Positions 1-30,800 of a DNA stretch of 30,800 nucleotides are shown here, piece by piece (the stretch's first letter is position 1; every line of letters starts with the position of its first letter). The DNA comes from a virus. The stretch is from the IMG/VR virus record IMGVR_UViG_3300001589_000094, positions 1 through 30,800 of that record. The stretch is one strand, 5' to 3'. Position numbers and translations under genes: made by a program. The notes under the pieces were generated by a model. The model was not told where the DNA came from. It ran no database searches and saw only the letters and a program-made list of their open reading frames with translations.

Positions 1-116
1 CAATGCGTATTAGGAAAAGTAATCCTAAAGCAAGAAAAAGTTTTAGAGCAAGACATAATTGTTCTAACCCAGGACCTAAAACAAAAGCACGTTATTGGTC
101 ATGTCGTAAATGGTAG
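1..116 (+). CDS. C-terminal end of a marine T4-like phage protein (partial)
   Basis: The plus frame with codons starting at base 3 is open to the window edge and ends at a TAG just before the next ATG. The visible 37 residues are very basic and end in RARHNCSNPGPKTKARYWSC followed by RKW. This Cys-containing basic tail recurs, as I recall, at the ends of unrelated proteins of marine T4-like phages. The ATG at base 3 is probably internal. The stop abuts the ATG of the next gene, so the two are likely co-translated. The product's main domain lies outside the window and cannot be named. Confidence 0.6.
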   Translation, partial: MRIRKSNPKARKSFRARHNCSNPGPKTKARYWSCRKW

Positions 117-749
117 ATGAAACTAACCAGCACTGACAACAAACTAAATTCTCGCCCTACTTGGGGCACAGCAATAGACATCGGATTCATTCCGCATGCC
201 AGACATCTTGCTAACTTTGATCAAAACGGTTACGACTTAACACCACTAGAACAAATGTATGCTGAAGATAATAATGCATTCATAGGTAACACTAGATGGC
301 GTAACAGTCTCAAACAAGATTGGTTTATTGACACCGAAGCAAGTACAGGTGGTGTGCATTTAAATCATGCAGACTTATACGAACGCAAAGGATATCATGG
401 CTATGCATTAGAACAACTAATGGCACATGCTGAAGGCTTACCGCTTATACATAAGATAACACAAATGCGTCCTAAATGGGGCATAGATGTAAGTATAGAC
501 TATGTTAAATACCCTGATGTGTTTGAAGTATTTCACTTTGAGTGGGATGATTTTGAATATGAAAAGGTAGCCGCAAAACAAGAAAAAATTGAAAAAATTG
601 TGTTAAATACTGATTGGGACGATGCCGCACAGACACTTATCAAAAGAAAAAGTGAATGGCACGGACTCGACTTTTTTGCACAAAGCAAATGGAAGTCAGA
701 TTTTTTTGGAGTTGAACCGGAACAGTTTAAAATGGTTGCATGGGATTAG
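117..749 (+). CDS. Conserved-looking protein of unknown function (210 aa)
   Basis: I do not recognise this family. The protein is soluble, with no signal peptide or membrane segment, and rich in aromatic residues (many W, F, Y, H). The first half contains GNTRWRNSLKQDWFIDTEAS and the motif GGVHLNHADLYERKGY. The second half has an acidic stretch, FHFEWDDFEYEK. The ATG immediately follows the stop of the upstream partial gene. The 3' end overlaps the following oxygenase gene by 10 bp, so it sits in a translationally coupled run. It may be a partner of the oxygenase, but nothing in the sequence proves that. Confidence 0.7.
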   Translation: MKLTSTDNKLNSRPTWGTAIDIGFIPHARHLANFDQNGYDLTPLEQMYAEDNNAFIGNTRWRNSLKQDWFIDTEASTGGVHLNHADLYERKGYHGYALEQLMAHAEGLPLIHKITQMRPKWGIDVSIDYVKYPDVFEVFHFEWDDFEYEKVAAKQEKIEKIVLNTDWDDAAQTLIKRKSEWHGLDFFAQSKWKSDFFGVEPEQFKMVAWD

Positions 750-1297
750 TAGAGTTTGCAGACGAAATAGATACACATCAAATTTGGCAGGACTTATACC
801 CTGTTCTTGTTGAGCATAACCTATTAGATAAAAATCAAATATCACTTTCAAGTGTATCAGGCGATAACGACTGGGCATGTAGTATAGGCAAGATGAAAGA
901 TCTAGAGTATCCAGAACGTTACTATTCCACAACTAATAAAGCATTTATAGACAGTAGTATTGAAGCATTATTTAAAAGATATCCTCAATATTATAGATGG
1001 CGATTACTAAAAATTGCACCAAAGCAAACATATAGTGTACACATGGACAGTATAGATAGCAAAGATAATATTAGAATACACATACCAGTTAAAACAAATG
1101 AAAGGGCATTTTTAGCCTTTTACTTACATGCTCCTGCAAACGAAAAAGAAGTAGGTGTAAGACATTTTCATTTAGAAGAAGGCAAAAGTTATTTTGTAAA
1201 CACATCAGGTTTTCATACAGCAGTAAATTATGGAGACGACAACAGATACCACATAGTAGGAGTAAGATATGAAAATAGCACTGACAGGACACACTAG
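740..1297 (+). CDS. Aspartyl/asparaginyl beta-hydroxylase-like 2OG-Fe(II) oxygenase
   Basis: The second half reads as a double-stranded beta-helix dioxygenase. YRWRLLKIAPKQTYSVHMD gives the HxD iron ligands (H101, D103). NIRIHIPV follows as a core strand. HFHLEEGKSYFVNTSGFHTA supplies the distal His (H159), and R169 in NRYHIVGVRY is placed to bind 2-oxoglutarate. This pattern matches the Asp/Asn beta-hydroxylase family, whose members oxidise protein or peptide side chains using O2 and 2-oxoglutarate. The 185-aa length fits a minimal catalytic domain. It overlaps the genes on both sides (10 and 29 bp), indicating coupled translation. The substrate is unknown; a phage or host protein or a small molecule are all possible. 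Confidence 0.75.
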   Translation: MGLVEFADEIDTHQIWQDLYPVLVEHNLLDKNQISLSSVSGDNDWACSIGKMKDLEYPERYYSTTNKAFIDSSIEALFKRYPQYYRWRLLKIAPKQTYSVHMDSIDSKDNIRIHIPVKTNERAFLAFYLHAPANEKEVGVRHFHLEEGKSYFVNTSGFHTAVNYGDDNRYHIVGVRYENSTDRTH

Positions 1298-1808
1298 CGG
1301 AATAGGAAAAGCACTATACGACATACTGTCACAAGAACATGAAGTTGTATGCTTTAGTCGTTCAAACGGTTACGATATAAAATATGACATCACTATAGAA
1401 AAAATAGTACAAGGTTCTTTAGACTGTGATGTGTTTATCAATAATGCATATTACAGTTTAGCACAGGTTTATATTTTAAATAAACTATGGACTTATTGGT
1501 CAAGAGATAAATCCAAAACAATAGTAAATATTTCTAGTCTAAGTAAGTACCCTGGCATAAGTGGTAACCAATCAGGTTACTCAGCACACAAGGCCGCACT
1601 AAGTCATCAAGCATTTTTATTAATGTTTAAAGGCAATAGAAAATGCAGAATGATTAATGTTAATCCAGGCTTTGTTGAATCAAAAATGACAGAAGGTGTA
1701 GATGCTAATAAACTTACTGCTCCAGAATGTGCAGAACAAATCGCACATGCTATTAACTTACCACAACATATTGAAATAGGTGAACTAAGCCTCTGGCGCC
1801 CATACTGA
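1269..1808 (+). CDS. Short-chain dehydrogenase/reductase (SDR)
   Basis: The N-terminus MKIALTGHTSGIGKAL carries the glycine-rich nucleotide-binding motif TGxxxGIG. FINNAYY matches the NNA motif. IVNISSLS supplies the catalytic Ser, and YSAHKAAL is the YxxxK catalytic pair. NPGFVESKM is the usual segment after the active site. At 179 aa it is short for the family (about 250) and lacks much of the C-terminal substrate region. It would be an NAD(P)-dependent oxidoreductase acting on an unknown carbonyl or hydroxyl substrate, possibly a sugar given the neighbouring glycosyltransferases. The start lies inside the upstream oxygenase gene (29-bp overlap). Confidence 0.85.
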   Translation: MKIALTGHTSGIGKALYDILSQEHEVVCFSRSNGYDIKYDITIEKIVQGSLDCDVFINNAYYSLAQVYILNKLWTYWSRDKSKTIVNISSLSKYPGISGNQSGYSAHKAALSHQAFLLMFKGNRKCRMINVNPGFVESKMTEGVDANKLTAPECAEQIAHAINLPQHIEIGELSLWRPY

Positions 1809-1822
1809 TAAATAGTAGTATG
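1801..1822 (+). promoter_or_regulatory. Late promoter GATAAATA inside a start-codon hairpin
   Basis: The T4-type late octamer GATAAATA (1807-1814) ends 5 nt before the ATG at 1820. CATACT (1801-1806) is the exact reverse complement of AGTATG (1817-1822), so RNA reading through from upstream could pair the start codon into a 6-bp stem. RNA started at this promoter would begin at or near the ATG and lack the left arm. The left arm also encodes the end of the SDR gene. Confidence 0.55.
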
Positions 1823-3844
1823 AAAAAGATAGTCATATATCCAGGCAGATTTCAACCTATGCTTTCACACCATGTGAAAGTATTTGACTCATTAAAAACA
1901 CAATTTCCAGGTGCTGAAGTTTATATTGGCACATCAAATAAAGTAGAGCCAGGCAAATCACCATTTAGTTTTGAAGAAAAAAGAATGATTGCTAAGGCAC
2001 ATGGTATTGATCCTAGCAGAGTATTACTTGCAAATAGGCCTTATCATAACATGGATTATGAAGCAAACTTCAACGACATGAGCGATTCTTTTGATCCAAC
2101 CCAAGTAGAAATATTTTTTGCTGTTGGTGAAAAAGATGTTTTACAACGTTTTCCAATGAATAATTTAGATCCTGAGTCAGGATTAGACATGACTGTCCGC
2201 GGAGAACCCCGAGCAAAGTATTATCAGATGATAAATACATATAAGCAGGATCCTCAACCAATGAGCGTAAGAGGTTACATTGCTCCAATAAGAAATGTAT
2301 TGGACAATATGGAAGAGGTTTCTAGTGCAAGTGCTTTTAGAATGGCAATGAATGATGCACCTGACGAAGAGTCAGCAAAACAAATTTTTACTAAACAATT
2401 TGGAGAAATGAATAACCAAGTATTTGATTTAGTATACAAAAAGATAGTAGGCGAAAAAATGAGTGAAGATCTAAACATATTAAGAAAAATGGCAGGACTT
2501 GAAGTTCAAGAAGATGCACCTGTAGAATTTGAAACAGAGGTAAATCCTGGTAAGGTTTTATTCCTTGAGCCAAGCAAGAGTTCATCTAAGATGAGTGTTG
2601 CTAATAGGTTTCCTGAGGACTTAGATCCTAACGATCCAGAAGTTAAAAAAGAACAATTTATACAAGAACTTATGAAGTCACCGGCGGCTTTACTATCAGA
2701 GATCAATGAAAGAATAGATCCAAAAGATGAAAACAGTTTAGCAGTAAGTACAAAACTTAGTAAAATAATTGACAAATTAAGCGACAGATATAAAGAAGGA
2801 ACTTTGATGTCTTTAGATGATGATGACAAAAAGTTTGTTATGAAAATTGTTCAGAAGTCAATTAAAGAAATGGATCTAGTAGCAGGTGACGACAGCGAAC
2901 CTATGGATGATATGAAACCTGAGCCAACAGAATTAGATGGCATGGATGACATTGTTAATCCAATGGACAAAAAAGAATCATTAGATTTATCAGACATTAG
3001 AGGCGAATACGACGTTGATGAAGGCAGAGTAAAAGATTCAGGAATGGATGCCGCAGAAGCATTTTACGATAAAGTTTCAAAATATGTAGATGATCAAAAC
3101 GATATAGAACAAGCAATAATTAGTGCTTGGGAAGATAGTGAAGATAATCCACCAGACTGGGCACTTGATGATGAGACTAAAGATATATTAGTTCAAAACA
3201 ATCTTTTAGAACCAGAAATGGAAGAACCAGAAATGGAAGAGGGTGTTGTGGACGAAGTAGCAGGTGCTAAGGATTGTTGGGACGGTTATAAGAAAGACGG
3301 TACACAGGCTGGTACAGGTAAGAACAAAGGCAAACGTGTAAACAAATGTGTTAAGGAAGATGACTTAGAGCAAGAAAGTTTTGATCATAATGCAGAACAA
3401 AGTCGTGAAGAAGAAGAATACGACAGATTGATTACTGCATACGAAAACAGTGAAGAAGACCTAGCAGAAGTTTTAGGCATGAGCATGGAACAACTTGATC
3501 AGGAAATGACTGAGTATGCAATGGATCATAGTTTACACATGGACGATGACAGAGATTCTATTGTTCAAGGTTACATAGAACAACTAGTTGATAATGCAGA
3601 TTGGAAAGACCATAGCGAGCCAGATCAAGAACTAACAGACGATCTAAATAGATTGCGTAAGTTATCAGGCCTAGAAGAAGCCGGAACAAAAATGGTTAAT
3701 GGCATGACAGTTTACAACGATGGTAGTCCACTAAGTTTTTCAGATTGGAGATCAGAGACAGAAAGAGAAACAGGTCATCCAATGAAACGTTCACCAGAAG
3801 ATCAAGAAAGAGATTACGATTCCTACGTTAATAGATGTAGATAA
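1820..3844 (+). CDS. Nucleotidyltransferase-like protein with long acidic marine-phage tail
   Basis: Residues 1-210 resemble a cytidylyltransferase/NMN-adenylyltransferase fold: IYPGRFQPM at the start, SPFSFEEKRMIAKAHGI, and a late EVSSASAFRMAM resembling the ISxTxxR signature. The catalytic HxGH appears as LSHH, so the first His and the Gly are replaced. Residues 211-674 are acidic and low in complexity. They contain LNILRKMAGLEVQE (218-231), a Cys-pair module CWDGYKK...NKCVKE (486-513), and LNRLRKLSGLEEA (609-621). Such tails occur in marine T4-like phage proteins and may direct the protein to the prohead, which is inference. The substrate could be a nucleotide cofactor or a sugar nucleotide. 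The late promoter directly upstream suggests late expression. Confidence 0.75.
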   Translation: MKKIVIYPGRFQPMLSHHVKVFDSLKTQFPGAEVYIGTSNKVEPGKSPFSFEEKRMIAKAHGIDPSRVLLANRPYHNMDYEANFNDMSDSFDPTQVEIFFAVGEKDVLQRFPMNNLDPESGLDMTVRGEPRAKYYQMINTYKQDPQPMSVRGYIAPIRNVLDNMEEVSSASAFRMAMNDAPDEESAKQIFTKQFGEMNNQVFDLVYKKIVGEKMSEDLNILRKMAGLEVQEDAPVEFETEVNPGKVLFLEPSKSSSKMSVANRFPEDLDPNDPEVKKEQFIQELMKSPAALLSEINERIDPKDENSLAVSTKLSKIIDKLSDRYKEGTLMSLDDDDKKFVMKIVQKSIKEMDLVAGDDSEPMDDMKPEPTELDGMDDIVNPMDKKESLDLSDIRGEYDVDEGRVKDSGMDAAEAFYDKVSKYVDDQNDIEQAIISAWEDSEDNPPDWALDDETKDILVQNNLLEPEMEEPEMEEGVVDEVAGAKDCWDGYKKDGTQAGTGKNKGKRVNKCVKEDDLEQESFDHNAEQSREEEEYDRLITAYENSEEDLAEVLGMSMEQLDQEMTEYAMDHSLHMDDDRDSIVQGYIEQLVDNADWKDHSEPDQELTDDLNRLRKLSGLEEAGTKMVNGMTVYNDGSPLSFSDWRSETERETGHPMKRSPEDQERDYDSYVNRCR

Positions 3845-3867
3845 AGTTAAGCCACTCTAAATACTAA

Positions 3868-3890
3868 TATTTAAACGTTCTGTTTAAATA
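3868..3890 (+). promoter_or_regulatory. Late promoter TTTAAATA as one arm of a 9-bp hairpin
   Basis: TATTTAAAC (3868-3876) and GTTTAAATA (3882-3890) are perfect reverse complements around a 5-nt loop. The right arm contains the late-like octamer TTTAAATA (3883-3890), 5 nt before the ATG at 3896 and followed by CTACT as in the extended T4 late consensus. There is no T-run, so it is not a convincing terminator. The 51-bp gap between genes holds nothing else apart from a second weaker TAAATACTA around 3857-3866. Confidence 0.45.
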
Positions 3891-3895
3891 CTACT

Positions 3896-5095
3896 ATGAC
3901 AATTAATATCTATAATGACTTCTTTAGTTCAGATGATTCTGGCCCGGACAAGTCTGTTTGGGGTCAACTTAAACGTTACAAACAAGAAAATTCTATATCA
4001 GATGACGAGATTCGTTTTACATATCAGTCTGATAAGTTTGAGAACACTCTTTATTTTTTATCATTAGATGCAGTATCTAATTTAGATAACGGGCATATAA
4101 ATTTTATTGCTTCAGAAATGGTAAGACTCGAAGGCTGGTGCTCTACTTCTATACTTGTTATAGATGCAACACTTGAAGACTTTGTAGGATTAAATTATTA
4201 CAAACTACTACATCAAATGGCCAATAGAGGCGTTCCTGCAAATAAGGTAAAGATTCTTACATCACAATCAGCAATACATAACTTCAAAGAGGAATTTTAT
4301 TGTCCCTTTGAAGTAATACATTATGATATGTTTGCTTCAGCATTTCATAATCATGCAACAGATAAAAATTTGTTTAGAGAAATTAAACCTCGTCAACTTG
4401 AAAAACATCTAATATGTTTTATGAAAAGACCAAGACTACTAAGAGTTATTGCTAATGGCTTTATGAGGTCTAGAGGATATGATAAGCAATCACATTATTC
4501 ATGGCATTTTGATATAAATGAAACTAGAAACTTTTATGACTTTGAAAAAACTATTGCTCTCATGGTAGATGATATATCTTATGTGCTTGACGATGACCAT
4601 ATCAAAGAAGAAATATACGATAGCATAGAAGGAGACAAGGAATGGATATTTGATACTTATGTTACTGATACTGGAGGCATAAACATGCCTATGGAAACAC
4701 ATAGAAGATTAGATTCGTGTAATATTTTTAATGAGAATTTAAAAATATTAGACAACTCTTTTTTAACAGAAAAAACATATAAGAATTTTGCGTATGGTGT
4801 GCCATTTATAGGATTTGGTATACCCAATTACTCAACTATACTTCTAGACTTAGGATATCATTGTTGGGATAACTTTTTTGATACAGAAATTGATAATAGT
4901 TCGTATAAAGCATGTTTAAATAGTTATTTTAAACTTATAGATGAGATATGTGCCATGCCCTTAGAGCAACTACAAGACCGTTTAAACAGCAAAGAAAGTC
5001 TAGATATGCTACAACATAACCAAACATTATACAACCAACGAAATGAGATTAAATTGCTTATAAAGAAATTAAATAATCTGTTTAAGGATAAATAG
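3896..5095 (+). CDS. Putative glycosyltransferase (399 aa)
   Basis: The C-terminal third has the pattern LTEKTYKNFAYGVPFIGFG (290-308), followed by the LGYHCWDNFFD segment. This resembles the donor-site region of fucosyltransferase/exostosin-like enzymes found in large viruses and marine phages (typical form: TEKtyKpi..G.PFI). Residues 171-185, HLICFMKRPRLLRVI, look like the 'cl.rrpR.hR' strand of the same group. There is no signal peptide or membrane segment, so it should act in the cytoplasm, probably on a nucleotide-sugar donor. A second glycosyltransferase-like gene lies 0.4 kb downstream. The N-terminal 160 residues are not recognisable. The late-type promoter ends 5 nt before this ATG. 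Confidence 0.6.
   Translation: MTINIYNDFFSSDDSGPDKSVWGQLKRYKQENSISDDEIRFTYQSDKFENTLYFLSLDAVSNLDNGHINFIASEMVRLEGWCSTSILVIDATLEDFVGLNYYKLLHQMANRGVPANKVKILTSQSAIHNFKEEFYCPFEVIHYDMFASAFHNHATDKNLFREIKPRQLEKHLICFMKRPRLLRVIANGFMRSRGYDKQSHYSWHFDINETRNFYDFEKTIALMVDDISYVLDDDHIKEEIYDSIEGDKEWIFDTYVTDTGGINMPMETHRRLDSCNIFNENLKILDNSFLTEKTYKNFAYGVPFIGFGIPNYSTILLDLGYHCWDNFFDTEIDNSSYKACLNSYFKLIDEICAMPLEQLQDRLNSKESLDMLQHNQTLYNQRNEIKLLIKKLNNLFKDK
5087..5094 (+). promoter_or_regulatory. T4-type late promoter GATAAATA
   Basis: GATAAATA ends 5 nt (GTTAC) before the ATG at 5100, inside the last codons of the upstream glycosyltransferase gene. No hairpin of note surrounds it. Confidence 0.5.
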
Positions 5096-5099
5096 TTAC

Positions 5100-5483
5100 A
5101 TGAACGATATAGAAAGAATACAAAAATTAGCAGGCATTGTAAATGAAAAAGATGCAGGTTCAACGGCAAAACTTGCTGTAGGTCACGTTGATAACGAAAG
5201 AGACATGGTTAGACGAGACATTTATCAAATAGGCAAATATGCTGTAGAACTTTTTAAAATGTTAGATGAACTTCCTGATTCTGACTTCCCACATTGGTGG
5301 CAGGCTAAGATTACTAAGAGCAAAGGATACATTAGTGATGCAAAACATTACTTAGAAAATTCCTTAGAAGTTCCTGCATTACCAGATACTGCTGGCCCAC
5401 AAGAGGTAGAAGTTGACGGTATGTCTGATAAAGACTTTAATGACGAAATGCAAAAGGACCAAGACCCTTCAGGCGTAAGTTAA
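5100..5483 (+). CDS. Small marine-phage protein with N-terminal LAG-type tag
   Basis: The protein starts MNDIERIQKLAGIVNE, the same kind of motif (L/I-xx-L/I-x-K-L/M-A/S-G-L/I) found twice in the nucleotidyltransferase upstream. The middle, residues about 40-85, reads DIYQIGKYAVELFKMLDELP then WWQAKITKSKGYISDAKHYL. That helical domain resembles a small family I recall in marine T4-like phages (YA..L...ID...LP.W.Q.KI). The C-terminus is acidic and looks disordered. The function is unknown. An internal head protein or scaffold-associated role is an inference from the tag and the late-type promoter directly upstream. Confidence 0.7.
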   Translation: MNDIERIQKLAGIVNEKDAGSTAKLAVGHVDNERDMVRRDIYQIGKYAVELFKMLDELPDSDFPHWWQAKITKSKGYISDAKHYLENSLEVPALPDTAGPQEVEVDGMSDKDFNDEMQKDQDPSGVS

Positions 5484-5485
5484 AA

Positions 5486-5502
5486 GTAAGTTAAATACTT
5501 AC
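5486..5502 (+). promoter_or_regulatory. Late promoter GTTAAATA within a hairpin abutting the ATG
   Basis: GTAAGT (5486-5491) and ACTTAC (5497-5502) form a perfect 6-bp stem with a TAAAT loop, and the ATG follows at 5503. The octamer GTTAAATA (5490-5497) spans the loop and ends 5 nt before the ATG. Read-through RNA could form the stem. RNA initiated at this promoter would start at the ATG without it. Confidence 0.45.
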
Positions 5503-6276
5503 ATGCACGGATTCTTTACATTTTACATCCCATGGAGCAACCTTTCAGGTGCTTATGTTCCAGAAATATACGAGCAATATACACAAGATTATATTGATCT
5601 GTCTGTCAAAAAACATAAAGAGTTAGCAGAATACTTTGGTAGCGATTATAATTTTGTAAACGATGCTACGCATTGTAAACAACTATTTTCCAAATACTCT
5701 ATGCCTATGTTAGGCCATAACGACATATTTAATATTAAGTTTATGTTGTTCGAAGAATACTTTGAAACATATGATCAACTAACATATATCGACTTTGATG
5801 TAATACACAAAGGCATGCCTGAGCAAAAATTAAAAGAAAACTTTTTAAATGTAGATTGTGCAATACATTACACTAAGCCGTTACCAGGCAAAGGAATACA
5901 TAATAAAACTGAAAAGTTATGTGAGATATTTAATTTTGCACCCAGTAGAATGATATGGCAAAACAATAATGGAGTAATAACTTTAACAAAAGATGTGTGG
6001 AAGAAAATGGATTATCTAAACACAATTAAAGAAGTATATAGTAAAGCAGGTAACTTTGCATTTGAGATATGCGACGAAACAATGTTTAATTTTATTACAA
6101 TGTATAAAGATATTGATGTTGCTAGATACCAACCAGAGTTCAATACGTTAGTAAGAAATAGAGAAGAATTTGAACGTTGTAACGGTAATGAATTTAGAAT
6201 GTTTCATTTTACAAAGCACACAGGTAAAGAAGTCTTAAACGAAGAACTAAGAAATCCAAATAGTATTCTTTACTAG
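5503..6276 (+). CDS. GT-A-type glycosyltransferase-like protein
   Basis: The arrangement fits a GT-A fold glycosyltransferase (GT8-like). YDQLTYIDFDV (90-100) gives a DxD-type metal/nucleotide-sugar motif (D97, D99). QNNNGVITLTKDVWKKM (153-169) matches the 'NsGv.l..k..w..m' acceptor-side segment. MFHFTKHTGKE near the end matches the terminal 'HF.g..K' motif. There is no signal peptide or membrane helix. It would transfer a sugar from a nucleotide donor; the acceptor is unknown. The last 30 bp overlap the 3' end of the convergent GH6 gene, so both genes end without an intergenic terminator. Confidence 0.7.
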   Translation: MHGFFTFYIPWSNLSGAYVPEIYEQYTQDYIDLSVKKHKELAEYFGSDYNFVNDATHCKQLFSKYSMPMLGHNDIFNIKFMLFEEYFETYDQLTYIDFDVIHKGMPEQKLKENFLNVDCAIHYTKPLPGKGIHNKTEKLCEIFNFAPSRMIWQNNNGVITLTKDVWKKMDYLNTIKEVYSKAGNFAFEICDETMFNFITMYKDIDVARYQPEFNTLVRNREEFERCNGNEFRMFHFTKHTGKEVLNEELRNPNSILY

Positions 6277-7104
6277 TTCGTCAGCCATTTCACCCCAAAA
6301 CTTTCCTGCTCTTGGTCCGCCATTAGACTTACCATCACTTTCACCGGGAACCTTAACCCATAAAAAAGCATCACATTTTTCGTTTCCTGTATCACATGTA
6401 GGCGGTGTTCCTAATGATCTCCCTGGAGGATTACACCAATCGTTACCATGAGGACCGTTACCATTACGACTAGTATCTATTACAAAACAATCGTTTTCTC
6501 GGTACTCACATACCTTTAAACTCCAATTTAAAGACTCCTTAGACGTTCTGTAGTTGCTTACATTGACTGCAAAGCCTCTTACATACTCATTTGTAACAGA
6601 ACTTATTAAACCACTTGCCTCTAAGGGACTTAACCAATTACTATGCCCTATGTCTATATAAACATGAGCCTTAGAAAGTCTAGTAAATATTTCCAAACCT
6701 TCTCTCATAAGTTCAAGCCTATACTCGCGATCTTCTTTTTCCATCTCACCTAGGTGAGGTAATGCGTCTGGCTCAAAGATTACTATTGGGGATAATTCGC
6801 CAATACCTTTAGCAAAACTTTCGATAAAGTTTAGATAACTATCTTTAGTCTTTGCTCCGCCTTTGCTGTATTGTCCTATGTCTCTGTTTGGTAAATTATA
6901 ACAAACTAGTACAGGTAACTGAGGCGATGTTCTTTTAAAAAGCCTTTTTAAACTTTTATCTAAATCCTTCTTTTCCTTTCCGTTACGTTCGCCATACCAA
7001 AATGCTGTAGGATATTCGAATATCTTACTTGCTAGTGGAAAGTTTTGTTTGTGGTCTCTTACTCTATCAAAGTCGTTAACCCAGAATGGATAGTTAAGAC
7101 TCAT
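6247..7104 (-). CDS. Glycoside hydrolase family 6 (cellulase-like)
   Basis: Several GH6 hallmarks occur in order: YNLPNRD (catalytic-loop Asp, D75), IFEPDALPHL (the EPD acid Asp, D113), YIDIGHSNWL, GFAVNVSNY, VIDTSRNGNGP, WCNPPGRSLG, and FLWVKVPGESDG (Asp D257). All three key Asp positions of the family are kept, so the enzyme should be active on beta-1,4-glucan or a similar polymer. At about 285 aa it is a bare catalytic domain. It has no signal peptide and no carbohydrate-binding module, unlike most bacterial GH6 proteins, so release at lysis or carriage in the virion are the options. I chose the ATG at 7104; a TTG at 7110 is the alternative. The gene starts 11 bp inside the end of the deformylase gene. 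Confidence 0.9.
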   Translation of the reverse strand: MSLNYPFWVNDFDRVRDHKQNFPLASKIFEYPTAFWYGERNGKEKKDLDKSLKRLFKRTSPQLPVLVCYNLPNRDIGQYSKGGAKTKDSYLNFIESFAKGIGELSPIVIFEPDALPHLGEMEKEDREYRLELMREGLEIFTRLSKAHVYIDIGHSNWLSPLEASGLISSVTNEYVRGFAVNVSNYRTSKESLNWSLKVCEYRENDCFVIDTSRNGNGPHGNDWCNPPGRSLGTPPTCDTGNEKCDAFLWVKVPGESDGKSNGGPRAGKFWGEMADELVKNTIWIS

Positions 7105-7633
7105 TTTCAATTTTACGCAAGGCTAAGTCTGTTTGTAAAATTCTGATTTGCTTATCACGTTTTTTCATTGCACGTTGTAATTTCATATCACTTGCATATT
7201 CTAAAAATAATTTACCTTGTAAATGATCGAACTCGTGTTGAAAACATCTTGAGTCCATTCCATCTAACCAATCCTCAACTACCTCTTGATCAACTGTTTG
7301 AAATCTTACTTTTACTTTTGCTGGTCTTGTTACTATGAAGTATAATAACGGAAATGTTAAACAGCCTTCTTCCATTGGTACTGTTTCTTCACTTAATTCT
7401 AATATCTCTGGATTGTAAACGCCTATGTTTTCACCTGTTGAAAGGGTCATTGTAAACATTTTATAGTTTGTGCCTAATTGCGGAGAAGCAAGACCTATGC
7501 CATACCTATCTTTCATAAGTTGAAACATTTGTGCTTCACGTTCTTCCCAATTTATATCTTTGTCATCAAACGGATTTATGTTTGCAACTGTATGCAGTGA
7601 CGTATGCTTTGGTTCTACTAAATTTATTTCCAT
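7094..7633 (-). CDS. def: Peptide deformylase
   Basis: All three deformylase motifs are present: GIGLASPQ (45-52, consensus GxGLAAPQ), EEGCLTFP (EGCLS motif, metal-binding C91) and QHEFDHLQG (HExxH, H133 and H137 with E134). At 179 aa it is full length. The enzyme removes the formyl group from nascent N-termini; phage-encoded versions are known in marine T4-like phages. The neighbours are a SprT-like metalloprotease upstream and the GH6 gene overlapping downstream. A late-type octamer ends 5 nt before this ATG, so its mRNA may be leaderless. Confidence 0.95.
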   Translation of the reverse strand: MEINLVEPKHTSLHTVANINPFDDKDINWEEREAQMFQLMKDRYGIGLASPQLGTNYKMFTMTLSTGENIGVYNPEILELSEETVPMEEGCLTFPLLYFIVTRPAKVKVRFQTVDQEVVEDWLDGMDSRCFQHEFDHLQGKLFLEYASDMKLQRAMKKRDKQIRILQTDLALRKIENES

Positions 7634-7638
7634 GCTTT

Positions 7639-7646
7639 TATTTATT
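7639..7646 (-). promoter_or_regulatory. T4-type late promoter AATAAATA
   Basis: On the minus strand AATAAATA ends 5 nt (AAAGC) before the deformylase ATG at 7633. It overlaps the stop of the upstream SprT-like gene. Confidence 0.45.
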
Positions 7647-8076
7647 AACCTAACTTTAATTCGTCTTTGAAAAATGTTTTAAATAACCACCTTTCACTAC
7701 CGTAAGCCTCCATTTCCCATGGAAGTTTTCTATAAGAAACTTCTGAAAAATCTTTCTTATACCAACGGTTCATATTTACACCATGCAGTTCGCCTTTTAG
7801 GAATTGCTTGGCATGTATAAGTTCGTGGCATAAAGTTCTAAGCATTTCTGGGTATGTATAACGTTCACCATATGATGTTCTAGCAATTTCAATCTCTGCA
7901 CCATACTTGTCTCCGGAGCAAAGGCCTGCACATTCATCATCAATTACTGTGTTTACATAAACATCTACAAACTTGGTTGTTTGTGTTTTAGGTAAGTAGT
8001 CGTTAAGTATTTGCTCTGAGATTTCAATAACTTGTTGTTTGTTTTTAAGTTGGCCGTGAATGTCTACCCAAATCAT
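7645..8076 (-). CDS. SprT-like zinc metalloprotease
   Basis: TLCHELIHAKQFLKGEL (81-97) contains the HExxH zinc-binding and catalytic motif (H84, E85, H88). The downstream WEMEAYGSE (120-128) offers an acidic third ligand in the position expected for SprT/gluzincin-like folds. The 143-aa length matches a minimal SprT-like domain. There is no signal peptide, so it is probably an intracellular protease or peptidase acting on phage or host proteins. The start overlaps the end of the upstream gene by 4 bp, and the end is followed after 11 bp by the deformylase gene. Confidence 0.75.
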   Translation of the reverse strand: MIWVDIHGQLKNKQQVIEISEQILNDYLPKTQTTKFVDVYVNTVIDDECAGLCSGDKYGAEIEIARTSYGERYTYPEMLRTLCHELIHAKQFLKGELHGVNMNRWYKKDFSEVSYRKLPWEMEAYGSERWLFKTFFKDELKLG

Positions 8077-8402
8077 TTAAATTTCCTTTCAATATAATTA
8101 TTTAGTTGTTTCTTCCACTCACCTAATAGTTCTGAAAGAGTTCTGCCTTCTTTATCTCCGTATCGCTTTTTTAGTTTTAAGTAGTAATCTTCTGATGCTG
8201 GAATTATTTTTGTTTCGTTTGGTTCTAACTCGTACCCGTTATACTCACCACCTTTATCACCTGCTGAGATTGTATATCCGCCATGCCTATATGTAATAAT
8301 CATACAACCATTTTGAGCAAGTAAACTTGAAACATTTTCATACTCTTCTATAATTTTAAAATCTTCAGCAATTTTATTTATTTTGTCTGTATATTGACTC
8401 AT
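8073..8402 (-). CDS. Hypothetical protein (109 aa)
   Basis: No recognised family. The N-terminal third and the C-terminus look helical (DKINKIAEDFKIIEEYE; LGEWKKQLNNYIERKFK). The middle is Gly/Tyr-rich with YRHGGYTISAGDKGGEYNGY. There is no membrane segment. It is translationally coupled to the SprT-like gene (4-bp overlap). The start follows 12 nt after the 3' end of tRNA-Glu, and a late-type octamer sits between them. Confidence 0.7.
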   Translation of the reverse strand: MSQYTDKINKIAEDFKIIEEYENVSSLLAQNGCMIITYRHGGYTISAGDKGGEYNGYELEPNETKIIPASEDYYLKLKKRYGDKEGRTLSELLGEWKKQLNNYIERKFK

Positions 8403-8407
8403 AATAT

Positions 8408-8415
8408 TATTTAGT
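8408..8415 (-). promoter_or_regulatory. Late promoter-like octamer ACTAAATA
   Basis: ACTAAATA on the minus strand ends 5 nt (ATATT) before the ATG at 8402. Its first base is the last base of the tRNA-Glu CCA end, so promoter and tRNA are packed together. Confidence 0.4.
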
Positions 8416-8489
8416 GGTACTCCGTAGGAGAGTCGAACTCCTGTTGCCGAGATGAAAACCCGGTGTCCTAACCACTAGACGAACGGAGC
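8415..8489 (-). tRNA. tRNA-Glu (anticodon UUC)
   Basis: The minus strand folds as a full cloverleaf. The acceptor stem GCTCCGT pairs with ACGGAGT (first pair G-U). The anticodon stem CCGGG/CTCGG encloses the loop TTTTCAT with anticodon TTC. The T arm is GGAGTTCGACTCTCC. Discriminator A and CCA are encoded. The length is 75 nt. Confidence 0.95.
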
Positions 8490-8497
8490 AGAAAAAC

Positions 8498-8579
8498 GTG
8501 TGAGTATGTAGTCCACTTAGGGAATTTACAGGACTATGTCCAACCCAATTTACGAAAGACCATTCGTACATACTCTCAC
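8498..8579 (-). ncRNA. Structured RNA candidate between dexA and tRNA-Glu
   Basis: The arms 8567-8579 and 8498-8510 pair over 12 of 13 positions (minus: GTGAGAGTATGTA with TACATACTCACAC). Inside lie further helices: CGAA/TTCG closing a 6-nt loop, GGAC-ATA-GTCC, and GGG/CCC around the latter. The result would be a multi-branched fold of about 80 nt. On the minus strand the closing helix is followed by CGTTTTTC, a short U-run, and then by tRNA-Glu 8 nt further on. It begins at the last base of the dexA stop codon. It could be a terminator-like element, an RNA-processing signal for the tRNA, or a small RNA. It is not a tRNA, because the 7-5-5-5 stem pattern and T loop are missing. Confidence 0.35.
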
Positions 8580-9118
8580 TATCTAGGTAGCACATTGAAG
8601 TCCCTATAGAACTTCTGTACACATACTGCCTGCCACCTAGAATCTTCTAAGGCATTATGTAAGTTTTGTTGGATATCTTTACGTGGATCTCTAGGCATGA
8701 TCTTGAATAGTGTTCTGCAATCACTAATCTGCCAGTAGAACCAATTTTTATGATGTCCAAACGCATCAAAGAAGTTTTCTAATATAACCATATCAAACTG
8801 AGGACCTTGACACCAAACAGCCTCACACCCTGTGAGCCAACCATTTAGTTCCTTCATAAACTGATAAACATCAGTTCTTCCAGATTCACCAAACGCATCT
8901 TCCTGTATTTCAGGATGTTGTTTTGCCCACCAAGCCAATGTATCTTCATTAACTTCTCGGTCTATTTCTGTTTGAGCATCAACATCTAAACGCCAGTGTT
9001 TACCATCATGCGGTTCATTACTGTTAAAGGGATCAAACTTAATTGCTCCTACAGATAATATAACTGCATTAGGCTTAGTACCTAGTGTTTCTATGTCTAT
9101 CATAGCATGTGTGGCCAT
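8579..9118 (-). CDS. dexA: DEDDh 3'-5' exonuclease, DexA-like
   Basis: MIDIETLGT (6-14) is the ExoI DxE motif (D8, E10). QGPQFDMVILENF holds the ExoII Asp (D109). HNALEDSRWQA (154-164) is the ExoIII HxxxxD motif (H154, D159). The order and 179-aa size match the phage exonuclease A (DexA) group of DEDDh nucleases, which degrade DNA from the 3' end during phage DNA metabolism. A consensus sigma70 promoter lies upstream and a TTGGAG ribosome-binding site precedes the ATG. Early expression is likely. Confidence 0.85.
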   Translation of the reverse strand: MATHAMIDIETLGTKPNAVILSVGAIKFDPFNSNEPHDGKHWRLDVDAQTEIDREVNEDTLAWWAKQHPEIQEDAFGESGRTDVYQFMKELNGWLTGCEAVWCQGPQFDMVILENFFDAFGHHKNWFYWQISDCRTLFKIMPRDPRKDIQQNLHNALEDSRWQAVCVQKFYRDFNVLPR

Positions 9119-9141
9119 ATGAATACTCCAATTAAGTAAAC

Positions 9142-9169
9142 ATTATAGCAGAATATATGAGTTTGTCAA
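9142..9169 (-). promoter_or_regulatory. Consensus sigma70 promoter for dexA
   Basis: On the minus strand TTGACA (9164-9169), a 16-bp spacer and TATAAT (9142-9147, preceded by TGC) match both consensus hexamers exactly. It lies 23 bp upstream of the dexA ATG, with TTGGAG as ribosome-binding site in between. This is the expected form of a phage early promoter read by host RNA polymerase. Confidence 0.85.
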
Positions 9170-9189
9170 CCTAAAAAGGTACTTTTAAG

Positions 9190-9831
9190 TTACTGTTTTT
9201 TAACGATTTTAGATAAATCTTTTCTTGCTTTTTCGGAAAATATCAGGTTAAAACTGATACTATACCTGGAATCCTCTTCACTGTATATGGGTAAAGTTCC
9301 ATGCATTAAGTCTGCTGGAAATACATATACATCTCCTGTCTTAGGCTCTATAGTAGTTGTAGACTTCCCAAAGCCATCATTTAAGTTGCCTGAGTGATAA
9401 AAAGTTAGTAGGCCTGCTTTGTTAGAATCATTACGTTCATAGGGTATAGGCGTGTTGATCATAACATGCGGAAATACAACTATTACAATACTGTGACCTA
9501 TGTGATTATGTGGTGGTTGGTGCTCGTATATCTTTTGATTGTTATACCATGCACCTGCATAGTCTATGTGTGATGTAAGTAAGGGTTTTAGTTTTCCGTA
9601 GTATCCTGAATCAATATTATTGAGATATTCTAATGCAATACTTTTAATACGTTCTAAAATATCACTATTTGCTAAAGCAGGTAAAATACTTTTTTCTTCT
9701 TTAATTAAACCTACTAATACTTTATTTGCATCAGGCAACGAGGGATTACATATTGCCATTAATGTATCACATTCTGATTGCGATATTTTATCTAGTCCTA
9801 TACTAGGTCCAAATGGCTTTAGGGTTTGCAT
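9190..9831 (-). CDS. Putative 2OG-Fe(II) oxygenase (213 aa)
   Basis: AWYNNQKIYEHQPPHNHIGH (94-113) carries the proximal His cluster (H108/H110). PKTGDVYVFPADLMHGTLPI (163-182) carries the distal His (H177). SRYSISFNLIF (188-198) supplies the Arg (R189) expected to bind 2-oxoglutarate. This combination is typical of the 'putative 2OG-Fe(II) oxygenase' family common in marine phages. The ATG shares its A with the stop codon of the upstream glycosyltransferase gene (TAATG), so it is translationally coupled as the last gene of a four-gene block with two glycosyltransferases and another oxygenase. A target in glycan or sugar-nucleotide modification is plausible but unproven. Confidence 0.75.
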   Translation of the reverse strand: MQTLKPFGPSIGLDKISQSECDTLMAICNPSLPDANKVLVGLIKEEKSILPALANSDILERIKSIALEYLNNIDSGYYGKLKPLLTSHIDYAGAWYNNQKIYEHQPPHNHIGHSIVIVVFPHVMINTPIPYERNDSNKAGLLTFYHSGNLNDGFGKSTTTIEPKTGDVYVFPADLMHGTLPIYSEEDSRYSISFNLIFSEKARKDLSKIVKKQ

Positions 9832-10679
9832 TACAGAGTAATGATTGTGTCATCAGGCAATTCATCGTCGCCTACAGAATCTAATTGACCTGCACCCTTG
9901 ACTCCTTCTGCCCATTGCATCTTCTCAAATGGATCTTGCTCACCTTCTTTTACTTTGTTCCACCAAGTTAAGTCTCCTTTACCTGTTGCTTCTAAGAACC
10001 AAGCAATCTTATGAGCAGTATTTACTCTTGCTTGTTGCATTTGAGGGTGGCCAAAGTCTGCAGGATCTTCTGGATTACCTTCCATGTATTTTCTGTCTTT
10101 GAAAGTTTGGTCATCATTATTGCCTGTAATGTCTGCTCTGTCATGAACAAACGTAACATCAATTCTTTCAAAGATATCTAACATGTATGCAATATGACTT
10201 AGCCAAGCATCGTTCTGTGCATTTTGACTTAGATGTCCCATAAGTATAAACCAATCTTTAGGGACAATTGGCAGTATAGCATAAGGATGACCGTCATGGT
10301 TATCATGTGGAGCAAGTAATTTAAATTCTCCTGTGTGAGAGTTAATTACTTCATCCCAATCTTTTGTTTCCATTAAGCAATCATCATTCCAAAAGAATAA
10401 CCAATCTCCTGATGCATTGCCGGCCAATGTATTTACATACTGATGTAAGTTTTCATAGCCTAATGGTTTAAAAATATTTGCTTTTGTTTCAACACCTTTT
10501 TCTTGTAGGATAGGGCCTAGTTCTGATTTAACATACTCGATAACTTCTTGGTCATCTTCGTCCATGCCTAAAATAATTTCAATTTGTTTTGGTTCTTTAA
10601 CGTTATCTAAGAGAGTCATTAGACTTGTTTTTAATACTTCTGTTCTTCCTCTTGTTGGAAGCAATACTGATATTTTCAT
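9831..10679 (-). CDS. Glycosyltransferase family 2-like protein
   Basis: The N-terminus MKISVLLPTRGRTEVLKTSL is the classic first strand and helix of a GT2/GT-A enzyme. IEIILGMDEDD (34-43) gives the second acidic segment. SGDWLFFWNDDCLM (90-103) provides the DxD-like NDD (98-100) that binds metal and nucleotide sugar. The C-terminal part has HDRADITGNNDDQTFKDRKY, another acidic loop. No membrane segments are seen, so it should be cytoplasmic. Its ATG overlaps the stop of the upstream glycosyltransferase-like gene by one base, and its own stop overlaps the next start in the same way. Confidence 0.75.
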   Translation of the reverse strand: MKISVLLPTRGRTEVLKTSLMTLLDNVKEPKQIEIILGMDEDDQEVIEYVKSELGPILQEKGVETKANIFKPLGYENLHQYVNTLAGNASGDWLFFWNDDCLMETKDWDEVINSHTGEFKLLAPHDNHDGHPYAILPIVPKDWFILMGHLSQNAQNDAWLSHIAYMLDIFERIDVTFVHDRADITGNNDDQTFKDRKYMEGNPEDPADFGHPQMQQARVNTAHKIAWFLEATGKGDLTWWNKVKEGEQDPFEKMQWAEGVKGAGQLDSVGDDELPDDTIITL

Positions 10680-11623
10680 TATCCTGCCTCCTGACCTCTT
10701 CTATGATTATTCTCACCTGTAAACAATTTTCTAATATTGCCACGGAACGTATAATGCCCTACATGGTTAAGTGCTGTTCTAGGATCTAACCAAACATCAC
10801 CACCCATTTCTTGCCAACGTCTGCAGAATGTGTAGTCCTCTGACAAGTAACGTCTGCTATCTGGGTCAATAATACAATCAAATAATGCATACATAAATGG
10901 TTCAAACTTCATATCTACATTGATATCATTTACATATTTTGTTTCAGGATGGTTATCAAACATTTGCTGAATAACATCTTTCTGTATACACATAAAGCCT
11001 GTGCCAGCATCTTTTAATTTTACAAGATTATCTTGTACTTGAACTTGTGGAGTTTGATTACCGTCTTTGTCTTTCAAGAACTCAAAGTTTACAACATAGT
11101 TTGAACTGTGTCCTTCAATAGTTTCTGCATCCTCATTCATATCTGGGTTTCTTGCGGCACCAAGTATGCTTGTCCAATTAATTGCTTTCTTAGGATATGC
11201 ACCGACAACAACTGGTTTATCATATGCAACCATTCTTAATATATCTTCTGGATTAAATTCAATATCTGCATCAATAAAGAATAAATGTGTTGCTGAGGTA
11301 TTTTCCATAAAGAAACTTGTTAATGTGTTTCTACCTCTTGTAATCAAACTTTCATTTGCTAGTGTGCTAACTGTGTACTGAATATTATACTTGTTACATA
11401 AAATAACAAGCCTCATCATACTTCTAAAGTATGGTTCTCCTATTTGCCCACCATAGCAAGGTGTTGCTATAAAAATGTGTTTGTCTCTTAATGTAGAAAG
11501 TGGAATTTCAATTTTTGAATCTAAGAGCTGAAACAGAGAATCATCTTCTGCTGAGGTTGTTTGTGGTGCCTTTGCAGGAGCAGTTGTTTTCTTTGTTGCT
11601 GTAGTTTTTTTCTTTTTAGCCAT
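10679..11623 (-). CDS. Glycosyltransferase-like protein with Lys/Thr/Ala-rich N-terminus
   Basis: After a low-complexity basic N-terminus (residues 1-25, rich in K, T, A), the protein reads as a GT-A domain. HIFIATPCYGGQIGEPYFRS (49-68) is the first strand. HLFFIDADIEFNPEDI (113-128) holds the DxD motif (D118, D120). DAGTGFMCIQKDV is the acceptor-site segment, and YLSEDYTFCRRWQEMGG has the ED base-like motif. Proteins of this kind are common in marine T4-like phages. It is coupled to the GT2 gene by a one-base TAATG overlap and follows the fused oxygenase gene after 6 bp. The acceptor is unknown; phage DNA, virion protein or host glycan are possible. Confidence 0.7.
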   Translation of the reverse strand: MAKKKKTTATKKTTAPAKAPQTTSAEDDSLFQLLDSKIEIPLSTLRDKHIFIATPCYGGQIGEPYFRSMMRLVILCNKYNIQYTVSTLANESLITRGRNTLTSFFMENTSATHLFFIDADIEFNPEDILRMVAYDKPVVVGAYPKKAINWTSILGAARNPDMNEDAETIEGHSSNYVVNFEFLKDKDGNQTPQVQVQDNLVKLKDAGTGFMCIQKDVIQQMFDNHPETKYVNDINVDMKFEPFMYALFDCIIDPDSRRYLSEDYTFCRRWQEMGGDVWLDPRTALNHVGHYTFRGNIRKLFTGENNHRRGQEAG

Positions 11624-11629
11624 TGTTGG

Positions 11630-12766
11630 TTACCTTGTGTGTCCTAATAATAAATCTGGATCTTCTTCATTGTTTATATATTCGAAAATCGCATTGATAT
11701 AGTTTAATTCTGAGTCATTGTTTAAGTATATACTCTCATCAGCAAAAAGTAAATGAGTATCATTACTTAATGCTAAATTAAATAGATAATCTCGCCTTTC
11801 TTTGTCCTCAGTTAATCCTAATATACTTGGCAATACTATGCCAGTTATGTTAGGGTCTTTTATAAAGTCTTCTAGCATTGGTTCCCAATGACAAAAACTT
11901 AATTCCAAAGGATAGTCTACTGGCACGATGCCTACGTCTTTACAAAACTTATCCATCTGTATGCTTGTGATAAAGAATGGTGTTGTTTTACAAAAACGAC
12001 TGTTCATGTCAATGTAGTTAATCCATGTTCTACTTGTGTCTACATTACTTATAGACTGTCTGTAGTTCCTAAATAGTCTAAAGTAAGCACCTGGTCTACG
12101 TCTACCATAGTTGCCGCCTTTAACTAAAATTCTTGTGTCGAAACTCCAACGTGTAATATCTGTATCGTTGTTTACGTTTCCGTGTATGTGTCCTTGTTGG
12201 AATAGCCAACTTTGTCCTGGAGATGTTGTGCAAGGAATTGAATGTTCTAAACATAATGCTTGTATCTCTTGATAACTTAATTGTTCATCATAGGTCTTTT
12301 GTGTAATCATTCTGCTTTCTTCCCATGGAAGTATTTGCATAGTGTTTGTATCCCATGCTTCTGTGAGAGGCGTCCAAATACTGTACATGCCTGGCCCATG
12401 TCCAAACCAAATGCCCTGATGAAAGTTTAATGTTCTACCATGCTTTGCTTGATCAGGTATTACCATACGCAAGCCAACTACGTCTTGTATCATAAAATCC
12501 TCACCGTCTATCTGTGGTGATATAACATCTTCAAAAAAGTCATCTAACTTTCTTGCAAACTCTTCTGATTTACATATACGTTGTATGTTCCATGCAAAGT
12601 CATTTAAGTCCTTTGGGTCCATTACTTTATGAGTAGTCTCTAGTGTTTCTATTTGAGGATACTTTTCTTGAACTGCTTCTAAGAAATATTGACGCCAATT
12701 ATGTTTTTCTAAATCATAATTTACAATTTGGTTATCCCAACGAGGGTCTAGTTTATTTGGTTCCAT
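11630..12766 (-). CDS. Fusion: sporadic carbohydrate cluster 2OG-Fe(II) oxygenase + LIC12192-like domain
   Basis: Residues about 90-235 read as a phytanoyl-dioxygenase-like domain: RTLNFHQGIWFGHGPGMYSI, WTPLTEAWDTNTM, LFQQGHIHGNVNNDTDITRW (distal His, and Arg R206), then GAYFRLF. This resembles the 2OG-Fe(II) oxygenase of the 'sporadic carbohydrate cluster' (TIGR04322 as I recall it). Residues about 247-362 (YIDMNSRFCKTTPFFITSIQ, LELSFCHWEPMLEDF, GIVLPSILGLTEDKERRDYL, LLFADESI) match the pattern of the LIC12192 family (TIGR04323) from the same clusters. Having both in one polypeptide is notable. The iron-site motif reads H116-Q-G118 instead of HxD/E. Downstream are two glycosyltransferases and an oxygenase. 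Confidence 0.6.
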   Translation of the reverse strand: MEPNKLDPRWDNQIVNYDLEKHNWRQYFLEAVQEKYPQIETLETTHKVMDPKDLNDFAWNIQRICKSEEFARKLDDFFEDVISPQIDGEDFMIQDVVGLRMVIPDQAKHGRTLNFHQGIWFGHGPGMYSIWTPLTEAWDTNTMQILPWEESRMITQKTYDEQLSYQEIQALCLEHSIPCTTSPGQSWLFQQGHIHGNVNNDTDITRWSFDTRILVKGGNYGRRRPGAYFRLFRNYRQSISNVDTSRTWINYIDMNSRFCKTTPFFITSIQMDKFCKDVGIVPVDYPLELSFCHWEPMLEDFIKDPNITGIVLPSILGLTEDKERRDYLFNLALSNDTHLLFADESIYLNNDSELNYINAIFEYINNEEDPDLLLGHTR

Positions 12767-12784
12767 TTGTATAATCCTTTAAAG

Positions 12785-12860
12785 TGGTGGAGCCAGGGAG
12801 GATCGAACTCCCGACCTCCGCATTGCAAACGCGGCGCTCTCCCGGCTGAGCTATGGCCCC
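12785..12860 (-). tRNA. tRNA-Ala (anticodon UGC)
   Basis: A complete minus-strand cloverleaf. The acceptor GGGGCCA pairs with TGGCTCC. The D arm has AGCTCAGCCGGGAGAGC. The anticodon stem CCGCG/TGCGG holds the loop TTTGCAA with anticodon TGC. The T arm is GGGAGTTCGATCCTCCC. Discriminator A and CCA are encoded. The length is 76 nt. It is more GC-rich than its surroundings. Confidence 0.96.
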
Positions 12861-12870
12861 GGTCTGAATA

Positions 12871-13119
12871 TTAACCTAAGTTTCTATTTAGATATGCAGT
12901 CATTCTGTCGCCTACTCTTTTAGAGTTTCTTGCGACATTGTTACCAATTGTTTCAGCATTCTTCATTAAATTTTTGCTGATTTGCTCTGCGTTCTTTTGA
13001 ACGTTCTCGCCAATTTTAGAAAAATCAAAATCGATGTCTACGATTTCTCTATCTAAGATAGATGTTGATTTTGCTACTGCTTTTTTAGTAACTTTTTTGG
13101 TTGCTTTTGCTTTTACCAT
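12871..13119 (-). CDS. Small basic protein of unknown function (82 aa)
   Basis: Residues 1-18 are Lys/Ala/Thr-rich (MVKAKATKKVTKKAVAKS), followed by a short acidic patch, DREIVDIDFDF. A long amphipathic helix then shows Asn at near-regular spacing (NVQKNAEQISKNLMKNAETI). No membrane segment is seen. The basic tail could bind nucleic acid or acid surfaces. The family is not recognised. AGGA about 8 nt before the ATG is a weak ribosome-binding site. The gene lies between tRNA-Thr and tRNA-Ala and probably shares their transcript. A small hairpin, GTTGC-AATA-GCAAC on the minus strand, lies about 10 nt upstream of the start. Confidence 0.65.
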   Translation of the reverse strand: MVKAKATKKVTKKAVAKSTSILDREIVDIDFDFSKIGENVQKNAEQISKNLMKNAETIGNNVARNSKRVGDRMTAYLNRNLG

Positions 13120-13166
13120 TTTGTTATCCTGTTGCTATTGCAACGTTATCATTATGAATAAAGTAA

Positions 13167-13242
13167 TGGTGCTGGTAGTCGGGTTCGAACTGACGACCTA
13201 CTGATTACAAATCAGTTGCTCTACCAACTGAGCTATACCAGC
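13167..13242 (-). tRNA. tRNA-Thr (anticodon UGU)
   Basis: A full minus-strand cloverleaf. The acceptor GCTGGTA pairs with TACCAGC. The D arm is AGCTCAGTTGGTAGAGC. The anticodon stem ACTGA/TCAGT encloses the loop TTTGTAA with anticodon TGT. The T arm GTCAGTTCGAACCCGAC has one A-C mismatch. Discriminator A and CCA are encoded. The length is 76 nt. Confidence 0.95.
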
Positions 13243-13262
13243 CTTAAGTATTACTTAATTCA

Positions 13263-13275
13263 AATAGTATTTAAT
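13263..13275 (-). promoter_or_regulatory. Late promoter-like sequence upstream of tRNA-Thr
   Basis: The minus strand reads ATTAAATACTATT, which matches the extended T4 late consensus (TATAAATACTATT) at all but the first two bases. It lies about 20 bp before the 5' end of tRNA-Thr, so it could drive the tRNA-Thr/small gene/tRNA-Ala block. Confidence 0.4.
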
Positions 13276-13279
13276 GGTT

Positions 13280-13447
13280 TTATCTTTCTTGGAATGGTTT
13301 TTTCGAAACAAACTCATTTAGGCGTTCAGCCTCTTTAAGTACGTCTTCTGTGGTGGGCATATCTTCTGGATTCTTTGCCTTTGCTTGTAGAATTTCTCTT
13401 GCTTCTTTGACTAAGTCCAGTCTAATTTCGTATGGTGTTTTTGACAT
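13280..13447 (-). CDS. Small protein (55 aa), unknown function
   Basis: The minus strand encodes a 55-residue protein starting MSKTPYEIRLDLVKEAREIL, continuing QAKAKNPEDMPTTEDVLKEA and ending KKPFQER before a TAA. The 'PYEIRLDLxxEAxxIL' start resembles a family of very small proteins I recall in marine T4-like phages. It is helical and charged, without a membrane segment. Support for its reality comes from the late octamer GATAAATA exactly 5 nt before the ATG, as for other genes here. Its role is unknown. Confidence 0.7.
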   Translation of the reverse strand: MSKTPYEIRLDLVKEAREILQAKAKNPEDMPTTEDVLKEAERLNEFVSKKPFQER

Positions 13448-13469
13448 GCTAATATTTATCGACTATAAT
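13441..13469 (+). promoter_or_regulatory. Consensus sigma70 promoter on the plus strand, antisense to the lipase gene
   Basis: TTGACA (13441-13446), a 17-bp spacer and TATAAT (13464-13469) match both hexamers and the ideal spacing exactly. It points right, into the 3' end of the minus-strand lipase gene, where no plus-strand gene is credible. The predicted start, near 13476, is 10 bp outside the lipase stop. The spacer contains the minus-strand late octamer of the 55-aa gene. It is either an antisense RNA promoter or a chance match. Confidence 0.45.
13453..13460 (-). promoter_or_regulatory. T4-type late promoter GATAAATA
   Basis: GATAAATA on the minus strand ends 5 nt (TTAGC) before the ATG of the 55-aa gene at 13447. 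It lies inside the spacer of the opposing sigma70 promoter. Confidence 0.5.
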
Positions 13470-13485
13470 GAAAATAGTTATATAC

Positions 13486-14292
13486 CTACTTTGGTAATTG
13501 CTCGCCGTTGTCATCCATGTTGTAAAGGAACTCATGGTACTTGCCCATGGAGTGATCAGCAAAGCCGTCTATTAAGTTAAACGATTTTAATGCTTGCCAA
13601 TGTCCTCTACATTTGTCTTTAAATCTTTGTAGCCAAGATGCTTTTCTAATGTTGCCATATGTGTTAATGTATCTTAGAACACCACCGTGTCTAAAGAATA
13701 ACCAACTTGGCGGAACTGCTGTAACTAGGTCGTTGTTATTTCTGTATCTGTAGTAAGAAAGATCTGATACACAATTAAGGAATTCTTTATTACCTACTCT
13801 TGGTTGCCCAAATGTATGTAGTCCACCGCTTGGCTGTAATTCTGCCGCAACTAATACTGCCATTGCTCCACCTAAACTATGTCCTGTTACCCATACAGTT
13901 TTGGTTCCTTTCTTGTCGTGTTTTGTTAATGCTTCTTTAATGCCAGTAATAACTTTAAAATACTCATCATAGAAACCTCTATGTACTCTGCCGCCTAAAT
14001 GATGTTCCACTGGAAACATTTTTAAGTCTGCAACAACATCGTTAAGTGCTGTTGGTTCTGTTCCTCGGCATGCAATAAGGACGTCATCTTTATCACTCAT
14101 TACATAAGCCTGTGCACCTTCAACATCTATATATGTTGGCGGTAAAGGTTTGTTTAAAAACTTTTTGAGTGGAGCCAAGTCTTTGATACCTGGTCTTGAA
14201 TCTAATAATTGTTTTGGTTCGCAATAGCATTGATGTGCGAACATGCTTAATAGTAAACCGCGTTCACGGTAACTCATATCTTTTACTGCCAT
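13486..14292 (-). CDS. Class 3 lipase (alpha/beta hydrolase)
   Basis: VWVTGHSLGGAMAVLVAAEL (133-152) contains the nucleophile elbow GHSLGG with S139. D188 in RNNNDLVTAVPP and H247 in FADHSMGKY complete the triad at the spacing of class 3 lipases. ACRGTEPT (74-81) is the family's N-terminal oxyanion segment, and GQPRVGNKEF also fits. No signal peptide or lid-anchoring helix is evident, so it would act after lysis or reach membranes with other lysis proteins. The ATG is preceded by TAGGAGT, a good ribosome-binding site, and a late octamer lies 46 bp upstream. It could hydrolyse host phospholipids at the end of infection. Confidence 0.88.
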   Translation of the reverse strand: MAVKDMSYRERGLLLSMFAHQCYCEPKQLLDSRPGIKDLAPLKKFLNKPLPPTYIDVEGAQAYVMSDKDDVLIACRGTEPTALNDVVADLKMFPVEHHLGGRVHRGFYDEYFKVITGIKEALTKHDKKGTKTVWVTGHSLGGAMAVLVAAELQPSGGLHTFGQPRVGNKEFLNCVSDLSYYRYRNNNDLVTAVPPSWLFFRHGGVLRYINTYGNIRKASWLQRFKDKCRGHWQALKSFNLIDGFADHSMGKYHEFLYNMDDNGEQLPK

Positions 14293-14338
14293 GTGTTGTT
14301 ACTCCTACCTAACCACAATGTGTGTTATTATATATATG

Positions 14339-14346
14339 TATTTATG
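14339..14346 (-). promoter_or_regulatory. T4-type late promoter CATAAATA (leadered)
   Basis: CATAAATA on the minus strand is followed by CATATAT and lies 46 nt upstream of the lipase ATG. The leader contains the ribosome-binding site TAGGAG in the loop of an imperfect stem (TGTGGTTA with TAACAACA, one mismatch). It overlaps the gap before the upstream oxygenase stop. Confidence 0.45.
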
Positions 14347-14844
14347 CTATTTGCGAAGCATTCTTACACTGGCAATCCATCTGGTTCCTTCTTTTACTGG
14401 TGTAACTGCATGAGGTTCACCTACGTATGAATACAATACGCCTGAGCCCATTTTTAAATCCATAAGTTCCTTACTCATAATTAAATTGCCGCCTGTAAAT
14501 TCCTTAGAGTCTGATAACATAATTATTAAACCATGGTCAGACATTCCTTCTCTTTCTTCGTATGTATCTATATGAATGCCCATACTTGCACCTTTAGAAT
14601 AATGCATAGTTCTTAAACTAACAATATCAAAGTCTGGAAATGCTGTACTGATGGATTCAGCAATATCAACAAATTCGTTTTGGTCGTATCTTGTGAATAC
14701 ATACTTCCATTTCTCGTTTGTGTATCGTCTAGGAACAACGTTACCAGCATGATTTGTTACATCATTGTTTAAGTCATTTTGTGCAAATAATATCAGTTGT
14801 TTAATTTGATCATTATTTAAAATATTATCTACTACTTTACGCAC
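14347..14844 (-). CDS. Prolyl 4-hydroxylase-like 2OG-Fe(II) oxygenase
   Basis: HYSKGASMGIHIDTYEER (81-98) holds the HxD iron ligands (H91, D93). GLIIMLSDSKEFTGGNLIM is the central strand pair of the fold. VGEPHAVTPVKEGTRWIASV (141-160) has the distal His (H145) and the 2-oxoglutarate-binding Arg (R155). The order and spacing match the P4H-like oxygenases common in T4-like marine phages. The start is a GTG at 14844 that overlaps the end of the upstream oxygenase gene by 8 bp, so the two are translationally coupled. The substrate is unknown. Confidence 0.85.
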   Translation of the reverse strand: MRKVVDNILNNDQIKQLILFAQNDLNNDVTNHAGNVVPRRYTNEKWKYVFTRYDQNEFVDIAESISTAFPDFDIVSLRTMHYSKGASMGIHIDTYEEREGMSDHGLIIMLSDSKEFTGGNLIMSKELMDLKMGSGVLYSYVGEPHAVTPVKEGTRWIASVRMLRK

Positions 14845-15451
14845 GATATCTAATTGTTAATCCTAGTTTTGATTCGCAAAATAATCTACTTGTTGCATGT
14901 ATTTTCTTTGAGTCAAACTGTATAAAAGAACCTACTTTAAATTCATATGCGTATCCTGTTAAACCATACCAATAGTTTTTTGGATGATGACTTAGATGCT
15001 TATATAAATTACTTGGTATATCTTGTTCAGTCTTTTCATGTATGTCGAAATCACATGGCCTACCTTTTAATGATTTATTGTGTTCAAAGTCTAAATTTTC
15101 TCTAAACGTCCAAGTTCGGCCGTCACCATCGAACCATTGATCAAAGATAACTAGATATGGGTTTGACCCATTAACAACTTCTAACGGAATAACAATGTTT
15201 TCTTTTTCGTTAGTATGAAAATCTGTGTGGGGGAAATATGGGTGGCTGTGTCTATAGAAATGACAAACTGTAATTCTATCTACATCTATATTTGACTCGT
15301 TACACAATACCTCTTTTGCTTCTTTACTGCCTGCAAGTTTTTGCATATTATCAGTATCGTAACTATCTGCAGAATTATAAATGTCTTTAAGTAAGTCAAT
15401 AGAATTTTGGCTGATGCCTTTAGGGTTATAGATATTGGGTGCGAGATTCAT
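14837..15451 (-). CDS. Putative 2OG-Fe(II) oxygenase (204 aa)
   Basis: HFYRHSHPYFPHTDFHTNEK (64-83) contains an HxD pair (H75, D77), followed by NIVIPLEVV as the first core strand and YLVIFDQWFDG. The C-terminal GSFIQFDSKKIHATSRL (174-190) supplies the distal His (H185), with R201 in LTIRYRA as candidate 2-oxoglutarate contact. This is the layout of a small cupin-fold dioxygenase, but the family is less clear than for the gene it overlaps (8 bp downstream). It starts 3 bp after the stop of a small membrane protein gene, at the end of the cytochrome c transcript unit. Confidence 0.6.
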   Translation of the reverse strand: MNLAPNIYNPKGISQNSIDLLKDIYNSADSYDTDNMQKLAGSKEAKEVLCNESNIDVDRITVCHFYRHSHPYFPHTDFHTNEKENIVIPLEVVNGSNPYLVIFDQWFDGDGRTWTFRENLDFEHNKSLKGRPCDFDIHEKTEQDIPSNLYKHLSHHPKNYWYGLTGYAYEFKVGSFIQFDSKKIHATSRLFCESKLGLTIRYRA

Positions 15452-15453
15452 AG

Positions 15454-15615
15454 TTAAACTATGTATTCAGATCTTTCTACTTTTGCTGTCTTATTTTTAC
15501 CTGACTTAGTTATGTAAGGTGATGTTATACCTTTTGCTCCTTCTGAGCCAATAAGTAGTCCTATAATACATATAGTTGATGCTATAAATCCTGTCGCTAA
15601 AATTATGCCTTCCAT
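15454..15615 (-). CDS. Small membrane protein (53 aa)
   Basis: The protein begins MEGIILATGFIASTICIIGL, a single hydrophobic membrane-spanning stretch (residues about 3-23). A short polar tail follows, rich in G, S, K and T (ITKSGKNKTAKVERSEYIV). I chose the ATG at 15615 because TATAAATA ends exactly 5 nt upstream, the spacing seen at other starts in this window; a longer reading in this frame would run into the gene upstream. It overlaps nothing downstream but is only 3 bp from the next oxygenase. The function is unknown; it is the last of the small membrane proteins downstream of cytochrome c. Confidence 0.65.
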   Translation of the reverse strand: MEGIILATGFIASTICIIGLLIGSEGAKGITSPYITKSGKNKTAKVERSEYIV

Positions 15616-15620
15616 AGTGT

Positions 15621-15628
15621 TATTTATA
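15621..15628 (-). promoter_or_regulatory. Perfect T4-type late promoter TATAAATA
   Basis: TATAAATA on the minus strand ends 5 nt (ACACT) before the ATG at 15615. It overlaps the last codon and the stop of the preceding small membrane protein gene. Confidence 0.55.
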
Positions 15629-15785
15629 TTACAAGACTTACTAACAAAAGTAATCCGGTTATTGAACCTAAAAAGAAAAATGCAACTAGTAATGCAAACC
15701 ATAGTATAGAAATTGGCTTGATTTTAAACTTACCTTCAGACTTTGTTCCGACACCTAGGACGGCTTTTATTGCATCTCTAATCAT
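15624..15785 (-). CDS. Small membrane protein (53 aa)
   Basis: The minus strand encodes 53 residues: a basic/amphipathic N-terminus (MIRDAIKAVLGVGTKSEGKF, then KIKP) and one long hydrophobic helix (ISILWFALLVAFFFLGSITG, then LLLLVSLVI) ending at the C-terminus. The start codon shares its A with the stop of the upstream 100-aa membrane protein (TAATG), so translation is coupled. Positive charges before the helix suggest an N-in orientation. The family is not recognised. It is part of the chain of small membrane proteins that follows cytochrome c. Confidence 0.65.
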   Translation of the reverse strand: MIRDAIKAVLGVGTKSEGKFKIKPISILWFALLVAFFFLGSITGLLLLVSLVI

Positions 15786-16087
15786 TAGAAGATTAGTTGA
15801 TTAAGTAGCATAACTGCTAACATCATGCCAAATACTACAATCTGTATAACAGCAGGTATCACTACGAACATTACCATTGGATCAAAATCCATTTTGTTCC
15901 AGTAATCGTTTTCTCTCCAATGATCCATTTCCTCTGGAGTACAAGGTTCCGGTGCCCATATCATTCCAGGTTGTCTTGCTACATCTTGATACGGTGTAGT
16001 AAATTCTAAATCAAGTTGTTTAACATTATCTAAAGTATGAATAGGTTGTACTTCTTTTACTGGCCTTTTCCAAACATCATTTTTCAT
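15785..16087 (-). CDS. C-terminally anchored membrane protein (100 aa)
   Basis: Residues 1-68 are polar with many W, P, D and E (for example PGMIWAPEPCTPEEMDHWRE). The last about 30 residues (MVMFVVIPAVIQIVVFGMML and on) form one strongly hydrophobic helix, possibly folded as a hairpin at the membrane. This is a tail-anchor layout. It overlaps the upstream 42-aa gene by 11 bp and the downstream gene by one base. The family is unknown to me. Its position suggests a partner of the cytochrome c encoded two genes upstream. Confidence 0.7.
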   Translation of the reverse strand: MKNDVWKRPVKEVQPIHTLDNVKQLDLEFTTPYQDVARQPGMIWAPEPCTPEEMDHWRENDYWNKMDFDPMVMFVVIPAVIQIVVFGMMLAVMLLNQLIF

Positions 16088-16205
16088 CTTTTGGCTCTAA
16101 GTAGTATTGAGTATTATTAATATCTCGTAACCCACGCAAGATTCCTGCTAGGTTATCAGTCTGTGCGGCAAATAGTAGTATTGTATAACACAGAACGTAT
16201 TTCAT
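16077..16205 (-). CDS. Small, possibly exported protein (42 aa)
   Basis: The minus strand reads MKYVLCYTILLFAAQTDNLA then GILRGLRDINNTQYYLEPKD and EK. The N-terminus looks like a short signal peptide or lipoprotein-like leader: one Lys, then a hydrophobic run with C6, and a possible AxA-type cleavage near FAAQ. The remainder is a short polar peptide. It starts one base after the cytochrome c stop (TAATATG) and overlaps the next gene by 11 bp, so it is firmly embedded in the same unit. Confidence 0.6.
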   Translation of the reverse strand: MKYVLCYTILLFAAQTDNLAGILRGLRDINNTQYYLEPKDEK

Positions 16206-16206
16206 A

Positions 16207-16653
16207 TTATGCCTCTGGTAAACCGGCTTGTATATATTCACCGATCATGCTAATTTGTTTGTCTGACAGCATCGCCGCTTGTCCCCACATCATTGCACTC
16301 ATTGGTCCAACTTGTTCTTTGTTCTTGTATGCTATAAGCCTACCATTGATGTAGTCTGCTGTTTGTCCAGCAAGTTTAGGTCCTACACCGCCACCACCAT
16401 CAGGTCCGTGACATGCGGCACAACCACTCCATAGACTTCTAATATCACTAAAAGGATCACCTGCGGCTAACACCTGTTTGGCTTTTAGTTGATCTACTGA
16501 TGTGCCGTTAAGTGCAACATACTCTCTATAGCACTCGCCTGTACAAGACTGGTTACTGCTGTATCCAGTATACTCTAATGACGGGTAAATTTTAAGTGAA
16601 AAAAATGCAAATATTACCATGCATCCTACTACGGCCATTCCTAATTCTCTCAT
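16207..16653 (-). CDS. Membrane-anchored class I cytochrome c
   Basis: Residues 1-25 form a signal-anchor helix (ELGMAVVGCMVIFAFFSLKI). The heme motif is CAACH (C78, C81, H82). GPKLAGQTADYINGRLIAYK (91-110) follows, and the axial Met is in GPMSAMMWGQA (M118, M121 or M122). LSDKQISMIGEYIQAGL is the C-terminal helix. The layout resembles c4/c5/c553-type diheme- or monoheme-oxidase donors, here monoheme. An extra CxxxC (C37, C41) sits between the anchor and the heme domain. It would work at the periplasmic face of the host inner membrane as an electron carrier and depends on host heme ligation (CcmF/H or equivalent). It is coupled on both sides to small membrane protein genes. Confidence 0.92.
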   Translation of the reverse strand: MRELGMAVVGCMVIFAFFSLKIYPSLEYTGYSSNQSCTGECYREYVALNGTSVDQLKAKQVLAAGDPFSDIRSLWSGCAACHGPDGGGGVGPKLAGQTADYINGRLIAYKNKEQVGPMSAMMWGQAAMLSDKQISMIGEYIQAGLPEA

Positions 16654-16654
16654 C

Positions 16655-16756
16655 TTAGTTTACCGGTGTAAGTGCAATTATGCTTACGAGAAATACTGCT
16701 GTTAAAGTTAGAACTTCTGCTCTGTCTCTTAGTTTTGTGATGCTATGTTGGCTCAT
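16655..16756 (-). CDS. Very small single-span membrane protein (33 aa)
   Basis: The minus strand encodes MSQHSITKLRDRAEVLTLTA then VFLVSIIALTPVN. A polar, mildly basic N-terminus is followed by one hydrophobic helix ending at the C-terminus. The stop TAA is one base before the ATG of cytochrome c, so the two are almost certainly co-translated. It is the first gene of the cassette. It resembles the tiny single-helix subunits of respiratory complexes only in size and layout; no family can be named. Confidence 0.6.
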   Translation of the reverse strand: MSQHSITKLRDRAEVLTLTAVFLVSIIALTPVN

Positions 16757-16841
16757 GTTTTTCTATGTTTGTATTACACAATAGTCAGTGTAATCAACAA
16801 TATATTGATGAAAAATGTCTAAAATGTAAGGAGGTAATTAT

Positions 16842-16890
16842 AAAAACGTCTATAACCTAAGGTTATATTTGTTTATAACATCTATTTATA
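16842..16890 (-). promoter_or_regulatory. Late promoter TATAAATA and hairpin ahead of the cytochrome c unit
   Basis: The 168-bp gap 16757-16924 has no gene. On the minus strand TATAAATA lies at 16883-16890. The hairpin TATAACC-TTA-GGTTATA (16851-16867) follows, then GACG and TTTTT (16842-16846), which could be a weak terminator for the upstream asparagine-synthase-like gene or an attenuator for the late transcript. Further down, TTGATT with TAATAC (16776-16796) is a poor sigma70 candidate. The leader also contains ACCTCCTTA (16827-16835). Confidence 0.4.
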
Positions 16891-16924
16891 ATGGTTTTTA
16901 AAAATAGTATAGGAAATAGGCTGA

Positions 16925-17935
16925 TTAGAAGTCAAAATGGAATCCGTTGACACATTTGCTATTAGATTTTTTTATTGCTTCTTCAAAACGTTTGGGAATT
17001 TGTTTTGTTGCATCATCAAAATTATTTTTGTATCTAAAGCCGGATACCGTTGGCATGTATTGTTCCATAGGCTCTCTATATAATTTGTCGAATTGATTAT
17101 ATATGCCGGACTTAATAGCAAGAATTTTTTTCAGCCTTTCAAAGCCGCCTACTTTCATTAAAGTATCAACATCGCCAGGAATAATAGAATTCCAAACTGC
17201 TTTTTTAAATTCTAGTGTTTCTCTGAATTGCGGTTCCTGTTGGCTTACAATTACATGCATCTTTTGTTCTTGAACTATTTTTACTTGCTTATCTAGTATT
17301 TGATATAGTGCTTGTGGAGAACAATAAGATATATTTTTAATCAACTGTATGCCTTTGCTTTCACAAATATCATGATATGGTTTTATACTGCCAATAATAA
17401 GATTAGGGGAGTCTATATGTAAGTATTGAAGTCCAATACCATGGTCTATATCTGAATATGTTAAGTAAGGCATGTCGCCTCCCATTACTAATTTGCTATT
17501 AGGAGGTATATGTCTGTCTATAAATTCTAAATGCATAGCAACCTGTGGACTAAAGACTTGTAATTTTCTTCCCCATTTCATATGATGGTTACCATAATAA
17601 AATTCTTTTAAATCAAAGTCTATAACTTTCAAGGCTACATTGAATTTGTTTGCAACTTCTTGTGCATATACAACATCGTCTGTATTTACAACTCCACCGT
17701 TCCATGTTGTTTTATATGTAATTGCTGTAAACTGTATGTTAAAATGCTGTAACAGTCTTAACATAAATTGGCTGTCTGTTCCGCCACTTAACATCAAGGT
17801 ACAACCATCAAAGTCTTTTAATTCGTTGTGATATCTCTCTAATAATGTTAAGTTATCATCCGGTTTTTGTATCGTATAGGCACACATGTGGTCCTGTAGT
17901 AAAACAGAATTTGGTTGGCCTAAACTAAAATTCAT
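16925..17935 (-). CDS. Asparagine-synthase-like ATP-pyrophosphatase (PP-loop) protein
   Basis: TLMLSGGTDSQFMLRLLQHF (46-65) contains the PP-loop SGGxDS that binds ATP in N-type ATP pyrophosphatases. The following strand, IQFTAITYKTTWNGGVVNTD, and the Asp-rich DVVYAQEVANKFNVALKVID match the synthetase domain of asparagine synthases and their relatives. The N-terminal glutamine amidotransferase domain is absent; the protein starts 45 residues before the PP-loop. It should adenylate a carboxylate and form an amide or similar bond, using ammonia or another amine. Stand-alone domains of this type occur in marine phages and in peptide-cyclising enzymes. The substrate is unknown. A divergent promoter region separates it from the subtilase gene. 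Confidence 0.75.
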   Translation of the reverse strand: MNFSLGQPNSVLLQDHMCAYTIQKPDDNLTLLERYHNELKDFDGCTLMLSGGTDSQFMLRLLQHFNIQFTAITYKTTWNGGVVNTDDVVYAQEVANKFNVALKVIDFDLKEFYYGNHHMKWGRKLQVFSPQVAMHLEFIDRHIPPNSKLVMGGDMPYLTYSDIDHGIGLQYLHIDSPNLIIGSIKPYHDICESKGIQLIKNISYCSPQALYQILDKQVKIVQEQKMHVIVSQQEPQFRETLEFKKAVWNSIIPGDVDTLMKVGGFERLKKILAIKSGIYNQFDKLYREPMEQYMPTVSGFRYKNNFDDATKQIPKRFEEAIKKSNSKCVNGFHFDF

Positions 17936-17980
17936 ATAAATACCAAGTAAGTAAAATTATCTTTATTAATGTGATAAATA
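17935..17980 (+). promoter_or_regulatory. Two tandem late promoters for the subtilase gene
   Basis: TATAAATA (17935-17942, exact consensus, overlapping the start of the divergent gene) and GATAAATA (17973-17980) both point at the subtilase ATG at 18016. TTGGAG, 8 nt before the ATG, is the ribosome-binding site, so this mRNA is leadered. Confidence 0.55.
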
Positions 17981-18015
17981 TACTTATAATATCAAACTTA
18001 CAATTGGAGTTTTAA

Positions 18016-19614
18016 ATGGCATCATATATCATCAAACTAGATAAGGCAGTTCACAGTACATCTGATCAATGTAATACTGCTATTACTAATGCCGGTGCAA
18101 CAGTATCTTCGAACTATAACATGTTCGGAAGTTATAAAGTCGACGGGACGTCGGAACAAGTAGCGGCGATCAACGGACTTAAAAGTAGTCAGTTAGAGGC
18201 AGACGAGGTTACAAGTACCCTCTCTATTGCCACTGTAAACAATACTTTTAGAAAATATGCTGGATTAGATGCAAGTGATAAACCTGCATGGAATCCTACA
18301 AGCACTGGAACAAATGCAAAAGTCTATTTATTAGACACTGGAGTAAATGCTACTCACAACGAATTCGGTAGTTCAACTATCACAAACCTTTACAATACAT
18401 CTATTGCAACTGGCTATACAGACAGTAATGGTCATGGAACAGCAATGGCAAGTCTTATTGTAGGGGATAACTTAGGTTCATCACCAGATGCAACCTTATT
18501 TAATGTTAAAATGTTTAACGAAGGTGCAGGTAATATTTCAATTGGAGAAGTTATTGGTGCTTTAGATCAAGTTTCAACTCACCATTCTGCTAATGATGCC
18601 GCAGATCCAAAAGTAGTTTGTATGTGTTTTACAATGACAAAAAGTTCATTGATTGATGATACACTAAATGATATGTTAGATGACGGCTTACTTATTGTAG
18701 CGGCCGCAGGTAACGATGGTGGAGAAGTAGATAACTTTTCACCAGGCGGACTTGATACTGTTATTACAGTAGGATCAGTAGACGTTAATTACCAAGTTAT
18801 GGACGCAACCAACAGACCAATTGTTAATACATCAGCAAATATTGACATTGAAAGATCAGTTAATAACAATGCTAAATTAGATATTTTTGCAATTGGACAA
18901 AACGTAATGATTGCAGACAGTAGTAATGTTGCAAACTATACATGGCAGGATGGAACCTCAGTTTCAACTGCAATTACATCAAGTGTTATTGCACAGTATA
19001 TTGATATATACGGTTCAAAAACTGCAAACGAAATTAAATCAACAGTAGTAACAGAAGGACATATTTACGCAAGAAAGAGTAGTGATGCTGGCAATAATTC
19101 AAACACTTTACTAAGATATGATAACTTAACATTTGACTCAGGTAAAGCATTAGATTCAGGTAACGTTAGTTTCTCACTTGCTTATTCACCACAAAGTACA
19201 GACGTAACATTTGCAACTGCACCATCAGGTAGGTTGTTTGATATTGCTTACGGTGGTAATGCAACTGTAAATATTGGTTTAAGTGGTTCTGCAAGTAATG
19301 TTGCAGTTATTGACTTTAGTCCTTTATCACCATGGATGACATTTGATACAAGTTCAGGTGTTGTTACAGCAGATACTTCAAACTCAACACTGGCACCATC
19401 AAGTATTACTCCAGGTATTTACAATTTTGCTGTTAAAGGAACAATGGGCAGTAAAACAATAGTTGAAGAATATTCAATTGGTGTTTATGCCGCAGATGGT
19501 AGTGCTGAAGACTTAAACGTTGCAGACGAATATTACTACGATGATGATGCAAACGATTATGAAGCAGTTATATCATATGCTGTGGCCCCAACAGGCGGCG
19601 GTTTTAAACCGTAA
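18016..19614 (+). CDS. Subtilisin-like serine protease (S8) with I9-like propeptide
   Basis: Residues 1-70 resemble a subtilase propeptide (ASYIIKLDKAV..., then GTSEQVAAING). The catalytic triad is in order: D107 in VYLLDTGVNATHNEFG, H140 in SNGHGTAMASLIVG, S315 in DGTSVSTA. The oxyanion Asn is N233 in AAAGNDGG. Residues about 375-532 form a beta-rich C-terminal part with SPWMTFDTSSGVVTADTS, similar to Ig/cadherin-like folds, and an acidic Tyr-rich tail (DEYYYDDDAND). No signal peptide is seen, so it probably acts inside the cell on virion proteins or is carried in the particle. The Ser motif GTSVSTA departs from the usual GTSMAxP. A good ribosome-binding site and two late promoters precede it, and an intrinsic terminator follows. 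Confidence 0.9.
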   Translation: MASYIIKLDKAVHSTSDQCNTAITNAGATVSSNYNMFGSYKVDGTSEQVAAINGLKSSQLEADEVTSTLSIATVNNTFRKYAGLDASDKPAWNPTSTGTNAKVYLLDTGVNATHNEFGSSTITNLYNTSIATGYTDSNGHGTAMASLIVGDNLGSSPDATLFNVKMFNEGAGNISIGEVIGALDQVSTHHSANDAADPKVVCMCFTMTKSSLIDDTLNDMLDDGLLIVAAAGNDGGEVDNFSPGGLDTVITVGSVDVNYQVMDATNRPIVNTSANIDIERSVNNNAKLDIFAIGQNVMIADSSNVANYTWQDGTSVSTAITSSVIAQYIDIYGSKTANEIKSTVVTEGHIYARKSSDAGNNSNTLLRYDNLTFDSGKALDSGNVSFSLAYSPQSTDVTFATAPSGRLFDIAYGGNATVNIGLSGSASNVAVIDFSPLSPWMTFDTSSGVVTADTSNSTLAPSSITPGIYNFAVKGTMGSKTIVEEYSIGVYAADGSAEDLNVADEYYYDDDANDYEAVISYAVAPTGGGFKP

Positions 19615-19643
19615 CCACTAGTTTACAAAAACAAATAAAAGAA

Positions 19644-19667
19644 GCACTAAATACTAGTGCTTTTTTT
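19644..19667 (+). terminator. Intrinsic terminator containing a late promoter-like octamer
   Basis: GCACTA-AATAC-TAGTGC forms a perfect 6-bp stem (19644-19660) followed by seven T (19661-19667), 30 bp after the subtilase stop. The loop and left arm contain ACTAAATA (19646-19653) followed by CTAGT, a late promoter-like sequence that would start transcription near 19659, about 9 nt before the next ATG at 19668. Confidence 0.8.
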
Positions 19668-20582
19668 ATGAACTTAATAATTGATACAACAACAGATTCG
19701 ATAGTGTTTAATCCTTTGTCAGCACAAGGACAATGGGTTAATCATAGATTCGGCAAACGTAAAGTTGATTACCAACTAGATGCAGATTCCCTTCTTGATT
19801 ATATTTCTACATTAGATAATTTAGATCACGTAGACTTTGTCTCAGTATTTGGAGATCCAATGTGTTATACTGATATAGAAAAAGTTGTTAAATTCTTAGC
19901 AAAAAATCATATATCATCTACAATAGTTACATATGGTATGGGAGATACTATGTTGTATGAAAGACTGAGTGAACTAGGTACATATTTTGTTTTTAGAACT
20001 ACAGGGATTGTTGATAAAGTATTTTTAAATACAGACTGGCATGTATTACAAGATAACTTAAATGCAGTAAAAAATAAACAGGTACAATTTTATAAATTTA
20101 AACATAATAAAACAGACTTGCAACTTTTAAAAGAATTATTTGATAATGTGTATGAACATGAGGGAGATTGTATTGCTGGAGATATGAGCAATGTAATTGA
20201 TGAACAAGGCAACTGGTTATATGATATACATAAAGCAGATTCAAAAAAAGAAACATTACAAAAAACCACACAAGGATATCATTACCTTAAACACTTTGTT
20301 AAAAAAGTTAGAGGAAAAAGTATTTTAGATGATCCAATGAATTTAATTTTACCTAATGTAGAATCTTTTGATATGCCAGAGGAAGTTGATAATTATCTTT
20401 CTGTAAGTGGGCACTTGTTTAGTAACTTTGAAGAGATGCAAATATTTTCAAATGCATTATGTGATGATTGGTCATTACAATCTTTTGATCTACGATTTGA
20501 ATATGAGAAAAAAGTATTCTATGTTCTATCTAAAATGATAGGAAGAAAGTTAGATTGTATCAACAGCGGTCTTAGTAATTGA
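19668..20582 (+). CDS. Unknown protein resembling a radical SAM fold without the Fe-S cysteines
   Basis: There is no CxxxCxxC motif. The succession VDFVSVFGDPMCYTDIEKVV (55-74), then HISSTIVTYGMGDTMLYERL, then GTYFVFRTTGIVDKVFLNTD parallels the 'GGEPxL...TNG...s.dG...h' strands of radical SAM proteins, with FGDP in the GGEP position and TYG in the TNG position. The rest is unfamiliar. If the reading is right, this is a pseudo-enzyme or a partner of the radical SAM protein encoded convergently next door. The start follows the terminator T-run directly, with no clear ribosome-binding site. The last 33 bp overlap the 3' end of the neighbouring gene. Confidence 0.6.
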   Translation: MNLIIDTTTDSIVFNPLSAQGQWVNHRFGKRKVDYQLDADSLLDYISTLDNLDHVDFVSVFGDPMCYTDIEKVVKFLAKNHISSTIVTYGMGDTMLYERLSELGTYFVFRTTGIVDKVFLNTDWHVLQDNLNAVKNKQVQFYKFKHNKTDLQLLKELFDNVYEHEGDCIAGDMSNVIDEQGNWLYDIHKADSKKETLQKTTQGYHYLKHFVKKVRGKSILDDPMNLILPNVESFDMPEEVDNYLSVSGHLFSNFEEMQIFSNALCDDWSLQSFDLRFEYEKKVFYVLSKMIGRKLDCINSGLSN

Positions 20583-21599
20583 GATATCACTTAAATTATT
20601 ACAGTTAGTCATAGGACATACAAATTCTACTTCCGGTAAGTTCCAATCGATATCTGATATATTACCAAAGTTCATTGCACCACACCAACTGCTATACATA
20701 TCACCACTAGCATCTATATTCAAACTTTCAAATCCTAGATGACATTTCATTCCGTAAAACTGATTTAAGCCTTCGTTTATAATTTGATGATTTTGTACAT
20801 ATTTTGCTGTGCCATTATCATATAGAAATTCTGTCATATATGTTTTAGGGTCAGGTGGTGTATGTTGTGGTGCATTAACATCTAGTGGCTCAGGTGGACC
20901 TGGAGGTGTTGGAGGTGCTGGACGAGGCTTTATTCCTGGTCTCTTTAATACTTCTAACTCGCTGTCAGTATATTCCCAATATGTTTCCTGCTTACTACGA
21001 GCGCCTAATAACTTTTTATACATGGTTTTTACACATATACTAACACTATCATATCTATTACGATTACAGTCTTTAAACAAGTCTCTAATTTCTTCTGTTA
21101 AGACGCCTAATTCGTCGACTGCACCGCCTATACCAGCAATGTTAATATCAACATGTACAAAGTCTTTAATTTCGTTTAAAACAGCCTTAAAATGCTCTTC
21201 ATCTTGACTTAACGGATGATATGTGTATACAATAGAGTCTAAGTAATACTTTGCTTTGGACCACCAATTGATTGTTCTACCGCCATTTGTAAAAACTAAC
21301 GACCTTGATCCACCTTCTCGTATAGTCCTAACAATATCTTCAAATCCAGGTATTACAGTTACTTCACCGCCTATTAATTCATAGTCTAAGACTTTGTTTA
21401 AGGTCTTGTAGTGCGTGTTTAGACGTTTTATAGTGTCAATGTATACCTCTGTATTAAACCACGGTTTAGAGCCATCGTGTAGTATAGGAGGGCAATAATC
21501 ACACTGGTAATTACATGGATTACCCATGTTCCATTGAACTCTTAGACTATTATTTGTGCTTCTGGCATGTGGGCCTCTTACAGATAGTAACTTGGCCAC
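20550..21599 (-). CDS. Radical SAM protein with SPASM-like C-terminal cysteines
   Basis: WNMGNPCNYQCDYCPP (23-38) has the CxxxCxxC cluster motif (C29, C33, C36) for the 4Fe-4S/S-adenosylmethionine site. YELIGGEVTVIPGF (73-86) is the GGE motif and LVFTNGGRTINWW the TNG segment. C286, C306, C328 and C333 (GMKCHLGF, SSWCGAM, FVCPMTNC) could bind an auxiliary cluster as in SPASM/Twitch proteins. Residues 221-252 form a proline-rich insertion (PRPAPPTPPGPPEP) between the barrel and the C-terminal domain. Such enzymes often modify peptides; the target is unknown. The PAAR gene lies 2 bp upstream, and a cysteine-free relative may lie convergently downstream. Confidence 0.85.
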   Translation of the reverse strand: MAKLLSVRGPHARSTNNSLRVQWNMGNPCNYQCDYCPPILHDGSKPWFNTEVYIDTIKRLNTHYKTLNKVLDYELIGGEVTVIPGFEDIVRTIREGGSRSLVFTNGGRTINWWSKAKYYLDSIVYTYHPLSQDEEHFKAVLNEIKDFVHVDINIAGIGGAVDELGVLTEEIRDLFKDCNRNRYDSVSICVKTMYKKLLGARSKQETYWEYTDSELEVLKRPGIKPRPAPPTPPGPPEPLDVNAPQHTPPDPKTYMTEFLYDNGTAKYVQNHQIINEGLNQFYGMKCHLGFESLNIDASGDMYSSWCGAMNFGNISDIDWNLPEVEFVCPMTNCNNLSDISITKTAVDTI

Positions 21600-21601
21600 A
21601 T

Positions 21602-21871
21602 CTATGGAACCTTAACTGTCCCGGAACCTGGTGATACAGCATGACCACATGTTGCAATAGTTCCTTGTTTGCATACTTTCTTGCCGTCTGCAAAAACAGT
21701 ATTAGAATAATTTGATGTTAATGTTGGTGCTGTATGAGGTGCATCTCCGTGACCAGCAACTTTATCGTTTTCGAAGGATACTCTTTTTCCATCTGCTTTG
21801 ACTGTAGATGCACCAGGCCCAGTGATTACTCCCTGTGCGGTGTCTGTTGATACTCTTGCTATTCCCGGCAT
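21602..21871 (-). CDS. PAAR-repeat protein (spike tip)
   Basis: The 89-residue protein begins MPGIARVSTDTAQGVITGPG and shows the PAAR pattern of short beta strands with metal-binding residues (VAGHGDAPHTAP, then VCKQGTIATCGHAVSPGSGT). The His and Cys residues near H41/H46 and C75/H77 fit the usual zinc site at the tip of the cone. In T4-like phages such proteins cap the gp5 spike of the contractile tail and pierce the outer membrane. A late octamer ends 5 nt before this ATG. Confidence 0.9.
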   Translation of the reverse strand: MPGIARVSTDTAQGVITGPGASTVKADGKRVSFENDKVAGHGDAPHTAPTLTSNYSNTVFADGKKVCKQGTIATCGHAVSPGSGTVKVP

Positions 21872-21893
21872 ATTAGTATTTATCTATACTAAT
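21872..21893 (-). promoter_or_regulatory. Late promoter GATAAATA inside an 8-bp hairpin before the PAAR ATG
   Basis: On the minus strand ATTAGTAT (21886-21893), loop AGATAA and ATACTAAT (21872-21879) make a perfect 8-bp stem ending directly at the ATG. The octamer GATAAATA (21877-21884) spans loop and stem and ends 5 nt before the ATG. Read-through RNA from upstream genes would form the hairpin; RNA from this promoter would not. Confidence 0.55.
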
Positions 21894-22182
21894 CTTCTTT
21901 ATTACTGCCTTCTATAATTCCTGTGTAATCTGATGCACTTTGTGGAAGTGTATCCACCATCGATTGAATTTGTGAAAGTGCAATCATTACTTCTTCTGAA
22001 GCACCTGTAAAAATGTAAGGAATTAGTGCTAGTTCATCATCGTTAATAACAATGACTCTAGGTTCTCCTAAATTTACAATACCTGATTTACTATCAACAG
22101 CAAGTAGAGTTGCAATAATTTCAACTCCATTGGCTAGTTTTAATGATTTTATTTTGCCTAGATCTTCTTTTAAGTTATACAT
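21889..22182 (-). CDS. Small Sm-like/SH3-like phage protein (97 aa)
   Basis: IKSLKLANGVEIIATLLAVD (12-31) then SGIVNLGEPRVIVI (33-46) and ALIPYIFTGASEEVMIALSQ resemble the Sm1/Sm2-like beta strands of small marine-phage proteins ('vklknG.eiIa.v...d..i.i.nP..i'). The C-terminus is a short helix and acidic tail. There are no membrane segments. Sm-like folds often bind RNA, but no binding residues can be assigned. Its stop lies inside the hairpin that carries the PAAR promoter. Confidence 0.6.
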   Translation of the reverse strand: MYNLKEDLGKIKSLKLANGVEIIATLLAVDSKSGIVNLGEPRVIVINDDELALIPYIFTGASEEVMIALSQIQSMVDTLPQSASDYTGIIEGSNKED

Positions 22183-22187
22183 GCTAG

Positions 22188-22195
22188 TATTTATG
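22188..22195 (-). promoter_or_regulatory. T4-type late promoter CATAAATA
   Basis: CATAAATA on the minus strand ends 5 nt (CTAGC) before the ATG at 22182, in the 33-bp gap after nrdB. CATAAATACTA matches the extended late consensus well. Confidence 0.55.
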
Positions 22196-22215
22196 AATGC
22201 CTGATTTAAAATAGA

Positions 22216-23313
22216 TTATAAACTGAAACCTTTAAACGTATCTTTCTCTACGTCCTGTTTAGTTCCGCCTATGACGTAAGAACTAATCTCAGTTTCCTGT
22301 GGTGCTACTTGAACACTACCGCCTGCAATCCATTGTTGTGTCCAAGGAAGAGGGTTAGTGCCTGTATTAAATATTTTTTCTTGTCCTACGGCATGCATTC
22401 TTTTACCAGCAATAAATTCTACATACTGCTTTAATAGTTCTGCATTAAGTCCAATAATACTTCCGTCTTTAAATAAGTAGTCTGCCCATTCTTTTTCTTG
22501 CTCAACTGCATCTAAAAACATTTGTGTGCATTCTGCAAAAGTTTCTTCTTTTATTTTTGCAAAGTCTTTATCTTCTAATGGTAAAAGTTTTAGCATTTGT
22601 TGTGTACTTGCTAAGTGAACGTTTTCGTCTCTAGCAATTAGTTTGATAATTTTAGCATTACCTTCCATTTTCTTAAGTTCTGCAAATGCCCAACTACAAG
22701 CAAAGGATACATAAAAACGTACACCTTCTAAAATGTTTACACTCATTAAGCATAACCATATTGCTTTCTTATGTTCGTATTCGTTATAAGACTTGTAACC
22801 TTTATTTCGTAACTCGTTTAACTCTATTAATTCGTCATACCTTTTTGTAATGCTATCTGCACAATCACATATTTCTTCAATGTCTAACATCTCATCAAAC
22901 ACCTTACTTGGGTTAGGATAAACATTTCTAATAATATGTGTATAACTTCTGCTGTGAATTGTTTCTGAAAATGCCCAAGTCTCAATCCAAGTTTCTAACT
23001 CTGGCAGACTTACTATAGGCAAGAAAGCAAGATTAGGTGAACGTCCTTGCACACTATCTAAAAGTATTTGTCGCTTTAAATTACTAGTAAAAATATGTCT
23101 TTCAAAGTCTGTAAGATTTTTGAAGTCAGTTGAATCTTTAGTAATATCTACTTCTTCAGGCCTCCAAAAAAATCCTAACTGTTTATCTGTTAATTTCTCA
23201 AACTGTTTATATTTAAGAATATCAAATCGTTGCATACCCATGCCACCATTGTTATCCAAAAACATCATTGCTTTAGTATGATCGGATTTATTTTTTATAT
23301 CTAGTACACTCAT
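22216..23313 (-). CDS. nrdB: Class Ia ribonucleotide reductase, beta subunit
   Basis: FWRPEEVDITKD contains the first Asp iron ligand. The segment LETWIETWAFSETIHSRSYT followed by HIIRN is nearly the same as in E. coli NrdB and holds the Glu and His ligands plus the radical Tyr (SYTHIIRN). LIARDENVHLASTQ supplies the later Glu and His ligands. The protein makes the diferric-tyrosyl radical that drives NrdA in dNTP synthesis. I place the start at the ATG at 23313 (MSVLDIKNK, 365 aa), 11 bp after the nrdA stop. An in-frame ATG at 23337 lies inside nrdA and would add eight residues (MQNLKKRK). Confidence 0.95.
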   Translation of the reverse strand: MSVLDIKNKSDHTKAMMFLDNNGGMGMQRFDILKYKQFEKLTDKQLGFFWRPEEVDITKDSTDFKNLTDFERHIFTSNLKRQILLDSVQGRSPNLAFLPIVSLPELETWIETWAFSETIHSRSYTHIIRNVYPNPSKVFDEMLDIEEICDCADSITKRYDELIELNELRNKGYKSYNEYEHKKAIWLCLMSVNILEGVRFYVSFACSWAFAELKKMEGNAKIIKLIARDENVHLASTQQMLKLLPLEDKDFAKIKEETFAECTQMFLDAVEQEKEWADYLFKDGSIIGLNAELLKQYVEFIAGKRMHAVGQEKIFNTGTNPLPWTQQWIAGGSVQVAPQETEISSYVIGGTKQDVEKDTFKGFSL

Positions 23314-23324
23314 TTTTCTCTTTT

Positions 23325-25619
23325 TTAAATTTTGCAACTATCACAGTCCTCGTCGTCGATTATCTCTGTAGTAACGAACATTGGTTGTTCTACTTCTTTT
23401 TTATTAATATCTATCTCGCCTTGGCCATCGTATGTGTTATTATAGTACAACTGCTTTCCGCCATACTTATAAAAGTTAATGATATCTCCTAGCAACACAC
23501 TCATTGGAACCTTTTCTTCTTCGTAGTGTTCTGGATTGTATGATGTATTTACCGAAATACCTTGGTCAATATATTTTTGAAGTACAGCCATTATTTTTAA
23601 ATAGCCTTCTGGTGACTTTTGATCCCATAATAAATCATATTTGTTTTTTAGTCTAGGGTAACCAGGCACTACTTGTTTTAAAATACCATGCTTACTTTGT
23701 TTAACAGTAACAAAACTACGAGGCGGTTCAATACCGTTTGTACTATTACTAATCTGTGCTGATGTTTCAGCAGGCATAATTGCCATTAATGTTGAATTAC
23801 GAATACCAGTTTCTGCTAACTGTTTTCTCAAACCTTTCCAATCCATTCTTTCTTTATGTTTAACTAATCCGTCAACTTCTTCTTTGTATGTTTGGTTAGG
23901 CGTAATACCATGTCCATATTTTGTTTCCATGTTACCTGAAATAACACCTTTTTCTATTGCCAGATTAGCACTTGCTTTAATAAGGCCGTAACTCCATGCT
24001 TCAGTCCATTCGTCTATAAGTTCTAAATTAGGATCTTGGTATGTGCTGTCATGTTTTGCTAACCAATATGCAAAGTTAATAATACCTACGCCTAATGGGC
24101 GTCTTTTCATTGTGCTTAATTCAGCGGCTAATACAGGATACTCTTGATAATCTAAAAGTTCATCTAATGCTCTTACAGCCAAGTCACAAACTTTTTGCAT
24201 GTCATCTAAGTCTTTTACTACTCCCCAATTTATTGCACTTAAAGTACATAAACTAATTTCGCCTTCTGGATCATTAATATCTTTTAATGGCTTTGTAGGT
24301 AAGTTAATTTCACAACATAAATTACTCTGTTTTATAGGAGCAACTTCTTCTATAAATGCACCATGTGTATTTGCATGATCAACATTCATTAGATATATTC
24401 TACCTGTGTCTTTACGTTCTGTTACAAATGAACTAAACAATTCTATAGCAGGAATACTTTTCTTTTTAATACTTGTCATACGTTCTGCTTTCTCGTATAA
24501 CTCTTGAAACTTGTCTTGGTTGTTAAAGAAACTATCATATAATTCAGGAACATCATGAGGTGAAAACAAAGTAATATTACCACCTGTAATAAGTCTTTCG
24601 TACATCAGTTTGTTAAACTGTACACCATAGTCCATATGACGTACTCTATTGTCTTCAGTACCTTTGTTGTTCTTTAATACTAATAAGTCTTCAACTTCCA
24701 AATGCCAAATAGGATAGTATAGTGTTGCCGCTCCGCCTCTTACTCCACCCTGTGAGCATGATTTAACTGCTGACTGGAATAATTTATAGAAGGGAATAAC
24801 ACCTGTATGTGTAGCATCACCACTCCTAATTTTAGAACCAACTGCTCTAATACTTCCTGCTCCGATACCAATACCTGCTTTCTGACTTACATACTTAACC
24901 ACAGCACTTGTTGTTGCATTGATACTATCTAGACTATCATCAGTTTCAATTAGCACACAACTACTAAACTGTCTTTGTGGTGTTCTTACACCAGCCATAA
25001 TAGGCGTAGGTAAACTTAATTTAAATTGACTAATAGCATCGTAATATGCCTTAACATATTGCAATCTAGTCTCTGCTGGATATTTACTAAACAATGTTGC
25101 TGAGATCATCATGTATGCTACTTGTGGTGTTTCAAATATTTCACCAGTTGCTCTATTTTGTACTAGATATTTGCCACGGAATTGTTCCATAGCCGCATAA
25201 GTTAATACTTCATCTCGGTCATGATTAATGTGCTGATTGAGATCATCTATTTCATCTTTGGTATATAGGTCTCTAAACTCTGCATCATAAAAACCTGCAT
25301 CGATATTTTTATCAATAATATCACATAAGCAAGGAGGTGTAAAACTGTCATAGACCATTTTACGCAAATGATAGTTAATCAGTCTACCTGCTACATATTG
25401 ATAGTTTGGTGTTTCTTCAGAGATAAGATCAGCGGCACTTTTGATAAGTGTCTCTTGAATATCTTCTGTTTTAATTGAATCGAAAAATTGGATCTTACTA
25501 TTGATTTCAACTTGACTTGCACTTACACCTGTTATGTCTTCACAGGCATACATTACTACTTTGTGTAGTTTGTCTATGTTTAGGTCTTCTTGTTGCCCGT
25601 CTCTCTTTATTACTTGCAT
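23325..25619 (-). CDS. nrdA: Class Ia ribonucleotide reductase, alpha subunit
   Basis: The N-terminal ATP-cone (MQVIKRDGQQEDLNIDKLHK) senses dATP/ATP. FSSCVLIETDDSLDSI and ISLCTLSAINWG contain the redox-active Cys pair. QSNLCCEINLPT holds the catalytic N-x-C-x-E site with the thiyl Cys. The C-terminal EDCDSCKI is the flexible-tail CxxC that reloads the active site. At 764 aa it is full length for the E. coli-like class Ia. It reduces ribonucleoside diphosphates for phage DNA replication with NrdB, encoded directly downstream. A sigma70-like promoter lies upstream, which suits early expression. Confidence 0.98.
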   Translation of the reverse strand: MQVIKRDGQQEDLNIDKLHKVVMYACEDITGVSASQVEINSKIQFFDSIKTEDIQETLIKSAADLISEETPNYQYVAGRLINYHLRKMVYDSFTPPCLCDIIDKNIDAGFYDAEFRDLYTKDEIDDLNQHINHDRDEVLTYAAMEQFRGKYLVQNRATGEIFETPQVAYMMISATLFSKYPAETRLQYVKAYYDAISQFKLSLPTPIMAGVRTPQRQFSSCVLIETDDSLDSINATTSAVVKYVSQKAGIGIGAGSIRAVGSKIRSGDATHTGVIPFYKLFQSAVKSCSQGGVRGGAATLYYPIWHLEVEDLLVLKNNKGTEDNRVRHMDYGVQFNKLMYERLITGGNITLFSPHDVPELYDSFFNNQDKFQELYEKAERMTSIKKKSIPAIELFSSFVTERKDTGRIYLMNVDHANTHGAFIEEVAPIKQSNLCCEINLPTKPLKDINDPEGEISLCTLSAINWGVVKDLDDMQKVCDLAVRALDELLDYQEYPVLAAELSTMKRRPLGVGIINFAYWLAKHDSTYQDPNLELIDEWTEAWSYGLIKASANLAIEKGVISGNMETKYGHGITPNQTYKEEVDGLVKHKERMDWKGLRKQLAETGIRNSTLMAIMPAETSAQISNSTNGIEPPRSFVTVKQSKHGILKQVVPGYPRLKNKYDLLWDQKSPEGYLKIMAVLQKYIDQGISVNTSYNPEHYEEEKVPMSVLLGDIINFYKYGGKQLYYNNTYDGQGEIDINKKEVEQPMFVTTEIIDDEDCDSCKI

Positions 25620-25686
25620 GTGTGTTCTGAATCCGTATATGTTTGTTCTAAATCTTTGTTTTAAAAAATATATTTACCTGACTTTT

Positions 25687-25715
25687 ATTGTAATATAAAA
25701 CTACATTAAAGTCAA
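25687..25715 (-). promoter_or_regulatory. Sigma70-like promoter for nrdA-nrdB
   Basis: On the minus strand TTGACT (25710-25715), a 17-bp spacer and TACAAT (25687-25692) differ from consensus by one base in each hexamer. It lies about 68 bp upstream of the nrdA ATG, and the -35 overlaps the stop of the upstream gene. The 92-bp gap has no late octamer. Confidence 0.7.
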
Positions 25716-26143
25716 GAATAAATTACATTTTTTTCAACTTTGTGAGTCTGATATACTGTACCTTGTTCTAAGGCTACTTCCTTAGGGGTCTGTTCTCCGG
25801 GTGAGAAGTTAAGGAAGTTGTTATTAAATTCGTAAACTATACCTGTATTTCCGATCTCATTATTACTTATCACAGGCAATGTTAAATTACTATCAGTAAT
25901 GAAGCCTTTGTAATCTAATGTAGCAATCATCAATAATGTTACGCCAGTTTGGCAAAAATACCCATCGTATACTATGGTAAAAATGTTAGGCCAAGACTTA
26001 GGTGTATAGTAATCTAAGTAATGGTTTAAGGTCTTTATGTTACTAAATTCTTGTATTATAGTATCAACTGTTAGATCATCGCGACTGCGAAACTCTCTCC
26101 AAATTCTTTGGCGATCTTGGGAAGTATGATGCTTTTCAAACAT
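25712..26143 (-). CDS. Conserved marine-phage protein of unknown function (143 aa)
   Basis: The N-terminus MFEKHHTSQDRQRIWREFRS, the middle LNHYLDYYTPKSWPNIFTIV then YDGYFCQTGVTLLMIATLDY, and a beta-rich end match a family I recall from marine T4-like phages near replication and structural genes. It is soluble, with Trp, Tyr and His in the conserved parts. No catalytic motif can be named. It lies between the fibre-like gene and nrdA, with 12 bp to the former. Confidence 0.75.
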   Translation of the reverse strand: MFEKHHTSQDRQRIWREFRSRDDLTVDTIIQEFSNIKTLNHYLDYYTPKSWPNIFTIVYDGYFCQTGVTLLMIATLDYKGFITDSNLTLPVISNNEIGNTGIVYEFNNNFLNFSPGEQTPKEVALEQGTVYQTHKVEKNVIYS

Positions 26144-26155
26144 TGATGTTTTAGT

Positions 26156-28672
26156 TTATGCTTTCCACTTACGAACGATATAATTCATCGTTACTGAAGT
26201 AGCAGGACTTAAACTGTTGTTTGCCCTAAGGTCAAACTTGTTTGTGCCTGATGTGTAATGAACGTAAAGATCTACGTTACCTGATGTAGCAGAACCATGT
26301 GAGTCTGAATATTGATCATTAACAAATGCTACTTGTTGATCCTTATCTGCGCCAAACATAACTGTGCCTACTCTTGCATAATTTTCATTACTAGCAGAAC
26401 TAGTATCTTTCATACTATATTCTACAAAGAATGTATTGTATGCATCTGGATCAAGATTTGTTAAAACATTGTTTCCAGTGCTAGTTGGTATTGCTATTGA
26501 CTCTGGACTTGCAAATGCTGTTGATGCCTCTCCGGCTTCTAGTGCATCTCTTGTAAGTAGTTCAATATTAGTTTTGAGATTAAGTAGTCCTTTATTGTAA
26601 CCAGTTAATCCTGACTGTTGGCTTGTAAAGTAAACATTGTTGCATATTTCTGCAAAGTCTCTTGCTTCTTCACGAGAGCCAAATGTTGCTTCTTTTAGAT
26701 CTTCATCTATTGTTAAACTATAAGAACTAAAGTTTGTGATAGAATTAGCAAATATACCTGTATTTCCTTGTCCTACATAAACTTTTGTAAAGTAGTTAAA
26801 TCTTGGTTCTGTTAATGCTCCAGAAATCCAAGTTTCTAATTTTGATTTAATAGTTGAATCTGACTTGGAATAGTTTCCTGCTGTTAATCCTAACTTATCT
26901 TGTGTATAAGCAGAGTCTGAATGTATTCTAAATCCATCATACCATTCTGGTTGTTTTTGAAATGACTCAGCATGTGTTAAGTATAACTGATTGTCGGAGT
27001 TTGGAACTTTGTTTAGTTTAGGCCATTTGTTAAGAGCATTTACTCTTGCTACAACTGTTCCTACGCCTGTTCCGTTTGTAATTGTTATGTTTGATACATC
27101 TGTTACAATTACAGGAGTTACTGAAGTAGTTCCGTTTACTAATACAGGTGTAATTGTAATACCGTTATTGCCTGATGTAACTGCTGAAGATGTTGTAACT
27201 GAGAATGCGTTTGCACTTGCTTCACAATTACTTGTAATAGCCATTGACGAACTAAAACTTCCGTTTCCTGCTACATTAACATTTTCTGTTTTATCAAATC
27301 CATGGTTTACAGAATATACTATTACGTTACTTGAATTGTTATCACCATGTGTTACAAACATGTTACCTGCGCCAATACTTGCGCCTGATGTTAGTCCGTT
27401 TACTGTAACACTTTTAGTTGCAGGTGTTACTGCTGTAACAACTCCGTTATCTATTTTTGCATTACTTGAATTGTTATTTAAGAATGTTACACCGTCACCT
27501 ACTGATATTAGATCTGAGTCTTGAACTGTCATTGAAATTGTATTAGCATTACCACTATCTTTTGACGTCACAGACCTTGTATAAGCGGCTGTGTTGGTTG
27601 GAATTTGTGCAACAAAGTCAGTAGTTCCATTTACTGAAAGTACGGTTAAAACCTTACCATCTATCCAGCCTGTACCACCTGAAGTATAAACATGATTTAC
27701 TGATGTACTTACATTATAACTTTTTGTTGCTGGGTTACATGTAACAGTAATATTACTTCCGCTAACTGCATATGATTTTGCTGTTTCAATATCTGAATTT
27801 CTACTTAAAAATAATTTTCCTAATGTTGGACTTGAATATGAAATTGTGCCTGGTGCATATTTTACATCTGTTGATGGAGTTATATGTTTAGCAAATTCTA
27901 AACCAATATACCCTATGCCAGTAGATTGTGTTACTCTAACGTTTTTATTATTTAACTGTCTATATGATGGAATCTTGCCACCTGTTAAATTAGTCCATAA
28001 CGTTGAATCTTCATAAAAACTTGTTACACCTGTTACATAGTTACCTACATCTGTATCTGGAGATGTCTTAGATAATGCTGTAATTAATGTTGCATTCCCG
28101 TAATATGTTAAACCAATTTCTTCTGTAACTAATGGTGCTGATCTAAAACCTAAATTTTGTGAATCACTTGCACCTGTTCCACCTTGTAAAAATGCATACT
28201 CTTTATCTGCGGCAACACTTGAAACAGAACTGGTTACATCATCTCCTTCTAGGATGACACCGTCTCTAGTAACATTAATATCATTAGAGTTAAATTGTGC
28301 ATCTGTATCTAAATTTTTAAATACTGTTGCACTTGATTTAAATACATCACTACCTAACCAAGATGTTACTTTATTAATACCGTTCCAAGTAACATTTCCT
28401 TTATCGTAGAACTTACTAGGAATCTCAAATTTAATAATTTGTAGGTTAGCAATATTTGTTGTGTAGTTGATAGCAGATGGCGTTTTTTCAAACTGAGCAA
28501 TTTTATTAAGACCAGAGTTGACAAGTAGGTCGGTATCACCACCTATATAAATTTGTCTTGTATCGGTTGCAAAACCTATTTCACCTGAACGTAATGGTTT
28601 TGGCAGATCCTGTTTTAGACCACGTCTATTCTGGATCCTTGAAATAATTACTGCGTTGTTGCTTGTTGCCAT
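26156..28672 (-). CDS. Fibre-like virion structural protein (838 aa)
   Basis: Residues about 8-50 (IISRIQNRRGLKQDLPKPLR then SGEIGFATDTRQIYIGGD) form the small 'GE-lafatDt..vyiG' module found at the N-terminus of phage tail fibres and tropism determinants, which attaches the fibre to the baseplate. The rest, residues 60-838, is rich in Ser, Thr, Asn, Gly and Val with repeated short strands (for example VTSKDSGNANTISMTVQDSD), as in long beta-structured fibres. No enzymatic motif is seen. The translation start sits in a hairpin with the ribosome-binding site in the loop, and a late promoter lies directly upstream. It could equally be another large adhesin-like virion protein. Confidence 0.75.
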   Translation of the reverse strand: MATSNNAVIISRIQNRRGLKQDLPKPLRSGEIGFATDTRQIYIGGDTDLLVNSGLNKIAQFEKTPSAINYTTNIANLQIIKFEIPSKFYDKGNVTWNGINKVTSWLGSDVFKSSATVFKNLDTDAQFNSNDINVTRDGVILEGDDVTSSVSSVAADKEYAFLQGGTGASDSQNLGFRSAPLVTEEIGLTYYGNATLITALSKTSPDTDVGNYVTGVTSFYEDSTLWTNLTGGKIPSYRQLNNKNVRVTQSTGIGYIGLEFAKHITPSTDVKYAPGTISYSSPTLGKLFLSRNSDIETAKSYAVSGSNITVTCNPATKSYNVSTSVNHVYTSGGTGWIDGKVLTVLSVNGTTDFVAQIPTNTAAYTRSVTSKDSGNANTISMTVQDSDLISVGDGVTFLNNNSSNAKIDNGVVTAVTPATKSVTVNGLTSGASIGAGNMFVTHGDNNSSNVIVYSVNHGFDKTENVNVAGNGSFSSSMAITSNCEASANAFSVTTSSAVTSGNNGITITPVLVNGTTSVTPVIVTDVSNITITNGTGVGTVVARVNALNKWPKLNKVPNSDNQLYLTHAESFQKQPEWYDGFRIHSDSAYTQDKLGLTAGNYSKSDSTIKSKLETWISGALTEPRFNYFTKVYVGQGNTGIFANSITNFSSYSLTIDEDLKEATFGSREEARDFAEICNNVYFTSQQSGLTGYNKGLLNLKTNIELLTRDALEAGEASTAFASPESIAIPTSTGNNVLTNLDPDAYNTFFVEYSMKDTSSASNENYARVGTVMFGADKDQQVAFVNDQYSDSHGSATSGNVDLYVHYTSGTNKFDLRANNSLSPATSVTMNYIVRKWKA

Positions 28673-28705
28673 ACTAATCTATCTCCTAGTTAGTATGTAT
28701 TTATC
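28670..28705 (-). promoter_or_regulatory. Late promoter plus start-codon hairpin of the fibre-like gene
   Basis: On the minus strand GATAAATA (28698-28705) is followed by CATACTAA (28690-28697), the loop CTAGGAGATAGA with the ribosome-binding site AGGAG, and TTAGTATG (28670-28677). The last is the exact reverse complement of the first arm and contains the ATG. Full-length read-through RNA would hide the start codon. RNA starting about 6 nt after the octamer (near 28692) would lack most of the left arm. Confidence 0.65.
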
Positions 28706-28716
28706 ACTTTCGCAAA

Positions 28717-29388
28717 TTACTTGGAATAGTAATCTGTAAGTCTATCTGACCATTTGTTGCAGTATTCTGTGAACTCGTCATCTTTAATAGTAAATTCTGC
28801 AAAGTTGCCTTCTCGATCTACCATCAGTATAACTACTTTTTTAATTTTAGTACCAAACATTTCATTATGTGCTAATGCATAAGCACAACCTTGCATAAAG
28901 TAATCTTCAATCCATTCACGTTTTTTAATTTTTTTAGAAGTTTTGAAGTCAATAATTGCTTCCTCACCTTCATACATGCCTATAGCATCTGATGTTCCTG
29001 CATATAGTCCTTGTGCAATTAATCCAACTTCAACACCATATATAGCATCTACTTTAGTTAATCCTTTGGATATCATTTCAGTAACCATATTTTTTGCCAT
29101 TACACTAATATGGTTATTTCCTTTAATCTCATATTCTTCAAGTAGGATATACTTCTCTAATGCATTATGCACTTTAGTTCCAAGTCCTGCTGACTCTGTG
29201 CTTATGCGTGTTGCTTCTGCATCGCCGACTCTTTTACGCCAATTAATTAAAGCAGTTTTGTCACCTGTTGCTGATAAAATAGTAGTTACACTAGGTACAG
29301 GGTTATTATCTTCACCTGTATATTGGCGTTGTCCTGACTTTGCTGTAACTCTTTTTAGTTTGGGATATTCGTATTTTGTTTCTAGCAT
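28717..29388 (-). CDS. PD-(D/E)XK nuclease, RecB/Cas4-like
   Basis: GLGTKVHNALEKYI is the N-terminal helix with a His typical of RecB/Cas4-like nucleases. The segment AGTSDAIGMYEGEEAIIDFK ends in the metal-binding Asp and DxK pair of the PD-(D/E)XK site, completed by the following TSKK. FMQGCAYALAHNEMF is the 'QxxxY' motif of the same superfamily. At 223 aa it is a single nuclease domain without helicase parts. Nucleases of this type in T4-like marine phages process DNA during replication or recombination. An early-type -35 (TTGACA) lies upstream. Confidence 0.85.
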   Translation of the reverse strand: MLETKYEYPKLKRVTAKSGQRQYTGEDNNPVPSVTTILSATGDKTALINWRKRVGDAEATRISTESAGLGTKVHNALEKYILLEEYEIKGNNHISVMAKNMVTEMISKGLTKVDAIYGVEVGLIAQGLYAGTSDAIGMYEGEEAIIDFKTSKKIKKREWIEDYFMQGCAYALAHNEMFGTKIKKVVILMVDREGNFAEFTIKDDEFTEYCNKWSDRLTDYYSK

Positions 29389-29417
29389 AAAGTGTATGTC
29401 TTTGTGAATGTAATATT

Positions 29418-29446
29418 ACTTATGTGAAGTGATACTAATCTGTCAA
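29418..29446 (-). promoter_or_regulatory. Possible sigma70 promoter for the PD-(D/E)XK nuclease
   Basis: On the minus strand TTGACA (29441-29446) is exact. At 17 bp spacing the -10 reads ATAAGT (29418-29423), or TAAGTA at 18, so the -10 is weak. It lies in the 83-bp gap 29389-29471, which has no gene. Confidence 0.4.
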
Positions 29447-29471
29447 GTAAACTGAAGTCTAGAATATAATA

Positions 29472-29903
29472 TTATTCGATATCGTTCAGCGGATTTTCAA
29501 GTATAGTTGTAATTTTTTCTTCTAAGTCTTTTCTTAATTCTCTCGCATCAGAATCAATCTCTTTAAACCGTGCATTCATATCACGTTCCATAGCATACAC
29601 ATCATTTCTAATTTCTCTTTGTGTTTCTGCTGATGATTTATCTGTTGCTCTTGCTAAATCCATCGCAATAGTAATATCTGCTCTTAAATCTGTTTTAATG
29701 ATTTCAGTAAGTTCGCGAACATTTTCTAACTCTTGCTGAATTGCGTCAGGTTGTAAACCTGCTAACTTTTCTTCTGCGTCAAGTAGTCTACTGTAGAGTT
29801 CAAAGCCTCCCCAAAGTCCACCTATTATTGTACCTAGTAAAGGAAGTATTATGAGAAGTTTGGAACCACTCATTTTAACACCTGCCATTTCTATCTCTGC
29901 CAT
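29472..29903 (-). CDS. Membrane-anchored coiled-coil protein (143 aa)
   Basis: After a short polar start (MAEIEMAGVKMSGSK), residues about 16-35 are one hydrophobic helix (LLIILPLLGTIIGGLWGGFE). The rest is a long charged helix with heptad character (LDAEEKLAGLQPDAIQQELE; ETQREIRNDVYAMERDMNAR). This is an N-anchored coiled coil. I chose the ATG at 29903 because AGGAG lies 8 nt upstream; the longer reading from 29918 would put that ribosome-binding site inside the gene. The stop of the upstream gene is one base away, so translation is coupled. A spanin- or tail-related role is possible but not shown. Confidence 0.75.
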   Translation of the reverse strand: MAEIEMAGVKMSGSKLLIILPLLGTIIGGLWGGFELYSRLLDAEEKLAGLQPDAIQQELENVRELTEIIKTDLRADITIAMDLARATDKSSAETQREIRNDVYAMERDMNARFKEIDSDARELRKDLEEKITTILENPLNDIE

Positions 29904-29904
29904 T

Positions 29905-30800
29905 TTATTTCTCCTCATCCTGTAATGTTTTGTACTGGCTATAAATCATTTGTTTAAGTTTTTCCTGAGTATTGCCAGCCATCATGTAAAAACTTTGTTT
30001 GTTGTCTACAACTTTTTGTCCTGGATATACCTGTGTTGATCCATACCAGCTCTTTTGGTCTGCTAGTTGTATCTGTGATGTGTATGCACTAAAGCCTGGT
30101 GTATATCCTATGTAAGCAACTGCAACTGTTTGATCACCGTATTCTGCGGTGTCAGAATTACCTGCTTGTATTGTTGCTAATTCTTTTTCTAAGTTAGCCG
30201 ATGCAACTTCGGCTCCCATTGTATCTGCTAAACTTTCTACAGCATCAAACTTTCTTTGTTCTTGAAAAGTTGGTGCCTCTACTTCAAACTTGCTGTAGTC
30301 AGGTGTTTGCTGACTTAAAAATTCTGTTAATCCTGTTCCTGAACTTAATGCTGTTGTAAGTTCATCTTCGAACTGCTGGTCTACTCCACTAACACCACTT
30401 GTACCGTCATCAAAACTTTCTACAAACTGTAAAGTATCTTCTTGCTGTTGGTCAAATGCATCTGTTGAACTTTGTGCAACTTCAAATGCTCCTGTATCAA
30501 CTGTGTCTGTTACACTAGTTGTAGCATCAAAACTTTGTTGTCCCATGTTTTGTTCTGATTGTTCTTGGAAGAATGTATCACCTGTTGTGCTTTCTTGTGT
30601 TAGCATACCCATATTGCCTTGGCTACTTCCGTCATTAAAAGTTGTACTACTTTGGCCACTTCCGTCATTGCCTTGTGCAAACTGTCCACTACCGTCATTA
30701 CCACTTGAACTGCCGTCATCAACACTACTGCTACCATCATCAACACTACTGCTACCATCGTCTATAATATCAGCAATAATTGTTTCTAATTGTTGTTGTG
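29905..30800 (-). CDS. Gly/Ser/Asp-rich phage protein, 5' end beyond the window (partial)
   Basis: The minus frame is open from the window edge to the stop at 29905, so the ATG at 30612 is probably internal. The visible N-terminal part has repeats of D/N-DGS (DDGSSSVDDGSSSVDDGSSS and on). A Gln/Ser/Thr/Asp-rich stretch follows, then a more ordered C-terminal third (TVAVAYIGYTPGFSAYTSQI, then QSFYMMAGNTQEKLKQMIYS). The low-complexity region looks like a flexible linker. The family is not recognised; a virion protein is likely from context. It is coupled to the coiled-coil membrane protein downstream. Confidence 0.65.
   Translation of the reverse strand, partial: QQQLETIIADIIDDGSSSVDDGSSSVDDGSSSGNDGSGQFAQGNDGSGQSSTTFNDGSSQGNMGMLTQESTTGDTFFQEQSEQNMGQQSFDATTSVTDTVDTGAFEVAQSSTDAFDQQQEDTLQFVESFDDGTSGVSGVDQQFEDELTTALSSGTGLTEFLSQQTPDYSKFEVEAPTFQEQRKFDAVESLADTMGAEVASANLEKELATIQAGNSDTAEYGDQTVAVAYIGYTPGFSAYTSQIQLADQKSWYGSTQVYPGQKVVDNKQSFYMMAGNTQEKLKQMIYSQYKTLQDEEK
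30619..30762 (-). repeat. Tandem repeats encoding D/N-DGS units
   Basis: Two exact 21-bp copies (30718-30738 and 30739-30759) lie in a longer run of degenerate units that encode DDGSSSV, GNDGSGQ and FNDGSSQ. All are in frame with the partial gene that contains them, so copy-number changes by multiples of 21 bp would keep the frame. Confidence 0.8.

Follow-up and report, generated by a model that had tools for sequence, protein, structure and literature searches.

Six tightly packed genes on the minus strand of the window, by which we mean the whole 30,800-nucleotide stretch of viral DNA that was analysed, appear to be the cytochrome c form of a late-expressed phage cassette for respiratory electron transfer, which would sustain the flow of quinol and cytochrome electrons to oxygen while infection lasts. 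We give this reading, drawn from sequence comparison, a probability of about 0.7. That the genes may install a redox module in host respiration had been proposed from the window alone, and comparison with related loci strongly supported the proposal: the small-protein families of the cluster were found beside alternative oxidase (AOX), pseudoazurin, ferredoxin, quinone-dependent dihydroorotate dehydrogenase (DHODH) and SdhB, the last with one weak relative of the tail-anchored protein TA. The features of the window are the following (A1, 26-sequence alignment of the cytochrome; A2, family alignment of TA).

16883..16890, minus strand: TATAAATA, T4-type late-promoter motif 5′ of A33, kept at the aligned position in relatives
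16655..16756, minus strand: A33, single-helix membrane protein, 33 aa, first in the cluster; ORF with homologues
16207..16653, minus strand: CYT, membrane-anchored class I cytochrome c, 148 aa; PF00034, E=2.7e-8
16531..16545, minus strand: C-x-G-x-C, residues 37-41 of CYT, lying between the anchor and the heme domain; all 96 distinct phage sequences have C-x3-C
16408..16422, minus strand: CAACH heme-binding motif, residues 78-82 of CYT; CxxCH in 96/96 distinct phage sequences
16288..16290, minus strand: Met122 of CYT, probable distal heme ligand (MWxQA); invariant in A1, MWxQA in 95/96 distinct phage sequences
16077..16205, minus strand: P42, exported or membrane peptide, 42 aa; homologues in 17 loci
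15785..16087, minus strand: TA, tail-anchored protein, 100 aa; in 47/80 cytochrome c-seeded loci, alignment A2
15624..15785, minus strand: P53, membrane protein, 53 aa; homologues beside cytochrome c, AOX and pseudoazurin
15454..15615, minus strand: P53B, membrane protein, 53 aa; homologues beside cytochrome c and AOX
14837..15451, minus strand: 204-aa protein of unknown family, 2 nt after the cluster; no Pfam match
14347..14844, minus strand: 165-aa 2OG-Fe(II) oxygenase-like protein, overlapping the 204-aa gene by 8 nt; PF13640, E=8e-8

All six ORFs were present at 15454-16756 as the first-pass annotation had claimed, with products of 33, 148 (the cytochrome c), 42, 100, 53 and 53 aa in this order, and the close spacing it had described was found as well, the successive junctions being +1, +1, −11, −1 and +8 nt. 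Given the 2-nt gap and 8-nt overlap listed above, the co-directional run probably extends into the 204-aa and 165-aa genes; homologues of the 204-aa protein were found in contigs L298, there too after P53B, and L114. The five small ORFs are real genes, judging from homologues placed at the same position in other contigs and from dN/dS ratios of 0.11-0.74. These ratios were derived from codon changes relative to L090 and L114, one TA comparison being saturated. They were 0.15-0.16 for CYT, which by this measure is under purifying selection, 0.13 for P42 and 0.11-0.30 for P53, and they reached 0.35-0.61 for A33 and 0.68-0.74 for P53B, both short and weakly constrained. Searches against Pfam and PHROG returned no family match for any of the five small proteins, and NCBIfam, PADLOC and PHROG gave no useful match for these or for the cytochrome. 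P53B has a conserved basic C-terminal tail, GxKGI..PY...G..xTA...RE.YIV, and the transmembrane helix of TA carries an invariant Gln and Met in alignment A2. Neither AOX nor another quinone enzyme is contained in the window, a 30.8-kb fragment.

The motif TATAAATA, which we take to be the T4 late-promoter core, was found 5′ of A33, and 6 of 7 relatives have it at the corresponding position of the alignment. It occurs three times in the window, a count not above chance, and only its conserved position, not its number, is treated here as informative; from this position we infer that the cluster is expressed late. Between the motif and A33 lies a palindrome, TATAACC-TTA-GGTTATA (16851-16867), followed by a T-rich stretch; it varies among relatives and is possibly a terminator or a hairpin. 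The third copy of the motif (17935-17942) is just 5′ of a plus-strand subtilase gene (18016-19614), whose matches among phage records are all distant (at most 31% identity).

The second gene had been called a membrane-anchored class I cytochrome c, and this assignment held. Its product has one hydrophobic N-terminal helix and the CAACH motif, and it matched Pfam Cytochrom_C above the cut-off. Met122 falls within the region aligned to the Met ligand of cytochrome c4. An AF2 model of the cytochrome alone, without heme, matched the PDB structures of c554, c546-556 and c553 by Foldseek (E≤7e-4, TM-score by target 0.74-0.83). Both by sequence and by fold, the closest solved structures were c552/c554/c553 and c4, and c4 is a component of the Pseudomonas aeruginosa bc1-cbb3 supercomplex (entry 8smr). 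By its CxxCH motif, distal Met and modelled fold, the window protein is thus a class I cytochrome c, with covalent heme attachment and redox activity predicted. The C-x-G-x-C segment, also present in most cellular homologues of the phage protein, is probably a disulphide. A CuA site at C-x3-C, as in Cox2/caa3 subunit II, was considered and rejected: there was no cupredoxin match, and A1 has no invariant His other than the heme His82. The protein is not a cytochrome c4 either, having a single CxxCH in 148 aa versus the two heme domains of c4.

Scanning with A1 detected the cytochrome family in at least 509 IMG/VR contigs (a first scan had given 110), and it was absent from all 50,697 GenBank phage records, no cultured phage being found to have it. 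The nearest cellular proteins came from Halieaceae and related marine gammaproteobacteria; they too are anchored cytochromes c, with the N-terminal anchor and C-x-G-x-C of the phage protein. Such relatives were encoded by Halieaceae MAGs and by 23 of the 294 genomes searched within that order; among 369 genomes sampled across the class, a stricter limit gave only one. Their gene neighbourhoods were varied, unrelated and devoid of small membrane proteins, and provided no operon clue. In a tree of 87 sequences, whose inner forks are unsure owing to the few columns, 65 phage cytochromes formed one clade (100/100), while those of L300 and L328 fell among the cellular ones, apart from this clade; at least two acquisitions are therefore likely. 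Because it is carried by hundreds of viral contigs, several of them also bearing the capsid gene gp23, and has cellular homologues, the cytochrome qualifies on sequence grounds as an auxiliary metabolic gene, a host-derived metabolic gene resident in phage genomes. A second phage cytochrome c, probably acquired independently, was observed about 1.6-1.8 kb from AOX in L304 (3807-4651) and L328; two different small membrane proteins follow it immediately downstream.

Homologues of the small proteins were looked for by profile searches in 81 non-redundant cytochrome loci. A33 lay directly upstream of cytochrome c in 21 of them, and its homologues were also found upstream of AOX- or DHODH-bearing clusters. 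P42 was detected in 17/81 loci, adjoining the cytochrome c or TA gene, a further 59-aa helix protein (T59) in 15/81, P53B in 9/81 and P53 in 7/81. A TA relative was present in 47 of 80 cytochrome-seeded loci, always on the strand of the cytochrome and within about 1 kb; the order flips, TA being upstream in some loci and downstream in others. This pairing was seen in NrdB-Grx, UvsW-gp55 and PP-loop-lipase contexts, and NrdB and glutaredoxin are frequent direct neighbours in many of these phages. A search seeded on TA recovered 359 IMG/VR contigs. Among the best 80 of these loci, 41 had the cytochrome, in 39 cases less than 200 bp away, and 39 had none within the stretch examined, some loci being truncated.

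These counts bear on the first-pass annotation, which had described the genes as one coupled unit. Association with the cytochrome is borne out by the 47 TA-containing loci, but the set is not obligate: the small genes persist without the cytochrome, as in the 39 TA loci just mentioned, the cytochrome was also found without the small genes, and in L188, L192 and L201 it is missing from an otherwise intact cluster, all within the stretches examined. By the standard that the annotation had set for its own refutation, this counts in part against it. The small genes are nevertheless not generic phage proteins, the TA family having no match in the 50,697 phage records. Because the small proteins also occur without the cytochrome, the six genes of the window are, on present comparisons, one variant rather than an obligate unit.

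Where the cytochrome was missing, another respiratory enzyme was often in its place. Redox genes met in the island of small proteins were cytochrome c, AOX, pseudoazurin, an FdxA-like ferredoxin, DHODH and SdhB. NCBIfam curated cut-offs were passed by pseudoazurin (TIGR02375 equivalog), DHODH and SdhB, the ferredoxin remaining below its cut-off. In L213, the series T59-A33-TA-P42 is followed by AOX. The AOX proteins of L213 (6364-6936) and L298 (6001-6594) matched PF01786 with E=3e-67 and 1e-67, respectively, and both have the di-iron ligand motifs LET, NERMH, EEEA and DExxH, which identifies them as AOX. The gene, of bacterial type and in gp23-bearing marine phages, was found in 225 IMG/VR viral contigs. 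Its sole match among GenBank phages was an unannotated gene of Phage C48C1 (OQ984149.1, 62%). The cytochrome was present in 32 of 80 AOX-seeded loci, within about 2.2 kb in 31 of these. When 40 distinct AOX loci with flanks of at least 1.5 kb were considered, 28 were accompanied, on the same strand and no more than 1.5 kb away, by one or more of the cassette families (cytochrome 17, TA 14), rates that are somewhat inflated as the scans were seeded on cytochrome, TA and AOX.

L298, a locus on a 250-kb contig that also bears the gp23 capsid gene, is syntenic with the window. It reads A33-CYT-EF-hand-pseudoazurin-TA-P53-ferredoxin-AOX-P53B, so that the framework of the window (PP-loop protein, A33, cytochrome, then TA and P53, then P53B, 204-aa protein and lipase) is kept, with an exported EF-hand protein, pseudoazurin, the FdxA-like ferredoxin and AOX as additions. 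Elsewhere, pseudoazurin is directly upstream of the cytochrome (L064), and DHODH is found with pseudoazurin inside A33-T59 ... TA-P53 (L358, 3823-4989), immediately following A33, where the cytochrome would otherwise be (L376), or flanked by TA and P53 (L370). In L360-L362, an Fe-S assembly protein and SdhB precede AOX, the SdhB-AOX pair being followed in L361 and L362 by a weak TA relative. A redoxin is near TA in L249.

Several further observations were made in these loci. DHODH in the small-protein framework (L358, L376 and L370) ties the island to pyrimidine synthesis. SdhB is directly before AOX in three contigs (L273, 5289-6008; L276; L361), and it also lies near a divergent cytochrome c in L367 and beside rubrerythrin in L366. 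The exported EF-hand protein, of 82-83 aa, is followed by a helix protein of about 30 aa ('..PWEIPAVL..') in L079 (4450-4701), L298 (4509-4760), L358 and L359. Finally, a conserved membrane protein of 120-133 aa ('YNPLxYIPDPSLQxYF'), with no Pfam match, is found beside cytochrome c or AOX in L301 (5178-5579), L077 and L273 (4309-4671).

As to the phages themselves, the cytochrome or AOX was found on contigs of 80-250 kb that also carry a T4-type gp23 capsid gene. The gp23 of the L142 phage was nearest to those of Methylophilales phage Melnitz (68%) and Pelagibacter phage HTVC008M (64%), that of L298 to Pseudomonas jumbo phages (69%), and the NrdA of the window to that of a Stenotrophomonas phage. 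These similarities point to different lineages, and the cassette therefore occurs in several of them. Cellular homologues of the cytochrome and of AOX were found together in four small gammaproteobacterial genomes (G492, G542, G563 and G623), which are candidate donors or hosts. Some phage contigs bearing the cytochrome or AOX (L082, L083, L084 and L085; in genome G417, an AOX 85% identical) had been binned into bacterial MAGs of Synechococcus, Planctomycetaceae and Sphingobacteriales.

We propose that, late in infection, the host would mature the phage cytochrome, which would be located at the inner membrane, on its periplasmic side, and, as suggested by its resemblance to the c4/c552/c554 carriers, could take electrons from the bc1 complex of the host and pass them to a terminal oxidase, the presence of bc1 or cbb3 in the host being assumed. 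AOX, where present, would drain ubiquinol directly to oxygen, and DHODH and SdhB would feed the quinone pool. The small proteins may be accessory or anchoring subunits that tie the carriers to host respiratory complexes, or redirect them; this role is the weakest step of the mechanism. The net effect would be a quinone pool kept oxidised, allowing quinone-coupled nucleotide synthesis and energy supply to continue while host synthesis is shut down. Tentatively, and with more doubt than confidence, one may go further and imagine A33, TA, P53, P53B, P42 and T59 as subunits of a new phage-encoded complex in the membrane. Such a complex would attach interchangeable redox cores, be they cytochrome c, pseudoazurin, AOX, DHODH or SdhB, to the host respiratory chain and thereby divert the flow of electrons in infected cells.

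The small proteins could also be host-takeover or lysis/exclusion peptides, their association with the cytochrome being positional, within a shared cargo-rich late transcription unit, and not functional. Membrane effectors are common among phage proteins of this size with a single helix, and the persistence of the small proteins without cytochrome c (39/80 TA loci; L188, L192 and L201) and the lack of homology to oxidase subunits in the Pfam search fit such a role. We consider it unlikely, since TA lies at most about 1 kb from cytochrome c, on the same strand, in 47/47 cytochrome-seeded loci that have TA, across several genome contexts, and since cytochrome c, AOX, pseudoazurin, DHODH and SdhB are all linked to the quinone/cytochrome part of the chain, even if other redox neighbours exist (redoxin in L249, rubrerythrin in L366). 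The same redoxin and rubrerythrin, together with glutaredoxins near the cluster in relatives and the exported EF-hand protein of some clusters, could instead indicate a non-respiratory cytochrome, one that would supply electrons to a detoxifying enzyme such as a periplasmic peroxidase, or would capture heme or iron late in infection. The repeated pairing with a quinol oxidase (AOX) and quinone reductases points rather to the respiratory chain, and in general inspection of the genes adjoining the clusters examined no cytochrome c peroxidase was noticed; we regard this alternative as quite improbable.

The genes might also belong to cyanophages and serve photosynthetic electron flow: two contigs were binned into a Synechococcus MAG, the GenBank phage with the nearest AOX is filed under Kyanoviridae, and petE and PTOX are carried by cyanophages (PMC3037559). 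This is very improbable, as no cyanophage PTOX was matched by AOX at E≤1e-3, pseudoazurin, a TIGR02375 equivalog, is only weakly like phage plastocyanin, the cytochrome nests with gammaproteobacterial cytochromes, and the capsids are nearest to those of Methylophilales and Pelagibacter phages and, for L298, of Pseudomonas jumbo phages. A cyanophage origin is thus disfavoured by the AOX, pseudoazurin and capsid comparisons. Mis-assembly, or cellular sequence filed as viral, is a concern insofar as the window represents a fragment and viromes have been documented to contain cellular contaminants (PMC3877843), but seems scarcely credible for genes that occur with T4-type gp23 on contigs of 80-250 kb, form their own clade of 65 phage cytochromes and, in these loci, are flanked by phage NrdA/NrdB and structural-type genes.

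The open-access literature yielded no description of this system or of the cytochrome family. Respiratory genes in marine viruses have likewise been suggested from a 'cbb3 cytochrome c oxidase subunit I' in viral fractions (PMC3474794) and from sdh and electron transport gene families in viromes (PMC4053976), in both cases by read-level annotation and without the cytochrome family, the cassette or the small proteins. Among cellular proteins, the anchored cytochrome c of Halieaceae and related Pseudomonadales, an unnamed family found here, shares with the phage cytochrome the N-terminal anchor, C-x-G-x-C, CxxCH, a conserved M-containing segment and the length; its genes, however, stand alone in varied neighbourhoods, and the phage proteins make a separate clade. 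The heme domain resembles in fold and sequence cytochromes c4/c5/c552/c554, electron donors to cbb3-type oxidases, but the phage cytochrome has a single heme (c4 has two), is permanently anchored and has the extra cysteine motif. The small proteins recall the single-helix oxidase subunits CcoM/CcoQ (cbb3) and CydX/CydH (bd) in size, helix and respiratory proximity, by analogy only; no match to any Pfam model was found for these proteins, which are so short that homology to CcoQ, CcoM or CydX could be missed.

Cyanophages are the textbook case of phage control over host electron flow. If the reading as a respiratory cassette is true, it would be a counterpart in phages of non-photosynthetic marine bacteria, widespread and acting on oxygen respiration, and the comparisons suggest that, by means of this compact group of genes, many uncultured marine phages rewire their hosts' respiratory chain. 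It concerns lineages without GenBank representation for the cytochrome or TA, brings to light several families of very small phage membrane proteins for which a place of action is predicted, and supplies testable genes (AOX, cytochrome c) for the question of whether infection alters bacterial oxygen use. The closest known system is the cyanophage photosynthetic electron-transport cassette, made of petE plastocyanin and PTOX with zwf/gnd, petF ferredoxin being elsewhere (PMC3037559). Membership in it was rejected: AOX had no PTOX match, pseudoazurin is only weakly like plastocyanin, and no photosynthesis or photosystem genes were seen in the clusters examined. The resemblance is one of logic. 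Both cassettes are mobile and sporadic, belong to T4-like marine phages and combine a cupredoxin and a ferredoxin with a quinol oxidase from the AOX/PTOX superfamily, whereas here the parts are respiratory (bacterial AOX, pseudoazurin, anchored cytochrome c, DHODH and SdhB) and are accompanied by families of tiny membrane proteins not reported for the cyanophage cassettes.
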